A DNA stretch of 64,000 nt from Paraburkholderia sp. D15 (GTDB lineage Bacteria > Pseudomonadota > Gammaproteobacteria > Burkholderiales > Burkholderiaceae). Location of the stretch: NCBI RefSeq assembly GCF_029910215.1, contig NZ_CP110395.1, positions 3,286,001-3,350,000 of the forward strand, in the 5' to 3' direction. Below the pieces are notes generated by a model, which saw only the letters and a program-made list of their open reading frames with translations, was not told the DNA's origin and ran no database searches. Position numbers and translations under genes: made by a program. This document shows positions 1 to 64,000 of the stretch, piece after piece (position 1 is the first letter of the stretch; each line of letters begins with the position of its first letter).

Positions 1-1181
1 CCGCATCCGGCGAGGCCGCATCAGGCGCCGCTACTTCGATTGCCTGCGACATCTTCTGCGCGGTGATCGATAACTTCGGCGATATCGGCGTGTGCTGGCG
101 CCTCGCACGGCAACTCGCGAGCGAGCATGGCTGGCAGGTGCGCCTGTTCGTCGACGATCTGCACGCGTTCCGGAAGCTATGTCCTTCGCTGGAAGTGGAC
201 CGCGGCCGCCAGACGATCGACGGCATCGTCATCGAGCATTGGCACGCGCCGGCCCACGCGGGCGATACGCTCGACATCGCCGACGTCGTGATCGAAGCGT
301 TCGCCTGCGAACTGCCACCGGTGTATGTCGCCGCAATGGCACGGCGCGAGCGCACCCCCGTCTGGTTCAACCTCGACTATCTGAGCGCCGAGGATTGGGT
401 CGCGGATTTCCATCTGCGGCCATCGCCGCATCCACGCTATCCGCTGAACAAGACCTTCTTCTTTCCGGGGCTCGGACCGGGCACGGGCGGCGTGCTGAAG
501 GAGCGGCATCTCGATGCCGCGCGCGCCGCCTTCGAAACATCATCGGAAGCACGGGCCGCGTGGTGGATGCAGACGGTCGGCCGCGCGCCGCCGCCCGCGA
601 CGACCACCGTCGTCTCGCTGTTCGCGTACGAGAATCCCGCCGTCGCCAGCCTGCTCGAACAGTGGCGCGACGGCGGCACGCCGGTCGTGCTACTGGTCCC
701 GGAGGGCCGCGTATCGGCCGACGTCGCGCGCTTTTTCGGCCTGAGCGAATTCCCTGCCGGCACGCACGCCGAGCGCGGCAACCTGAGCGCGCACGCACTC
801 GCCTTCACCAGCCAGCCCGGCTACGACGCGCTGCTGTGGGCCAGCGACCTCAATTTCGTCCGCGGCGAAGATTCGTTCGTGCGTGCGCAATGGGCGGCCA
901 AACCGTTCGTCTGGCACATCTACCCGCAAGCCGACGATGCCCATCTGCCCAAACTCGACGCCGCCCTCGCCCATTACGCCGGCAGGCTGCCGGCGGCGGC
1001 CCGCGCGGCGCTGGCGCGCTTCTGGCACGCATGGAACGGCGCGGGCCAGCCGGACTGGGCGGAATTCCAGCGCCACTATCCGGCCCTCAAACGCCGCGCC
1101 GAGGACTGGGCGCTCGAACTGACGGAAGTCGGCGACCTCGCCGGAAATCTGGCCTTGTTCGCAAAAAGTCAGTTAAAATAA
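1..1181 (+). CDS. earP: EF-P arginine rhamnosyltransferase EarP (5' end cut by window edge)
   Basis: EarP transfers rhamnose from dTDP-rhamnose to a conserved arginine of elongation factor P, which relieves ribosome stalling at proline runs. The reading frame is open from base 3, and the family-typical N-terminus (CDIFCAVIDNFGDIGVCWRL) is already under way at the edge, so only a short start is missing. The GTG at 63 lies inside this conserved stretch and is not the real start. About 390 residues are visible, close to the usual full length. Family-like segments include an FFFPGLGPGTGG stretch and, near the C-terminal third, LNFVRGEDSFVRAQWAAKPF, a probable nucleotide-sugar site. The target gene efp follows 321 bp downstream on the same strand, which supports the call. 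Confidence 0.95.
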   Translation, partial: ASGEAASGAATSIACDIFCAVIDNFGDIGVCWRLARQLASEHGWQVRLFVDDLHAFRKLCPSLEVDRGRQTIDGIVIEHWHAPAHAGDTLDIADVVIEAFACELPPVYVAAMARRERTPVWFNLDYLSAEDWVADFHLRPSPHPRYPLNKTFFFPGLGPGTGGVLKERHLDAARAAFETSSEARAAWWMQTVGRAPPPATTTVVSLFAYENPAVASLLEQWRDGGTPVVLLVPEGRVSADVARFFGLSEFPAGTHAERGNLSAHALAFTSQPGYDALLWASDLNFVRGEDSFVRAQWAAKPFVWHIYPQADDAHLPKLDAALAHYAGRLPAAARAALARFWHAWNGAGQPDWAEFQRHYPALKRRAEDWALELTEVGDLAGNLALFAKSQLK

Positions 1182-1502
1182 GCGGTTATCCAACGGCCGA
1201 CGACGCAAGCGCGGCCCGATCGCGGCGGCGGAGTGGCATTAAACGGCACTCGGCAAGGCTTGGCAACATCAGCCCTCGGATCGGCGCCACTCGTGTACAC
1301 GCCCGAATCGGGTAAAGCAGTGACGGGCAATGCCCGCAGGCAGGTAACGGAACAAATCGGAACAAATCAGGCGTGCGCCAGCCGGGCGCGATCCGGACTC
1401 GGGCAGCACGCAGGCCGGACGCAAGGCCTCGGCATCGAAGCCGTTTGCGCCGTATGCCGTTGAGCACAAGTTGAAGCTACTCATTTCGTACAGGACAGTT
1501 TT
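1182..1502. other. Intergenic region between earP and efp
   Basis: This 321-bp spacer holds no convincing gene. It contains a small CGGGC/GCCCG hairpin near 1324-1336 without a T tract, and a perfect tandem 10-mer at 1348-1367. I could not find a good sigma-70 promoter, although efp is likely to have its own. Confidence 0.5.
1348..1367. repeat. Tandem duplicated 10-mer (CGGAACAAAT x2)
   Basis: The 10-base unit CGGAACAAAT occurs twice head to tail, about 135 bp upstream of the efp start. It could be a chance duplication or a pair of direct binding sites. No function is known to me. Confidence 0.6.
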
Positions 1503-2060
1503 ATGAAGACCGCACAGGAACTCCGCACCGGCAACGTCGTGATGATCGGCGCAGACGCAATGGTCGTGCAAAAGGCCGAATACAACAAATCGGGCCGCAA
1601 CTCCGCCGTCGTCAAGATGAAGTTCAAGAACCTGCTGACCGGCGCAGGCATGGAAACCGTGTACAAGGCAGACGACAAGTTCGACGTCGTCGTGCTGGAA
1701 CGCAAGGAAGTGACCTACTCGTACTTCGCCGACCCGATGTACGTGTTCATGGACGCCGACTACAACCAGTTCGAAGTCGAAGCCGAAATGATGGGCGACG
1801 CGCTCCATTACCTCGAAGACGGCATGGCTTGCGAAGTCGTGTTCTACAACGAGAAGGCGATCTCGGTCGAACTGCCGACCACGCTGGTCCGCGAAATCAT
1901 CTACACGGAACCGGCAGTCAAGGGCGACACGTCGTCGGGCAAGGTGTTGAAGAACGCCAAGCTGACCACGGGTTTCGAACTGCAAGTGCCGCTGTTCTGC
2001 AACATTGGCGACAAGATCGAAATCGACACGCGTACCCACGAGTACCGCAGCCGCGCGTAA
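1503..2060 (+). CDS. efp: Elongation factor P, arginine-32 type
   Basis: EF-P binds between the ribosomal P and E sites and promotes peptide-bond formation at consecutive prolines. The 185-aa protein has the normal length and the three-domain layout of the family. The tip residue of domain I is arginine (R32, in NKSGRNSAV), the class modified by EarP, whose gene lies just upstream. The ATG is preceded by a weak AGGAC about 8 bases away. A strong rho-independent terminator follows at 2128. No lysine-type modification genes (epmA/epmB) are in the window, in line with the rhamnosylation pathway. Confidence 0.98.
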
Positions 2061-2127
2061 GCGCCGGCCTGCCTCCGCCCGTTCTTTCCGGCGCGGCCTT
2101 CGGCCCGCGCCGAAAAAAATGGCAAAT

Positions 2128-2160
2128 AAAAGCGCCCAATTTGGGCGCTTTTTCTTTTTT
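2128..2160 (+). terminator. Rho-independent terminator of efp
   Basis: A 12-bp perfect stem (2128-2139 with 2141-2152, core AGCGCCCA/TGGGCGCT) is followed by a T-rich tail. In practice the A/T bases at the tip open into the loop. It lies 68 bp after the efp stop. Confidence 0.9.
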
Positions 2161-2280
2161 GCGCCGCCGTGTATGGTTGAGGAAAACTTTACCGGCGGAC
2201 TGTTCAAAATTGCCTGATCGCTATCCGAAACTACCCATCCCGCATCTAACAAACCATTGATAAGCTTAAGTAAATGCCAT

Positions 2281-2296
2281 TGGCACGGTCCCTGCT
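2281..2296 (+). promoter_or_regulatory. Sigma-54 (-24/-12) promoter of the csbD-like gene
   Basis: The sequence TGGCACGGTCCCTGCT matches the sigma-54 consensus TGGCACGNNNNTTGCW at every defined position except one (C for T just before TGC). The GG and GC elements have the exact required spacing. The predicted transcription start is near 2307, giving a leader of about 45 nt before the ATG at 2351. An NtrC-type sigma-54 activator is encoded 470 bp downstream, which makes a local regulatory circuit plausible. Confidence 0.85.
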
Positions 2297-2350
2297 TCAT
2301 ACGCTAGCAGGCCAATATGGCTTTATTTTCCTCAACTCCGGAGATGCGAC

Positions 2351-2557
2351 ATGAATAACGACATCGCTGAAGGCAAGTGGAAGCAGATGCTGGGCAAGGC
2401 CAAGACCGCATGGGGCGAACTGACGGACGACGAGCTCACCAAGGCCGAGGGCCGTGCCGATAAACTCGCGGGCCTGATCCAGGAACGCTACGGAAAAACG
2501 CGCGAACAGGCTGAACTCGAAGTCAGGCGTTTCTTCGATAGCAACCGGGATTTCTGA
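2351..2557 (+). CDS. CsbD-family stress-response protein
   Basis: This is a 68-aa, highly charged helical protein with the CsbD signature (NDIAEGKWKQMLGKAKTAWG near the start). CsbD proteins are abundant under general stress in many bacteria, and their biochemical role is unknown. GGAG lies about 9 bases before the ATG. The gene is preceded by a near-consensus sigma-54 promoter, which would make it nitrogen-, envelope- or signal-dependent rather than constitutive. The neighbouring response regulator is the obvious candidate activator, but this link is inferred from position only. Confidence 0.9.
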   Translation: MNNDIAEGKWKQMLGKAKTAWGELTDDELTKAEGRADKLAGLIQERYGKTREQAELEVRRFFDSNRDF

Positions 2558-2648
2558 CAGCCCGAATGAAGGAAGTACAGGTTGCCTGCTCGCACGCTCT
2601 TTTGGGTACGCGGCAGGCATCCCGTTCAAAGCAAAGGACCAGAACTAC

Positions 2649-2813
2649 ATGAGTCGAAGCGCCGCGTTATCCGGCCGTCACACGAGCGCCGTGCCCGCCA
2701 CGGCAATCACGTCCGGCAGCGACGCAGCCCTCGACCGTCAGTACCGGCCAGCCATCGCGCCCGTGCAGCACGCCCGCATTCCGGCGTCGCGCACAGGTAT
2801 TTCATCCATCTAG
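2649..2813 (+). CDS. Possible small hypothetical protein
   Basis: A 54-codon frame (starting MSRSAALSGRHTS) opens 91 bp after the csbD-like stop and ends 13 bp before the response regulator. An AGGA lies about 12 bases upstream of its ATG. It has no motif I recognise and a composition (Ala, Ser, Arg) that GC-rich DNA produces by chance. It may be a short leader peptide, a real small gene or noise. Confidence 0.3.
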   Translation: MSRSAALSGRHTSAVPATAITSGSDAALDRQYRPAIAPVQHARIPASRTGISSI

Positions 2814-2826
2814 AACTGCGCTCGCC

Positions 2827-4209
2827 ATGCCACACGCCCTGATTGTTGAAGACGATCCCAATAGCCTGTCAGGCCTGTCCGCAATCCTCGCGGCCGACGG
2901 TTTTTCCGTCGACACCGCCACCACGATCGCCGAGGCGCGGGCCGCGCTGACACGCTTCATCCCCGATGTCGTACTGGTCGACCTGAACCTGCCGGACGGC
3001 AGCGGCCTCGACGTGCTGCAGCACCTGCCCGCGCATCCGCCCGGCGGCGCCCTGCCCGTCATCGTGATGACCGGCAACGCGACGGTCGAAAGTGCGATCG
3101 AAGGCCTGCGCCACGGCATCTGGGACTATCTGCTCAAGCCGGTCAACATTCCGCGCCTGCGCAGTCTGCTTGCGCGTATTCCGCGTCCATACGAGCTGAC
3201 CGAGGAAGTGCAGACGCTGCGCGCGTCGCTGCGCCAGCTCGGCCGCTTCGGCGCGATGCTCGGCCGCAGCGGCGCGATCCAGCACGTGTACGACACCATC
3301 GAACATCTCGCGCCAACCGAGGCCGCCGTGCTGATTTCGGGCGAAGCCGGCACCGGCAAGCAGGTCGCCGCGCGCACCATGCACGACATGAGCCGCCGCC
3401 GCAAAGGGCCGTTCATCACGTTCGACTGCCGCAGCGCGGCCAGCGCCGCCGCGCATCGCTCGCTGGACAGCGTGCTGTTCGGCCACGAGCGTGGCGCGTT
3501 CAACGGCGCCGAACAGCGCGAGCCGGGCCTGTTCGAGCAGGCCAGCGGCGGCACGCTGTTCATCGACGAAATCTCCGAGTTGCCGCGCCCCCAGCAGGAA
3601 GCACTGCTGCGCGCGCTCGATTCGCAGACCTTCATGCGAGTGGGCGGCACGAATCAGGTGGTGACGGATTTCCGCCTGATCGCGTCGACGCGCAAGGCGC
3701 CCCGCGCGGCCGTCGCCGACGGCAGTCTGCACGAAGACCTCGCGCTGCGTCTCGAAGCCGCGGCGGTGACGTTGCCGCCGCTGCGCGAACGCGGCGAAGA
3801 TCCGGCGCTGATCGCCCAGGCGATCGTCGACGAGCTGAATCACGAAGCCGCCGCGCGCGGCACGGCGGAAGCGGCCAAGCAGATCGGGCCGAACTTCATC
3901 CGCGAATGTCTCGCGTACGAATGGCCGGGTAACGTGCGTGAATTGCAGGAGCGTGCGCGGCGTGCGTATCACGCGTCCGGCGACGTGCTGGAATCGCTGC
4001 GTGCCGACGAAGCCGGTTCAGCCAACGGCCGCGATCTGAATGGCAGCCGCGTGCAGGTGACCGTCGGCACACCGCTCGCGGATGTCGAGGAAATGCTGAT
4101 CCGCGCGACGCTGGATGCGGTCGGCGGCACGCGGCATCGCGCGGCGTCGCTGCTCGGCATCAGTCCGAAGACGCTGTACAACAAGTTGCAGCGGATGCGG
4201 TTGAATTAA
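2827..4209 (+). CDS. NtrC-family sigma-54-dependent response regulator with GAFNGA loop
   Basis: The 460-aa protein has three parts. Residues 1-118 are a receiver domain with acidic pocket D9/D10, phosphoacceptor D52 and K104. Residues 140-370 are an AAA+ domain with Walker A GEAGTGKQ (172-179) and Walker B GGTLFIDEI (241-249). The C-terminus is a Fis-type helix-turn-helix (GGTRHRAASLLGISPKTLYN). The sigma-54-contacting loop, normally GAFTGA, reads GAFNGA (223-228), and the sensor region is also divergent (DLALRLEAAAV in place of the usual DLYYRLNV type). No sensor kinase is adjacent. The upstream csbD-like gene has a sigma-54 promoter and is a likely target. Whether the protein activates transcription normally is uncertain because the loop Thr is important in studied family members. 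Confidence 0.92.
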   Translation: MPHALIVEDDPNSLSGLSAILAADGFSVDTATTIAEARAALTRFIPDVVLVDLNLPDGSGLDVLQHLPAHPPGGALPVIVMTGNATVESAIEGLRHGIWDYLLKPVNIPRLRSLLARIPRPYELTEEVQTLRASLRQLGRFGAMLGRSGAIQHVYDTIEHLAPTEAAVLISGEAGTGKQVAARTMHDMSRRRKGPFITFDCRSAASAAAHRSLDSVLFGHERGAFNGAEQREPGLFEQASGGTLFIDEISELPRPQQEALLRALDSQTFMRVGGTNQVVTDFRLIASTRKAPRAAVADGSLHEDLALRLEAAAVTLPPLRERGEDPALIAQAIVDELNHEAAARGTAEAAKQIGPNFIRECLAYEWPGNVRELQERARRAYHASGDVLESLRADEAGSANGRDLNGSRVQVTVGTPLADVEEMLIRATLDAVGGTRHRAASLLGISPKTLYNKLQRMRLN

Positions 4210-4239
4210 GAGCAGGAGCAGGAGCAGGAGCAGGAGCAA
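4210..4239. repeat. Hexanucleotide tandem repeat (GAGCAG x5)
   Basis: Five head-to-tail copies of GAGCAG (the last ending GAGCAA) begin at the base after the response-regulator stop codon. A unit length divisible by three means that changes in copy number would not alter a frame. It is probably a neutral microsatellite. Confidence 0.85.
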
Positions 4240-4280
4240 GCCGCCGGCTTGCTTGCGGCAGGAAGCTCCGGCTCATGAAA

Positions 4281-4317
4281 AACGGCGCCTTCAAAAATGA
4301 AGGCGCCGTTTTTTTTG
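4281..4317. terminator. Bidirectional terminator between the regulator and nagZ
   Basis: A 12-bp perfect stem, AACGGCGCCTTC with GAAGGCGCCGTT (4281-4292 with 4299-4310), is followed by eight T on the plus strand. On the minus strand the hairpin also ends in a T run. It sits between convergent genes and can serve both. Confidence 0.92.
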
Positions 4318-4397
4318 TCTCAGGTTTCCATTGGATCAGCGCAAGCGGGCGCCTGTTTTCAAACGCGAACGCGACAGCCACTTCGCTCGCCGAAAAC

Positions 4398-5435
4398 TCA
4401 AGCTGCTCCGGCAAACGCACTACGCAATAGCGCCTGCGCCTGCAAATACTGCGGCTGCGCAACCAGCCTGCTCCACTTCAGCGCCTTGCCGCGCGGCCGC
4501 ATGCGTTTGAGACGGCGCTGCGATTCCTTCGACGGCGTGAAGCGCAGCGCGTCCAGCACCTTCTCCGCTTCGTGCGGCTGATTGCAGATCAGCACCATGT
4601 CGCAGCCGGCCTGCAGCGCCGCGCTCGCGCCTTCGGTCAGCGTGCCGCCCTGGCGCGCGGCTTCCATCGACAGATCGTCGCTGAAAATCGCGCCTTCGAA
4701 ACGCAGCCGGCCGCGCAGAATTTCCTGCAGCCACACGCGCGAAAAACCCGCCGGCTTCGCGTCGATCCGCGGATACACCACGTGGGCCGGCAGCACCGCG
4801 CCCAAGGACAGACCGAGCCAGTCGTACGGCGCGATGTCGTCGCGGAGAATCTCGTCGAGCGAACGTTCGTCGATCGGCATCGCCACGTGCGAATCCGCCT
4901 GCGCGAAGCCGTGCCCCGGGAAATGCTTGCCGCAGTTGCTCATGCCCGCGAGCGCGAGACCGTGGTTCAGACTCTTCGCGAGCAGCGTCACCACGCGCGG
5001 ATCGCGGTGAAACGCGCGGTCGCCGATCACCTGCGAGTGCCCGTAATCCAGATCGAGCACCGGCGTGAAACTCATGTCGATCCCACACGCGCGCAACTCT
5101 GCCGCGAGGATGTATCCGACCGCCGTCGTCACCTTCGTCGCATGCAGCACGTCGGCATCCCACAGCGCGCCGAGCTTGCCCATCGACGGCAGCACGGTGA
5201 AGCCGTCGGTGCGAAAGCGTTGCACACGGCCGCCTTCGTGATCGACGGCGATCAGCAGATCCGGGCGGATCTCGCGGATCGCATCGGTCAGCGCGGTGAG
5301 TTGCGCGCGGCTCTCGTAGTGGCGCGCGAACAGAATGACGCCACCGGTCATCGGATGGGCAAGGCGGCGTTTGTCGTCGTCGTTCAGCGTTTTGCCGACC
5401 ACGTCGAACATGACCGGTCCTGGAGTGGTTTTCAT
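4398..5435 (-). CDS. nagZ: Beta-N-acetylhexosaminidase NagZ
   Basis: NagZ is a cytoplasmic family-3 glycosidase. It removes GlcNAc from GlcNAc-anhydromuropeptides during peptidoglycan recycling, and its products feed AmpR-type beta-lactamase control. The 345-aa sequence has the diagnostic loop motif KHFPGHG (170-176), the substrate-binding IAVDHEGGRVQRF and the nucleophile region FSDDLSM (251-257). No signal peptide is present, as expected. It is the last gene of the long minus-strand block and is separated from acpS by a hairpin at 5463-5493, so it may be only partly cotranscribed. Confidence 0.96.
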   Translation of the reverse strand: MKTTPGPVMFDVVGKTLNDDDKRRLAHPMTGGVILFARHYESRAQLTALTDAIREIRPDLLIAVDHEGGRVQRFRTDGFTVLPSMGKLGALWDADVLHATKVTTAVGYILAAELRACGIDMSFTPVLDLDYGHSQVIGDRAFHRDPRVVTLLAKSLNHGLALAGMSNCGKHFPGHGFAQADSHVAMPIDERSLDEILRDDIAPYDWLGLSLGAVLPAHVVYPRIDAKPAGFSRVWLQEILRGRLRFEGAIFSDDLSMEAARQGGTLTEGASAALQAGCDMVLICNQPHEAEKVLDALRFTPSKESQRRLKRMRPRGKALKWSRLVAQPQYLQAQALLRSAFAGAA

Positions 5436-5462
5436 CGAATTTCGCTAGAAAAAAGCTCGGGA

Positions 5463-5493
5463 CAAAGAAAGACGCGGCCAGCAGGGGCCGCGT
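5463..5493 (-). terminator. Probable terminator after acpS
   Basis: An 8-bp stem, ACGCGGCC/GGCCGCGT (5472-5479 with 5486-5493), is followed on the minus strand by the T-rich run TCTTTCTTTG. It would terminate or weaken transcription between acpS and nagZ. Confidence 0.65.
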
Positions 5494-5503
5494 TCAATAT
5501 TAT

Positions 5504-5938
5504 TTATTCACCGGCGACGGCCGGCGGCTGCGCGCCCGGCGACGCGACTTCGGCGATCACGAACGACACCGCGTAATCGCGTTCGTCGCTGATCGTCACG
5601 CGCGCGGTGATGCCGCGCGCGTCGAGCCATTCGGCCAGTTCGCCGGACGCCACCACCATCGGCTCGCCGCTCGGCTTGTTGAGCGTTTGCAGCGCCCGCC
5701 AGGTCATCGGCCAGCGCATGCCGAGCCCGATCGCCTTCGAGAACGCTTCCTTCGCCGAGAAACGCGTGGCGAGAAACGCGAGACCGCGTGCCGCAGAACG
5801 CGCGTGGCGCGCGTGATACACGCGCAGCTCGTCGGGTCCGAGCACCTTCTCGGCGAAGCGGCCGTTGGTGCGCGTCATGACGGCGGCCACGCGGCTGACC
5901 TGAACGATATCCGTGCCAATGCCGTAGATCATTGTCAT
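5504..5938 (-). CDS. acpS: Holo-[acyl-carrier-protein] synthase AcpS
   Basis: AcpS moves 4'-phosphopantetheine from CoA to the serine of AcpP, whose gene lies in the same block. The sequence has the family motifs [13 protein letters not shown] with the Mg-binding Asp, and [13 protein letters not shown] use the ATG that gives [10 protein letters not shown] (144 aa). An in-frame ATG at 5965 overlaps the pdxJ stop as TGATG and would add nine residues, and ATG 5932 would remove two. None has a strong ribosome-binding site, so the start is uncertain by a few codons. The pairing with pdxJ is common in proteobacteria. Confidence 0.95.
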
Positions 5939-5964
5939 GCCCGATGTCGCCGCGTCAGGTGGCA

Positions 5965-6729
5965 TCACGCACGCGCGCCGAGACGCGCGGCGACCATGAT
6001 CGCCTTCATCTCGCGCACGGCGTTCTCCCAGCCCGCGAAGATCGCATGCGCGACGATCGCGTGACCGATGTTCAATTCGTCGATGCCTTCGATCGCGGCA
6101 ATCTGCTGCACGTTCGTGTAATGCAAACCGTGGCCAGCGTTGACCTTGATGCCGAGCGTCACGCCGAACTCGACCGCGCGCACCACGCGCTCGAATTCGC
6201 GCTGCTGTTCCGCGGGGTCGTGCGCTTCGGCGTAACGGCCGGTGTGCAGCTCGATCACCGGCGCGCCGGCTTCGTGCGCGGCGCGAATCTGCGTTTCGTC
6301 CGGATCGATGAAGAGCGACACGCGAGAGTTCGCGGCGGCGAGCTGCTGGCACGCCGCGCGCACTGCCTCGAACTGGCCGGCGACGTCGAGACCGCCTTCG
6401 GTCGTCAGTTCCTGGCGCTTCTCGGGCACGAGACAGACATCGTGCGGTTGTACTTCGCACGCGATGTCGAGCATTTCCTGCGTGACCGCGCACTCGAGAT
6501 TCATGCGCGTCTTCAGCAGCGGACGCAGCTTGCGCACGTCGGCGTCGACGATATGCCGGCGGTCTTCGCGCAGATGCAGCGTGATCACGTCGGCGCCGGC
6601 CTCTTCAGCCATCAACGCGGCGCGGATCGGATCGGGATAGGAGGTGCCGCGCGCGTTGCGCAGCGTGGCGACGTGATCGATATTCACGCCCAGGTCGATG
6701 ACATTCGGCGACGTAAGAAAGAAGCTCAT
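5965..6729 (-). CDS. pdxJ: Pyridoxine 5'-phosphate synthase PdxJ
   Basis: PdxJ condenses 1-deoxyxylulose 5-phosphate with 3-amino-2-oxopropyl phosphate to form pyridoxine 5'-phosphate, the last ring-forming step of DXP-dependent vitamin B6 synthesis. The 254-aa protein starts [21 protein letters not shown] and carries the TIM-barrel family segments [16 protein letters not shown] and NAGHGLHY. Its ATG overlaps the recO stop as ATGA, the typical translationally coupled recO-pdxJ arrangement, and acpS follows closely. Confidence 0.97.
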
Positions 6730-7646
6730 AAGTTCTGCAGGTCGATCAGGATCTGGCGCGTCGCGAGCGGCGTGCCGCCAAGGTAAGTGTTGAGCAGAAA
6801 GCGCATCAGCGTTTTGCTTTGCGCCACGGTTTGCGCACGATGGTAATCGTCCTGCTCCATATCGAGCAAGGTCTGCCCCGACACCACCGGCCACTGCGCG
6901 GGCAGATCGCCGGACGCTTCGCGTACGCCGCGTTCGGGGTCGAACACGTAGCGGCCCTCGGCCACCACCGCCTTGCGCGCGACGGTGCAGTTCAGCGCCA
7001 TCGCGTAACCGGTTTCGCGCAGCAGCACGCGCTCGAACGAACGCAGCACCTGCACGGCGGGCTCGTCGTGCGCAAGGCGCGTCATCGTGACGACGTAGTG
7101 ATGGAACAGTTGCGGATGGGGATCTTCGCGCGCGCAGAATTTGACCAGCAGTTCGTTGACGTAGAAGCCGCACAACAGCGCGTCGCCGCGCAACGGCAGC
7201 ATCCCGCCGACCCACTCGGCGCCGGTCAACGTCCGCACTTCGGATTTACCGGACCACGACAGCGCCAGCGGCTGGAAGGTCTGCAACACGCCGCGCAACG
7301 CCGAATGCGGCCGCTTCGCGCCCTTCGCGATCAACGCGAGACGGCCGTGATCGCGCGACAGCACGTCGATGATCAAACTGGTTTCGCTGTACGGATAGCT
7401 ATGCAGGACGAACGCCGGTTGCTCGGCGATCCGGTAGTCGGATGCGGCACTGCGCGGCGCGCGGCGTGGCGCGGTGCGCGGCGTGGTGGGCTGATGCGGC
7501 TCGTTGTCCGCGCCTTGAGCGCTTTTACTGGAGGATTTTCGGGTGCTACGCGCGGGCCTGGCGGCCTCGCGTGCGGGCGCGGCCGGCGCCGAATCGTCCG
7601 GGTCGGCCGCGGAATTCAGCGTCATCCACGCGTCATTCGTACCCAT
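6726..7646 (-). CDS. recO: DNA repair protein RecO with long N-terminal extension
   Basis: RecO loads RecA on SSB-coated single-stranded DNA together with RecR (RecFOR pathway). The conserved OB-fold domain begins near residue 75 ([20 protein letters not shown]) and is followed by the helical C-terminal domain. The first 75 residues are a low-complexity Ala/Pro/Arg/Ser tail not needed for the fold, making the protein 306 aa against about 240 in the core family. The start is therefore uncertain. The chosen ATG overlaps the end of era by 14 bp, and later in-frame starts before the core are possible. Confidence 0.93.
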
Positions 7647-8532
7647 ATGCGCGAAGTCCGGCTTCGTTGTCCGCCCAACCGCTCTTCACCTTGATGAAGG
7701 TTTCCAGATAGACCGGGCCATCGAACAACTTTTCCATGTCGAGCCGCGCGTCGGTGCTGATCTGCTTCAGCTTCGCGCCCTTCTGGCCGATGATCATCGC
7801 CTTGTGCATGTCGCGGTCGACCATGATGGTCGCGAAAATGCGCCGCAGACGGCCTTCGGTTTCGAACTTGTCGATCAGCACGGTGCTCGTGTACGGCAGT
7901 TCGTCGCCGGTCCAGCGGAACACTTTCTCGCGCAGGATTTCGGCGGCGAGGAAGCGCTCGCTGCGATCGGTCAGGTCGTCTTCGCCGTAGATCGGCGCGC
8001 CGACCGGCAGGAACGGCTTGACCGTCGCCATCAAATGTTTGACGTCGTCGGCATTCTTCGCCGACAGCGGCACCATCTCGCTGAATTTGTGCAGCGTGCT
8101 GACCTGCTGCATGAACGGAAAGAGCGTGGCTTTATCCGACACGCGGTCGAGCTTGTTCGCGATCAGCAGCGTGGGCACCGACGGCGGAATCAGATCGAGC
8201 ACCTTCTGATCGTCCGGGCCGAAACGGCCGGCTTCGATCACGAACAGGATCGCATCCACGGCGGTCAGCGTGGACGTGACCGCGCGATTGAGCGAGCGGT
8301 TCAGCGCCGTGCTGTGCTTGGTCTGAAAGCCGGGCGTATCGACGAAGATGTACTGCGCGTCTTCCAGCGTGTGAATGCCGGTGATGCGATGACGCGTGGT
8401 CTGCGCCTTGCGCGACGTGATGCTGACTTTCTGGCCGACCAGCGCGTTCATCAGCGTGGATTTGCCGACGTTAGGACGGCCGACGATCGCGACCATGCCG
8501 CAACGAAAATCAGAGGGAGTGGGAGCGTTCAT
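7633..8532 (-). CDS. era: GTPase Era
   Basis: Era is an essential GTPase that binds 16S rRNA near its 3' end and assists 30S assembly. The 299-aa protein has G1 [10 protein letters not shown]3 DTPGF and G4 NKLD, and a C-terminal KH domain ([13 protein letters not shown]). I take the ATG at 8532 ([13 protein letters not shown]) rather than an upstream in-frame ATG that would add 19 unrelated residues. It sits between rnc and recO, the classic rnc-era-recO order. Confidence 0.97.
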
Positions 8533-8589
8533 ATTCGGGTTGCGGCAGGTTCGGTTCGGCGCGCGGAAAACGCAATGCGCCGACGGCAA

Positions 8590-9903
8590 TCAATGGCCCG
8601 CATCGGCGACGCGGGTCTGGACCGCGCCGGCAATGCCGGATTCGTGTTCGGCGGCGGCCGGCGCACCCGGAGCGGCCACGGCGGGGCTCGGCGGAACGGT
8701 TTCGCGGCTGCGCGGTTTGTCGGCATTGCGGGACGCTGCGGTGTCGGCCGGTTTGGTTTCGGCCGGTTTGGTGTCGGCGGGCGATGCGGCCGTGGGTTTT
8801 GCGTCGGCGGACTTTACGTCGGCGGCGGACTTCGGTTCCGTGGGTTTCAAATCCGTTGCGCGGTTGTCGGTTGGCCTGACGTCGGGCTGCCTGGCGTCCG
8901 CCTGCCGGGTGGTACTGCGCTCGGCCTTGTCGTTGCCCTGCCCGCTGTATTCGACGTGCGCGGCGCGAATCACCGCCAGCGGCGCAGTTGCAACGGCTGG
9001 CGCGGACCGCTCCGTCGCAGCATCAGACGTAGCGTAAGCGTTTGCCGTGATGGTCACCGCATTGCCGGTAGCGCGCGCCTCTCCCCGGCCAGCGCCACGC
9101 TCACCTTTCCGGTCCGGACTACGCAGATCCAACGCCGCCTGCACGCCAGTCACGCCCGGCACGATCTCCGGCTCGGCGTGCTTCGCCGCGCGCGCGCCCT
9201 TCGAGCGCTTGCTCCTCGCGACGACAGCCGGTGCGGCGGCCATCACTTCATCGAGCGCCTTCTTGGCGGCGGCCTGCTCGGCCGCGCGGCGGCTCGCGCC
9301 GGAACCGGACACCTTGACATCCAGCTTCGGCACTGTGCATTCGACTTCGAACTGTTGATTGTGCGCCGCACCATGCGTCGCGACGACCGTGTAGGTCGGC
9401 AGCGCGATCTTGCGCCCTTGCAGATATTCCTGAAGCAGCGTCTTGGCGTCCTTGCCGAGCGTCCGCGGGTCGATGTGATCGAGAATCGGCACGTACAGAC
9501 GCTTGATGACCGTCTGCGCGGCATCGAACCCGCCGTCGAGGAACACCGCGCCCAGCACGGCTTCGAGCGTATCGGCGAGGATCGACGGGCGGCGGAAGCC
9601 ACCGCTGCGCAGCTCGCCCTCGCCCAGCCGCAGCCCTTCCGAAATATTCAGGGCCTGAGCGATTTCGTAAAGTGACTGCTGTTTGACCAGATTGGCGCGG
9701 ACGCGAGACAGATCGCCCTCGTCCAGCTTGCCGAAACGTTGGAACAAAAGCGCAGCCACCGCGCAATTCAGGACGGAGTCGCCGAGAAACTCGAGCCGTT
9801 CGTTATGCGTGGAACTATGACTACGGTGCGTTAAAGCCTGACGCAACAATTCCGCATTGCGAAATTCGTAGCGCAAACGGCTTTCCAACGGAGATAGGGG
9901 CAT
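8590..9903 (-). CDS. rnc: Ribonuclease III with long low-complexity C-terminal tail
   Basis: RNase III cuts double-stranded RNA in rRNA precursors and mRNA. The catalytic domain carries the signature ERLEFLGDS (35-43) and the second acidic site [14 protein letters not shown] double-stranded-RNA-binding domain ends near residue 225 ([17 protein letters not shown]). The protein then continues for about 210 residues of Ala/Pro/Thr/Lys/Asp-rich sequence with loose repeats of the type ADxKPxxxKPAD, giving 437 aa where most family members have about 225-250. The tail is probably disordered. Codon use and GC content match the rest of the gene, so I see no frameshift or fusion junction. Confidence 0.94.
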
Positions 9904-10080
9904 GGGCAGAGTATAACGCGGGCGCCAGGCCCGGCGAAAACGCGGGACGGTCAGCGGAAAAAGCGTGGTGAAGCGACGTTACCGCGTGTTCTTAAAGTAG
10001 CGTGATAACACGCCGCGACTGACTTGACCGAAGTGTGGGTCACGCGCGCGGCGTGTGTCGTGCAATCGCTGCACGCAAGC

Positions 10081-10974
10081 TCAATGGAACGAGCCGATGC
10101 GTTTCAGATTGCTGAAGTTCATCCAGATGAAGAACGCGCGGCCGACGATATTCTTGTCCGGTGCGAAACCCCAATAACGGCTGTCCGCGCTGTTGTCGCG
10201 GTTGTCGCCCATCATGAAGTAATTGCCCGGCGGCACCTTGCAGATCACGCCGCGCGCGTTGTACGTGCAGTTATCGCGATACGGATAATCTTCCGCGCCG
10301 ACGATGAACGGCGGCACCGCGGGATTGTTCAGAATCGCGTTCTTGCGGCCGCCGATATCTTCCTCGAACTGCTTCGCGTAGCCGAGACGTTCTTCGTCGA
10401 GGTAATCCGGCAGCGGCGTTTCCGGCACCGGCTTGCCGTTGATCGTGAGTTGCTTGTCCTGATACGCGACGGTGTCGCCCGGCAGACCGATCACGCGCTT
10501 GATGTAGTCGACCGATTCGTCTTTCGGGTAGCGGAACACCACCACGTCGCCGCGTTCGAGCGGACGGCCTTCCGTGATCTTGGTGTTGGTGATCGGCAGA
10601 CGGATGCCGTAGTCGAATTTATTGACGAGGATGAAGTCGCCCACCAGCAGCGTCGGCACCATCGAACCCGACGGAATCTTGAACGGCTCGACGACGAACG
10701 AACGCACGACGAACACGACCAGAATCACCGGAAAGAAGCTCGCCGAATACTCGAGCCACCACGGTTGACGCAGCTTGTCGTCACGCAGACGCGCGCGCGT
10801 CTGCGCGGCGTTTTCATCGGCGAAACGCTCGCCGATGCGCGCTTGCTGGCTATCGAACTCGGCCACCGCCGCGTCCGCCGCGCGACGGCGCTGCGGCAGG
10901 AAAACCAGTTTGTCCGCGACCCATGCGACGCCCGTCAAAATGACGAGCACAAAAAGAATCAGCGCAAAATTCAT
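10081..10974 (-). CDS. lepB: Signal peptidase I
   Basis: LepB cleaves Sec and Tat signal peptides at the periplasmic face of the inner membrane. The 297-aa protein has an N-terminal membrane segment (residues 3-20), a second near residues 80-92, the catalytic serine in PSGSMVPTL (S104), the general-base lysine in YIKRVIGLPGD (K159), and the family segment GDNRDNSADSR. It follows lepA after 18 bp and precedes rnc by 177 bp, in the conserved lepA-lepB-rnc-era order. Confidence 0.97.
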   Translation of the reverse strand: MNFALILFVLVILTGVAWVADKLVFLPQRRRAADAAVAEFDSQQARIGERFADENAAQTRARLRDDKLRQPWWLEYSASFFPVILVVFVVRSFVVEPFKIPSGSMVPTLLVGDFILVNKFDYGIRLPITNTKITEGRPLERGDVVVFRYPKDESVDYIKRVIGLPGDTVAYQDKQLTINGKPVPETPLPDYLDEERLGYAKQFEEDIGGRKNAILNNPAVPPFIVGAEDYPYRDNCTYNARGVICKVPPGNYFMMGDNRDNSADSRYWGFAPDKNIVGRAFFIWMNFSNLKRIGSFH

Positions 10975-10992
10975 AGGGTTCCGTTGTTCGTC

Positions 10993-12786
10993 TTATTTGT
11001 CTTCGACACGCAGAATCGCGAGGAAAGCTTCTTGCGGAATCTCGACCGAGCCCACCTGCTTCATTCGCTTCTTGCCTGCCTTTTGCTTTTCCAGCAGTTT
11101 CTTCTTACGGGAAATATCGCCGCCGTAGCATTTTGCCAGCACGTTCTTACGCAACGCTTTAATGTTTTCGCGCGCAATAATGTTCGCGCCGATGGTCGCC
11201 TGAATCGCGACATCGTACATTTGCCGCGGAATCAGTTCGCGCATTTTCGCCGCCACTTCGCGGCCGCGATACTGGCTTTGCGAACGGTGCACGATCACCG
11301 ACAGCGCGTCGACCTTGTCGCCGTTGATCAGCATGTCGACCTTCACGACGTCGGCCGCGCGATATTCCTTGAACTCGTAATCCATCGACGCATAGCCGCG
11401 CGAAATCGACTTCAGACGATCGAAGAAATCGAGCACGACTTCGCCCATCGGAATTTCATAGGTCAGTTGCACCTGACGGCCGTGGTACTGCATGTTGATC
11501 TGCGTGCCGCGCTTCTGCGTGCACAGCGTGATCACCGAGCCGACATAGTCTTGCGGCATGTACAGATTCACCGTGACGATCGGCTCGCGCACTTCCTCGA
11601 TCTTCGACGGCTCCGGCATCTTCGCCGGGTTCTCGACCATGATGGTCGTGCCGTCGCGTTGCAGGACCTCGTACACGACGGTCGGCGCCGTGGTGATCAG
11701 GTCCATGTCGAATTCGCGTTCCAGACGCTCCTGCACGATCTCCATATGCAGCAGGCCGAGGAAGCCGCAACGGAAACCGAAGCCGAGTGCCTGCGATACT
11801 TCCGGCTCGTACATCAGCGAGGCGTCGTTGAGCTTCAGCTTTTCGAGCGAATCGCGCAGCGCGTCGTACTGGTTCGCTTCGACCGGGTAAAGACCGGCGA
11901 ACACCTGCGGCTTCACTTCCTTGAAGCCCGGCAGCGGTTCCGGCGCCGGACGGTTCACCAGCGTGACGGTGTCGCCCACCTTCGCCGCGGCCAATTCCTT
12001 GATGCCGGCGATGATGAAGCCCACCTGCCCGGCCGACAACGTCTCCAGATTCTTCGACTTCGGCGTGAACACGCCGATATGCTCGACCGGATATTGCGCG
12101 CCGGTGGCCATCAGACGGATCTTGTCCTTGGGACGCAGCGTACCGTTGACGATACGCACCAGCATCACGACGCCGACGTAGTTGTCGAACCACGAGTCGA
12201 TGATCAGCGCCTGCAGCGGCGCCTCAGGATCGCCCTTCGGCGGCGGCACTTTCGCGATCAGCGCTTCGAGCACCTCCTCGACGCCGAGGCCGGTCTTCGC
12301 GCTGCAATGCGTGGCGTCGGTCGCGTCGATGCCGATCACGTCCTCGATTTCGGCGATTGCGTTCTCGGGGTTCGCGGCCGGCAGATCGATCTTGTTGAGC
12401 ACCGGAATCACGTCGACGCCGAGTTCGATCGCCGTATAGCAGTTGGCGACGGTCTGTGCTTCCACGCCCTGGCTCGCATCGACGACCAGCAGCGCGCCTT
12501 CGCAGGCGGACAGCGAGCGGCTGACTTCGTACGAGAAGTCGACGTGGCCCGGCGTGTCGATCATGTTCAGGTTGTACACCTGGCCGTCACGGGCCTTGTA
12601 CGTGAGCGCAGCGGTTTGTGCCTTGATGGTGATGCCGCGTTCGCGCTCGAGATCCATCGAGTCGAGTACTTGAGATTCCATCTCGCGGTCGGACAGACCG
12701 CCGCAAATCTGGATGATGCGATCGGCGAGCGTCGACTTGCCATGGTCGATGTGCGCAATGATCGAAAAGTTACGAATATGATCCAT
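10993..12786 (-). CDS. lepA: Elongation factor 4 (LepA) GTPase
   Basis: LepA is a translational GTPase related to EF-G that acts in ribosome biogenesis or under ionic stress. The 597-aa protein has G1 [14 protein letters not shown]3 DTPGHVDF and G4 NKID, and the family-specific C-terminal domain with [16 protein letters not shown]. It has the standard length. The upstream 262-bp spacer contains the inverted-repeat cluster at 13012-13043. Confidence 0.98.
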
Positions 12787-13011
12787 TCAGTGCCGATCAA
12801 GCAAAAAAGGCGCGCTCGGACAATAGCGGAGCACGCCTTGTAAGTAGGTGAAAAACCTATCTATTTTAGCCGAAAAGGCCACCGCCCGGCACATCTTGCA
12901 AGGCTCGGGCGGAAAAGACAGGTCTGGAACAGCCGTGTACAGGACCGGCGTGGGAACCGGAAAGCCAGCCCCGGTTCGTCGTGAAAACGTCAAACCCGCT
13001 GCGAACAGGGG

Positions 13012-13043
13012 CTTTCAGGTGCGTTACCTGAAAGTTTTCAGGT
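13012..13043. repeat. Three alternating inverted copies of CTTTCAGGT
   Basis: CTTTCAGGT (13012-13020), ACCTGAAAG (13026-13034) and TTTCAGGT (13036-13043) follow one another. The middle copy can pair perfectly with either neighbour, so two mutually exclusive hairpins are possible, with loops of 5 and 2 bases. The cluster lies directly after the glutaredoxin-like stop and upstream of lepA on the minus strand. It could be an mRNA processing or switching element, or a protein-binding site. Confidence 0.7.
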
Positions 13044-13048
13044 TCAAT

Positions 13049-13324
13049 TCAGCGCGTTGTCGCCGCGCGTGTTTTTCTTCTGTCGCTCAACGCCGCGCGG
13101 ACCCGGGCGACGTCGAGATGGTAATGGCACAACTCGACGCCATCGCAGAGCAGAACCGGCACCCGCTCGTTGTAGCGCGCTTCGAGCTCCGGATCGCTAT
13201 CGACGTCGACGATCTCGACCTGCGCGCCGAACTCGTCCAGCAAGGGTTCGAGCGCCGCGCGCATGTCGTCGCAAAGGTGGCACCACGCGCGCCCGTAGAG
13301 CGTGAGCGGCGCCATCTTCGTCAT
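13049..13324 (-). CDS. Glutaredoxin-like (DUF836-type) small redox protein
   Basis: This 91-aa protein has a thioredoxin-like fold signature: LTLYGRAWCHLCDDM with a CHLC dithiol (C15, C18) and a later VPVL cis-proline segment. The motif WCHLC and the short length fit the glutaredoxin-like family found next to mucD in betaproteobacteria. The substrate is unknown. Its ATG overlaps the mucD stop as ATGA, so it is translationally coupled to the periplasmic protease, although it has no signal peptide and should be cytoplasmic. Confidence 0.87.
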   Translation of the reverse strand: MTKMAPLTLYGRAWCHLCDDMRAALEPLLDEFGAQVEIVDVDSDPELEARYNERVPVLLCDGVELCHYHLDVARVRAALSDRRKTRAATTR

Positions 13325-14850
13325 TTCTGGCTGCTGCGCGGACGGATCGGCACGAACTGCGTGTTCTCGCCGCGACGCACCAGCAACGCGACCATCTTGC
13401 CCGGATCGAGGTGCGAGGTCAGATCGTCGAACTGCTTCGCGCTCGTGATGTCCGTATCGCCCACGCGCAGGACGATGTCGCCCTTCTGCAGGCCGACGCG
13501 GGCCGCCGGACCATCCGCGGCGTCGATCTGCACGCCGTTGCGCAGCTTCAGCGACTTCAGCTGGTCCGCCGGGATATCGCTGACGGCCAGACCCAGCACG
13601 TTGGTCGCGCGCTGCTTCGGCGGCTGCGGCTTCTTCTGATCGGCCTTGGCGGTCTTGTCCGGTTGCATCTCGGCGATGGTGACCGGCAGATCGCGCGTCT
13701 GACCCTTGCGCCACACGGTGATCGTTGCCTTGGTACCCGGCTTCGTATCGCCGACCATGCGCGGCAAGTCCGTCGCCGTATCGACCGAATGGCCATTGAA
13801 CTTCAGGATGATGTCGCCCGGCTGCACGCCCGCCTTGTCCGCCGGACCGCCCGGCTCGACGCTGCTGACCAGCGCGCCCTGCGCCTTCGGCAAGCCGAGC
13901 GAATCGGCGACATCCTTCGTCACTTCGCCGATCGCCACCGCGATACGGCCGCGCACGACCTTGCCCGAGGTCTTGAGCTGATCGGCCACGCGCATCGCCT
14001 CGTCGATCGGAATCGCGAACGAAATGCCCATGAAGCCGCCGGTACGGCTATAGATCTGCGAGTTGATGCCGATCACTTCGCCCTGCATGTTGATCAGCGG
14101 ACCGCCCGAGTTGCCCGGATTGACGGCCACATCGGTCTGGATGAACGGCAGGTAGTCGCCGGTATCGCGGCCCTTGGCGCTAACGATGCCGGCCGTCACC
14201 GTGTTCTCGAGCCCGAACGGCGAGCCGATCGCGACCACCCATTCGCCGACACGCACCTTGTTCGAATCGCCGATCGTGATGGTCGGCAGATTGGCGGCGC
14301 TGATCTTCACGACCGCGACGTCCGTGCGATCGTCCACGCCGATCAGCTTGGCCTTGAATTCGCGCTTGTCGGTGAGCGTGACGTAGATGGTGTCCGCGTC
14401 GTCGACGACGTGCGCGTTGGTCATCACGTAGCCGTCCGCCGACAGGATGAAACCGGAGCCCACGCCACTGTTCTGTTCAGGATCGCTGTTATCCGGCGCG
14501 TCCTGGCTGCCGCCGCTGCCGCTACCGCCGTTATCGCCGCCGCGAGGTGAACCCGGCGAACCCGGCGATTGCGGAGACTGCGGCAACGGAATGCCGAAGA
14601 AGCGGCGGAAGAACTCCGACATGTCGCCGTCGTCCATACCCGGCGGCAAGCCGCCGCGGGCGCCGCTGTTGCTCGACACGCGCGTGGTCGTGCGAATGTT
14701 GACGACGGCCGGGCCGACCTTGTCGACGAGATCAGTGAAGTCGGGCAGATTGGCCGCCGCGGGAGCCGCCGATGCCGTATGCGGCATGAGCGGCACACAC
14801 GCCGCCACCACCGCGGCCGCGAGAAATTTGCGCACCGAGAAAGTCGTCAT
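13321..14850 (-). CDS. mucD: Periplasmic serine protease DegP/MucD (HtrA family)
   Basis: This protease and chaperone degrades misfolded envelope proteins and is a standard output of the RpoE pathway. The 509-aa protein has a signal peptide (first 28 residues), a Gly/Pro/Ser-rich linker near residue 90-120, and a trypsin-like domain with His in TNAHVVDDAD, Asp in DDRTDVAVVKI and Ser in GNSGGPLIN. Two PDZ domains follow (GALVSSVEPGGPADKAG and GPAARVGLQKGDIVLRV). It is the fourth gene of rpoE-rseA-rseB-mucD. Confidence 0.96.
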   Translation of the reverse strand: MTTFSVRKFLAAAVVAACVPLMPHTASAAPAAANLPDFTDLVDKVGPAVVNIRTTTRVSSNSGARGGLPPGMDDGDMSEFFRRFFGIPLPQSPQSPGSPGSPRGGDNGGSGSGGSQDAPDNSDPEQNSGVGSGFILSADGYVMTNAHVVDDADTIYVTLTDKREFKAKLIGVDDRTDVAVVKISAANLPTITIGDSNKVRVGEWVVAIGSPFGLENTVTAGIVSAKGRDTGDYLPFIQTDVAVNPGNSGGPLINMQGEVIGINSQIYSRTGGFMGISFAIPIDEAMRVADQLKTSGKVVRGRIAVAIGEVTKDVADSLGLPKAQGALVSSVEPGGPADKAGVQPGDIILKFNGHSVDTATDLPRMVGDTKPGTKATITVWRKGQTRDLPVTIAEMQPDKTAKADQKKPQPPKQRATNVLGLAVSDIPADQLKSLKLRNGVQIDAADGPAARVGLQKGDIVLRVGDTDITSAKQFDDLTSHLDPGKMVALLVRRGENTQFVPIRPRSSQK

Positions 14851-14885
14851 ATCGTAGCAAGCCGAGGGATTCAGGATTCGGAGGA

Positions 14886-15932
14886 TTACTTCGGAGCTTT
14901 GTATTCTATGGCAGACGCAAATTGCTGCAATGTGCTCTGGGGCACTTCTCCCAGCAGAGTAATCCAGAAGTCGCCGCGCCGCTTGACGAGTACGTGCGTG
15001 GCGCCGCTACTGCCCGCGCCTTCCTTGCGGGTGTTGTTCTCGACCGGTTCGACGAACACCGAAATGGCCGCGAGACCGTCGGAGAACACCGCCTGATCGA
15101 CCGGAATGGTCGGCTGGCCGGCGTCGCGCGCGGCCATCGGGCGACGCAGTTCGCGAATCTTGCGGAAGCCCGGCACGGTCGGCGTGATCTGCCAGCCTTG
15201 CGCGGCCATGTCGACCGGCTCGACCGGCGGACGCACCACCGTCCAGCCCGTCAAATTACGAATCCCGTTGACGATACCGGCCTTGTCGACCGGCACGCCG
15301 ATGCGGATCTGCGAAAACGACAGCTGTTCCAGCACCTGGCCGTTCGGATCGAGTGTTTGCGCGCGCAGCAGCAGGCCTGTCTTCTTGTCGGCCCACAGCT
15401 TGTACGCGAAGCGATAAGCGTCTTTCGGATCGAGCTCGATCACCTGACTGTCGACGCCCGCGACGCGGTCGTCGCCGAGCAGCTTCGGCTCGTACACGCC
15501 CAGCACCTGCTCGCCGCTGACGGCCAGCAAGGCCGGGAAGGAGTCTTTGTTCTGGCGCTTTTCGACCACGCACAGATGCCGTTCCGGCACGAACGTGTAC
15601 AACTCGTCGTTATGACGCAGCATCTTGCGCGGCTTGCCGTCGAGGCTTTCGAGCTGTTCGAACTCGCCGTCGCCGCGGGTCGCGTAATGCGCGATCCGCG
15701 AGGTCTGCACGAAATTGCCGCGTTGATAGACGAACGCGCCCTCGTAGTTTTGCTGCTGGGCGGCCTGATGGATGCGATCGAGCAGTTCCGCGGCCGTGCG
15801 ACGGGCGACGAGCGGATCGTCGGTTTGTGCAAAGACCCGCGGCGTGGCGGACAACAATACGGCTGCGCAAAACAGGAATGCCGGCAGCCGCCCCCAGATA
15901 GTCGTTTTATTCAACCGCGGAGTCTGCATCAA
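14886..15932 (-). CDS. rseB: Sigma-E factor regulatory protein RseB/MucB
   Basis: RseB is a periplasmic protein that binds the anti-sigma factor RseA and protects it from regulated proteolysis until it senses misfolded lipoproteins or LPS intermediates. The 348-aa sequence has an N-terminal signal peptide (hydrophobic stretch near residues 15-35 ending AQT) and the LolA-like MucB/RseB domain (residues about 45-220) followed by the C-terminal domain (GWQITPTVPGFRKI). It starts one base after the rseA stop, so the two are tightly coupled. Confidence 0.95.
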   Translation of the reverse strand: MMQTPRLNKTTIWGRLPAFLFCAAVLLSATPRVFAQTDDPLVARRTAAELLDRIHQAAQQQNYEGAFVYQRGNFVQTSRIAHYATRGDGEFEQLESLDGKPRKMLRHNDELYTFVPERHLCVVEKRQNKDSFPALLAVSGEQVLGVYEPKLLGDDRVAGVDSQVIELDPKDAYRFAYKLWADKKTGLLLRAQTLDPNGQVLEQLSFSQIRIGVPVDKAGIVNGIRNLTGWTVVRPPVEPVDMAAQGWQITPTVPGFRKIRELRRPMAARDAGQPTIPVDQAVFSDGLAAISVFVEPVENNTRKEGAGSSGATHVLVKRRGDFWITLLGEVPQSTLQQFASAIEYKAPK

Positions 15933-15933
15933 A

Positions 15934-16563
15934 CTATTGGCCCTGCGTGGAAACTGCGGCTGCGCGGATCAGCGGCATCGAACCCGGCATGACCGGTTGC
16001 TGCGCGAATTGCTGATGCGCTTCGAGATACTGGTCGAGACTCGCGTCGCGAATGATGTTGGCGTCCTGCGCGACCGGCTGGACCGTGGCGGCCGGCACCG
16101 AAGCCATCGCCACGCGTTGCAGCGAATCGCCGTGCGACTGGACCGCGGCGAGCTGCGCGCCCGGACCACCCGGCACGCCCTGCAATTGCGGCACGACGAT
16201 CCACGTCAGCGTGGCCGCCGCCGCGGCCACCGCGAACGCCGGCACCACACGGCGGCGCAGCGACAGCAAACGACGCGCAACCGGCATGGCAGCAGGCGCG
16301 AGCACATGCGGCTCGCTTTCCAGACGCGCGGCGAAGCCGCTCAGGAACGCGCTGCTCGCTGCCGGGCTGACCGCCAGATCGTCGGAACGCAACGCGTCAC
16401 CGATCAGGTGATAACTCGACCACGTCGCGCGATCCTCGCTGTTCAGCTCGGAAAGGAATGTGTTCAGATTCTGATGCTCTTCGCCGAACAGCTCACCGTC
16501 GACAAAAGCGGACAGACGCTCGCTACGCGAGCTGGCTTGCGATTGCACCGAGACCGACCCCAT
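15934..16563 (-). CDS. rseA: Anti-sigma-E factor RseA/MucA
   Basis: RseA is an inner-membrane anti-sigma factor that sequesters RpoE. The N-terminal cytoplasmic domain (RSERLSAFVDGELF, then WSSYHLIGDALRS) matches the RseA N-terminal fold. A single membrane segment lies near residues 108-127 (VVPAFAVAAAAATLTWIVV), and the rest is periplasmic. I choose ATG 16563 because GGGGAG lies 4 bases before it. ATG 16575, four codons earlier, is a fair alternative. The gene lies between rpoE and rseB. Confidence 0.95.
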   Translation of the reverse strand: MGSVSVQSQASSRSERLSAFVDGELFGEEHQNLNTFLSELNSEDRATWSSYHLIGDALRSDDLAVSPAASSAFLSGFAARLESEPHVLAPAAMPVARRLLSLRRRVVPAFAVAAAAATLTWIVVPQLQGVPGGPGAQLAAVQSHGDSLQRVAMASVPAATVQPVAQDANIIRDASLDQYLEAHQQFAQQPVMPGSMPLIRAAAVSTQGQ

Positions 16564-16645
16564 GATGCTCCCCATCTTACAAATACCCCGTAGTGACACC
16601 ACTAATCCAGATATTGCACCCGCGCCCCATTCGGCCGGCCAGTGT

Positions 16646-17245
16646 TTACCAGCGCTTGCCTTCGGGTGTGTCAAGCAACGGACGCAATTTTGCCGCAATG
16701 GCTTCGCGAGCGCGGAAAATTCGTGATCTGACGGTGCCGATCGGGCAGCCCATCATCTCAGCGATTTCCTCATAGCTCAAACCTTCAATTTCACGAAGAG
16801 TAATGGCGGTGCGCAACTCTTCCGGTAAAACCGCCATCGCAGCATTGACCGTCTCAGCGATCTGCTTGCTCATCAACATCGACTCGGGCGTGTTGATATC
16901 CCTTAGTTGGTCCGCATCCGAGAAAGTTTCAGCTTCTTCAGCATCCGCTTCGGTCGAGGTCGGCGCGCGCCGCCCTTGGGTCGCAAGGTAGTTCTTCGCG
17001 GTGTTGACCGCAATCCGGTACAACCACGTATAAAAGGCCGATTCGCCGCGAAACTGCGGCAACGCCCGGTACGCCTTGATAAAGGCGTCCTGGGCGACGT
17101 CTTCCACTTCGGCGGGGTCCCGCACGAGGCGCGAGATCAGCCGAAGAATCTTGCGGTGGTATTTGGAGACCAGAAGCTCGAACGCGGCCTTGTCGCCCTT
17201 CTGGACGCGCTCGACCAGCACCTGATCAATTTCTTTTTCGCTCAC
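16646..17245 (-). CDS. rpoE: RNA polymerase sigma factor RpoE (ECF family)
   Basis: This envelope-stress sigma factor is 199 aa. Region 2 is visible in AFELLVSKYHRKILRLISRL and DVAQDAFIKAYRALPQF, and region 4 in LREIEGLSYEEIAEMMGCP followed by GTVRSRIFRAREAI. It is controlled by RseA and RseB encoded immediately downstream. I do not see a GAACTT-type autoregulated promoter in the 102-bp spacer. A TACAAT-like -10 exists near 17286-17291, but without a matching -35. The spacer also carries the 9-bp-period GTTAC array. Confidence 0.97.
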   Translation of the reverse strand: MSEKEIDQVLVERVQKGDKAAFELLVSKYHRKILRLISRLVRDPAEVEDVAQDAFIKAYRALPQFRGESAFYTWLYRIAVNTAKNYLATQGRRAPTSTEADAEEAETFSDADQLRDINTPESMLMSKQIAETVNAAMAVLPEELRTAITLREIEGLSYEEIAEMMGCPIGTVRSRIFRAREAIAAKLRPLLDTPEGKRW

Positions 17246-17313
17246 CTGATAAATCCGTTAACTATTGGGCGCATGGCGGGGCACCATTGTAGCGTCCCCA
17301 TCAACGATGAGAC

Positions 17314-17349
17314 GTTACTCCGGTAACAGCGGTTACAGTCGTTACAGTC
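17314..17349. repeat. Four GTTAC/GTAAC half-sites at exact 9-bp spacing upstream of rpoE
   Basis: GTTAC at 17314, GTAAC at 17323, GTTAC at 17332 and GTTAC at 17341 repeat with a period of exactly nine bases. The last two units are a perfect GTTACAGTC tandem. The second unit is inverted relative to the others, which gives two overlapping inverted repeats. The array spans the 3' end of the YgfX-like gene and the spacer before rpoE. Confidence 0.75.
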
Positions 17350-17833
17350 ACGCGCCCACGGCACGGCGGCCCAGCACCGACAGTTTCCGGAATACCTCGC
17401 GAGGCAGCGCGTCGGCGGCGAGCAGCAACGTATGCTTGCGGCCTCGCTCCGGCGTGAGCGTCAGTGCCAGCAAACGGTCGCTCCAGTGAGCGCTGGCGGT
17501 GATGCGGCCCTCGGCGGATAGAGCGCCGGTTCGGTCCCAGACGGCGAGTCCGTCCACCCCGATTTTCAGTGCCTGAGGTTGCGCACGCACATAGCTTGCC
17601 GCACGAAGCGCGAGCAGCGCGGCGACCGCGAACGTCAACGGGATCGCCTTGACGACGCCGAGGTGCGACGCGGCGCAGGTGTAGACCGCCCACGTCGCCA
17701 CCATGACGAACGCACCCAGGCCAGCGCACATGGCAACGGAGCGCCGCAACGAAATCCGTTGCGGCGCTCCGTCAACCGTTTCCGGTTCTGGGGAACCCGC
17801 CGGACTAGCCGGCGGTGTCGACTGGCGCGTCAC
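17348..17833 (-). CDS. YgfX/CptA-like two-helix inner-membrane protein
   Basis: The 161-aa protein has a Pro-rich N-terminus, two adjacent membrane helices (about residues 33-52 and 60-78) and a soluble C-terminal half ending LTLTPERGRKHTLLLAADAL and REVFRKLSVLGRRA. This layout, and the LAAD plus basic-helix ending, resemble E. coli YgfX (CptA family, proposed to affect cytoskeletal proteins and paired there with SdhE). No SdhE partner is in the window. The position between fabF and rpoE suggests a membrane-related role. The family call rests on pattern similarity only. Confidence 0.6.
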   Translation of the reverse strand: MTRQSTPPASPAGSPEPETVDGAPQRISLRRSVAMCAGLGAFVMVATWAVYTCAASHLGVVKAIPLTFAVAALLALRAASYVRAQPQALKIGVDGLAVWDRTGALSAEGRITASAHWSDRLLALTLTPERGRKHTLLLAADALPREVFRKLSVLGRRAVGA

Positions 17834-17848
17834 CCAGCGATCGGACGA

Positions 17849-19087
17849 TCAGGCGCGCTTGAACACCAGCGTGCCGTTCGTGCCGCCGAACCCGAACGAG
17901 TTCTTCAGCGCGACGTCGATCTTCATCTCCCGCGCGGTATTGGCGCAGTAATCGAGATCGCAGGCCGGATCCTGATTGAAGATGTTGATCGTCGGCGGCG
18001 ACACCTGATGATGCACGGCCAGCACGGTGAACACCGATTCCAGACCGCCGGCGCCACCGAGCAGGTGACCCGTCATCGACTTGGTCGAGTTGACGACCAT
18101 GTCCTTGGCGTGATCGCCGAACGCGCGCTTGATGCCGGTGGTTTCCGCGAGGTCGCCAAGCGGCGTGGAGGTGCCGTGAGCGTTCAGGTAATTGACCTGG
18201 TCGGCGTTGATGCCCGCGTTCTTCAGTGCGGCCACCATGCAGCGGCGTGCGCCGTCGCCGTCTTCGAGCGGCGCGGTCATGTGATAAGCGTCGCCGCTCA
18301 TGCCGTAGCCGCCGACTTCGGCGTAGATCTTCGCACCGCGTGCCTTCGCGTGTTCGTACTCTTCGAGCACCATCACGCCGGCGCCCTCGCCCAGCACGAA
18401 ACCGTCGCGGTCCTTGTCCCACGGACGGCTCGCCGTCGCCGGATCGTCATTGCGCTGCGACAGCGCGCGCGCCGCCGCGAAACCGCCGATACCGAGCGGC
18501 GACACGGTCGATTCCGCGCCGCCCGCGATCATCACATCGGCGTCGCCGTATTCGATCAGGCGCGAAGCCTCGCCGATACAGTGCAGACCCGTGGTGCACG
18601 CGGTCACGATCGCCAGATTCGGACCCTTGATGCCGAACTTGATCGACAGATGGCCGGAGATCATGTTGATGATCGACGCCGGCACGAAGAACGGCGAAAT
18701 GCGGCGCGGGCCGCGATTGAGCAGTTCGGTCTGCGTCACTTCGATCATCGGCAAACCGCCGATGCCCGAACCGACGACCACGCCGATACGCTCGGAATTC
18801 TCGTCGGTGACTTCGAGACCGCTGTCCCGCATCGCCTGGATGCCGGCGGCCACGCCGTAATGGATGAACGTATCCATGTGGCGCGCTTCCTTACCGGGGA
18901 TGTAGTCCTCGATATTGAAGCCCTTCACTTCTCCGGCGAAACGGGTCGAAAAGTTCGACGCGTCGAACTTCGTGATATTGGCAATACCCGACTTGCCGGC
19001 GACCAGATTGGCCCAGCCGTCGGCAACATTATTGCCAACAGGCGAAATCAGCCCCAGGCCTGTAACGACAACGCGACGGCGGCTCAC
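17849..19087 (-). CDS. fabF: 3-oxoacyl-[ACP] synthase II FabF
   Basis: FabF elongates acyl-ACP with malonyl-ACP and determines temperature-dependent cis-vaccenate production. I use the GTG at 19087, which has AAGGGG 6-7 bases upstream and gives a 412-aa protein starting (V/M)[11 protein letters not shown]. The catalytic triad is visible as C164 in TACTTGLH, H304 in NAHGTST and H341 in MTGHLLG. It is downstream of acpP in the same direction and 15 bp before the YgfX-like gene. Confidence 0.97.
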
Positions 19088-19400
19088 AGTAACCCCTTTT
19101 TCATAGATGACAAAAGCAAAAGCCACAGCGGCCACAGGAAACTGCCCCTGTATGCCCTGTGGCTGTTAAGCGCCCCATTCCCAGTGCTGCGCACCCGGTC
19201 CCCGCGATAGGGGTAAGAAAACTTCGGGCGCCCCGGCGTTTTCTTGAGAATCGGCCATTGCACGGAAAGTTGCGCTGTCGACATCGCTGGCTCCTGCATT
19301 GCAAACGGCGCGGCGAAAAAGCGCCAGCCCTGCTGGCGTCGATAACCGACACGGCAGGGCGTCATACGCCGCCAACGCAGAAACGCAGGCGCGAATGACC
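19088..19400. other. Spacer between acpP and fabF
   Basis: The 313-bp spacer separates acpP from fabF. A minus-strand frame of about 60-90 codons passes through it (with an MSTAQLSVQW stretch) but has no ribosome-binding site or recognisable domain. I see no obvious terminator, so acpP mRNA may read through to fabF. The long gap fits the usual excess of acpP message over its neighbours. Confidence 0.45.
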
Positions 19401-19640
19401 TTAGGCCTTGACGTTCGCGCGAGCGTAGTCGATCGCTTGCTGAACGGTGGTGATCTTCTCGGCTTCTTCATCCGGAATTTCCATGCCGAATTCGTCTTCG
19501 AGGGCCATCACGAGTTCAACGGTGTCGAGCGAGTCGGCGCCGAGGTCGTTCACGAACGAAGCTTCGTTCTTGATCTCAGCTTCTGCAACGCCCAGTTGTT
19601 CTGCGACGATCTTCTTGACGCGCTGTTCGATATTGTCCAT
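19401..19640 (-). CDS. acpP: Acyl carrier protein
   Basis: AcpP is the 79-aa carrier of growing acyl chains. The phosphopantetheine serine is S37 in [15 protein letters not shown]. It is modified by AcpS encoded in the same block. The ATG at 19640 has an excellent GGAGGGG ribosome-binding site 3-9 bases upstream. The longer frame starting upstream is not used. The protein is strongly acidic, as expected. Confidence 0.99.
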
Positions 19641-19791
19641 TACCCCTCCAAGGGAAAAGAAGTTCAAAAATACAGGTGCGCGCATTTTATCAGGTTTGAC
19701 CCGGCAAAAAAGCGGCGCATCGGGTTGCTGTCAAGGCATGCGCCTTACGCTTTTGCAAACGCATCAAGGCGCGGATAGTAACCGAATTTGG

Positions 19792-20541
19792 TTACGACAT
19801 GTACATTCCGCCGTTCACATGCAGGGTCGTGCCGGTGATATAGCCTGCTTGCGGCGACGCCAGGAACACGACGGCATGCGCGATATCTTCCGGGCTGCCG
19901 AGACGGCCGAGCGGAATCTGCGTCTTCAGCGCGGTTTGCTGCTCTTCCGGCAGGGACTTGGTCATGTCGGTGTCGATAAAACCCGGCGCGACGCAATTCA
20001 CCGTGATGCCGCGGCTGCCGATTTCGCGCGCGAGCGCACGCGTCATGCCGGCGACGCCCGCTTTCGCGGCCGCGTAGTTCGCCTGGCCCGCATTGCCGGA
20101 CGAACCGACCACCGACGTGATGTTGATGATGCGACCACCTTTGGCCTTCATCATCGGGCGCAGTACCGCGCGCGACAGACGGAACACCGAACGCAGATTG
20201 GTGTCGATCACCGCGTCCCAGTCGTCATCCTTCATGCGCATGGCCAGTTGATCCTGCGTGATGCCGGCATTGTTCACCAGCACGTGCAGCGCGCCGAATT
20301 CCTTGACCGTGCCGTCGATCAATGCATCGGCCGCGGCCGCGTCGTTCACGTCGAGTACCGCGCCGCGACCGCTCACGCCGGCTGCGCTGAATGCTTCGCT
20401 GATGGCGGCCGCGCCGCTTTCGCTGGTCGCCGTGCCGATCACCGTCGCGCCCTGGCGCGCCAGTTCCATCGCGATCGCGCGGCCGATACCGCGCGATGCG
20501 CCCGTCACGATTGCGATCTGCTTGTCGAGAGTCTTTTCCAT
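19792..20541 (-). CDS. fabG: 3-oxoacyl-[ACP] reductase FabG
   Basis: FabG carries out the NADPH-dependent reduction of 3-oxoacyl-ACP, the first reductive step of each elongation cycle. The 249-aa short-chain dehydrogenase has TGASRGIG for cofactor binding, the NNAG motif, and the catalytic S143, Y156 and K160 (YAAAK). It lies between fabD and acpP. Confidence 0.97.
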   Translation of the reverse strand: MEKTLDKQIAIVTGASRGIGRAIAMELARQGATVIGTATSESGAAAISEAFSAAGVSGRGAVLDVNDAAAADALIDGTVKEFGALHVLVNNAGITQDQLAMRMKDDDWDAVIDTNLRSVFRLSRAVLRPMMKAKGGRIINITSVVGSSGNAGQANYAAAKAGVAGMTRALAREIGSRGITVNCVAPGFIDTDMTKSLPEEQQTALKTQIPLGRLGSPEDIAHAVVFLASPQAGYITGTTLHVNGGMYMS

Positions 20542-20684
20542 CTGTCAGTCCGAATGCCCTTCGGAGGGCTGATTGATTGCCTGATTGCCTGATTGCCGAA
20601 ACGGCGTTGCGCTTGCCGGGCACGTCGCGGCCGTTCCCGGGCCTGACGCCCTCCGGCCACGCCGTACAGGGCGCGCGGCGGCGT

Positions 20685-21620
20685 TTAGCCTGCCGTCACG
20701 AGCTTAAGCGTTTCTTCGAGCGACGCCGGATCGAACACCGAAGCGCCGACCAGATTCCCGTCGATGCGCTTGGTCAGACCCGCGAGCACCTTGCCCGGAC
20801 CGCACTCGATCACGTGCGTGACGCCCTGCGCGGCAATCGCCTGCACGCTCTCGACCCAACGCACCGCGCCGGCCGCCTGACGCACCAGCGCATCCTTGAT
20901 CTGCGCAGGCTCGTTGACCACGGCGACGTCGACGTTGTTGACGACGGGAATGGACGGCACCTGCACGTTGACGCTCGCCAGATACTCGCGCAGCTGGTCC
21001 GACGCCGGCTTGAGCAGCGACGAATGGAACGGTGCCGATACCGGCAGCGGCAGCGCGCGCTTCGCGCCCTTCGCCTTCGCCACTTCGCAGGCCTTCTCGA
21101 CCGCGGCCTTGTGGCCCGCGATCACGACTTGCGCCGGCGCATTGAAATTCACCGCTTCGACGATACCCGCCGCCGACGCTTCCGCGCACACCGCGCGCAC
21201 CGTGTCGTCGTCGAGGCCGAGAATCGCGGCCATGCCGCCTTCGCCGACCGGCACCGCCGTCTGCATCGCCTGCGCGCGGAAACGCACGAGCGGCACGGCA
21301 TCGCGGAACGCGATCGCGCCCGCCGCGACCAGCGCCGTGTATTCGCCGAGGCTATGACCCGCGACGATCGACGGCAGCGGGCCGCCTGCCTGCTGCCACG
21401 CACGATAGATCGCGTAGGCGGCGGTCAGCATGACCGGCTGGGTGTTGGTGGTGAGATTCAGATCGTCGGCGGGGCCTTCGGCGATCAGCTTGCCGAGGTC
21501 CTGATTGAGTGCATCGGAGGCTTCCTGAACCGTCTCGCGCACGATCGCGTGATCGGCGAACGCGTTGAGCATGCCCACGGTCTGCGAGCCCTGGCCAGGA
21601 AAAACGAACGCAAATTTCAT
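20685..21620 (-). CDS. fabD: Malonyl-CoA:ACP transacylase FabD
   Basis: FabD loads malonate from CoA onto AcpP. The 311-aa protein starts MKFAFVFPGQGSQTVGM and has the active-site serine S90 in AGHSLGEYTALVAAG. The frame is open for another 39 codons upstream, but the family start is the ATG at 21620. Confidence 0.97.
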   Translation of the reverse strand: MKFAFVFPGQGSQTVGMLNAFADHAIVRETVQEASDALNQDLGKLIAEGPADDLNLTTNTQPVMLTAAYAIYRAWQQAGGPLPSIVAGHSLGEYTALVAAGAIAFRDAVPLVRFRAQAMQTAVPVGEGGMAAILGLDDDTVRAVCAEASAAGIVEAVNFNAPAQVVIAGHKAAVEKACEVAKAKGAKRALPLPVSAPFHSSLLKPASDQLREYLASVNVQVPSIPVVNNVDVAVVNEPAQIKDALVRQAAGAVRWVESVQAIAAQGVTHVIECGPGKVLAGLTKRIDGNLVGASVFDPASLEETLKLVTAG

Positions 21621-21747
21621 AACGTCCCCAAAATCGAATGAGTCGGATGTGGGTGGCGCGGCGCGCGGGCGTCGAGCGAAAATCGCACCGATGCGCACGC
21701 CAGCAGGCACGGGTGCCACGAGCGGCACCCGTCGCACGTCGCCGCGA

Positions 21748-22737
21748 TCAGTAGCGGATGACCGACGCGCCCCACGTGAAGCCGCCGCCGACGCCTTCGA
21801 TCAGCACGTTCTGGCCGCGCTTGATGCGGCCGTCGCGCACCGCGACGTCGAATGCGAGCGGAATGGACGCAGCCGACGTATTGCCGTGCTCGCCCACCGT
21901 GACGACCATGCGCTCCTGCGGCAAGCCGAGCTTGCGGCAGGTGCTTTGCATGATGCGGATATTGGCTTGATGCGGAATCAGCCAGTCGATCTGATCGGCC
22001 GACAGATTGGCCTTGGCAAGCGCCTCGACCGCGACCTTTTCGAGCACGTTGACGGCAAGCTTGAAGACCGCCTGACCGTCCATGTGCAGGAACGCGCTAC
22101 CTTCGATCACGCCGCCGTTCACGTTGCCCGGCGTGCAGAGAATGTTCGAGTGGCTGCCGTCCGCGTGCAACGCGCTAGCCAGCACGCCCGGTTCGTCGGA
22201 GGCCTGCAGGATCACCGCGCCGGCGCCGTCGCCGAACAGCACGCAGGTGGTGCGGTCCTTGAAATCGAGAATGCGCGAGAAGGTCTCAGCGCCGATCACC
22301 AGCGCCGTGCGGTGCTGGCCGCTGCGAATGAAACTGTCCGCCGTCGCGACCGCGTACGCGAAGCCCGAGCAGACCGCCTGCACGTCGAACGCCGCGCCAT
22401 TGTTCTTGATGCCGAGCTTATTCTGCAACAGACACGCGGTACTCGGAAACACGAAGTCCGGCGTGGAGGTAGCGACGATGATGAGGTCGATGGACTGCGG
22501 ATCGACGTCCGCCGCTTCGATCGCGCGCTGCGCGGCGATCAGCGCGAGGTCGCTGGTCGTGACATCGGGTTCGGCGAAGTGACGCGCATGAATGCCCGTG
22601 CGGGCGACGATCCATTCGTCACTGGTCTCGACGCCCTGGCGGGCGAGACGTTCGGCCAGATCCTGATTGGTGACGCGACCGGGCGGCAGGTAGCTGCCGG
22701 TGCCCAGCACGCGGGAATAAATTGTCGATTGAGCCAT
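21748..22737 (-). CDS. fabH: 3-oxoacyl-[ACP] synthase III FabH
   Basis: FabH starts fatty acid synthesis by condensing acetyl-CoA with malonyl-ACP. The 329-aa protein has the catalytic cysteine C123 ([10 protein letters not shown]), the histidine in PHQANIRIM and the asparagine in HGNTSAAS. Its ATG overlaps the plsX stop by one base (TAATG), which indicates translational coupling. Confidence 0.97.
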
Positions 22738-23843
22738 TATGCCTTCGAGGATTGCGCAGCGTAGGGCTCGGCAGGCTGGCCCGCGATCGGGCTTGCGTGG
22801 CCCGCGCCGCTCGCGTCGCGCTGTGCCTGTTCGAGAGAACCGGCGTTCTCTTCCATGGATCGCGCAAGGCGTTCCAGCACGCCGTTTTTGACGGCATCAT
22901 ACCCGCGTTTGATAGCCCACTCAAACCCGTAGGCGTCTGCCGATCCGTGGCTTTTGATCACGAGTCCGCGCAGACCGAGCAACGCGGCGCCGTTGTATTG
23001 GCGATGATCGACGCGCTTCTTGAAGCGCATCAATACCGGCAGCGCCAGCACGGCCATGACCTTGGTGAGCCACGAACGGCCGAACTCTTCCTTGATCATG
23101 TCGTTGAGCATCTGCGCGAGACCTTCCGACGTCTTCAGCGCGACGTTGCCGACGAAGCCGTCGCAGACGATCACGTCGACCGTGCCCTTGAAGATGTCGT
23201 TGCCTTCCACGTTGCCGTGGAAGTTCAGCGTGCTTGCGCGCAACAGTTCGCCGGCCCGCTTGATGGTGTCGTTGCCCTTGATGACTTCTTCGCCGATGTT
23301 GAGCAGGCCGATGGTGGGCCGCTCCTTGCCTTCGATCGCCGAGACGAGCGCGTGCCCCATCTCCGCGAACTGCAGCAGATGCTGCGGTTCGCAGTCGACG
23401 TTGGCGCCCAGGTCGAGCATGGTCGTATAGCCGTCGGGATTGGGCAGTGCGAACGCGATGGCCGGGCGTTCGATGCCCGGCAGCGTTTTCAGCACGTAGC
23501 GCGACACCGCCATCAATGCGCCGGTATTGCCGGCGGAGACGCAGGCTTGCGCCTCGCCTTCCTTAACACGGTTCAGCGCCACGCGCATGGATGAATCTTT
23601 TTTCTTGCGCAGCGCGACTTCAACCGGATCGTCCATGGCGACGATCTCGGTAGCAGGCACGACGGTCAGCGCCGGCAGGTCTTGTGCCTTCAACTTCTTC
23701 AGCTGTGCACGAATCGCAGTTTCAATGCCGACGAGCAGCAGTTGCGCGTCGGGATGCGAACGAGCGAAGTTGACGGCAGCGGGAACGGTCACGGACGGGC
23801 CGTGGTCGCCTCCCATGCAATCTATCGTGAGCTTTACTGTCAT
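22737..23843 (-). CDS. plsX: Phosphate acyltransferase PlsX
   Basis: PlsX makes acyl-phosphate from acyl-ACP, feeding PlsY and phospholipid synthesis. The 368-aa protein starts [16 protein letters not shown], the family signature, and has [14 protein letters not shown]. It lies between rpmF and fabH in the order conserved across many bacteria. The C-terminus is a short Ala/Pro-rich tail. Confidence 0.97.
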
Positions 23844-23914
23844 GGAGTGCGACGAGTTTCAGACGCCCTGCATGGGACCGCTGCGGGCGCTGACGCGCCG
23901 TTTGCGATCGACAC

Positions 23915-23946
23915 AAAAAAGCGGCAGTTGAATGCCGCCTTTTTGC
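23915..23946 (-). terminator. Hairpin/terminator between rpmF and plsX
   Basis: On the minus strand a GGCGGCA / TGCCGC stem with a 6-base loop is followed by TTTTTTGTG. The complementary A and T runs flank the stem, so it can act on both strands. It lies inside an operon that is normally cotranscribed, which suggests partial termination that favours rpmF message over plsX. Confidence 0.75.
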
Positions 23947-24015
23947 CGAGCCGGGAAAATGTCAAGCGAGCCGATCGCCACGCGGAACGCCAAAGGGCGC
24001 AACGCAGTGAAACGA

Positions 24016-24195
24016 TTAGTCGTTCTTCGTCTTGACGACTTTCTTGCCGCGATAGTAGCCGTTCGGGCTAACGTGGTGACGCAGATGCACTTCGCCCGTG
24101 CTCGGTTCCACGGCCAGCGGCGCTGCCGTCAGGAAATCGTGCGAACGGTGCATGCCGCGCTTCGACGGCGACTTCTTGTTTTGTTGAACTGCCAT
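24016..24195 (-). CDS. rpmF: 50S ribosomal protein L32
   Basis: The 59-aa basic protein starts [20 protein letters not shown] and ends with a Lys-rich tail (KKVVKTKND). It is the non-zinc type, lacking the four-cysteine motif. AGGAGT lies 5-10 bases before the ATG. It is followed by a partial terminator and plsX, and preceded by the DUF177 gene, the usual arrangement. Confidence 0.98.
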
Positions 24196-24296
24196 GACTA
24201 ACTCCTAAAAATTTTCCGAATTCTAACACAGCCCGATCCGGTGTCCGCCACTGGCCGAATGGCCAGTGCGCCCGCATCGCGCTCCCATGCAACTGT

Positions 24297-24938
24297 TCAA
24301 TGCTTCTTGTCGTCCGACCCGCGCTTGAGGCTTTCGAGCGCCGCGAACGGATTGGGCCGTTCGGGCTCGGCGCCCTCATCGGCTTCGTCCAGCGCGGCGT
24401 CTTCGCCCTCGCCTTCCGTGCCATCCGCACCCGAGAGGAGACTCTCGTGCACTTCAGGACAGACTTCGTGCTTCGGCACGAGCGGCAGGGAAAGCAGCAA
24501 CTCTTCTTCGATCAAGTCGACGAGATCGAACTGGCGCGAGCCCACGATCACTTCGACTTCATCCTCGTCGAGCGGAAACTCTTCGGCTTCCGCCTCAGTG
24601 TTGACGATCCGGTAAGTTGCATCGACGTTGAACGCCTGCAAGTACGGCGTCATGCACCGCTGACATTCGAGCCAGGCGGCGCCGTGAACCGCCAGCCTCA
24701 AATACGGCTGCGGACCCTCGGTGCCGTCGTCCTGCAATTCCGGCTGCGTCGCGCCTTCGGCCTGCCAGGTGAACGCGGTATCGCGGTCTGGCGCTTCAGC
24801 CGGGACTTCGTTTAACATGCGCGGCAGTTGCGAGACGCGCACGACACCCGCGGCCTGACGCCCACTCCGCGCAAATTCGAACAGATCGAGACTGTGCGGG
24901 TCGGACAGACCTGCAGGGTTGCCAGGATGTTGAGTCAT
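24297..24938 (-). CDS. DUF177 / YceD-family protein (23S rRNA accumulation protein)
   Basis: The 213-aa acidic protein belongs to the YceD/DUF177 family, whose members are encoded upstream of rpmF and affect 23S rRNA accumulation. A CxxC pair (CQRCM, near residue 97) and the acidic segment EEFPLDEDEVEVIVG are family features, and the C-terminus is a low-complexity acidic tail. The ATG at 24938 has AGGAG 7 bases upstream. It is the first gene after the strong promoter at 25075-25103. Confidence 0.9.
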   Translation of the reverse strand: MTQHPGNPAGLSDPHSLDLFEFARSGRQAAGVVRVSQLPRMLNEVPAEAPDRDTAFTWQAEGATQPELQDDGTEGPQPYLRLAVHGAAWLECQRCMTPYLQAFNVDATYRIVNTEAEAEEFPLDEDEVEVIVGSRQFDLVDLIEEELLLSLPLVPKHEVCPEVHESLLSGADGTEGEGEDAALDEADEGAEPERPNPFAALESLKRGSDDKKH

Positions 24939-25074
24939 GTGCGCTCCTGCGTCGGCAAGAAATTCCGCCGGGGTGAATCGGCTTGCGAAACAGCTTGTGA
25001 ACCAGAGGCTTCGTACGACCACCTTGTACGCACCCAGACCCACCTAGCGCAAGCATACCGATGAAAAGCCCGAA

Positions 25075-25103
25075 ATCATATCCGTATTGTCTTTTCGAGT
25101 CAA
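25075..25103 (-). promoter_or_regulatory. Strong sigma-70 promoter for DUF177-rpmF-plsX-fab genes
   Basis: On the minus strand, TTGACT (25103-25098) and TATGAT (25080-25075) are separated by exactly 17 bp. Each hexamer differs from consensus at one position. The predicted start is near 25068, giving a leader of about 130 nt before the DUF177 ATG. Confidence 0.85.
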
Positions 25104-25174
25104 ACACTTAAGCCCGTACGCGCGACGCTGCCGCGCCACCGCGTACGCCCCGCTTCACCCGCCGTCAATTGCCC

Positions 25175-25789
25175 ATGCCAGACTCCCTCAATCGCCCGCC
25201 ACGTCTGATTCTGGCGTCGAGTTCGCGCTACCGCCGCGAACTGCTCGAACGCCTGCGCGTGCCGTTCGACGTCATCGTGCCCGCCATCGACGAAACGCCG
25301 CACGCCGGCGAAACGCCCGAAGCGACCGCCCTGCGCCTCGCCGAAGCGAAGGCACGCGCCGTCGCAACCAGCCTCGGTGCCGGCGAGGCCGCGCTCGTGA
25401 TCGGCTCCGACCAGGTCGCCACCTACGACGGCCTGCAAATCGGCAAACCCGGCACGCACGAGAAGGCGCTCGGTCAATTGCAGGCAATGCGCGGCCGGGA
25501 AGTCCTGTTTCATAGCGCGTTGTGTCTTTACGACAGCCGCACCGGCTCGGTACAAACGCTCGACGTGATCACCCGCGTGCAATTCCGTGACTTGCCCGAC
25601 GCGTCGCTGGAAGCCTATCTGCGTGCCGAAACGCCGTATGACGTCGCCGGCAGCGCCAAATCGGAAGGGCTCGGCATCGCGCTGCTCGAAGCGATTCATT
25701 CCGACGATCCGACCGCGCTGGTCGGCCTGCCGTTGATCGCGCTGTCGCGCATGTTGCTCGCCGCGGGTTATCCGCTTCTGGGGGTTTGA
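25175..25789 (+). CDS. Maf/YceF-family nucleotide pyrophosphatase
   Basis: Maf-family proteins hydrolyse modified or canonical nucleoside triphosphates; the YceF branch prefers m7GTP. The 204-aa protein has LILASSSRYRRELLERL near the N-terminus, the conserved EATALRLAEAKARAVA helix, and IGSDQVATYDG with the catalytic Asp. I prefer the ATG at 25175 over a TTG two codons earlier. The gene is divergent from DUF177-rpmF, a conserved neighbourhood for YceF. The RsmI-like gene starts at the base after its TGA. Confidence 0.94.
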   Translation: MPDSLNRPPRLILASSSRYRRELLERLRVPFDVIVPAIDETPHAGETPEATALRLAEAKARAVATSLGAGEAALVIGSDQVATYDGLQIGKPGTHEKALGQLQAMRGREVLFHSALCLYDSRTGSVQTLDVITRVQFRDLPDASLEAYLRAETPYDVAGSAKSEGLGIALLEAIHSDDPTALVGLPLIALSRMLLAAGYPLLGV

Positions 25790-26509
25790 ATGAGCGGCAC
25801 GCTATATCTGATTCCGAACACGCTGGGCGAAGGCGACGCCGACGCGCTCGACGCCGTCCTGCCCGCGCCCGTGCGGGCCCGCGCCGCGTCGCTGCACTAT
25901 TACATCGGCGAAAACGCCAAGACTACGCGCGCATTTCTCAAGAAAGTCGGCACCGAGCGGCCGATCCAGGAAATCGAAATTCGCGAACTGAACGTCAACA
26001 CGCCGGCCGGCGAGATCGACAAGCTGCTCGCCCCATTGCTGGCGGGCACGGACGCGGGGCTCGTCTCCGAAGCCGGCTGCCCGGCGGTGGCGGATCCGGG
26101 CGCGTTGCTGGTGCGGCGCGCGCACGAGCGCGGGGTGAAAGTGGTGCCGTTCGTCGGGCCGAGTTCGATCTTGCTGGCCTTGATGGCATCGGGACTCAAC
26201 GGCCAGAGCTTTGCATTCCACGGCTATCTTCCCGTCGATGCCACCGAGCGCGCCAAGCGTCTGCGCGATCTGGAGCAACAGTCGCGCAAGAGCCGGCAGA
26301 CGCAGATTTTTATCGAGACTCCGTACCGGAATCGGGCGTTGCTGGACACGTTACTCTCGACCTGCGCGCCGTCCACGCTGGTTTGCGTCGCGGTGGATTT
26401 GACGCTGGAGACGGAAACCATCGCCAGTCATAGCGTGGCCGACTGGAAGAAGAAGCCGGCGATCGACCTGCATAAACGGCCGGCGATTTTTCTGATTCTG
26501 GCTGTTTGA
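25790..26509 (+). CDS. RsmI-like SAM-dependent methyltransferase (tetrapyrrole-methylase fold)
   Basis: The 239-aa protein has the tetrapyrrole-methylase fold used by RsmI (16S rRNA 2'-O-C1402 methyltransferase). The SAM-binding segments are VSEAGCPAVADPGALLVRRA and VPFVGPSSILLALMASG. The spacing and the divergent N-terminus (SGTLYLIPNTLGEG) point to the shorter paralogous group rather than canonical RsmI of about 290 aa. The substrate is therefore uncertain. It begins directly after the maf stop, so the two are coupled. Confidence 0.83.
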   Translation: MSGTLYLIPNTLGEGDADALDAVLPAPVRARAASLHYYIGENAKTTRAFLKKVGTERPIQEIEIRELNVNTPAGEIDKLLAPLLAGTDAGLVSEAGCPAVADPGALLVRRAHERGVKVVPFVGPSSILLALMASGLNGQSFAFHGYLPVDATERAKRLRDLEQQSRKSRQTQIFIETPYRNRALLDTLLSTCAPSTLVCVAVDLTLETETIASHSVADWKKKPAIDLHKRPAIFLILAV

Positions 26510-26571
26510 TTGCGAGGTTGGCGACTGCGTTGGCAATGGTGAGCCAATGCCGGCGAGCACAACCACCCAAC

Positions 26572-26612
26572 AAAAACCCCGCGCGATCGTCATTCGATCG
26601 CGCGGGGTTTTT
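26572..26612. terminator. Bidirectional terminator between RsmI-like and SppA-like genes
   Basis: An 18-bp perfect inverted repeat has CCCCGCGCGATCG and CGATCGCGCGGGG arms, a 5-base loop, and A5 on the left with T5 on the right. It sits between convergent genes. Confidence 0.95.
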
Positions 26613-26635
26613 GCTTTAACGCGGCGCTAACGCGA

Positions 26636-27640
26636 TCAGTGCAGGTTCAGCTTCGCACCCAACGCCATCGCCCGAACGGCGCCGCCACCCACCGCCGCGC
26701 CAAATTTGCGCGCAACGCGATCCGTAATGCTTTCTTTGACCGTGTAATCGACGATATCCGGCGCCTTGAACAGGTCGCGCGCCACGTAGTCGGCGTCGCC
26801 GAAACCATCGGCCAGACCGAGTTCGACGCTTTTTTGTCCGGTCCAGAAGAGCCCCGAGAACATATCCGGCGTTTCGTGCAGGCGCTTGCCACGGCCCTGG
26901 CGCACCGCATCGATGAACTGCGCGTGAATCTGATCGAGCATGTCTTGGGCATGTTGATCCATCTTCGGCGTTTCCGGCGAGAACGGATCGAAAAAGCCCT
27001 TGTTTTCACCCGATGTATGCAACCGACGCTGGATACCGAGCTTGTCCATCAAGCCAGTGAAACCGAAGCTATCCATCAACACGCCGATCGACCCGACGAT
27101 GCTCGCCTTGTCGACATAAATCTTGTCGGCGGCCGCCGCCGCGTAGTAGCCGCCCGACGCGCACATATCGCCGACCACGACATACAACGGAATAGATGGA
27201 TACTTCGCCCGCAGCCGGCGGATTTCGTTGTAGATGATGCCCGCCTGCACCGGACTGCCGCCTGGGCTATTGCAGCGCAGGATCACGCCGGCCGTGCCGG
27301 CGTCGTCGAAGGCGCTGTCCAGTGCCGTGTTGATATCTTCGGCGTTTGCATTGGTATCCGCCGCGATTTCGCCGTCAAGCGTCACCATCGCCGTGTGCCG
27401 CCCGCTGGTGGCAACCTTGTCGCCGGAGAAATCGACCGCGCCCCAGATCGCCAGCACCAGCACGATCAGAAACACGAAACGGAAAAAGATCTTCCAGCGT
27501 CGCGCCGCGCGCTGCTCGTTGACTGCCGCGAGCGCAATGCGCTCGAGCGCCGCGCGCTCCCAGCCGGGTTCATCGGCAGGCGAACGGGGACGCCCCGTCA
27601 AGGACGGTTCCTTCGGCTCGGGAGTCAAATTGTCAGGCAT
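26636..27640 (-). CDS. S49-family signal peptide peptidase (SppA/SohB-like)
   Basis: This membrane-bound serine protease degrades cleaved signal peptides. The 334-aa protein has a cytoplasmic N-terminus, one membrane helix (about residues 50-68), the NSPGGSPVQAG segment, the nucleophile serine in CASGGYYAAAAADKIY, and the general-base lysine in TSGENKGFFDPF. It has a single domain (short SppA type). It is the last gene of the rluC-gph-Rieske group, 27 bp after the Rieske gene. Confidence 0.93.
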   Translation of the reverse strand: MPDNLTPEPKEPSLTGRPRSPADEPGWERAALERIALAAVNEQRAARRWKIFFRFVFLIVLVLAIWGAVDFSGDKVATSGRHTAMVTLDGEIAADTNANAEDINTALDSAFDDAGTAGVILRCNSPGGSPVQAGIIYNEIRRLRAKYPSIPLYVVVGDMCASGGYYAAAAADKIYVDKASIVGSIGVLMDSFGFTGLMDKLGIQRRLHTSGENKGFFDPFSPETPKMDQHAQDMLDQIHAQFIDAVRQGRGKRLHETPDMFSGLFWTGQKSVELGLADGFGDADYVARDLFKAPDIVDYTVKESITDRVARKFGAAVGGGAVRAMALGAKLNLH

Positions 27641-27667
27641 TCGGAGTGGAAAATTCGAAGAGGAAAC

Positions 27668-28072
27668 TCAGGGAGCGGCCGGACGCAATTCGCCGTCGGG
27701 CAACCAGAAAACGGCACGGCCTTCGGGCGTATCCCGTTCGTCGACCTGAACGGGACGCAATCTGCCGCCGCGGCACGGTCCGCCCACGCATTTGCCGGTA
27801 TCCGGCGCGTAAATCGCGCCGTGCGTAGCGCACATCAAGTATAAACCGGACGATTCGAAGAACTGACCCTCAGACCAGTCAAGCTCCATCGGCACGTGAG
27901 CGCAGCGGTTCAGGTAACCGTAGGCGCGGCCGTCGTAGCGAACGAAAAACACCACGACCTCGCCGCCGCCGAGCGTGGCCGCGCGGCGCACGCCCGCGCC
28001 GCCGTCGACCAGTTCTCCGGACGCGCAGATGCGCACCGCTTCGCCCGAACTCTCCGCGCCGACGGTGCTCAT
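27668..28072 (-). CDS. Rieske [2Fe-2S] protein
   Basis: The 134-aa protein has both cluster-binding boxes: C57-A-H59 (NRCAHVPMELDW) and C81-A-T-H84 (MCATHGAIYAPDTG), followed by a GPCRGG loop. There is no membrane anchor or signal peptide, so it is a soluble electron carrier or a ferredoxin-like subunit rather than the bc1 Rieske protein. The partner enzyme is unknown. Its ATG overlaps the phosphatase stop as ATGA. Confidence 0.92.
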   Translation of the reverse strand: MSTVGAESSGEAVRICASGELVDGGAGVRRAATLGGGEVVVFFVRYDGRAYGYLNRCAHVPMELDWSEGQFFESSGLYLMCATHGAIYAPDTGKCVGGPCRGGRLRPVQVDERDTPEGRAVFWLPDGELRPAAP

Positions 28073-28728
28073 GCGTTCTCCCGCAGCCAGCCGGACAGCA
28101 CGCTAACGCTCGATGCGACGAACTTCGGCTCCAATGCCGTCAAGGAGGCCGCCGGATGCGCGCCGTAAGTGACGCCGATACCCGCAACGCCCGCGTTGAT
28201 CGCCATCTGCAGATCGTGCGTGGTATCGCCGACCATCACCGTGCGCGCCGGATCCTGCCCCAGTTCGCGTGTCAGCTCGTGCAGCATGGCCGGGTGCGGC
28301 TTGGAGAACGTCTCGTCGGCGCAGCGCGTGCCGTCGAACAGGCTGGTCAGGCGCGACTGATCGAGCGCGCGGTTCAGTCCGACGCGGCTCTTGCCGGTCG
28401 CGACTGCCAGCAGATAGCCCTGATCGCGCAACTCCTGCAGCATCTCGCGGACGCCGGCAAACAGCTCGGTGGTCTGATCCTTCACCAGATAATGAAAGCG
28501 GTAACGCTCGGCAAGCCGCGGGTAATCGGCCGGATCGAGCGTGGGTGCGGCGATCTGCAACGCGTCGCGCAGGCCGAGGCCGATCACGTAGCTGGCGGCT
28601 TCGTCGGCGGGAACCGGCAGGCCGAGATCGCGGCATGCGGACTGGATGCTGCGCGTGATATGCGCGGTCGAATCCATCAAGGTTCCGTCCCAATCGAAGA
28701 CGATCAGATCAAATTGCTCTCTAGCCAT
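28069..28728 (-). CDS. HAD-superfamily phosphatase (phosphoglycolate phosphatase-like)
   Basis: The 219-aa HAD hydrolase has motif I FDWDGTLMDST with the nucleophile Asp, motif II ATGKSRVG, the motif III lysine in FSKPHPAM, and motif IV VGDTTHDLQMA. It resembles the Gph group, but substrate specificity cannot be read from the sequence. In this position after rluC it is often annotated as a phosphatase of unknown substrate. The start (MAREQFDLIV) overlaps the rluC stop by 8 bp. Confidence 0.9.
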   Translation of the reverse strand: MAREQFDLIVFDWDGTLMDSTAHITRSIQSACRDLGLPVPADEAASYVIGLGLRDALQIAAPTLDPADYPRLAERYRFHYLVKDQTTELFAGVREMLQELRDQGYLLAVATGKSRVGLNRALDQSRLTSLFDGTRCADETFSKPHPAMLHELTRELGQDPARTVMVGDTTHDLQMAINAGVAGIGVTYGAHPAASLTALEPKFVASSVSVLSGWLRENA

Positions 28729-29746
28729 GCGGTGTCGTCTCCGGGTTCGATCCATCTCTTGATTCGTTGAGCTGCGCGACGAAGCTGCGGCACTCGGCCG
28801 GCAGCGGCGCCTCGAACTGCAATGGCGCGCCGGTTGCCGGATGCGTCAGCTTCAGCCGGTAAGCATGCAGGAACATCCGCTTGAGGCCGGGTTTCGCGTT
28901 CGCGCGCGCCAACGCCTTGTTCAGCGCGAAATCGCCATATTTGGCGTCGCCGACGATCGGCAGTTCCAGATGCTGCAAATGAACGCGAATCTGATGCGTG
29001 CGGCCGGTCTTCAGTTCCGCTTCGAGCAGCGCATATTCCGGCCAGCGGTCGATCAGGTTGAACACCGTATGCGACGCGAGGCCGTCCGCCTGCACCCGTA
29101 CCCGGCGCTCGCCGTCCGCGGTCAGATATTTGTGCAGCGGCTCCTTGACCGCGCGGCGGCGCCCCCAGTCGCTCGCCCATTCGCCGTGAACGCACGCGTA
29201 GTAGCGCTTATCCATGCGGTTCTCGCGGATCTGCTCGTGCAGATTGACGAGCGCCGCGCGCTTCTTGGCGAGCATCAGGATGCCGGACGTCTCGCGATCC
29301 AGCCGATGCACCAGTTCGAGGAATTTCGCCTGCGGCCGCGCCTCGCGCATCTGTTCGATCACGCCGAACGCGACGCCGCTGCCGCCGTGAACCGCCACGC
29401 CGGCCGGCTTGTCGATCACGAGCATATGCTCGTCTTCGAAAATGATCCTGAAGTCGGGGCCCGGCAGCGGCACGTGCGCGGCCGGCTCGTTCGCCTGAGC
29501 GACCCGGATGGGCGGCACGCGGACCAGATCGCCGAGTTCCAGCCGGTACTGCGCGTCGATCCGGCCCTTGTTCACGCGGACCTCGCCGCTACGCAGGATG
29601 CGATAAATATGGCTTTTGGGCACGCCTTTACAGACGCGCAACAAAAAGTTGTCGATTCGCTGTCCGGCCGCGCTGTCATCGATTTCAATCAGCGAGACCT
29701 GGTCGCTTGCGACCGATTTCTGGGATATTTTGCCTAACTCTTTCAT
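28721..29746 (-). CDS. rluC: 23S rRNA pseudouridine(955/2504/2580) synthase RluC
   Basis: RluC isomerises three uridines in 23S rRNA. The 341-aa protein has an N-terminal S4-like domain (AAGQRIDNFLLRVCKGVPKS) and a catalytic domain with the Asp motif HRLDRETSGILM and the later KTGRTHQIRVHL. The ATG at 29746 is not preceded by a Shine-Dalgarno sequence. Instead, TATATT lies four bases upstream, so the message might start very close to the codon. A start a few codons away cannot be excluded. It is divergent from rne, a common arrangement. Confidence 0.93.
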   Translation of the reverse strand: MKELGKISQKSVASDQVSLIEIDDSAAGQRIDNFLLRVCKGVPKSHIYRILRSGEVRVNKGRIDAQYRLELGDLVRVPPIRVAQANEPAAHVPLPGPDFRIIFEDEHMLVIDKPAGVAVHGGSGVAFGVIEQMREARPQAKFLELVHRLDRETSGILMLAKKRAALVNLHEQIRENRMDKRYYACVHGEWASDWGRRRAVKEPLHKYLTADGERRVRVQADGLASHTVFNLIDRWPEYALLEAELKTGRTHQIRVHLQHLELPIVGDAKYGDFALNKALARANAKPGLKRMFLHAYRLKLTHPATGAPLQFEAPLPAECRSFVAQLNESRDGSNPETTPHG

Positions 29747-30475
29747 TCTGAATATAATTTGCCCAGCAGTCTGCGGCGGCCGGCGCAGTGACCGGAATTC
29801 GGGCGGATTGCGCAGGTGCAAGCGATAAACGTTTATTTTACTTGCGCCGGGGGCTGGTTGCTCACCCTCAATGAGATGCAACAAGTTGCACGCACGAAGC
29901 TGGTACCCGGCAGGGACGGCGCCCACAGGCGCGTTCGGTCAAGGCCGGCTTCGACGGTAACGGAATTTTGGTAAAAAAGAATTTAACTTTCAGCTTCGGA
30001 TCGGGCCGTCTGTCGCCCAGTTGTACGAAGCTGCAGGTTGCGAAAATACGGCGTGCGCCCGAGGCGTCTTGTAGAAAGTACAAGACATGGCGACGTCAAA
30101 ATGAGGCGAGACACCCCCAGCAGGAAAAGACGCGCCGACTGCGCGAACTTCCCGCTGCGGCATGGCCGCAGCCTCCGACCCTCCGGTCACGCGCCCACCC
30201 GGCGCACCGGCGCGAGCGGACGAAGGTTGACGAAGGCCTGCCGGCAGAACCCGCGGCGTGTCGGGTCGTTATTTGAAGCCGTGTTCGCATGTGCCCTGCG
30301 GCACCGTGCCCACTTTTTAACGGGGCCGGGCCCTCTCAGGCAATTCTCCCGCCATTTTTCCCGCTCCAGCGTGCCCGTGAAAACACAATAAGGCGCGGCA
30401 TGCCGCTGCCCGCTTCGCTCTCGCGACTGACAACCGCGCAGCGACGGTCAGGCTAAGCCGCTCTGGAGCCGTTCA
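29747..30475. other. Long divergent spacer: rluC promoter region and rne leader
   Basis: The 729 bp between rluC and rne hold no convincing gene. Short frames of 60-117 codons occur but lack ribosome-binding sites or domains. Visible elements are a perfect palindrome ATAAACGTTTAT at 29825-29836, an A/T-rich patch at 29966-29990, and a small hairpin CTTGTA-GAAAG-TACAAG at 30068-30084. In E. coli, rne mRNA has a long 5' leader through which RNase E autoregulates. A similar leader here is an inference. Confidence 0.55.
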
Positions 30476-33400
30476 ATGAAACGAATGTTGTTCAACGCGA
30501 CGCAGCAGGAAGAACTGCGCGTCGCCATCGTCGATGGGCAAAAACTCATCGATATCGACATCGAAACCGCCGGTCGCGAACAGCGCAAAGGCAATATTTA
30601 CAAGGGCATCATCACCCGCATCGAGCCGTCGCTCGAAGCGTGTTTCGTCAACTACGGCGAAGACCGTCACGGTTTTCTGCCGTTCAAGGAAGTCGCCCGT
30701 CAGTATTTCCGCGACGGCGTCGACATGCGTTCCGCCCGTATCCAGGACGCCCTGAAAGAAGGTCAGGAACTGATCGTTCAGGTCGAAAAGGAAGAACGCG
30801 GCAACAAGGGCGCGGCCCTCACCACCTTCATCTCGCTCGCCGGCCGGTACCTCGTGCTGATGCCGAACAATCCGCGCGGCGGCGGCGTGTCGCGCCGGAT
30901 CGAAGGCGACGACCGTCAGGAACTGCGCGAAACCATGGCGCAGCTGCAATTGCCGGAAGGCATGAGCATCATCGCGCGCACGGCCGGCATCGGCCGCAGC
31001 GCCGAAGAACTGCAGTGGGACCTGAACTACCTGATGCAACTGTGGCGCGCGATCGAAGCCGCGTCGCAGAGCGGTTCGAGCGGTCAGCCGATGCTGATTT
31101 ACCTCGAATCGAGCCTCGTGATCCGGGCGATCCGCGACTATTTCCAGCCGGATATCGGCGAAATCCTGATCGACACCACCGAAATCCATGACCAGGCACG
31201 CGCCTTCATGGACATCGTGATGCCGGACAATGTCAGCAAGGTGAAGCGGTATCACGACGACGTGCCGCTGTTCTCGCGCTTCCAGATCGAACACCAGATC
31301 GAAACCGCGTACTCGCGCACGGTGCCGCTGCCCTCGGGCGGCGCGATCGTGATCGACCACACCGAAGCACTGGTCGCGATCGACGTGAACTCGGCGCGCG
31401 CCACCAAGGGCGCGGACATCGAGGAAACGGCCGCGCGCACCAACCTCGAAGCCGCCGACGAAGTCGCCCGCCAGTTGCGCCTGCGCGATCTGGGCGGCCT
31501 GATCGTGATCGACTTCATCGACATGGAATCGGCCAAGAGCCAGCGCGAAGTCGAGCAACGCCTGAAAGACGCGCTCAAGCACGACCGTGCGCGCGTCCAG
31601 ATGGGCAAGATCTCGCGTTTCGGCCTGATGGAACTGTCGCGTCAACGTCTGCGTCCGGCGCTGTCGGAAGGTAGCCACGTGACCTGCCCGCGCTGCAACG
31701 GCACGGGCCACATCCGCGATACCGAATCGTCCGCGCTGCAAGTGCTGCGGATCATTCAGGAAGAAGCGATGAAGGAAAACACCGCGGCAATCCATTGCCA
31801 GGTGCCGGTCGAAGTGACCGCCTTCCTGCTGAACGAGAAGCGCGCCGAAATCAACAAGATCGAGTCGCGTTTCAAGGTCAATGTCGTCCTGATCCCGAAC
31901 AAGCACCTCGATACGCCGCACTACAAGCTCGAACGCCTGCGTCACGACGACGCGCGTCTCGACGATCCGCGCGCTTCGTGGAAGATGGCGGAAGAAGCTG
32001 CTCGCGAACTGGAGTCGGAAACCGGCTACAGCAAGCGCGCCGAAGAGGTGAAGCCGAAGCAGGAAGCCGCGGTCAAGGGCATCACGCCTGAGAAGCCGGC
32101 GCCGAGCGCGCCGGTTCGCCCGGCCGCCACGCCCGCTCCGGTCGCGGTGACGCCGGCGAGCGGCGGTTTCATCGGCTGGCTGAAGGGTCTGTTCGGTATG
32201 CAGCCGGCTGCGCCGGCGCCGGTCGCACCGGCCACGCCGGAAAAGCAGGCGCGTCCGCAACGCGGCGAACGCACGGAGCGCGGTGAGCGCACGGGCGAAC
32301 GCGGTGGCGATCGCAACCGGAATCGTCGCGGCGGCGCAGGTGGCCGTGATGCGGCAGGTCGCGGCGAAGGCGCGAACGGCGGCCGTCAGGGTCAGCAGCC
32401 GTCGCAGCGTCGCGAGGAACGCGAACCGCGTGAAGGCCGCGAAGGCCGTGACGTGCGTGAAGCACGCGAGGGCCGCGAGCCGCGCGAAGCACGCGAACCG
32501 CGTGCCGGCCGTGAAGCGCGTGAACCGCGCGAGGCCCGCGAAGGCCGTGAACCGCGCGAGGCTCGCGAGCCGCGTGAGGGTCGCGAAGGTCGCGACAACC
32601 GTGGCGAACGCGGTAACGAGCGCCCGGACAACGCGGACGTCGCACAGCGCGGCGAACGTCAGGAACGTGGCGAACGCCGTGAACGTGGCGAGCGCGCGGA
32701 GCGCGGCGAACGCCGCAAGCCACAAGCCGAAGCGGCTGACGCACTAACGCAGAACGAATCGCAAACGGCGGAAGAACTGGCGCAAAACCAGGCCTTGCTG
32801 GGCGAAAACGGCGCACCGGTCGATCAGGAAGCGGCAGCACGTGACGGCGAAGAGCGTCGTCGTCGCCGTCGTGGTCGTCGTGGCGGCCGTCGCGAGCGTG
32901 AAGAGGACGTGAACGGCAATCTGGCAGCCGACGTGGCGGAAGCCGAAGGCGATCAGACCAATGTGACCGACGACGCACCGGTGCGCAGCGCGCCGCAACC
33001 CGTCGAGCACACGGCTGAAGCGCACGAAGCGCAGGTCGTGACGCCGGTGGAAGTGGTCGTTGCCGCCGTCGCCACCGAAACGGCGGTCGTCTCCGAACTG
33101 CATGCGGCAACCGAAACGCCGGCTCTGGCCGTCGAGAAGGCGGCCAAGGCCGAGGCGATCGTGCCGGTCGAGCAGGCGCCGGCAGCAACGGCGGCGGTCG
33201 AGCCGGTGGCGGAAGCGCCGGTTCAGGCCGCAGCGGCCGCCGCTCCGGTCGAAGCCGCGCAAGCCGCTCCGGCTGCGAGCGAGACGGTTTCGCTGGTGGA
33301 ACCGGTCGCGCATGCCGAAGCTCCGGTTCAGACGCACGATGAAGCGCACGTCGTGGCACCGGCAGCGACGCCGGTCATCGAAACGCCGGCAGCGCCGGCA

Positions 33401-33820
33401 ACTCCGGCACCGGTGGAAGCCGTCGCTCCCGCCGCGGTCGAAGCACCGGTAGCCCAACCAGCGCCGCACGCCGAAATCGTCGAAGCGCAACCCGCCGTGA
33501 CGGCAAGCGCGGTTGAGGAAACGGCGCCGGCAGCAGTCGAAGCCATCGAGCCCGCGCCCGTCGCCGCCGCTCCGCAAGCCCCGGCACCGCAAGCTGCACC
33601 GGCGCCGCGCAACGGCGGCATCTCGGCCGACGCCCTGAAACCGGTGCTGGAACAAGCCGGTCTCGTCTGGGTGAACACCGACGCCGACAAGCTGCGCGCC
33701 GCGCAGGAAGCCGCCGCGCAGACCGTCAAGCCGGCCCGTGTGGTACGCGAGCGCAAGCCGTTGCCGCCGCTCGACAGCGCGCCGATGCAACAGGTGGAAA
33801 CGGGTAAGCATCCGCAGTAA
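30476..33820 (+). CDS. rne: Ribonuclease E
   Basis: RNase E is the essential endonuclease and degradosome scaffold. In the 1114-aa protein, the catalytic half (1 to about 520) shows the S1 domain start ([20 protein letters not shown]), the catalytic Asp in [12 protein letters not shown] and VIDFIDM, and the Zn-link CPRCNG (C404, C407). The C-terminal half is disordered. An Arg/Glu/Gly region of tandem [12 protein letters not shown] repeats (about 645-750) is followed by an arginine run ([14 protein letters not shown], near 795) and a long Ala/Val/Pro stretch. It closes with a short conserved-looking end ([20 protein letters not shown]). These basic regions are probably RNA- and partner-binding. 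Confidence 0.96.
32416..32720 (+). repeat. Arg/Glu codon repeat array inside rne
   Basis: About 300 bp of degenerate tandem units, mostly CGCGAACCGCGTGAAGC-like, encode [12 protein letters not shown] and GERxERGER motifs. The units are multiples of three and remain in frame. Length changes would alter the number of Arg/Glu units in the RNase E scaffold. Confidence 0.8.
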
Positions 33821-33836
33821 GCTGCCCCGCTGCCTC

Positions 33837-33869
33837 GAAAAGCCCGCCCTCACCGGCGGGCTTTTTTTT
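33837..33869 (+). terminator. Rho-independent terminator of rne
   Basis: A 9-bp stem, AAGCCCGCC/GGCGGGCTT, has a 6-base loop and eight T. It starts about 17 bp after the rne stop. Confidence 0.93.
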
Positions 33870-34016
33870 GCGTGGCGCTCGGCGAACCGTGGACGGCGGC
33901 CGACGGTATGCCTCTCCCCGTATACCCCGACTGCGCCCCGGGGCCGGCTGCCGTAATAAGCATTTCCGCTAGAATGAATATCTGGCTTTATTTTCAAGCA
34001 TTAAGCGAAGCATTTC

Positions 34017-35126
34017 ATGTCCCGACGCATCATCCCTGTTGCCGATTTCAGCGCGGCGCCGGTCATTGCCGGCCCCCTGCAGACGCCCACCGGCGTGCTG
34101 CATGACACGCTGGCGCGTCCGCTGCGCGACCTGCGCATCTCGGTGACGGACCGGTGCAATTTCCGCTGCGTCTACTGCATGCCGCGCGCGGTGTTCGACA
34201 AGGACTACACGTTCCTGCCGCACGGCGCGCTGCTCAGCTTCGAGGAAATCGAACGGCTCGCGCGGCTGTTCGTCGCACATGGCGTCGAGAAGATCCGCCT
34301 GACCGGCGGCGAACCGCTGCTGCGTAAGAATCTGGAATTCCTGATCGAGCGGCTTGCGCGGCTCACCACGCCCGACGGCACGCCGCTCGATCTGACGCTG
34401 ACCACCAACGGTTCGCTGCTCGAACGTAAGGCGCAGAGCCTGAAAGACGCCGGCCTGACGCGCGTGACCGTCAGCCTCGATGCGCTCGACGACGCCCTGT
34501 TCCGCCGCATGAACGACGCCGACTTCGCGGTCGCCGACGTGCTCGAAGGCATCGCGGCGGCGCACGCCGTGGGTCTGGCGCCGGTCAAGGTCAACATGGT
34601 GGTCAAACGCGGCACCAACGACGGCGAAATCGTGCCGATGGCGCGTCATTTCAAAGGCTCGGGCGCAGTGCTGCGCTTCATCGAATACATGGATGTCGGC
34701 ACGTCGAACGGCTGGAACATGACCGAGGTGCTGCCGTCGGCCGAAGTCGTCGACCGCATCGCGGAGCACTTTCCGCTGGCACCGCTCGACGCCCACAGCG
34801 CCGCCGAAACCGCGCAACGCTGGGGCTACGCGGACGGCAGCGGCGAGATCGGGGTGATTTCGAGCGTCACGCGCGCGTTCTGCGGCGCGTGCACGCGTGC
34901 TCGTCTGTCGACCGAAGGCAAGCTGTATCTGTGCCTGTTCGCGTCGACGGGTCATGATTTGCGGGCGCTGCTGCGCGGCGGCGCGAACGACGACGCGATC
35001 GCGACCGCCGTCGCCGAAATCTGGCAGGCGCGCGGCGACCGCTATTCGCAACTGCGCGGCAGCGGCACCGCCGAGGCCCTCGCGCGCGAAAGCCGCCGCG
35101 TCGAAATGTCGTACATCGGCGGCTAA
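34017..35126 (+). CDS. moaA: GTP 3',8-cyclase MoaA
   Basis: MoaA is a radical-SAM enzyme that starts molybdenum cofactor synthesis from GTP. The 369-aa protein has the radical-SAM motif CNFRCVYC, the GGEPLLR segment, the second 4Fe-4S cluster FCGACTRAR with a further Cys in LYLCLF, and the C-terminal Gly-Gly needed for activity. It begins a plus-strand group with mobA and moeA. Confidence 0.96.
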
Positions 35127-35145
35127 GCGCGCGCCGCACATCAGC

Positions 35146-35760
35146 ATGACGACCACACGCGAGCACATCACCGGTCTTCTGCTTGCGGGCGGGCGCGGCA
35201 TGCGCATGGGCGGCATCGACAAAGGTCTGCAGACGCTGCATGGCGAAGCGCTCGCCGCGCATGGACTGCAGCGCCTCGCGCCGCAATGCGGCGCGCTGCT
35301 GATCAGCGCCAACCGTCACGCGGACATCTACACGTCGCTGGGCGCGCCGTTCGGCGCCACGGTCGTGGCCGATACCCTGCCCGGCTTCCCCGGCCCGCTG
35401 GCCGGTCTGCTCGCCGGCTTACGCGCGGCCGGCACCGCGTACCTGCTCAGCGCCCCCTGCGACACCCCAGGCCTGCCCGCCGACCTCGCCGTCCGTCTCG
35501 CGCAGACACTCGACGCGCAGCACGCCGACATCGCCACCGTCACCACGACAGACGCCCACGGCGAAGTCTCGCTTCACCCGGTCTTCGCGCTGCTTCGCAC
35601 GAGCCTCGCCGACGACCTCGCGGCCTTTCTGGAGGCCGGTGAGCGCAAGGTCCGCGCGTGGTACGCGCGCCACAAGACCGTGGAAGTCGCCTTTACCGAT
35701 GAGCGCGCGTTTTACAATATCAATTCGTTACAAGAACTCGCCGACCTCGAGCGCGCTTGA
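35146..35760 (+). CDS. mobA: Molybdenum cofactor guanylyltransferase MobA
   Basis: MobA attaches GMP to Mo-molybdopterin. The 204-aa protein starts MTTTREHITGLLLAGGRGMRMGG, with the nucleotide-binding LAGGRGxRMGG motif, and has SAPCDTPGLPADL with the metal-binding Asp. The ATG is 19 bp after the moaA stop. The frame stays open upstream into moaA, but only this start gives the family N-terminus. Confidence 0.95.
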   Translation: MTTTREHITGLLLAGGRGMRMGGIDKGLQTLHGEALAAHGLQRLAPQCGALLISANRHADIYTSLGAPFGATVVADTLPGFPGPLAGLLAGLRAAGTAYLLSAPCDTPGLPADLAVRLAQTLDAQHADIATVTTTDAHGEVSLHPVFALLRTSLADDLAAFLEAGERKVRAWYARHKTVEVAFTDERAFYNINSLQELADLERA

Positions 35761-35844
35761 GGTTCCGGTTCAAATCCCGCTCCGGCCCCACGGCAGACGC
35801 CGCGCGTTGCCACCCCGGCCGCCGGTCGCGACGCCCAGCCCTTC

Positions 35845-37164
35845 ATGACCACGCTTAACGACTTTTCCCGCTGCGTCGCGCAGTACGATCCTCACGCGCT
35901 ACCCGTTTCGGCCGCTCAGGCGATTGTTCGTCAATGGGCCACGCCGGTCGCGGCGGTCGAGCGCGTGGCGTTGCGTGATGCGCTCGACCGCGTGCTGGCC
36001 GCCGACATCGTGTCGCCGATCGACGTGCCGTCGCACGACAATTCGGCCATGGACGGCTACGCGTTCCCGCGCGCGGCGCTGGAACATGGCACCACGAGCG
36101 CAAGCGGCACAACCGAAATCGAATTGACGATCGCCGGCAAGGCGCTGGCCGGGCATCCGTTCACCGGGCGCGTCGACACGACGCAATGCGTGCGCGTGAT
36201 GACCGGCGCGTGCATGCCCGCCGACTGCGACACCGTGGTCCCGCAAGAACTGGTGCAACGTCACGCTGACAGCACCTCGATCCGCTTCTCCGCTCACGCG
36301 GTGGCGCCTGGCCAGAACCGGCGTCTCGCGGGCGAAGACCTCGCGCGCGGTCACGTCGCGTTGCGCGCTGGGCGCATCATGCGCGCATCGGACCTCGGCC
36401 TGCTGGCCTCGCTCGGCATCGGCGAAGTACATGTGCGGCGGCGTTTGCGCGTCGCATTTTTCTCGACCGGCGACGAGTTGCGCTCGCTCGGCGAACCGCT
36501 CGATCCGGGCTCCGTCTACGACAGCAACCGCTACACGCTGTTTGCGATGCTGCGGCGTCTGAATGTCGACGCGCTCGACCTCGGCGTGGTGCGCGACGAA
36601 CCGGTCGCGCTCGAAGCCGCGTTGCGCACGGCCGCGGCGAGCGCCGACGTCGTGCTGACTTCCGGCGGCGTATCGGTGGGCGAAGCGGACTTCACGAAGC
36701 AACTGCTGCAAACTTTCGGCGACGTCGCGTTCTGGAGTCTGGCCATGCGCCCGGGCCGCCCGCTCGCATTCGGCCGCGTCTGGTCCGGCGAGCATCCGGG
36801 GCTTGGCCTGCCCGCGCTTTTCTTCGGTTTGCCCGGCAATCCGGTGGCGGTGATGGTCACGTTCTATCAGATCGTGCGCGAAGCGCTGCTGCTGATGTCC
36901 GGCGCGACCCCGCAACCCGTGCCGCTGGTTCGCGCGACGAGCCGTCAGCCGATCCGCAAGCGCGCGGGCCGCACCGAGTTTCAGCGCGGCGTGGCCACGC
37001 AGAACGAGTCCGGCGAATGGCAGGTCACGCCGACCGGCTCGCAAAGTTCCGGCGTGCTGAGTTCGATGAGCGAGGCGAATTGCTTTATCGTGCTCGGCCA
37101 CGACGAAGGCGAAATCGACGCGGGGCAACAGGTGGTTATCATGCCGTTCGACGGGCTTATCTAG
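35845..37164 (+). CDS. moeA: Molybdopterin molybdenumtransferase MoeA
   Basis: MoeA inserts molybdate into adenylylated molybdopterin. The 439-aa protein shows SHDNSAMDGYAF, MTGACMPADCDTVV, STGDEL, TSGGVSVGEADF and the FGLPGNPVAVMVTF loop, all typical of the family. It follows mobA by 84 bp in the same direction. Confidence 0.96.
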   Translation: MTTLNDFSRCVAQYDPHALPVSAAQAIVRQWATPVAAVERVALRDALDRVLAADIVSPIDVPSHDNSAMDGYAFPRAALEHGTTSASGTTEIELTIAGKALAGHPFTGRVDTTQCVRVMTGACMPADCDTVVPQELVQRHADSTSIRFSAHAVAPGQNRRLAGEDLARGHVALRAGRIMRASDLGLLASLGIGEVHVRRRLRVAFFSTGDELRSLGEPLDPGSVYDSNRYTLFAMLRRLNVDALDLGVVRDEPVALEAALRTAAASADVVLTSGGVSVGEADFTKQLLQTFGDVAFWSLAMRPGRPLAFGRVWSGEHPGLGLPALFFGLPGNPVAVMVTFYQIVREALLLMSGATPQPVPLVRATSRQPIRKRAGRTEFQRGVATQNESGEWQVTPTGSQSSGVLSSMSEANCFIVLGHDEGEIDAGQQVVIMPFDGLI

Positions 37165-37266
37165 CGCCCACGCGCATTGCACTACCTCATACGACGTAAG
37201 TTGCGTATGAAAGACGATCAGTTGCAGCTTCACCCACTATCACTACGACTCACGGGTTTGACTTAC

Positions 37267-37542
37267 ATGAAAAAACAGATTTCGTTCATCGCACCGGGAC
37301 AGACGGCCAAGGCACTGATCCTCGTGTATCTGACGTTTTCGGTGCCCATCGTGCTGCTCGGCGTCCTGGTCGCGTTCATCCGTTATGGTTCGGTGGAATT
37401 GAGCACGGTGTTCAGCGCGTTGCTGCTGAACGCGATTCTCGGTTTCATTCTGCTGTGGATCGCCTGCCACGCGTATAACTGGGTGGCGTCGCGCTTCGGC
37501 GGCATCGAAATCCAGTTGAGCGACGCGCCGGAAGAGGCCTGA
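37267..37542 (+). CDS. Small two-helix membrane protein, function unknown
   Basis: The 91-aa protein has two membrane helices (about residues 14-36 and 46-68) followed by YNWVASRFGGIEIQLSD. The short N-terminus, paired helices and the GGIEI ending resemble DUF3566-type membrane proteins, but I cannot confirm this. An in-frame ATG at 37207 would add 20 polar residues; neither start has a good ribosome-binding site. The stop overlaps the acetyltransferase ATG by one base (TGATG), which suggests coupling. Confidence 0.75.
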   Translation: MKKQISFIAPGQTAKALILVYLTFSVPIVLLGVLVAFIRYGSVELSTVFSALLLNAILGFILLWIACHAYNWVASRFGGIEIQLSDAPEEA

Positions 37543-38024
37543 TGTCCGCGACGATCCGCGCTGCCGTACCGGCCGACACCCACGCGATCTTCGCGTTGTC
37601 GTACGAACTCGCCGAGTACGAAAGCCTCACGCATCTCTTCACCGCGACAGAGGACGGGCTACGCGACGCGCTGTTCGGCGCGCAGCCGTCGATCGAGGCG
37701 CTGGTCGCGGAGAACGATGGGCGGATCGTCGGCTACGCGCTGTTCTTCCACAACTATTCGACCTTCGTCGGCCGGCGCGGCCTGTATCTGGAAGACGTGT
37801 ATGTGCAACCGGCCGAGCGTGGCAGCGGCCTTGGCGGCGCGCTGTTGCAACGGCTCGCCGCATTGGCGGTGGCACGCCAGTGCGGCCGTTTCGAATGGAC
37901 CGTGCTGGACTGGAATCAGGCGGCCATCAGCTTCTACGAGAAGATGGGCGCGACCGTGTTGCCGGATTGGCGAGTGGTGCGACTGACGGGCGAGGCGCTG
38001 GAGAAACTGGCCGCGGGCGGGTGA
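37542..38024 (+). CDS. GNAT-family N-acetyltransferase
   Basis: The 160-aa protein has a complete GNAT fold: GYALFFHNYSTF, then LEDVYVQPAERGSGLGGALL, where the acetyl-CoA loop reads ERGSGLG, and the C-terminal WNQAAISFYEKMGA. The overall pattern is like spermidine/diamine acetyltransferases, so a polyamine or thialysine substrate is possible but unproven. It is coupled to the small membrane protein upstream. Confidence 0.88.
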   Translation: MSATIRAAVPADTHAIFALSYELAEYESLTHLFTATEDGLRDALFGAQPSIEALVAENDGRIVGYALFFHNYSTFVGRRGLYLEDVYVQPAERGSGLGGALLQRLAALAVARQCGRFEWTVLDWNQAAISFYEKMGATVLPDWRVVRLTGEALEKLAAGG

Positions 38025-38047
38025 CGCTTGCAAACGGCTTGCAAGCG
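38025..38047. repeat. Perfect 9-bp hairpin between convergent genes
   Basis: CGCTTGCAA (38025-38033) pairs with TTGCAAGCG (38039-38047) across a 5-base loop, immediately after the acetyltransferase stop. No T tract follows on either strand, so it is not a standard intrinsic terminator, though it may stabilise or end the convergent messages. Confidence 0.6.
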
Positions 38048-38089
38048 CCCACGCGCTTGCCGATTCGCTCAACGCGCCGCCTAAGTGAT

Positions 38090-39547
38090 CTACTGCTCGT
38101 CCGGGTCCACCGCCGATAGCGCATCGCCGAGCAAACCGCTCGCCGCGTCTCCCGGCAATGCCTCGACGTCGCGCAGCTTGCGGTTCATCATCCGCGTGCG
38201 CGTTTCGGCGGCTTCGATCGAACGCGTGACCGTTTCCAGTTGCGCCTTCGTTTTCGCCAGCACGTCGCCGAATTTGCCGAACTCCGTCTTCACCGCGCCG
38301 AGCACCTGCCACACTTCGCTCGAACGCTTCTCGATGGCGAGCGTGCGGAACCCCATCTGCAAACTGTTGAGCAATGCGGTCAGCGTGGTCGGTCCGGCGA
38401 TCGTCACGCGATAGTCGCGCTGCAACAGATCCGTCAATCCCGGACGGCGCAACACCTCGGCGTACAAGCCCTCGGTCGGCAGGAACAGCAGCGCAAAGTC
38501 CGTGGTGTGCGGCGGCGCCACGTATTTCTCCGCGATCGTGCGCGCTTCGGCGCGGATACGTGCTTCCAGTGCCCGCGAGGCCTCCTCGACCGCCACCGGA
38601 TCGGCGCGCTCCTGGGCGTCGATCAAACGCTCGTAGTCTTCGCGGGGAAATTTCGCGTCGATGGGCAGCCACACCGGCGTGGCCGCGCTGCCCTGCTCCG
38701 CGCGCCCTGGCAGCTTGATCGCGAACTCGACGCGTTCATTGCTCTTCGGCACGGTGGCGACGTTCTTCGCGTATTGATCGGCGGTGAGCAGTTGTTCGAG
38801 CAAGGCTTCGAGCTGCACTTCGCCCCATGTCCCGCGCGTCTTGACGTTGGTGAGCACCTTCTTCAGATCGCCGACGCCGGCCGCCAGCGTCTGCATCTCG
38901 CCCAAGCCACGATGCACCTGTTCGAGCCGGTCCGACACCAGCTTGAACGATTCGCCCAGCCGCTGTTCGAGCGTGGCGTGCAGTTTTTCGTCGACGGTGC
39001 GGCGCATTTCCTCCAGCTTGGCGGCGTTGTTCGCCTCGATATCCTTCAGCCGCTGCTCGATGGTCGTGCGCACCTCGGCGAAGCGGCGGTCGTTCGCTTC
39101 GGTCAACTGGCCGAGCTGCAGACTCAGCGTGTCGCCGAACTGTTTGAGCGAGCGGCCCTGTTCGTCGCGCGCCTGCTGCGCCTGTTGCTGCAAGCTGTGC
39201 CGCACGGCGTCGAGTTGCTGTGCGAAGGCGTCGATCTTGCCGCCTTGCACCGTCGTCATGCTGGAGAACTGCGCGGCGAGCGTCTGCTGAAAATGCGCGA
39301 AGCCGCCGCTCTGCTCGGCGCGCGACACCCGCGCCGTCTCGGTGATGTCGTTGCGCAGCTGCCGTTCGAGACGCTCGTAAGCGTGCGCCTGCATGTCGGT
39401 CGCGGCGTCGATGCGCTGGTGAAGCTGCTCGAACTGCTCGACGTGCTCGCTCTGGTCAGCACGGCCACCGCCGCGCAGCAGCAGCGCCAGCGCGATGATC
39501 AACGCGACCGCCAGCACCGCGACGGCCGCTACCAGAATCATCGTCAT
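38090..39547 (-). CDS. rmuC: DNA recombination protein RmuC
   Basis: RmuC is a predicted nuclease-fold protein that limits inversions at short inverted repeats. The 485-aa protein has an N-terminal membrane helix (about residues 6-26), a long coiled-coil region (about 40-205) and the conserved RmuC domain (VKTRGTWGEVQLEALLEQLL, PIDAKFPREDYERL, LLFLPTEGLYAEVLRR). Its ATG overlaps the stop of the dehydrogenase upstream as ATGA. Confidence 0.95.
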   Translation of the reverse strand: MTMILVAAVAVLAVALIIALALLLRGGGRADQSEHVEQFEQLHQRIDAATDMQAHAYERLERQLRNDITETARVSRAEQSGGFAHFQQTLAAQFSSMTTVQGGKIDAFAQQLDAVRHSLQQQAQQARDEQGRSLKQFGDTLSLQLGQLTEANDRRFAEVRTTIEQRLKDIEANNAAKLEEMRRTVDEKLHATLEQRLGESFKLVSDRLEQVHRGLGEMQTLAAGVGDLKKVLTNVKTRGTWGEVQLEALLEQLLTADQYAKNVATVPKSNERVEFAIKLPGRAEQGSAATPVWLPIDAKFPREDYERLIDAQERADPVAVEEASRALEARIRAEARTIAEKYVAPPHTTDFALLFLPTEGLYAEVLRRPGLTDLLQRDYRVTIAGPTTLTALLNSLQMGFRTLAIEKRSSEVWQVLGAVKTEFGKFGDVLAKTKAQLETVTRSIEAAETRTRMMNRKLRDVEALPGDAASGLLGDALSAVDPDEQ

Positions 39548-40533
39548 GAACGCGCCTTGCCGATCACGTCAGGATTGATCGGATTCGGCGGACGACCGGC
39601 GCGCGGCCCTTCGCCGAGCGCGGCGATCAGATTGTCCGCGGCGAGGTTCGCCATCGCGCGGCGCGTCGCCTCGGTCGCGCTGGCGATGTGCGGCGTCAGC
39701 ACGACGTTGGGCACCGTCAGCAGTTCGGGATTCAGCTTCGGCTCGCCTTCGTACACGTCCAGCCCGGCGGCGGCGATCCGCTTCGCGCGCAAGGCATCGA
39801 CCAGGGCAGCATCGTCGACGATGCCGCCGCGCGCGATATTGGTCAGCGTCGCGCTCGGCTTCATCAGCGCCAGTTCGGCCGCGCCGATCGTGTGGTGGTT
39901 CTCCTTCGTGTACGGCAACACCAGCACGACGTGATCCGCCCGCCGCAGCAGGTCCTGCTTCGACACGTAGCCGGCATTCAGCTCGGCCTCGATCTCCGGC
40001 GCGACGCGCGACCGGTTGTGATAGATCACCTGCATGCCGAAGCCCTTCGCGCGACGCGCCAGCGCCTGGCCGATCCGCCCCATGCCGATCACGCCGAGCG
40101 TCGAGCCGTACACGTCGCCGCCGAGAAAGCCGTCGTACGCCCACTTCTCCCACTTGCCGGCGCGCAGCCAGTGCTCCGACTCGGCGATGCGGCGCGCGGC
40201 CGCCATCATCAGCGCCCAGCCGAAATCGGCGGTGGATTCGTTGAGCACGTCCGGCGTGTTCGTACCGAGCACGTTCGCGGCGTTGAACGCGGCCATGTCG
40301 AAATTGTTGTAGCCGACCGCCATGTTCGACACCACGCGCAGACGTGGCGCCGCCGCGAGCACGGCCGCGCCGATCGGGTCGCCGGCGGTCAGCGCGCCGT
40401 CCTTGTCCGCGAGACGACGGGTGAGTTCGTCGGCGGGCAGCACGTCGCCCTGATTCCAGTCGACGTCGAAATACTGTTTGAGCCGTTCGATCACATCCGG
40501 AAAAATCGGACGGGCGACGAGGATCTTCTGCAT
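39544..40533 (-). CDS. 2-hydroxyacid dehydrogenase (glyoxylate/hydroxypyruvate reductase-like)
   Basis: The 329-aa NAD(P)-dependent enzyme has the nucleotide-binding GVIGMGRIG and the catalytic Arg (NIARGGIVDD), Glu (DVYEGEP) and His (PHIASAT). It is most like the GhrB group that reduces glyoxylate and hydroxypyruvate. I choose the second ATG (MQKILVARP), because GGAG lies 7 bases before it. The ATG two codons earlier sits only one base after the GGAG. Confidence 0.92.
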   Translation of the reverse strand: MQKILVARPIFPDVIERLKQYFDVDWNQGDVLPADELTRRLADKDGALTAGDPIGAAVLAAAPRLRVVSNMAVGYNNFDMAAFNAANVLGTNTPDVLNESTADFGWALMMAAARRIAESEHWLRAGKWEKWAYDGFLGGDVYGSTLGVIGMGRIGQALARRAKGFGMQVIYHNRSRVAPEIEAELNAGYVSKQDLLRRADHVVLVLPYTKENHHTIGAAELALMKPSATLTNIARGGIVDDAALVDALRAKRIAAAGLDVYEGEPKLNPELLTVPNVVLTPHIASATEATRRAMANLAADNLIAALGEGPRAGRPPNPINPDVIGKARS

Positions 40534-40606
40534 TGCCATTCTCCGTATAGCGCGTCGAGTGCGTTGGCCTCGGCGTTGAGGGTCGGTTCGAAAACGAAAG
40601 CGTGCG

Positions 40607-42043
40607 TCAAAAGAACAGCCAGCCGGTCACGAGAAAGAGCGGCAGCAACACCGCGCCCGACCAGGCCATGTACGCGAAAAAACTCGGCATGCGCACGCCG
40701 CGCGATTCCGCGATCGCTTTCACCATGAAGTTCGGCGCGTTGCCGATGTACGTGTTCGCGCCCATGAACACGGCGCCGGCCGAAATCGCGGCGAGCGTGG
40801 TGGCGCCGCTAGTCATCAAGGTCTGCGCGTCGCCGCCGGCCAGGTTGAAGAACACCAGATAGGTCGGCGCGTTGTCGAGAAACGACGATAGCAGTCCGGT
40901 GGCCCAGAAGTACATCGCGTCGTGCGGTTGGCCCGCGGCGTCGTTGACCAGATGGACGATGCCCGCGAACGCGCCCGCCTCGCCCGCGCGCAGGATCGTG
41001 ATGACCGGCGCGATCGTCACGAAAATGCCGGCGAACAGCTTGGCGACCTCTTCGATCGGCGCCCAGTTGAAATCGTTGCCGGCGCGCGCGGCGCGCGGCG
41101 TGAGCCACAGCGACAGCAGCGTCACGCCGATCAGCGCGACATCGCGCACCGCGTTCTGCAAGGCCACGTGCGTGCCGAACACGTCGAACGCCATGCCCGG
41201 CTTCCACAAGCCGCTCATCAGCACCAGTCCGATCACCGCCGCGAGCAGCACGAAATTCACCTTGCCGTCGATGCCGAGCGGCGGCGTATCCGGCGTCGGA
41301 TCGAGAAAGCGCGAGCGTTCCTCCTCGCGCCGATGAAAGAAGTAAGCGTCCAGCGCGTAGAACCCGCCGAGCAGCACGACGCACACGAACAGCATCGGCC
41401 ACGCGAGATGGGTGGTGGTCCAGAAGAATCCGACGCCTTGCAGGAAACCGAGGAACAGCGGCGGATCGCCCAGCGGCGACAGCGAACCGCCGGCGTTCGC
41501 CACCAGAAAGATAAAGAACACGACGACGTGAACCACGTGCTTGCGGTTGTCGTTCGCGCGCAGCAACGGACGGATCAGCAGCATCGCGGCGCCGGTCGTG
41601 CCCATGATGCTCGCGAGCAAGGTGCCGAGCGCGAGGATCGCGGTATTCAGGCGCGGCGTGCCGTGCAGATTGCCGCGCACGCAGATGCCGCCCGCCACGG
41701 TATAAAGCGCCGTGAGCAGCACGATGAACGGAATGTATTCCTCGAACATCGCATGCACGAGGGAACCGAACGCGACGCCGGGGCCGAAGGTCAGCGCGAA
41801 CGGCACGAGAAACGCGAGCGCCCACGCCGCCGCGATCTTGCCGAAATGGTGATGCCAGAATGCCGGCGCGACGAGCGGAAACACCGCGATGGACAGCAGC
41901 ACGCCGGCGAACGGCAGCCCCCATAGCGCTGATAGCGTCGCGCCGTCCAGCGTGGCCGCGGCGGCCGGCTGGGACCAGACGGTCAAGATCGATACGACAA
42001 TGGCGAACGCCATGCCCGCCTTCACGGCGTGCCCTTTCCTCAT
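40607..42043 (-). CDS. NhaD-like sodium:proton antiporter (ion transporter superfamily)
   Basis: The 478-aa polytopic protein has about 12 membrane segments. Sequence landmarks are MGTTGAAMLLIRPLLRAN and NAGGSLSPLGDPPLFLGF in the first half, and SSFLDNAPTYLVFFNLAGG near the C-terminus, which fit NhaD-type Na+/H+ antiporters. The start at 42043 (MRKGHAVKAG) has AGGAA about 8 bases upstream. A frame extending 39 codons further upstream is not supported. Ion specificity is inferred. Confidence 0.83.
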   Translation of the reverse strand: MRKGHAVKAGMAFAIVVSILTVWSQPAAAATLDGATLSALWGLPFAGVLLSIAVFPLVAPAFWHHHFGKIAAAWALAFLVPFALTFGPGVAFGSLVHAMFEEYIPFIVLLTALYTVAGGICVRGNLHGTPRLNTAILALGTLLASIMGTTGAAMLLIRPLLRANDNRKHVVHVVVFFIFLVANAGGSLSPLGDPPLFLGFLQGVGFFWTTTHLAWPMLFVCVVLLGGFYALDAYFFHRREEERSRFLDPTPDTPPLGIDGKVNFVLLAAVIGLVLMSGLWKPGMAFDVFGTHVALQNAVRDVALIGVTLLSLWLTPRAARAGNDFNWAPIEEVAKLFAGIFVTIAPVITILRAGEAGAFAGIVHLVNDAAGQPHDAMYFWATGLLSSFLDNAPTYLVFFNLAGGDAQTLMTSGATTLAAISAGAVFMGANTYIGNAPNFMVKAIAESRGVRMPSFFAYMAWSGAVLLPLFLVTGWLFF

Positions 42044-42178
42044 GCTGAAGTTCCTGGTGATTGCAGTGGCCGTGACGGCCGTGAAGCGAAGTGCGCCGCT
42101 CGAGCGATGCTGGAGCAACTCGGAGCAACGCTCTCGACGCAACGTTGACGCGCTCTTCAAGCGCCGCCCGGCGCCCTT

Positions 42179-42841
42179 TCAGGCGCCCTGCACGACGATC
42201 ACATGCACGCGGTACGGACCATGCGCGCCGAGCACGATGGTCTGCTCGATATCGCCGGTGCGCGACGGCCCGGAGACGAAATTGACCGCGCGCGGCAGTT
42301 CGCCGCGCTCGCTGCGGATCAAGCCGAACGCCTCTTCATGACCCGCGACGATGCGCGACGCCGGCACGATCGCGATATGCGTTTCCGGCAGCAGACCGGC
42401 CGACGCATAGGTTTCCGGTCCCGACAGCAATACCAGCGTGCCGGTCTCGGCGGTGGCGCAAAAGCAGCCGGTGAGGCCGACGACATCGCTATCCCGCGGC
42501 TTGCGGAATTCGACGCTCAGACCGGCTTCGGCCCACGCCAGCTCGCGCAACGTCTGCCAGGCGATGGCCTGAAGCGGCAACGCATGTTGCGCGAGGTAGC
42601 GATGCGCGGCGGCGGGCACATCGCTCAACGCCTGCACGGTCTCGACCGTGGTCGACATCTTCTGCGCTTCCTCGATGAAGCGCGCGGTCAGATCGGCCGG
42701 CATCTCCGGACGCGGACCGGGCGGATGGCGCGCCACGTAGTCCGCGGCGGCCTCGCGTTCGGCCGCCTGCGCCTCCGGCTCGCGCCCTTGCGCCGCGCGG
42801 ATGCGCGCCAGGATGTTGCGGCGGGCGATCGATGTGTCCAT
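42179..42841 (-). CDS. LutC/YkgG-family (LUD domain) protein
   Basis: The 220-aa protein has the LUD domain (VGLTGCFCATAETGTLVLLSG and LPRAVNFVSGPSRTGDIE) typical of LutC, a subunit of the three-part L-lactate oxidation complex. No lutA or lutB (Fe-S and membrane subunits) is next to it, so it is an orphan here, placed 26 bp after pncB. It may work with subunits elsewhere or have another redox role. Confidence 0.88.
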   Translation of the reverse strand: MDTSIARRNILARIRAAQGREPEAQAAEREAAADYVARHPPGPRPEMPADLTARFIEEAQKMSTTVETVQALSDVPAAAHRYLAQHALPLQAIAWQTLRELAWAEAGLSVEFRKPRDSDVVGLTGCFCATAETGTLVLLSGPETYASAGLLPETHIAIVPASRIVAGHEEAFGLIRSERGELPRAVNFVSGPSRTGDIEQTIVLGAHGPYRVHVIVVQGA

Positions 42842-42867
42842 GTGCGAAATCCTCGTGTCGACAGCCG

Positions 42868-44064
42868 TTACTTCGATGCTTCTTCCTCGGGCTGCGCGAT
42901 ACCGAACACCTGACGCAGATAGGCCAGATAGTTCTTGTCCTCGCACATGTTCTTGCCCGGCGAGTCCGACAGCTTCGCCACTGGCTGACCATTGCAGCGA
43001 ACCATCTTGATGACGATCTGCAACGGGTTGTAGCCGAGATCGTTGGTCAGGTTGGTGCCCACGCCGAAGGCCAGCTTGCAGCGTCCGCGGAAGCGCTCGT
43101 ACAGCTGCAGCACCTTGGGAATGTCGAGCGCGTCGGAGAACACGAGGATCTTGGTGCGCGGGTCGCAGCGGTTCGCCTCGTAGTGCTTGAGCAGGCGCTC
43201 GCCCCAGTCGAACGGATCGCCGGAATCGTGGCGCGCGCCGTCGAACAGCTTGCAGAAGTACATGTCGAAGTCGCGCAGGAACGCTTCCATGCCGTACACG
43301 TCGGACAGCGCGATACCCAGGTCGCCGCGATATTCCTTGGCCCACATTTCGAAGCCGAAGATCTGCGAATCGCGCAGCCGCGGACCGAGCGCCTGACACG
43401 CCTGCAGATATTCATGCGCCATCGTGCCGAGCGGCGTGAGGCTGTGCTTCATCGCGTAGAAGACGTTGCTGGTGCCGGCGAACTGTTCGCCGAGGCCGTC
43501 CTTCAGCGTCAGGATCACTTCCTCGTGCCATTGCTTCGAGAAACGGCGGCGGGTGCCGTAGTCGGCGATCTTGCAATCGGAGAATTCGGGGCGCGCGCCC
43601 AGCAGCTTGATCTTCTCGACGAGGCGGCCGCGCCCTTCGCTGTAGTCGGGCTTCTGCTGCGTGTTGCGGAAGTAGACCTCGTTGACGATCGCCAGCATCG
43701 GGATCTCGAAGAGGATCGTATGCAGCCACGGGCCCTTGATCTCGATGTCGATTTCGCCATTGCCCTTCGGCGACGGCTCGATCGAAATGTACTTCTCGTT
43801 CAGATGGAACAGCGCGAGAAACTCGATGAAGTCGCCCTTGATGAAGCGCATGCGCCGCAGATAGTCGAGTTCCTCGTCGGTAAAGCGCAGATGACAGAGC
43901 TTGCGCACTTCCTCGCGGATCTCGGCGATATACGGCACGAGATCGACATTCGGCGTGCGGCAGCGGAAGCGATATTCCACGTTCGCAGCGGGGAAGTGAT
44001 GCAACACCACTTGCATCATCGTGAACTTGTACAGATCGGTGTCGAGCAGCGAAGTAATAATCAT
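42868..44064 (-). CDS. pncB: Nicotinate phosphoribosyltransferase PncB
   Basis: PncB converts nicotinate to nicotinate mononucleotide in NAD salvage. The 398-aa protein starts [20 protein letters not shown] and has the [16 protein letters not shown] segment with the phospho-histidine region, [14 protein letters not shown] and GVGTNLTND. It has the standard length. The ribosome-binding site is weak. Confidence 0.96.
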
Positions 44065-44366
44065 GATGGTGCGAACTGAACCGCGGCAGAAAATCGGAAG
44101 GCCTGACTCAAACCATGCGCATACGGCGTGCCCCGTGCGCGCCGACCTGACGCATGTTACCCGAATGCGCGCCGACTCCGGGCATGGCCGGGCGCGCGTC
44201 AAAGCTTTCCCAGGGCGCGGCGGGCGCTTACGCAAGCCCGCCATAAACTAATCACGAAAACGTATAAAAGGCGTAGTCCGATGCCGCATACGCCTTTTGA
44301 CGTTACGTTACAATAGCGCTTTTGGCGTATTCGCCTTCCCTGATTCTGCATGCAGGAGCTGCCTGA
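44065..44366. other. Divergent spacer between pncB and fdxA
   Basis: The 302-bp spacer has no gene. Its fdxA-proximal part is A/T-rich and carries the inverted repeat at 44266-44298 and a TACAAT at 44309-44314, about 50 bp before the fdxA ATG. TACAAT may be a -10, but no matching -35 is present. Confidence 0.5.
44266..44298. repeat. Inverted repeat AAAAGGCGTA / TACGCCTTTT upstream of fdxA
   Basis: The 10-bp arms are perfect (44266-44275 and 44289-44298), with a 13-base centre. A related TTTTGGCGTA follows at 44320-44329. The repeat lies where an operator would be, just upstream of a TACAAT-like -10. As RNA it would resemble a terminator with a T-run, but no gene precedes it on this strand. 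Confidence 0.65.
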
Positions 44367-44690
44367 ATGACTCACGTTGTGACCGAAAGCTGCATCAAGT
44401 GCCGCTATACCGACTGCGTCGATGTGTGCCCAGTGGACTGCTTTCGCGAAGGTCCCAACTTCCTCGCGATCGACCCCGATGAATGCATCGACTGCGCGGT
44501 GTGCGTGGCCGAGTGCCCGGTGAATGCCATTTATGCCGAGGAAGACGTGCCGGGCGACCAGCAGAACTTCATCGAACTGAATGCCGATCTGGCGAAGAGC
44601 TGGCCGAGCATCACGAAGACCAAGGCGCCGCTGCCGGAAGCCGACGAGTTCAAGGACATCAAGGAAAAGCTCGCCCTGCTCGCACGTTGA
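44367..44690 (+). CDS. fdxA: Seven-iron ferredoxin FdxA
   Basis: FdxA is a cytoplasmic [3Fe-4S][4Fe-4S] electron carrier. The 107-aa protein has the first Cys set at 9, 17 and 21 (with extra Cys at 12 and 25) and a second [12 protein letters not shown] set at 40, 43, 46 and 50, followed by the acidic C-terminal extension of this family. It begins with [20 protein letters not shown], nearly invariant in the family. Confidence 0.96.
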
Positions 44691-44773
44691 GCATGACGGT
44701 CTGCCCTGCGCATGGTTCGATCCAGTAAGTTCGGCCCGATAAAACGGGATACGAAAACGAGCTGCGCAGGGTA

Positions 44774-44802
44774 TTGACAGGGTTCGAAGCTGCTTCTACA
44801 AT
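44774..44802 (+). promoter_or_regulatory. Consensus sigma-70 promoter of the tRNA-Asn pair
   Basis: TTGACA (44774-44779) is a perfect -35. TACAAT (44797-44802) lies exactly 17 bp downstream and differs from TATAAT at one base. The predicted start is near 44809, about 22 bp before the first tRNA. Confidence 0.92.
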
Positions 44803-44830
44803 TTCGTTTCTCTGCTGTTTGTTGTTCTGT

Positions 44831-44906
44831 TCCTCGATAGCTCAGTCGGTAGAGCGCCGGACTGTTAATCCGTAGGTCCCTGGTTCGAGCCCAGGTCGAG
44901 GAGCCA
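44831..44906 (+). tRNA. tRNA-Asn (GTT), copy 1
   Basis: The 76-nt gene folds as a normal cloverleaf. The acceptor stem is TCCTCGA/TCGAGGA, the D-arm contains AGCTCAGTCGGTAGAGC, the anticodon loop is CTGTTAA with GTT, and the T-arm contains GGTTCGAGCCC. CCA is encoded. It is identical to copy 2. Confidence 0.97.
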
Positions 44907-44916
44907 AGAATTGCAA

Positions 44917-44945
44917 AGGCCCGTTAACCAAGACGGGCTTTTTTA
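44917..44945 (+). terminator. Terminator after tRNA-Asn copy 1
   Basis: An 8-bp stem (AGGCCCGT with ACGGGCTT, one G-U pair) has an 8-base loop and is followed by T-rich sequence. It lies between the two tRNA genes, so copy 2 depends on read-through or on its own promoter. Confidence 0.8.
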
Positions 44946-44968
44946 TGTAGATCAAGTTGTACTGCTGT

Positions 44969-45044
44969 TCCTCGATAGCTCAGTCGGTAGAGCGCCGGAC
45001 TGTTAATCCGTAGGTCCCTGGTTCGAGCCCAGGTCGAGGAGCCA
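44969..45044 (+). tRNA. tRNA-Asn (GTT), copy 2
   Basis: The 76 nt, including CCA, are identical base for base to copy 1, with the same anticodon GTT. No second promoter of the quality found before copy 1 is visible in the 62-bp spacer. Confidence 0.97.
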
Positions 45045-45052
45045 AAATTTTG

Positions 45053-45086
45053 AAAGGCCCGCATCCGTGCGGGCCTTTTTGTTTTT
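45053..45086 (+). terminator. Terminator after tRNA-Asn copy 2
   Basis: An 11-bp perfect stem, AAAGGCCCGCA/TGCGGGCCTTT, has a 4-base loop and is followed by TTGTTTTT. It is stronger than the terminator after copy 1. Confidence 0.92.
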
Positions 45087-45309
45087 ACCTTGCGTGTTCT
45101 TCGTCGTGCGTTTTTGCGTCGTGCGTTTTTGTAGCGCGCGTCCCGCACGTCTTCGCGCTGCCGCTCGCGGATCTGCCACGCCTCGTCACTACGCCATCGC
45201 GCCGTTCGCCAGGTCAGCGCGCCGTTATACGATGTCGATTCCCGGCGCGCGCCGCACACGCGGCTTCGCGCCTCACCCACGCGCTCGTTTCCCGTCGCCA
45301 CCATCGCCC

Positions 45310-45798
45310 ATGAAACCGATCCTGTCGCGCATCGTTCTCGCCGCCGCTACCGCCGCCGTTGCCACTTCGATTCTGCCCGCCGCTCATGGCGAGGAAGTGG
45401 GCAGCGTCAACACCAACTTCCGCATCACCGGTTCCGACCGCGTGGTGGTCGAGGCCTATGACGACCCCATCGTGCAAGGCGTGACCTGCTATGTGTCGCG
45501 CGCCCGGACCGGCGGCGTCAAGGGCACGCTGGGCATTGCGGAAGATCCGACCGAGGCGTCCATCGCCTGCCGGCAGGTCGGCGCGATTCATTTCACCGGC
45601 CCCGTGAAGCAGCAGGCGGACGTGTTCTCGGTCAGCATGTCGCTGATCTTCAAAGCGCTGCACGTGGTGCGGGTGGTTGACGCGAAACGCAATACGCTCG
45701 TGTATCTGACTTACAGCGACCGGGTCGTCAGCGGCAGCGCGAAGAACAGCGTGAGCGCAGTGCCGATGCCGGCCGGCACGACGATCCCGGTCAAGTAA
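45310..45798 (+). CDS. CreA-family periplasmic protein
   Basis: The 162-aa protein has a signal peptide (about residues 1-27, ending AAHGEE) and the CreA domain (GSVNTNFRITGSDRVVVEAY, ACRQVGAIHF, VYLTYSDRVVSGS). CreA-family function is unknown; in E. coli creA lies beside creBCD, which is not present here. The frame stays open well upstream, but the signal peptide fixes the ATG at 45310. Confidence 0.92.
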   Translation: MKPILSRIVLAAATAAVATSILPAAHGEEVGSVNTNFRITGSDRVVVEAYDDPIVQGVTCYVSRARTGGVKGTLGIAEDPTEASIACRQVGAIHFTGPVKQQADVFSVSMSLIFKALHVVRVVDAKRNTLVYLTYSDRVVSGSAKNSVSAVPMPAGTTIPVK

Positions 45799-45960
45799 CG
45801 GCTCGCGAACGTCCGTCCGCCTGCCCGTCTGCGCGTCCACCCGCTCATCCACTCGCTCCCCCACCTATCCATTCACCCGCCGACGCCCGCGCAGCCCTCG
45901 CCCAGCGGACCCGCCGCACTGGCGTCGCGCTACACTGAGCGGTCACGCAGAACCTTCGTC

Positions 45961-46791
45961 ATGACCGCCGCCCATCGCTTCCAGGATTCCGCCCGCTACT
46001 GGCGCACGCCGCTTCTGCCCGGCGCGGATCTGCTCACCGCCGAATATCGCGACCACCAGTTCGCGCCGCATTGGCACGACGCTTACACGATTCCGGTGAT
46101 CGTCGCGGGGGCCGAGGAGTACCGGTATCGCGGCTCGCACTACGTCGCGGAGGCCGGCAGCGTGCCGATCATCAACCCCGGCGAGCTGCACACGGGCTCG
46201 AAGGCGGTCGAGGACGGCTGGCGTTATCGCGTGATGTACGCGCCGGTGGCGTTCATTCACGATCTGGCCAGCGAGATCGCCGGCAAGCCGCACAGCCTGC
46301 CGTGGTTCGAGCCCGGCGTGATCCGCGATCCGGATCTGGCGCGCCGGCTCGCGCACGCGCACCGGCTGCTGGAAGCCGGCGACGATCCGCTCGCCGCCGA
46401 GGCCGCGATGCTCGACGCGCTGTCCACGCTGCTCGTCCGTTTTTCGCGGACGCAGCCCGAGCCCTCCCGCCTCGCCGCCGACGACACCCGCGTCGCCCTG
46501 ATGCAGGAGCGGCTGACCGGCGACCTCACCACCGCCGTCGCGCTGGCCGACGTCGCGCAGGCGGCGGGGCTCTCGCCGTTTCATGCCGCGCGCCTGTTCA
46601 CGCAGACGACCGGGCTCGCGCCGCACGCGTGGCGCAACCAGGTGCGCTTGCAGCGGGCGCTCGCGCCGTTGCGCGCCGGCGTATCGGTGACGGAAGTCGC
46701 CGCGGCCAGCGGTTTCACCGACCAGAGCCACTTCACGCGCCATTTCCGGCGGATGTTCGGCGTGCCGCCGGGCCGCTGGCAAGGCGATTGA
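45961..46791 (+). CDS. AraC-family transcriptional regulator
   Basis: The 276-aa protein has an N-terminal cupin-like sensing domain (FAPHWHDAYTIPVIVAGAEE, with metal-like His residues) and a C-terminal double helix-turn-helix (LADVAQAAGLSPFHAARLFT and VTEVAAASGFTDQSHFTRHF). It precedes the AzlCD genes by 196 bp on the same strand, and AraC regulators of this type are often found with AzlCD, so they are its likely target. Confidence 0.92.
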   Translation: MTAAHRFQDSARYWRTPLLPGADLLTAEYRDHQFAPHWHDAYTIPVIVAGAEEYRYRGSHYVAEAGSVPIINPGELHTGSKAVEDGWRYRVMYAPVAFIHDLASEIAGKPHSLPWFEPGVIRDPDLARRLAHAHRLLEAGDDPLAAEAAMLDALSTLLVRFSRTQPEPSRLAADDTRVALMQERLTGDLTTAVALADVAQAAGLSPFHAARLFTQTTGLAPHAWRNQVRLQRALAPLRAGVSVTEVAAASGFTDQSHFTRHFRRMFGVPPGRWQGD

Positions 46792-46987
46792 GCGGGTGCT
46801 CCTGCTGACGGGTTGCGGGTTGCCGACGCGACCAGCGCGACCTGCGAGTTAGTTCGACCACGCGCATTCGGCCTGCAAGCGCATTCGATCCGCAGATCCG
46901 GCCTGCCGTCCGACGTCTTTCATAGCAAGAACGTACAAGCCCCACTCGCCGCCCTGCCGTTATGCTTCCCGCACCAAGGAGGCAAGA

Positions 46988-47749
46988 TTGACCCATTCCA
47001 CCCCAGGCCAGCCCACTAGCACCGGCCATCTCAAGGCATTCACCGCCGGCGCGCGCGACATCATTCCGATGATGGTCGGCGCCGCGCCGTTCGGCGTCAT
47101 TTTCGGCACGCTCGTCGCATCCGGGCCACTGCATCTCTGGCACGGCCAGTTGATGTCGCTGGTCGTGTTCGCCGGCTCCGCGCAGTTCATCGCGCTCGGC
47201 CTGATCGCCGGGCACGCGAGTTTCGCGGTGATCCTCGCGACCACGCTGGTCGTCAACCTGCGGCACGTGCTGTACAGCGCGACGCTCGCGCCGCACGTCG
47301 CGCATCTGTCGACCCGCTGGCGCTGGGCGCTCGGCGCGCTGCTCACCGACGAAGTCTTCGCCGTCGCGTGGGAACACTACCGGCATCGCGAACCCGGCAC
47401 GGTCGGTCCGCATTACTTTTTCGGCGCCGGTCTGGCGATGTATCTGAACTGGCAGCTCTGGACCCTCGCCGGCCTGCTGTTCGGCGCGGCATTCCCCGGC
47501 CTGCAGTCGCTGGGCCTCGATTTTGCGATGGTCGCGACCTTCATCGCGATCGTCGTGCCGCAGCTCGTCGCGCTGCGTTATCTGGCGGCGGCCGTCACGG
47601 CGGGCACGCTGGCGTTTTTCTGGCAGGCGTGGCCGTACAAGCTGGGCCTGCTCGGCGCGGTGTTCGCGGGCGTCGCGATCGGCGTGCTGCTGTCGACCTC
47701 GCGTCCGACCCTGCGCGGCACGCGCCATACCGCGGGGGCATCGCGATGA
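46988..47749 (+). CDS. azlC: AzlC-family branched-chain amino acid exporter subunit
   Basis: AzlC with AzlD exports branched-chain amino acids and their analogues. The 253-aa protein has the AzlC segments AGARDIIPMMVGAAPFGVIF, VFAGSAQFIALGL and NLRHVLYSATLAPH, and seven to eight membrane helices. The start codon is TTG: a perfect AAGGAGG (46976-46982) lies five bases before it, and no better-placed ATG exists. The stop overlaps the azlD ATG as ATGA. Confidence 0.92.
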   Translation: MTHSTPGQPTSTGHLKAFTAGARDIIPMMVGAAPFGVIFGTLVASGPLHLWHGQLMSLVVFAGSAQFIALGLIAGHASFAVILATTLVVNLRHVLYSATLAPHVAHLSTRWRWALGALLTDEVFAVAWEHYRHREPGTVGPHYFFGAGLAMYLNWQLWTLAGLLFGAAFPGLQSLGLDFAMVATFIAIVVPQLVALRYLAAAVTAGTLAFFWQAWPYKLGLLGAVFAGVAIGVLLSTSRPTLRGTRHTAGASR

Positions 47750-48069
47750 ACTACGTTGCCTTGATTCTCGGCATGGCGCTGATTACGTGGGTGATCCGCG
47801 CGGCGGTGTTCGTGCTCGGCGACCGGCTGGTGTTTCCGCCGCTGGTGCGCACCGCCCTCGGTTTCGTGCCGGTGACGGTGCTCACCGCGATCATCGTGCC
47901 GATGGCGGTGTCGCCGCACGGCGGCGGCGCCGAACTGACCTGGCGCAATCCGCAGCTGGTCGGCGCGCTGGCCGCCGTGCTGGTGAGCGCGCTGACGCGC
48001 CGTCCACTGCTGACGATCGCGGTCGGCCTGGTGGTGTTTTTCGTCTGGCAATGCGTCGTGCTCCGGTAA
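47746..48069 (+). CDS. azlD: AzlD-family branched-chain amino acid exporter subunit
   Basis: The 107-aa protein has three to four membrane helices and the typical start (MNYVALILGMALITWVIRA), with the conserved region RTALGFVPVTVLTAIIVP. It is the small partner of AzlC and is translationally coupled to it by a 4-bp overlap. Confidence 0.92.
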   Translation: MNYVALILGMALITWVIRAAVFVLGDRLVFPPLVRTALGFVPVTVLTAIIVPMAVSPHGGGAELTWRNPQLVGALAAVLVSALTRRPLLTIAVGLVVFFVWQCVVLR

Positions 48070-48334
48070 CGGTGCACCGGCCGGGGCGCGTATCGGCCAA
48101 CCCGTCGAACGACGCGCCCCTCTAATCCCCCCGCCCCTCCCCGCCACACCCTTAAGTTTTCCCTGAATCCGCCGATATGAAGTCGAGGTCCGCTCACCGG
48201 GATATGACGTCCCGCTGATTTCGCGGCAACAGGCAGGAAGCAACCGCGCCGGCATCACGGGTCGCGTTTCATCGGGCTCGCGTGTGGCCGGATGACACGA
48301 CGGGGCCGCGCGGCGGGACCAAACGGGATAACAC

Positions 48335-49105
48335 ATGGGTCAAATCACCCTCACGCTCAAAGACGAGACGATCGCGTCGCTGCGCAAGGATTTCGATGCG
48401 TTTCTGCGGGTATCGCTGAAGCTCGATCCGCAGTTCGCGACGCCGTCGTTCGAGGATTTCTTGCGCGCCAAGCTGCTCGACAACATGGTGCCGCTGACGG
48501 AACACGCGGTGCAGCGGATGTTGCAGGGCGGTCAGTACGCATGGGCGAAACGCACGCTGGACAAGGAATTCCCGGACGTCGTCGCGATTCTGATGCGGCA
48601 GGCCGGCGAATTCGGCTTCGGCTTCGCGGCGCGCTCGGAATGGACGCCGGAGGAACTGGCGAAGCAGTGCCGCGACTGGGCGGCGGCGATCGTCAAGGAA
48701 GCCGAGGGCGACGCCGCGCTGGTCGATCCGCTCGCCGCGCAGATCAAGAGCGCCGCGCAGGACATCCAGGCGCTGGAAGAAGTGATGCAGACGCCCGCGT
48801 GGCGGCTGGTGGAATCGCTGCGTCAGCGCGTCTACGAGGCGAAGGTCGCATGCGAGACGAGCGTGGGCAGCACCGCGCGCGAAAAGCTGGGCGAACTGCG
48901 CGGGCTGTTGCGGCTCGGCATTTCGCATGGCTCGTTCCAGAAACAGGAAGCGCAGCAGATCATGGAATATCTGCGTCTGCTCAAGCCGGAAATTTTCGTC
49001 GAGGAGCCGTACGACGTGTTTTCGCGGCTGGCGGCGTGGCTGCGCAATTTCTTCGTGCCGCCGCGTCCGGCGCCGCAACAGCAGCAACGGCAATCACGCG
49101 GTTGA
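48335..49105 (+). CDS. Hypothetical protein, mostly helical
   Basis: I do not recognise this 256-aa protein. It is predicted to be soluble and alpha-helical, starts MGQITLTLKDETIASLRKDF, and has a hydrophobic/basic segment and a Gln-rich C-terminus (PAPQQQQRQSRG). There is no signal peptide or membrane helix. GGGATA lies upstream of the ATG. It is alone on its strand and convergent with the helicase gene, with 45 bp between the stops. Confidence 0.85.
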   Translation: MGQITLTLKDETIASLRKDFDAFLRVSLKLDPQFATPSFEDFLRAKLLDNMVPLTEHAVQRMLQGGQYAWAKRTLDKEFPDVVAILMRQAGEFGFGFAARSEWTPEELAKQCRDWAAAIVKEAEGDAALVDPLAAQIKSAAQDIQALEEVMQTPAWRLVESLRQRVYEAKVACETSVGSTAREKLGELRGLLRLGISHGSFQKQEAQQIMEYLRLLKPEIFVEEPYDVFSRLAAWLRNFFVPPRPAPQQQQRQSRG

Positions 49106-49150
49106 TCGCTCGCCAGGCGCCCGTTCTCTCCGGCCCTGGCCGCTTCCCGC

Positions 49151-51460
49151 TCAGTCCCACATCTTTCTGAGCTTCGCCCCGATCTCGATCTTCGCCCGCG
49201 CGGCGGCCGCCAGGCCCGCCGCGGTCGGCGCGCCCGGCAGCGTCACGCGCGGCCACGCATAGGCGTCGAACAACGGCATCAGATGGGCGGGGATGAAGCG
49301 CGTGCGCGACGCCCACACGTGGCGGTCGCCCATGTGCGTCTGGTTGTGCACGTAAAAGCGCTGCGGCACGACGATATGCAGATCCTCCCTGGCACGCGTC
49401 ATCGCGACGTAGAGCAGCCGGCGCTCCTCGTCGAGGTCTTCGTCGCTGCCCGTGCCCAGATCGGACGGGATGCAGCCGTCGACACCGTTCAGCACGAACA
49501 CGTTGCGCCACTCCTGCCCCTTCGCGGAATGGATGGTGGACAGGATCAGGTAGTCCTCGTCGAGCAGCGGCACACCGGATTCGCCGCTGGTGGCGTCGGG
49601 CGGATCGAGCGTCAGTTCGGTCAGGAAACGTTCGCGCGACGCATACGTACCCGCGATGCTCTCCATCTGCAGCACGTCCGCGTGACGGATCGCCGCGTCC
49701 TCGTGATTACGTTCGAGATGCGGCTCGTACCAGCGCCGCACCATTTCGAATTCGGCGGGCCACGGCGTCTGCCGGCCATACACGCTCGACATCAGCTTGA
49801 CGAACGGATGCCAGTCCTCCTGCGCCCGCGCGGGCGGGGTGAACGCGGCTAGCGCGGCGGCGGCGGTGTCGATGGGATGGGTGGCCAGACCGCCGGTCGG
49901 ATCGGTGGCGGCGTTGGCGTTCATACCACCACCCACACCACCCGCACGCGCGGCGATCTCGTCGAGCACTTTCGCCGCAGTCGCCGGCCCCACGCCCGGC
50001 AGCAGTTGCACGACGCGAAAACCCGCGACGCGGTCGCGCGGATTTTCCGCCCAGCGCAGCACGGCGAGCACATCCTTGACGTGCACCGAATCGAGAAACT
50101 TCAGTCCGCCGAACTTCACGAACGGGATGTTGCGCCGGGTCAGCTCGACCTCCAGCGCGGCGCTGTGATGCGCGGCGCGGAACAGCACGGCCTGCGACTT
50201 GAGCTTGACGCCCTGCTCGCGCGCTTCGAGCACCTGTTCGACGACGTAGCGCGCCTGATCGGCTTCATCGGCGACGGTGACGAGGCGCGGACGCTGCGCC
50301 GACGCCTTGTCCGTCCATAAATTCTTCGTGTAACGCTCGCTGGCCAGCTCGATCACCGCGTTCGACGCCGCGAGGATCGGCTCCGTCGACCGGTAATTGC
50401 GTTCGAGCGTGATCTGCCGCGCGGGCGGATCGAACTGCGCCGGGAAATCGAGGATGTTGCGCACCGTTGCGCCGCGAAACGAATAGATCGACTGGGCGTC
50501 GTCGCCGACCACGGTCAGACCGCGGCCGTCGGGCTTCAGCGCGAGCAGGATCGACGCCTGCAGCCGGTTGGTGTCCTGATATTCATCGACCAGCACATGG
50601 TCGAAGCGCGCCGACAGATCCGCCGCGATCGCCGGCTCGGCGGCCATATGCGACCAGTAGAGCAGCAGATCGTCGTAGTCGAGCACGCTCTGCTTCTGTT
50701 TCGCATCGACGTAGGCGGCGAACAGGCGGCGCAGATCGTCCTCCCATTCGCGGCACCACGGGAACGCGTGGTCGAGCACGTGCGTCAGCGACGCTCCCGT
50801 ATTCACGACGCGCGAATAGATCGCGAAGCAGGTGCTCTTGGCCGGGAAGCGCCGCTCTTTGGCGGACAAGCCGAGCTCGTGTCGCACCAGGTTCATCAGA
50901 TCGGCGGAATCCTCGCGGTCGTTGATCGTGAAGGCGGGCGCGAGACCGATCAAGTCCGCGTATTCGCGCAGCAGGCGCGCGCCGACGCTGTGAAACGTGC
51001 CCGACCACGTGAGCCCCTGCGCGAGCGCGGCGCGCGCGCCGAGTGCCGCCCCGGCGATGCGCGTGACCCGGCGCGTCATTTCCAGCGCGGCCCGGCGCGA
51101 AAAAGTCAGCAGCAGGATGCGGCGCGGATCGGCGCCCTTCACCACCAGATTCGCAACGCGGTGCGCGAGCGTATTGGTCTTGCCGGAGCCCGCGCCCGCG
51201 ATCACCAGCAACGCGCCGGACGGCGCGTTCGGCGTGTCGGCGCCGTATTCGGCAGCCTCGCGTTGCGCGGCGTTGAGTTTGGCGAGCCAGTCGGCGGCGG
51301 GGTTGGCGTTGTCCGTGGCGCTGTGGGGTGCGTCGGGTGTTTCGGACGCACCCGCGGCATGGGTTGCGTTCGCCGTACGGGCGCTGGCGGACACGTCGAG
51401 CGTATCGGCCAGATTGGCCATATCGGCGGATGGCAGCGAGGGATTGGCGACGGGATGCAC
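49151..51460 (-). CDS. UvrD/Rep-family superfamily I DNA helicase
   Basis: The 769-aa ATP-dependent 3'-5' helicase has Walker A AGAGSGKT (88-95), motif Ia LLTFSRRAALEM, motif II VDEYQDTN, motif III VVGDDAQSIYSFRGA, motif IV LERNYRS, motif V LSTIHSAKGQEW and motif VI RRLLYVAMTRARE. An N-terminal Ala/Ser-rich stretch of about 55 residues precedes the core. The start at 51460 is GTG; an ATG 13 codons later is possible, and neither has a clear ribosome-binding site. A LexA-type box lies directly upstream, so it is probably an SOS gene. Confidence 0.94.
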   Translation of the reverse strand: MHPVANPSLPSADMANLADTLDVSASARTANATHAAGASETPDAPHSATDNANPAADWLAKLNAAQREAAEYGADTPNAPSGALLVIAGAGSGKTNTLAHRVANLVVKGADPRRILLLTFSRRAALEMTRRVTRIAGAALGARAALAQGLTWSGTFHSVGARLLREYADLIGLAPAFTINDREDSADLMNLVRHELGLSAKERRFPAKSTCFAIYSRVVNTGASLTHVLDHAFPWCREWEDDLRRLFAAYVDAKQKQSVLDYDDLLLYWSHMAAEPAIAADLSARFDHVLVDEYQDTNRLQASILLALKPDGRGLTVVGDDAQSIYSFRGATVRNILDFPAQFDPPARQITLERNYRSTEPILAASNAVIELASERYTKNLWTDKASAQRPRLVTVADEADQARYVVEQVLEAREQGVKLKSQAVLFRAAHHSAALEVELTRRNIPFVKFGGLKFLDSVHVKDVLAVLRWAENPRDRVAGFRVVQLLPGVGPATAAKVLDEIAARAGGVGGGMNANAATDPTGGLATHPIDTAAAALAAFTPPARAQEDWHPFVKLMSSVYGRQTPWPAEFEMVRRWYEPHLERNHEDAAIRHADVLQMESIAGTYASRERFLTELTLDPPDATSGESGVPLLDEDYLILSTIHSAKGQEWRNVFVLNGVDGCIPSDLGTGSDEDLDEERRLLYVAMTRAREDLHIVVPQRFYVHNQTHMGDRHVWASRTRFIPAHLMPLFDAYAWPRVTLPGAPTAAGLAAAARAKIEIGAKLRKMWD

Positions 51461-51502
51461 GTGGATTCAGGCGCGGGCGTGATTTCGGGATAGCGACGCA
51501 CA

Positions 51503-51518
51503 CTGTATATCCATACAA
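51503..51518 (-). promoter_or_regulatory. LexA-type SOS box over the helicase promoter
   Basis: CTGTATATCCATACAA matches the LexA consensus CTGTATATATATACAG at 13 of 16 positions, including an intact CTGT half and ACA of the other. On the minus strand it overlaps a -10-like TATACA (51509-51504) that lies 16 bp after TTGTCT. The box is 43 bp upstream of the helicase start codon. Confidence 0.75.
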
Positions 51519-51660
51519 CCCCGGCAGACAAGCGACCCTTATTTTCGCGATGCTGCGGCACATACTTCCGCTTCAACCGTTGGCCTAAAGCGGCCACGGC
51601 CGGCGCCTCACCACTCGATCAACCACTCGACCGCCCACGCTTCGCACAAGCATCCACGCA

Positions 51661-51703
51661 AAAAATGGCCCGTCACGCTTGCGCGTGACGGGCCATTTTT
51701 CTT
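51661..51703. terminator. Strong terminator hairpin (bidirectional)
   Basis: AAAAATGGCCCGTCACGC pairs perfectly with GCGTGACGGGCCATTTTT around a 4-base loop, and T-rich sequence follows on both strands. It serves the Lys-rich secreted-protein gene on the minus strand. The rest of the 304-bp spacer holds only the helicase promoter. Confidence 0.92.
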
Positions 51704-51764
51704 TCCACCGGACACAAGGCAGTGTGCGAAGCGCACTCACATCATCCGCCCTGCTACCGCCGTC

Positions 51765-52028
51765 TTACTGCTTCTTCGCATCCTTCACGTTGGCGTCGGC
51801 GTTCGCCTTGTCGGCGTCAGCCTGCGCGTCCGTTTTCTTCTTGTCGGCCTTGGCCTGCGCGACGGACGACTTCTTGTCCGCCTTCGCCTGTTCCTTCGCG
51901 GCCTTCTTGTCCGCATGCGTGACCGGCGCGGCGGCCGGGTCGCTCGCCTGCGCGAACGCCACGGACGACAGACACCCCGCGATCAGCGCGGCGCAGATCT
52001 GGTTTCGGGTCGATTGAATCATGCTCAT
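51765..52028 (-). CDS. Small secreted Lys/Ala/Asp-rich protein A
   Basis: The 87-aa protein has a signal peptide (about residues 1-26, cleavage after AFA), then a mature part made almost entirely of K, A, D and Q with AKADKK-type repeats. It is probably helical and highly charged, with no known domain. It starts 44 bp after the stop of protein B and shares its layout, so the two are probably paralogues or cooperate in the periplasm. Confidence 0.82.
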   Translation of the reverse strand: MSMIQSTRNQICAALIAGCLSSVAFAQASDPAAAPVTHADKKAAKEQAKADKKSSVAQAKADKKKTDAQADADKANADANVKDAKKQ

Positions 52029-52072
52029 GCGGCACCTCCGTTCAAGGCCTTATCGATGACTAACAACGGCGA

Positions 52073-52534
52073 TCAATGCTTCACATCGCTGCCGTCGGAC
52101 TGGTCGCCCGTCTGGCCTTGCATGTTCATCTTCATTTCATTGTTGGCGGTCTGCTTGTCCGCCTTCTGGTTGATCTTGGCGTCGCGCACCTGCTCCTTGT
52201 ACTGGGTCTTGGCGGCCTTCTGCTGATCCTTCAGCTCGGCCTTCGACGCCTTCTTCGACGCGCGGTAGTCGGCATTGGCCTTGGCGTTCGCTTCGCGCTT
52301 CTGCACCAGCGGATCGGTCGAGCCCGGCGCCGTCAGACGGGTCGGAGCGGGCGTCGGCGGCTGCACGCCGGCGGCGGCGGGCGCCATGGTCGTGGCGTCG
52401 GCGCCCGGCGCCTGCATCTGGGTTTGCGCCTGCACATCCGCGCCGGCGGCGGGTTGCGCGGTCTGCGCGACAGCCGCGGTCGCGGCGAAAGCGGTCACGG
52501 CGGTACCGATCAGGAGCGTACGAATCTGGGTCAT
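52073..52534 (-). CDS. Small secreted Gln/Ala/Lys-rich protein B
   Basis: The 153-aa protein has a signal peptide (about residues 1-23, ending AVAQT), an Ala/Pro/Thr/Gln region, then a Lys-rich helical region (YRASKKASKAELKDQQKAAK) and a Met/Asn/Gln tail. AGAGAGGAA precedes the ATG. It is the first gene of a two-gene unit with protein A. Function is unknown. Confidence 0.85.
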   Translation of the reverse strand: MTQIRTLLIGTAVTAFAATAAVAQTAQPAAGADVQAQTQMQAPGADATTMAPAAAGVQPPTPAPTRLTAPGSTDPLVQKREANAKANADYRASKKASKAELKDQQKAAKTQYKEQVRDAKINQKADKQTANNEMKMNMQGQTGDQSDGSDVKH

Positions 52535-52847
52535 GGTTCAATTCCTCTCTAAAGTTGTTGTGACCGGGGCGTCGTATCCGGCGCGGCGCGGCTCGATGAC
52601 GACAACGCCTTGCCCTGCCTCGCCCGGTCTTCTCGCTTCGGAACATATCCAGCAAGCTTGCCTACAGAACCGAACTTTACGAGTGAATTTCCAAAGCAGC
52701 GATCGCTGTTACGGAAGGTTTCACTTTCCGACAATTGCACAACATCTGCTTGCAATTGCCTACACGTCGTCTGTCGTGCGGACGGGTTTCGTCCGCGGAC
52801 AGCTTCTGGCTTATGATGCGAACCCTTTGCCTGAAGGTGCAAACGCC
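52535..52847. other. Divergent regulatory region before protein B and the S4 gene
   Basis: The 313-bp spacer contains a perfect 12-bp palindrome CAGCGATCGCTG (52697-52708), an inverted pair CAATTGC...GCAATTG (52732-52738 and 52752-52758) and a CGGAA/TTCCG pair near 52712-52730. A TATGAT (52812-52817) may be the -10 of the S4 gene, although its -35 is weak. Confidence 0.5.
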
Positions 52848-53066
52848 ATGCCCAACCTCGATTTCACGCTGACCGGCGACTACGTCGAACTGCACAATCT
52901 CCTGAAGATAACGGGCCTCGCGGAGAGCGGCGGCCAGGCAAAAATGATGGTCGCGGACGGCGCGGTGACCGTCGACGGCCAGGTCGAAACGCGTAAAACC
53001 TGCAAAATCCGCGCGGGCCAGGCGGTGTTGATCGGCGATACGCGCATCGCGGTTCACGAAGGCTGA
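52848..53066 (+). CDS. S4-domain RNA-binding protein (YbcJ-like)
   Basis: The 72-aa protein is a single S4 domain (LHNLLKITGLAESGGQAKMM, then VTVDGQVETRKTCKIRAGQ), as in YbcJ. It binds structured RNA, probably rRNA. The ATG at 52848 is preceded by a weak AAGGTG about 9 bases away. The longer open frame upstream is not needed. Confidence 0.92.
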   Translation: MPNLDFTLTGDYVELHNLLKITGLAESGGQAKMMVADGAVTVDGQVETRKTCKIRAGQAVLIGDTRIAVHEG

Positions 53067-53285
53067 GGGCGCGGTTGCGCTCGCGAGGCTTCGGCCGTCC
53101 CGTCCGGAAATTCGGAGGACCGCGCGCACCAAAATCGTGCCTCGGTCATCGACAGCGCCGCGCGCAGGCAATAAGCTGTCTGTTTCGACAGATGACAAAC
53201 GGCTGACACGATCGGCTCGCGACTGTCCGACGCTTCGCTGACGTGCCACGCGCCGGCCTTGCCGGGTCGCTGCCGCTCCTGCTGG

Positions 53286-53320
53286 CGCTGTCTTTCGCTG
53301 TCTTTCGCTGTCTGTCGCTG
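53286..53320. repeat. Tandem 10-mer (CGCTGTCTTT x3) before the MATE gene
   Basis: Three near-identical copies of CGCTGTCTTT, the last CGCTGTCTGT, lie about 40 bp upstream of the MATE start. They sit in the leader and could affect translation or be neutral. Confidence 0.7.
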
Positions 53321-53356
53321 CCCCCCGTTCAGACGCTTTCGCCGCCAGGCGTTCCC

Positions 53357-54778
53357 ATGACTCAATCCAGCTTCTCCCGGGCCGCCGCCCGGCCGCCGAC
53401 GCTTTCCCGCCACGCCGCCGACACTGCGCGGCTCGCCGCTCCGCTCGCCATCGCGCAGCTCGCGCAAATGGCGATGGCCGTCACCGACACGATCCTGCTC
53501 GGCTCGCTCGGCCCCGACGCGCTCGCCGCCGGCGGTCTCGGCGCGAACCTCTTCTTCGTCGTGGTGACGCTGCTGCAAGGCGTGCTGACCTCGGTCAGCG
53601 TGAGCGTGTCGCACGCGCGCGGCGCGCAGGACGAAGGCCGCGTGCCGCATATCTACTGGACCGGCTTCGTGCTGTCGGTGCTGCTGTCGGTGCCGGCCTT
53701 CGCATTGCTGTCGTTCGCCACGCCGGTCCTGCTCGCCTTCGGCGAACCCGCGCTGCTCGCGCACAACGTCGGCGAATACGCGTCGGTGCTGCGCTGGGGC
53801 TCGCTCGGCAGCCTGATCGGCGTCGGTCTGATGCGCTCGTTCCTGCCGGCGATCGGCGCGGCCAGGCGCCTGCTGTGGGTGTCGCTGATCAGCGTCGGCG
53901 TGAACGGCTTTCTCAACTACGGGCTGATTCACGGCGCGTTCGGCTTGCCGCGGCTCGGCTTTCTCGGCTCGGCGGCGGCCACGTCGATCACGGTCTGGCT
54001 GAGCGCGTTGCTGCTGATGGCGCTGCTGCATCTGCGGCCGCGCTATCGGCATTTCGTCGTCGCGACGCGACCCAACGTGCCGCTGATGGGCGAGTTGTTC
54101 GGCATCGGCTGGCCGGTGGCGATCACTTATGGCGTCGAATCCACGCTGTTTCTCGCCACCGGCCTGATGGTCGGCCTGCTCGGCGAGTCGCAGCTGGCCG
54201 CGCATCAGATCGCCTTGAACGTGGCGTCGGCGGCGTTCATGGTGCCGCTCGCGATCGGCCAGGCGGCGAACGTGCGCGTCGGCTTCTGGTCCGGCGCCGG
54301 ACAGCCGCTCGCCGCGCGTCACGCGGGTTTCGTCGCGCTGGCGCTGGGCGTCGGCTTCATGACGCTGTCGGGCATCGTGCTGATCGCGGCGCCGCACTGG
54401 ATTGTCGGCCTGTATCTGCATCTCGACGATCCGGCCAACGCCGCCACCATCCAGCTGGCGAGTTCGCTGCTCGGCGTGGCGGCGATTTTCCAGATCGTCG
54501 ACGGCATGCAGACGGTGGGCTCCGGCTGTCTGCGCGGCCTGAAGGACACGCGCGTACCGATGATCGCCGCCGCGTTCGGTTACTGGGTGATCGGCTTTCC
54601 GACCGGGTACACGCTCGCGTTTCACTTCGGGCTGGGCGCGCGCGGTTTGTGGTGGGGACTGGCCGCGGGGCTCGCGAGCGTCGCGTTGCTGATGACGCTG
54701 CGCTTTCACAGGCTGAGTCTGCGGCGTGTGCCGGATGCGGCGCAGACGGCCGGCACGCCGCCGAACGCGTCTACTTGA
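53357..54778 (+). CDS. MATE-family multidrug efflux transporter (NorM-like)
   Basis: The 473-aa polytopic protein has twelve membrane segments in two similar halves (first half LAAPLAIAQLAQMAMAVTDT, second half LFGIGWPVAITYGVESTLFL). MATE proteins export cationic drugs using Na+ or H+ gradients. I use the ATG giving MTQSSFSRAAA; the frame stays open upstream through the repeat, but no better start is visible. Confidence 0.93.
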   Translation: MTQSSFSRAAARPPTLSRHAADTARLAAPLAIAQLAQMAMAVTDTILLGSLGPDALAAGGLGANLFFVVVTLLQGVLTSVSVSVSHARGAQDEGRVPHIYWTGFVLSVLLSVPAFALLSFATPVLLAFGEPALLAHNVGEYASVLRWGSLGSLIGVGLMRSFLPAIGAARRLLWVSLISVGVNGFLNYGLIHGAFGLPRLGFLGSAAATSITVWLSALLLMALLHLRPRYRHFVVATRPNVPLMGELFGIGWPVAITYGVESTLFLATGLMVGLLGESQLAAHQIALNVASAAFMVPLAIGQAANVRVGFWSGAGQPLAARHAGFVALALGVGFMTLSGIVLIAAPHWIVGLYLHLDDPANAATIQLASSLLGVAAIFQIVDGMQTVGSGCLRGLKDTRVPMIAAAFGYWVIGFPTGYTLAFHFGLGARGLWWGLAAGLASVALLMTLRFHRLSLRRVPDAAQTAGTPPNAST

Positions 54779-55087
54779 GTGAAGCGGACGGATCGGTGAA
54801 AGCGGCGGCTTGCCGGTCCGGACAGCAGTGCATCGGTGTAAGCGGGACCACGCCGGCATTAACGAACAGAACGCCATCTGGTTGCACGCGCAACCGTCCG
54901 CACACGGCAACCGCACGACAACCACACAGCAAGCGCACGGCAACCGCACCGCGCCAGCTAAAATGCGCGCTCGGCCGCCGCCGCGCCCACTCACGCCAAC
55001 GCCAACGCCCCGTCATCCGACCGACCTCACTTCGCGCGATGAATCCATCGCGGCAAAGCGATAAAAAAGAATCAAGGACCACCCGTC
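54779..55087. other. Spacer between the MATE and BASS transporters
   Basis: The 309-bp spacer has no gene. It holds a 14-base direct repeat, CACGGCAACCGCAC at 54903-54916 and 54936-54949, and a TAAAAT at 54959-54964 that might be part of a promoter. No terminator hairpin with a T tract is visible. Confidence 0.45.
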
Positions 55088-56047
55088 ATGCTCGCCCGCG
55101 TCACCCGTCTGTTTCCGCTCTGGGCCGTGCTCGTCTCGATCGCCGCCTACACCTCGCCCGCGTCGTTCGCCGGCATCGCGCCACACGTCACCACGCTGCT
55201 CACCATCATCATGCTGGCGATGGGCGTCACGCTGTCCGTCGCCGATTTCCAGCGCGTCTTCACGCGTCCCGCGCCGGTGATCGCCGGCATCGTGCTCCAC
55301 TATCTCGTGATGCCGCTCGCCGCGTGGGTCATCGCCCGCGCGCTGCGCATGCCGCCCGATCTCACCGCCGGCATGGTGCTGGTGGGCAGCGTCGCGAGCG
55401 GCACGGCGTCGAACGTGATGATCTATCTGGCGCGCGGCGATGTCGCGTTGTCGGTGACCATCAGCGCGCTGTCGACGCTGGTCGGCGTGTTCGCGACGCC
55501 CCTGCTCACGCGTCTGTACGTGGACGCGTCGATCGTCGTCGACGTGCACGGCATGCTGATGAGCATCCTGCAGATCGTCGCCTTGCCGATCGTGGTCGGC
55601 CTCGTCGTCAACCATCTGTTCGGCAAGGCGGTGCGCAAGGTCGAACCGGTGCTGCCGCTGATCTCGATGGTCGCGATCCTGCTGATCATCGGCGCGGTGG
55701 TGGGCGGCACGCAGAAGAGCATCGCGTCGGTCGGTCTCGTGGTGATGGTCGGTGTGGTGCTGCATAACGGCATCGGCCTGCTCGGCGGCTATTGGGGCGG
55801 CCGTCTGCTCGGTTTCGACGAAGCCGTCTGCCGCACGCTCGCGATCGAGGTCGGCATGCAGAACTCCGGCCTCGCGGCGACCTTGGGCAAGCTGTATTTC
55901 ACGCCGATCGCCGCGTTGCCCGGCGCGCTGTTCTCGGTGTGGCACAACCTGTCGGGCTCGCTGCTGGCGGGCTATTGGGCGGGACGTCCGGCGAAGGGCT
56001 CGACGCATCCGGATGGTGAACGCGCGTTGAACGCCGAACGCGGTTGA
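55088..56047 (+). CDS. Bile acid:sodium symporter family transporter (PanS/YocS-like)
   Basis: The 319-aa membrane protein has nine to ten helices and BASS motifs ([53 protein letters not shown]). Bacterial members carry organic anions such as pantoate or bile acids with Na+. The true substrate here is unknown. It is not clearly coupled to its neighbours. Confidence 0.9.
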
Positions 56048-56212
56048 TGAAAAAGCGCGGAGCGGGAATGACGCCCGCCCCGCGCACCCGCCTCGCCGGC
56101 CGGCGAACGAAACCCGCCGCCGTAATTCCCCTTAGAATGCTTTTCTCGACAGCGTCGGCCCGTTTTCGCACGCTGCCGCCATGAGAAGTCCGCCAACCAG
56201 GGAGAAGCGAGC

Positions 56213-57886
56213 GTGCCGTGGCATCGACAGCAAAATCACAATGAGAGTCGGGCTGCACTGCATCGGCAGCCAGCATTTAACGCGGTGCGCCACACCACCC
56301 GGCAATTTTTCCTGCTGTGCTTCGCAACGGCATGCCTGACCGCCTGCGCGACCCGGCCGCCCGCCACCGCCTTCGACCGTCAGGTCACCCACGCACTCTC
56401 TCCCACCGAGACCACGCCGCTGCGCACCGCGCTCGCGCCGCTCGAAGCCGCGCATCCTGACGAGTCCGGCTTCCGTGTGCTGTCGAGCGGCACCGACGCG
56501 TTGCAGATGCGCATCGCCCTCGCGCGCGCGGCGACCCGCACGCTCGACATGCAGTACTACATCGCCAACGAGGACACCACCGGCAAGCTGCTGCTCGGCG
56601 CCGCGCTCTACGCGGCCGATCACGGCGTGCGCGTGCGGATGCTGGTCGACGACCTGAACTTCAAGGACATCGATCAGATCATGGCGGGCCTGAACTCGCA
56701 CGACAACATCGAAATCCGCGTGTTCAATCCGTTCGGCAGCGCGCAGGGCGGCGTGTTCGAACGCACCACCAACCTGTTCACGCAGATCGGCCACTTCACG
56801 CGCCGCATGCACAACAAGGCGATGATCGCGGACAACCAGCTGGCGATCGTCGGCGGCCGCAATCTCGGCGACGAATACTTCAGCGCGAGCGAAACGCTGC
56901 AATTCCGCGACCTCGACGTGCTCGCCGCGGGCCCGATCACCGCCGACGTCTCCGCGAGTTTCGACGACTACTGGAACAGCAGCATCGCGTATCCGCTGCG
57001 CGTGCTGAACAAGCAGAAGTTCGACCCGAAAGTGCTCGACCAGACGCGCGACGACCTGCGCAAGCACTGGCGCGAAAACGCCGACCCGTACAACGCGAAA
57101 CCGCTGAACGCGACGCCGCTCGCCGCGCAGATCAGCGGCGATCAGCTCGGCTTGACGTGGGCGCCGGCCGAGTTCAAGGCGGACCTGCCGGAGAAGATCG
57201 CGCGCCCGTCGCCGGATTATGTGAGTCCGCCGATGCAGCGCCTCGCCGATCTGATGCGCGACGCGCGCCAGGACTTCCTGATCATTTCGCCGTACTTCGT
57301 GCCGCACGAATCCGGCGTGAAGGCGGCCGGCGAACTCACGCATCGCGGCGTCCGCATCGCCGTGCTGACCAACTCGCTCGCCGCCACCGACGCAGTCGCC
57401 GTGCAGGCCGGCTACAGCCCGTTCCGCGTGCCGCTGCTGAAGCAAGGCGTCGAGCTGTACGAGTTCAAGCCGCAGCAGAACACGCCGCGCGCGGGCATCG
57501 CCGGTTCGCGTTCGCGTGCCAGCCTGCACGCGAAAACCTACGTGATCGATCACAAGATTCTGGTGATCGGCTCGATGAATCTGGACCCGCGCTCGGCCAA
57601 CCTGAACACCGAACTCGCGCTGGTGATCCACAGCCCGGCGCTCGCCGACCAGGTTGCGCAGATTTTCGCGCGCGCGACCTCGCCGGACGCGAGTTATCGC
57701 GTGACGCTCGCCGACAGCGCGCAACTCGCCTACCTGCGGTCGATCGGCGCGCCGCTGTCGCCGCTGGTGTGGACCGACGTCGAAAACGGCCAGCGCCGCA
57801 CCTACATTTTCGACCCGCAAGCGGGGCTGTATCGCAACGCGCTCACGGGTCTATTCTCCCTATTGCCTGTCAACGCAGAACTTTGA
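56213..57886 (+). CDS. Phospholipase D-family lipoprotein (cardiolipin synthase-like)
   Basis: The 557-aa protein has two HKD motifs: H200-N-K (RMHNKAMIADNQLAIVGG) and H439-A-K (SLHAKTYVIDHKILVIGS). PLD enzymes of this type transfer or hydrolyse phosphatidyl groups, as in ClsC-like cardiolipin synthases. The N-terminus has a lipobox, LTAC (C45), after a hydrophobic stretch, so it is probably anchored to a membrane on the periplasmic side. The start codon is GTG with GGAG 9 bases upstream. Confidence 0.9.
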   Translation: MPWHRQQNHNESRAALHRQPAFNAVRHTTRQFFLLCFATACLTACATRPPATAFDRQVTHALSPTETTPLRTALAPLEAAHPDESGFRVLSSGTDALQMRIALARAATRTLDMQYYIANEDTTGKLLLGAALYAADHGVRVRMLVDDLNFKDIDQIMAGLNSHDNIEIRVFNPFGSAQGGVFERTTNLFTQIGHFTRRMHNKAMIADNQLAIVGGRNLGDEYFSASETLQFRDLDVLAAGPITADVSASFDDYWNSSIAYPLRVLNKQKFDPKVLDQTRDDLRKHWRENADPYNAKPLNATPLAAQISGDQLGLTWAPAEFKADLPEKIARPSPDYVSPPMQRLADLMRDARQDFLIISPYFVPHESGVKAAGELTHRGVRIAVLTNSLAATDAVAVQAGYSPFRVPLLKQGVELYEFKPQQNTPRAGIAGSRSRASLHAKTYVIDHKILVIGSMNLDPRSANLNTELALVIHSPALADQVAQIFARATSPDASYRVTLADSAQLAYLRSIGAPLSPLVWTDVENGQRRTYIFDPQAGLYRNALTGLFSLLPVNAEL

Positions 57887-57901
57887 AAAGCGGAGTGGAT
57901 G

Positions 57902-59302
<1,401 letters not shown>

Positions 59303-59320
59303 AAACGCGGGCCGAAAACG

Positions 59321-59351
59321 AAAAAGCCGGTCGAACGACCGGCTTTTTTTC
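59321..59351. terminator. Terminator after fumC (bidirectional)
   Basis: AAAAAGCCGGTCG and CGACCGGCTTTTT form a perfect stem followed by a T run. It lies between fumC and the convergent thioesterase gene. Confidence 0.93.
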
Positions 59352-59451
59352 TGACTCGTTGCGTCGACGCCTCAGAGCGGATTCGACATGAATTCAAAGC
59401 GAATTCGACGTGGACGCAACGCAATCTCAACGCCAGCGCATCACGCCCCGT

Positions 59452-59958
59452 TCACACCTTCCCCTGCGCCACCTCTTCCGGCTTCAGTTCGACGATCGCG
59501 TCGAGCGCGGCCTTCACGTCCATCGCGTATCTGGCGAGGCGCTTCTGCTCCTCCGTCTCCGGCACGAAGGCCGGCACCGGCACCGGATGCCCGTTCTCGT
59601 TGACGGCGACCATCACCACCAGACAGTCCGTGGTTTGCAGCAATTCGCCGCCTTTCGGATCCCCAGCCTGCACCGACACGTGGATGTGCATGCTGGTGCG
59701 GCCCGTCGCCACGACGCGCGCGCGCAGTTCGACGAGGTTGCCCACCAGAATCGGCCGGCGAAAACGGATGTTGCCGACGCTGACCGTCACGCAATAGCGA
59801 CCCGACCAGACCGCCGAACACGCGTACGCGGTTTCGTCGATCCACTTCATCAACGCGCCGCCGTGCACCTTGCCGCCGAAGTTGACCGAAGTCGGTTCGG
59901 CGAGGAAACGGAAGGTGGTTTCGGATCGGTCCAACGGCGCTGCGGGAAGGGTGCTCAT
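59452..59958 (-). CDS. Acyl-CoA thioesterase (YciA/BACH-type hotdog fold)
   Basis: The 168-aa single hotdog protein has the family features NFGGKVHGGALMKWIDETAY and a catalytic Asp in that helix. Substrates are medium- or long-chain acyl-CoAs. The ATG at 59958 has GGAG 6 bases upstream; a TTG five codons earlier is less likely. Confidence 0.92.
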   Translation of the reverse strand: MSTLPAAPLDRSETTFRFLAEPTSVNFGGKVHGGALMKWIDETAYACSAVWSGRYCVTVSVGNIRFRRPILVGNLVELRARVVATGRTSMHIHVSVQAGDPKGGELLQTTDCLVVMVAVNENGHPVPVPAFVPETEEQKRLARYAMDVKAALDAIVELKPEEVAQGKV

Positions 59959-60090
59959 CTTGACTCCGGTCAATCGGACGCATTGAAAGGAGGCGATTAT
60001 ACGAGCGCAATATTGACTGCGGCGCGGGTTGAGTGCGCTTTTGGGGCGCTTACCGGCGCGTCCGGATGGACTTTTAATCGTTTTCGGCGC

Positions 60091-60231
60091 TTATTTCCGC
60101 ACGGTGACGCCTTCGTCGATCGTGCCGTACATCGTGATGCTGCCCGTACCCGCGCCCGACGAATCGGCGCCGCCCTGCGCGCACGCGCCGAGCAGCAGTG
60201 CCGCGGTCAGCACGGCGAGAAGAATTTTCAT
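60091..60231 (-). CDS. Small lipoprotein (46 aa), function unknown
   Basis: This small gene encodes a 46-residue protein beginning MKILLAVLTAALLLGACAQG, a clean lipoprotein signal with lipobox LGAC at Cys17. The mature part is about 30 residues, Gly/Ser-rich, ending with TMYGTIDEGVTVRK. GTCGTGC-like sequence precedes the ATG, with no strong ribosome-binding site apart from GCAGG. It lies between the thioesterase and ArsR genes. Confidence 0.8.
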   Translation of the reverse strand: MKILLAVLTAALLLGACAQGGADSSGAGTGSITMYGTIDEGVTVRK

Positions 60232-60562
60232 GACTGCGTGTTCCTGCAAGGACGAGCTTCGATTCTAGCCTGGCGGGTCTGACGCGCTCCGCAACGCTCG
60301 GAGGATGCGCCGGCGATCATGGACGCATCCCGCGTCGAACCTGAGACCAAACCCAAGGGCGAAGCCTGCGCCGTCTTATCCGCCGGGATTCCGTAGCGGC
60401 CGCACGGTACATTTCACGCTAAGCTGAAACATCGAATGCGATGAGTGCGTAAAGTGGTTCGCATGCCGCGCCATGCCGCCCCTGCATGCCGGCCGTGAAA
60501 CCCATCGCACGGCCGACGAGCCGGCGTGAACCGCTGACGCCCCGAGCCGACAGGAGATCCCG
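60232..60562. other. Spacer between the small lipoprotein and ArsR gene
   Basis: The 331-bp divergent spacer carries no gene that I can support. It must hold the promoters of both neighbours, but I see no close match to sigma-70 or sigma-54 consensus. Confidence 0.4.
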
Positions 60563-61276
60563 ATGACAGCCCGACTCAACGACGAACAGAACCATTTCCC
60601 CGGCCTCAGCCGGATCGGCGCGCTGCTCGCCGACCCCGGCCGCGCCGCGATGCTGTGGGCGCTGATGGACGGCAGCGCCCGCCCCGCCGGCGAACTGACG
60701 ATGATCGCCGGCCTCTCGCCTTCGGCGGCCAGCGCGCATCTTGCGCGCCTCACCGACGGCGGTTTGCTCGCGCTCGAAGTGCGCGGCCGGCATCGCTATT
60801 TCCGGATCGCGTCGCCGGATATCGCCGCCTCCATCGAAGCGCTCGCCAACGTCGCGCAGGTCAGCGCGCCGCAACTCGCGGTGCCGCGTCCGGTGCGCAC
60901 TGTGCCGCTCGAGATGCGCTACGCGCGCACCTGCTACGACCACATGGCGGGCGAATTGTCGGTGCGCGTGCTCGAGCGGCTCGTTCAGCGGGGTCTGCTG
61001 ACCGTGGATGGCACGTCGCTGGAAGCGACCGGCAGCGGGACCGCGCGCTTTGCTGAATGGGGCATCGACACGTCCGCGCAGAAGAGCCGCAAACGCCGCT
61101 TTGCCTGCACCTGCCCCGACTGGAGCGAACGGCGGCCGCACCTGGGCGGCGCGCTCGGCGCGGCACTGCTCGATTCGTGGTGCGCGCACGGCTGGGTCGA
61201 GCGGACCGAGCGGCCGCGTATTCTGCGCGTCACGCCGTCCGGGCAACGGCAGTTCGACGCGTTTCTGGCGGAGTGA
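60563..61276 (+). CDS. ArsR-family (winged helix) transcriptional regulator
   Basis: The 237-aa protein has an N-terminal ArsR-type winged helix (GALLADPGRAAMLWALMDGS, then GLSPSAASAHLARLTDGGLL) and a longer C-terminal domain with a CTCPDW-type cysteine pair (near residue 177) and further Cys (GALLDSWCAHG). AGGAG lies upstream of the ATG. The Cys residues might sense a metal or redox change, but no partner gene is evident. Confidence 0.88.
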   Translation: MTARLNDEQNHFPGLSRIGALLADPGRAAMLWALMDGSARPAGELTMIAGLSPSAASAHLARLTDGGLLALEVRGRHRYFRIASPDIAASIEALANVAQVSAPQLAVPRPVRTVPLEMRYARTCYDHMAGELSVRVLERLVQRGLLTVDGTSLEATGSGTARFAEWGIDTSAQKSRKRRFACTCPDWSERRPHLGGALGAALLDSWCAHGWVERTERPRILRVTPSGQRQFDAFLAE

Positions 61277-61597
61277 CGAAGACGAATCGCGATCACGTCG
61301 AACGACGCGCGAGCCGCCCGGATCGCGCGTCTTGTCCTGCTCTCCTGAACACGTGACATAGCGCGGCTGATGTCTCACCCGGCCACCGTCTCCCAAGCGG
61401 TCTCCCCACCCCCTTGTCCGCCCGTAACCGCCTGATCCGATTACAAAAAATCCCCAATCAGCTTACGAATCGCCTTATCGAGACCTTTTGTTACACGCTG
61501 TGGAGAGGGCCTTACAAAAGTGGGGCTCTTGAAACATGGCAGGCAGGTAAAGTGGGCTCCGGATGAAGCAAAATGCCGCGTCCGCCGGAGATAAAAC
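61277..61597. other. Spacer upstream of the FecR-domain gene
   Basis: The 321-bp spacer has an A/T-richer patch at 61440-61500, and TTGTTACAC and TTACAAAAG stretches that might contribute to a promoter. No gene and no terminator with a clear stem were found. Confidence 0.4.
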
Positions 61598-64000
61598 ATG
61601 AGAACACTGACCACACATCAAAACTCGAAACGCCGCAGCACGGGCTATACCCTCATCGCGGCCGCCGCGTTCCTGTTCGCCGCGCAGGCGGGCATCGCGC
61701 AGGAAATGCAGCAGCCGGCGCCGCAGGTCGCCGCCAGCCAGAACACCGATCCGCCAGGACGCGTCGCGCGTCTGAACTACATGGCCGGCACCGTCACCAC
61801 CGAGCCGGCCGGCGCGACCGACTGGTCGTACGCGCAGGTCAACCGCCCGCTCACCACCGGCGACCAGTTGTGGAACGACCAGAACTCGCGCTCCGAATTG
61901 CACATCGGCTCGACCGCGGTACGCCTCGATCAATCGACCAGCCTCGACATCCTCAACCTCGACGACAACAGCGCGCAGCTGAAGGTCGCGCAAGGCACGT
62001 TGTCGATGCGGGTGCGCGAACTCGCGCCGGGCTCGTCGTATGAGATCGACACGCCGAACGCGGCGCTCGGACTGAATGGCCCCGGCGACTATCGCGTGGA
62101 TGTCGCGCCGGACGGCAGCAGCACGCTCGTCACCGTGCGCAGCGGCAACGTGACGGTGTACGGCGACAGCGGTCAGGTGCAGGTCGCGGCCGGCCAGCAG
62201 ATCCGCTTCGGCGGCACGAATCTGCAGCAACTCGCCGACAACGGCGTGCCGGGCCTCGACGGCTTCGACCAGTGGGCCGCCGCGCGCGATGCCGCGGAAG
62301 ACCGCTCGGTGTCGGCGCGCTATGTGTCGCGCGACATCCCCGGTTATCAGGATCTCGACGCGAACGGCACGTGGCGCAGCAGCCCGCAGTACGGCGAGGT
62401 GTGGGTACCGCGCGCCACGCCGGTGGGCTGGGCGCCGTATCACGAAGGTCATTGGGTCTGGCAGGCACCGTGGGGCTGGACCTGGGTCGACGATGCGCCG
62501 TGGGGCTTCGCGCCGTACCACTACGGCCGCTGGGCCCAGGTCGACGACAGCTGGGCGTGGGTGCCGGGCCCGCTCGTGGTCAGCGCGCCGCCGCCCGTGT
62601 ATGCGCCGGCATTGGTCGCGTTCGTCGGGGGCGGCGGTGGTGGCGGGATCAATTGGGGCGTGAGCCTGGCGATCGGCGGTGCGGTCGCGGCCGGTGTCGC
62701 GTGGTTCCCGCTTGGCCCGGGAGAAGCGTGGCATCCGCAATGGGGCGGCCACGATCACTGGAGCCCCGGCTACTACAACCGCGTCAACCAGACGACGGTG
62801 GTCAACAACTACAACCGCAACATCAACGTGACGAATGTGAATGTGACCAACATTCACAACACGTACATCAACTACCGCGCGCCGGGCGCGGTGACCGCCG
62901 TGCCGGCGACCGCCTTCGTGCACGGTCAGCCGGTCGCGCGCTTCGCGCAGAAGGTCGATCCGCAGCAATGGCGCAATGCGCGGATCAACCCGGGCGGCGT
63001 GGGCATCGCGCCGGTCAAGGAAAGCTTCGGTCCGGGTCTGCGCAACGCGAATTACCGGCCGCCGGCCGCGGTCGCCGCCCGTCCGGTGGTGGCGACGCGT
63101 AATCCGGCGATGCCGGCCGCGTATCACGACAGCCTCGCGCAGAATTTCGCGCAGAATGGCGGCCGGGTGGCGGGTGCGGGGCAACCGATCGTGCGGACCT
63201 CGGTGCCCGCGCATATGGCGGGTGGGCCGGGCGCGTTGCCGGTGCAGAACGTGCGCGTCGTGCAGTCGCATCTGGCGGGTCGCACGCCGGGCGCGGCGCC
63301 GGGCGCGCCGGGTGCGGGTGCGCCGGGTGGGGCTCACCTGCCCAACGGGATGCCGCAGACGGCACAACGCCCGGGTGCAGTGCCTGGCGCGCCCGGTCAG
63401 CCGCCGCGTGCCGGCGAGCCGCAGGCGCGGCCGGGTACCCCGCCGGCGATGGCCAACGCACGTCAGCAGCCTAACGAGGCTGGGCATCCGATGAACGGCG
63501 TGCCGCGTCCGCCGCAGGCGAGCTTCGGCAATCCGCAGGCCAATGCGCAGCAGCATGGTGCACCGATGCAGGCCGGTCAGCAGGCCGCCGCGAACGAGCG
63601 TCACGAACCGGCGTGGACACAGCCGCACACGCCGATGGCGCAGCAACGCGGTCAGCAGGAGCCGATGCATCAAGCGGGTCAAGCGGGTCAGCCTGGCCAG
63701 ATGGAAGGCCGGCCGCAGGGACAGCCGCAGGCGCAAGCGATGCCGCGCCCGCAACAGGCCGAGCGGCAACCGGAAGCGCCGCGCGAAGCACAGCGTCCGC
63801 AGGAACCGCGTCCGCAGCCGATGCAGCAGGCTCAGCAACCGCGCGAGGAGGTTCATCCGCAGCAGGCGCAACAGCCGCGGCCCGAAGCCCGGCCGGAGCC
63901 GCGCCCGCAACCGATGCAGCAGCCGCGTCAGGAGCCTCGCCCGGAACCGCGTCCGCAGCAGGTGCAGCAACCGCGTCCGGAACCGCGCCCGCAGGCCGCG
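61598..64000 (+). CDS. Secreted FecR-domain / DUF6600-like protein with long Gln/Pro/Arg tail (3' end cut)
   Basis: The frame is open for 801 codons to the window edge without a stop. It begins MRTLTTHQNSKRRSTGYT with a signal peptide (about residues 1-35). A FecR-like domain follows (about 85-215, including LKVAQGTLSMRVREL and VDVAPDGSSTLVTV). Next come Trp/Tyr-rich units of the DUF6600 kind (WVPRATPVGWAPYHEGHW, GFAPYHYGRWAQVDDSW), a Gly run, an Asn/Val-rich segment, and a tail rich in PRPEPRPQ-type repeats from about residue 520. GGAG lies 7 bases before the ATG. Function is unknown; surface or periplasmic location is inferred. Confidence 0.88.
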   Translation, partial: MRTLTTHQNSKRRSTGYTLIAAAAFLFAAQAGIAQEMQQPAPQVAASQNTDPPGRVARLNYMAGTVTTEPAGATDWSYAQVNRPLTTGDQLWNDQNSRSELHIGSTAVRLDQSTSLDILNLDDNSAQLKVAQGTLSMRVRELAPGSSYEIDTPNAALGLNGPGDYRVDVAPDGSSTLVTVRSGNVTVYGDSGQVQVAAGQQIRFGGTNLQQLADNGVPGLDGFDQWAAARDAAEDRSVSARYVSRDIPGYQDLDANGTWRSSPQYGEVWVPRATPVGWAPYHEGHWVWQAPWGWTWVDDAPWGFAPYHYGRWAQVDDSWAWVPGPLVVSAPPPVYAPALVAFVGGGGGGGINWGVSLAIGGAVAAGVAWFPLGPGEAWHPQWGGHDHWSPGYYNRVNQTTVVNNYNRNINVTNVNVTNIHNTYINYRAPGAVTAVPATAFVHGQPVARFAQKVDPQQWRNARINPGGVGIAPVKESFGPGLRNANYRPPAAVAARPVVATRNPAMPAAYHDSLAQNFAQNGGRVAGAGQPIVRTSVPAHMAGGPGALPVQNVRVVQSHLAGRTPGAAPGAPGAGAPGGAHLPNGMPQTAQRPGAVPGAPGQPPRAGEPQARPGTPPAMANARQQPNEAGHPMNGVPRPPQASFGNPQANAQQHGAPMQAGQQAAANERHEPAWTQPHTPMAQQRGQQEPMHQAGQAGQPGQMEGRPQGQPQAQAMPRPQQAERQPEAPREAQRPQEPRPQPMQQAQQPREEVHPQQAQQPRPEARPEPRPQPMQQPRQEPRPEPRPQQVQQPRPEPRPQAA

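Follow-up and report, generated by a model that had tools for sequence, protein, structure and literature searches.

The question raised by this locus is which protein fires the sigma-54 box that precedes a csbD stress gene, when the NtrC-type response regulator (RR) encoded behind csbD carries GAFNGA as its motor loop. The window, that is, the whole stretch of 64,000 nucleotides that was analysed (G000:C1:3286001-3350000), comes from an 8.3 Mb genome in three contigs whose closest named relatives are Paraburkholderia. Near the box the gene order is earP, efp, csbD and the RR gene, followed by a nagZ-like gene on the opposite strand (Table 1). A sequence-only reading had taken the RR as the matching activator of the box and had noted that it lacked an adjacent kinase. 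The latter observation was borne out, as none of the six neighbouring ORFs scanned (EarP, EF-P, CsbD, a 54-aa ORF at 2649-2813 with no Pfam family, the RR and a GH3/NagZ-like protein) encoded one.

Table 1. Features of the csbD-RR locus, with positions in the window
Feature	Position	Strand	Basis or remark
Predicted intrinsic terminator of efp, splitting the csbD-RR unit from efp	2128..2158	+	stem of 11 bp preceding a T run
Candidate enhancer (UAS), palindrome GGAAAACTTTACC, consensus GGNAAANTTTNCC	2181..2193	.	conserved block about 94 bp upstream of the box
Weak IHF-consensus match WATCAANNNNTTR	2250..2262	-	perfect match on that strand in 15/88 loci, one elsewhere
Predicted sigma-54 -24/-12 promoter element	2281..2296	+	pattern match and conservation across orthologous loci
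csbD, first-gene slot of the putative operon	2351..2557	+	PF05532
NtrC-type RR with degenerate sigma-54 motor, constant gene of the unit	2827..4209	+	REC + Sigma54_activat + HTH_8
Likely terminator after RR	4279..4318	+	inverted repeat then T run, by eye; absent from the terminator scan list

As a bare pattern, the box (TGGCACGGTCCCTGCT) is unremarkable. It has GG at -24 (2282-2283) and GC at -12 (2294-2295) with the spacing that the sequence-only reading had described, and differs from TGGCACN5TTGCW at one position. Matches with up to two mismatches were fewer in the window than expected from shuffles (12 versus 16.0), and exact TGGCACN5YTGCW was not enriched genome-wide (25 sites versus 38 for the reversed control). 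What raises the box above chance is conservation, since it recurs between efp and the RR gene across orthologous loci. A total of 88 RR loci was used (30 as supplied and 58 hand-picked from the same list for diversity, not a random sample), and the 82 that had efp in the stretch served for the box and palindrome counts. With up to two mismatches the box was found in 65/82 loci, whereas 200 permuted motifs averaged 8.4 and never exceeded 30; with up to one mismatch it was found in 45/82 (permuted mean 0.5, maximum 7). Alignment of 28 csbD upstream regions showed GGCA and TGCT to be conserved amid diverged sequence. A second set of named relatives, which comprised the best 80 of 220, was biased to close ones (mostly Paraburkholderia, with some Trinickia and Caballeronia) and shared species with the 88-locus set. 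In this named set the box, with up to two mismatches, lay within 1 kb upstream of RR in 80/80 loci by a count made without shuffle control (63 with one mismatch, 17 with two). Although the lack of genome-wide enrichment of boxes of such quality would suit a chance match, this explanation can be practically discounted given the excess over every permuted motif and the unbroken occurrence in the named loci.

Sigma-54 control of csbD is thus well supported by phylogenetic footprinting, and we infer that csbD is sigma-54-dependent in the cell and co-transcribed with RR. The predicted efp terminator has a AAGCGCCC...GGGCGCTTTTT core at 90% or more in the 28-locus alignment; terminator-like matches in the scan were not above the shuffle mean (2 versus 3.3). 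A short hairpin followed by a T-rich stretch, which could be chance, is present in the csbD leader (2309-2323), after the promoter and ahead of the start codon.

The identification of the first gene downstream as CsbD was confirmed by Pfam (PF05532, 72.9 bits with a gathering cut-off of 40). CsbD occupied the first-gene slot in 30/34 genus-g1 loci, a BON-domain protein in 20/20 g10, 3/3 g16 and 1/1 g7 loci, and a DUF1328 protein in 1/3 g17 loci; no gene was recognised in the slot of the remaining loci with the CsbD, BON and DUF1328 queries, and in some other genera the box stood directly before RR. The slot of the 80 named loci held CsbD in 66, a BON-domain protein in four and neither in 10. 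In L074 and L091 the CsbD call is a remnant, of 18 residues and of 41 residues at 51%, respectively. These counts support a unit in which the cargo appears exchangeable and RR is the constant gene. The proposed sigma-54 wiring of csbD stands as far as footprinting goes, but it is not specific to csbD. No report of sigma-54 control of csbD was found by term searches of the open-licence PMC literature, nor was CsbD found by a term search in the main text of one Paraburkholderia rpoN paper. A second csbD in the same genome (PF05532; L153:17309-17500, G000:C1 near 1098240) is preceded by a putative GGGCACACCCGTTGCT box (L153:17240-17255), which ends about 54 bp before its start codon.

The next long gene had been described as an NtrC-type RR with a GAFNGA loop, and this description held: it combines a PF00072 receiver carrying the D, T and K residues with a sigma-54 activator domain and a PF02954 Fis-type HTH, and the loop lies at residues 223-228. 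Canonical activators have T at loop position 4 (GAFTGA), where the window RR has N in place of T or S. Both K178 of Walker A and D247 and E248 of Walker B are present. Arginine finger 1, in what we take to be the finger positions by comparison with PspF, is H302 in the window RR, whereas R occupies this position in all three solved structures aligned (LuxO 5ep0, 3dzd and 4l4u); R308 is kept, leaving one of the two fingers. Position 4 of the loop was N, S, G, A, D, P or T across the orthologues, or else the loop was replaced or shortened, with GAFSGA or GAFTGA in 19/34 genus-g1 loci (GAFSGA was also seen in two other activators of the source genome). The Walker B glutamate was replaced by Q in 20/20 g10, R in 3/3 g8 and N in 3/3 g17 sequences. 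Finger 1 was H or N in 29/34 g1 sequences. In the other genera, g17 apart, most sequences have R at finger 1 but carry altered loops. A full motor, defined as G[AS]F[TS]GA with Walker B DE and the arginine fingers, was found in 0/88 and 0/80 RR orthologues.

The remainder of the protein was far more constant. Receiver residues D52, T82 and K104 were retained in 88/88 orthologues and the recognition helix GISPKTLYNKL in 86/88; all 80 named RRs spanned 458-464 residues, and broken C-termini were seen in two of the 88 sequences. The nearest relative of RR in the genome is an activator paralogue, L009 (G000:C1:1089135-1090532; 47% identity, GSFTGA loop), and pN/pS was compared between the two in the 22 genomes with both genes available. 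RR gave 0.38 for AAA+, 0.084 for REC and 0.098 for HTH, and L009 gave 0.133, 0.126 and 0.070, respectively. The AAA+ value was higher for RR in 230/231 genome pairs, which are not independent, and among five close Paraburkholderia it was 0.192 for RR versus 0.028 for L009. On this comparative evidence, GAFNGA is best read as a single stage in the decay of the sigma-54 motor across the clade, and the data support an RR whose AAA+ motor has decayed with the receiver and Fis-type DNA-binding domain conserved. A structure model of RR built from a 12-row alignment had a mean pLDDT of 70.6, with a poorly modelled receiver and values of about 80-93 in most AAA+ blocks; it suggests that RR may still have the AAA+ fold. 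Two 4.1-Mb genomes of genus g1 (L121 and L124) showed RR identity down to 60-63% with a wrecked loop while efp was still at 96% and, in L124, csbD at 94%, as though AAA+ decay were fast in small genomes. According to PMC3162934, activity is mostly lost when the central F or T of the loop is changed; a NorR paper gives the same rule for most bEBPs and reports that NorR stays active with two changes at another loop position (PMC2941729). The term 'GAFNGA' itself gave no match in the open-licence PMC literature.

The sequence-only reading had also proposed a search of related genomes for a conserved enhancer site upstream of 2281, and this yielded the palindrome listed as a candidate UAS in Table 1. 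Anywhere in the efp-RR region, it was found without mismatch in 36/82 loci and with up to one mismatch in 58/82. Its centre lay 91-96 bp upstream of the box in 40 of the 64 loci having both elements, the remaining distances forming small clusters near 71, 108 and 117 bp within an overall range of 60-146 bp; sigma-54 enhancers lie roughly 80-150 bp upstream. Some helical phasing is hinted at by the spacing, a point that is not leaned on here, since the loci are related and the vector strength of the distinct values reaches only 0.47 at an 11-bp period. Within 160 bp of the box, the best palindrome of the named loci had no mismatch in 57/80, one in 21 and two in two, counted without a control. 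Three exact copies exist genome-wide, equal to the reversed control count, and only the 2181-2193 copy has a box downstream at enhancer distance. The strict combination of box and palindrome occurred in 26/160 genomes at 30 places (reversed control 5), of which 18 were the efp-RR locus, seven a recurring site judged coding-like by eye and five single; many variant sites escape this strict pattern, so the counts are no proof that the locus is unique. A regulon-wide box-palindrome module was considered and is unsupported, the strict pattern being nearly confined to the efp-RR locus. The weak IHF match in Table 1 was scored against what we take to be the IHF consensus.

The notion that the box simply tracks an intact RR loop was rejected. 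The box accompanied 18/18 loci with an intact GAF[TS]GA loop, but it was also kept in 47/64 loci with other loops (Fisher p 0.017, ignoring relatedness), so that some link between loop and promoter is possible. Twelve loci whose loop was classed by script as wrecked had the box, two of these being mild cases (GALSGA and GAFGAA). The other box-bearing genera (g10, g14, g8, g16, g17, g7 and g25) have L009 at 83-92% identity. Genus g12 was taken as Burkholderia because 12 of the 18 plasmid records matched by one g12 stretch, at up to 87% identity, are Burkholderia. In g12 the box was missing in 15/15 loci examined, and no close orthologue of L009 was found in the same 15 genomes, the best hit being at most 61% in 11 and absent at 1e-150 in four; this co-loss represents one lineage. 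Three weaker Burkholderia L009 hits, two from the 15 genomes and one from G049, fell in a different clade. Genus g25 is a partial exception, L009 being present yet the box lost in 2/5 loci. A -10-like GCATAAAAT is conserved upstream of RR in most of the 15 Burkholderia loci, which suggests a switch to a sigma-70 promoter. Most of these loci (L105-L115, L134, L135, L141, L142) also conserve a GGTAACTGTTTTA block, which on the opposite strand resembles half of the lost palindrome.

L009 itself is intact, with a full motor in 30/30 orthologues, unlike the orthologues of RR, and with a recognition helix (GISLKTLYNRL) similar to that of RR. The RR clade and the clade containing L009 were sisters (support 99/95 and 92/97) in a midpoint-rooted tree with several long branches, including that of L319. 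L009 is adjoined by a glycosyltransferase-20 gene (PF00982), read as otsA, with a conserved sigma-54 box. This box, NGGCAN6TTGCA, was present in 21/30 L009 loci (L160-L189; L153:10568-10583 in the source genome), and a second conserved box was found 3' of L009 in 22/30; together the otsA and L009 boxes may mark an osmotic-stress regulon under sigma-54. Five of nine g1 loci had the otsA box, preceded at 84-88 bp by a UAS-like palindrome in each of the five (mononucleotide-shuffle p 0.000-0.045); the remaining 16 of the 21 otsA regions scored gave no significant best match. The exact palindrome was sought in the L009 flanks and rejected as a feature of them, occurring with no mismatch in 0/30 loci and with one mismatch in three. 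Between two sigma-54 activators, a DUF883 (YqjD/ElaB-like) gene is preceded by GGGCACGGCGTTTGCA (L153:7016-7031, G000:C1 near 1088016), which directly adjoins GGCAAATTTACC, a sequence two mismatches from the csbD palindrome.

The earliest branch of the RR clade offers a glimpse of its possible history. The basal gene, in genome G017 (L319, also listed as L127), keeps DAFTGA and DE, with Y as finger 1, and ends a run of csbD, a gene for a holin-like protein (just under the cut-off), an ORF of unknown function and a gene for a protein with a DUF883 C-terminal region. The run lies behind a box (TGGCACGGCTCCTGCT), and its best palindrome-like site (GGT...ACC, 93 bp upstream) has three mismatches. 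The simplest history, drawn from this one basal genome, would start from a stress operon that activated itself in the ancestor and was later reduced to csbD-RR or its equivalent, with RR losing its motor and a trans activator taking over control.

Taken together, we somewhat favour a sigma-54 stress operon that is fired mainly in trans, probably by the otsA-linked L009, with RR as a DNA-binding phospho-regulator. In this reading csbD and RR would make up a single sigma-54-dependent stress operon, which the terminator separates from efp, and the comparative data argue that the -24/-12 box and the palindromic candidate enhancer are under selection and that the sister of RR is an enhancer-binding activator whose gene neighbours otsA. 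Because RR has lost motor parts that are needed, another activator probably fires the box, E-sigma54 at csbD being opened mainly by a protein encoded elsewhere. The intact L009, acting at the 2181-2193 palindrome, is the likeliest activator, though not an established one, because of its co-occurrence with the box, its flanking sigma-54 boxes, the palindrome at otsA and its place in the sister clade. Made from the same transcript, RR would be a phosphorylation-controlled DNA-binding protein without sigma-54 remodelling, answering to a presumed kinase, and would plausibly bind the same enhancer as feedback and act at other promoters. Against firing by L009 count the near confinement of the strict UAS-box pattern to the efp-RR locus, which equally suits a site private to RR, and the GAFSGA retained in many Paraburkholderia RRs.

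These same observations lend some weight to the explanation that RR still activates its own operon, with GAFNGA or GAFSGA as a working variant in Paraburkholderia and the palindrome as its private enhancer. All 18 scorable loci with GAFSGA or GAFTGA have the box, and the basal L319, which follows a box and csbD, keeps its DAFTGA and Walker B DE and has a palindrome-like site 93 bp upstream of its box. However, no RR orthologue keeps the full motor, the box is retained in genera whose Walker B glutamate has given way to Q, R or N or whose loop is replaced, and AAA+ constraint is relaxed even in close Paraburkholderia, so that self-activation is considered rather unlikely. The original proposal of the adjacent GAFNGA regulator as the matching activator is not supported: its loop varies across the clade, H302 stands at finger 1, the AAA+ domain is under relaxed constraint, and loci with a loop changed past recognition still have the promoter. 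That some trans activator other than L009 fires the operon is rather doubtful. The source genome has 20 strong sigma-54 activator domains including that of RR, with five weak matches besides, and the link between L009 and the enhancer is moderate, but presence of the promoter largely tracks L009 across genera, g25 excepted in part, and L009 belongs to the sister clade of RR.

A more far-reaching reading, similarly doubtful, is that after duplication RR became a phosphorylation-controlled antagonist of its sister activator, by way of the shared enhancer or of mixed rings. The receiver and DNA-binding domains would then be kept and the motor left free to decay, and the sigma-54 operon would be a negative-feedback module with exchangeable stress cargo as its first gene. 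It is, finally, very improbable that RR is drifting to a pseudogene without a role and that only csbD matters. AAA+ losses do differ between genera and the two broken C-termini would fit such drift, but the invariant receiver residues, the near-invariant recognition helix, the narrow length range of the named RRs and the persistence of RR where csbD is absent all speak against it.

The locus suggests that a large group of soil- and plant-associated bacteria places general-stress cargo (CsbD, BON-domain proteins and the trehalose synthase otsA) behind sigma-54 boxes. Ranging from nearly intact to wrecked, the orthologues form a natural series in which a sigma-54 activator loses its motor but the promoter persists, and on which the turning of such an activator into an ordinary or antagonistic regulator can be tested. 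The locus is also a caution against taking an adjacent gene annotated as a 'sigma-54-dependent regulator' for the activator.

Compared with known systems, the window csbD shares the PF05532 family with the CsbD/YjbJ stress proteins, but it stands behind a sigma-54 box, whereas CsbD in Bacillus is under sigma-B and the E. coli counterparts of several of the slot genes are sigma-S stress genes. In Salmonella, a table in PMC5437024 places yjbJ among small genes tightly controlled by sigma-S. RR has the REC-AAA+-Fis HTH layout of the NtrC type and LuxO, and the solved structures nearest to it in sequence are LuxO 5ep0 and the NtrC-family entries 3dzd, 4l4u and 1ny5; unlike these types, a complete sigma-54 motor is found in none of its orthologues. 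AAA+ regulators with an altered or missing GAFTGA, as in RR, include NtrC of Caulobacter and Rhodobacter, HupR, TyrR, DhaR, VpsR and YplP. Some altered-loop bEBP homologues regulate sigma-70 promoters, according to PMC10274813, and about 110 homologues with minor loop deviations are known, with Pro preferred at position 4, according to PMC3162934. RR differs from these known homologues in that its decay is patchy within one orthologous clade and in that the RR gene itself lies behind a conserved sigma-54 box.
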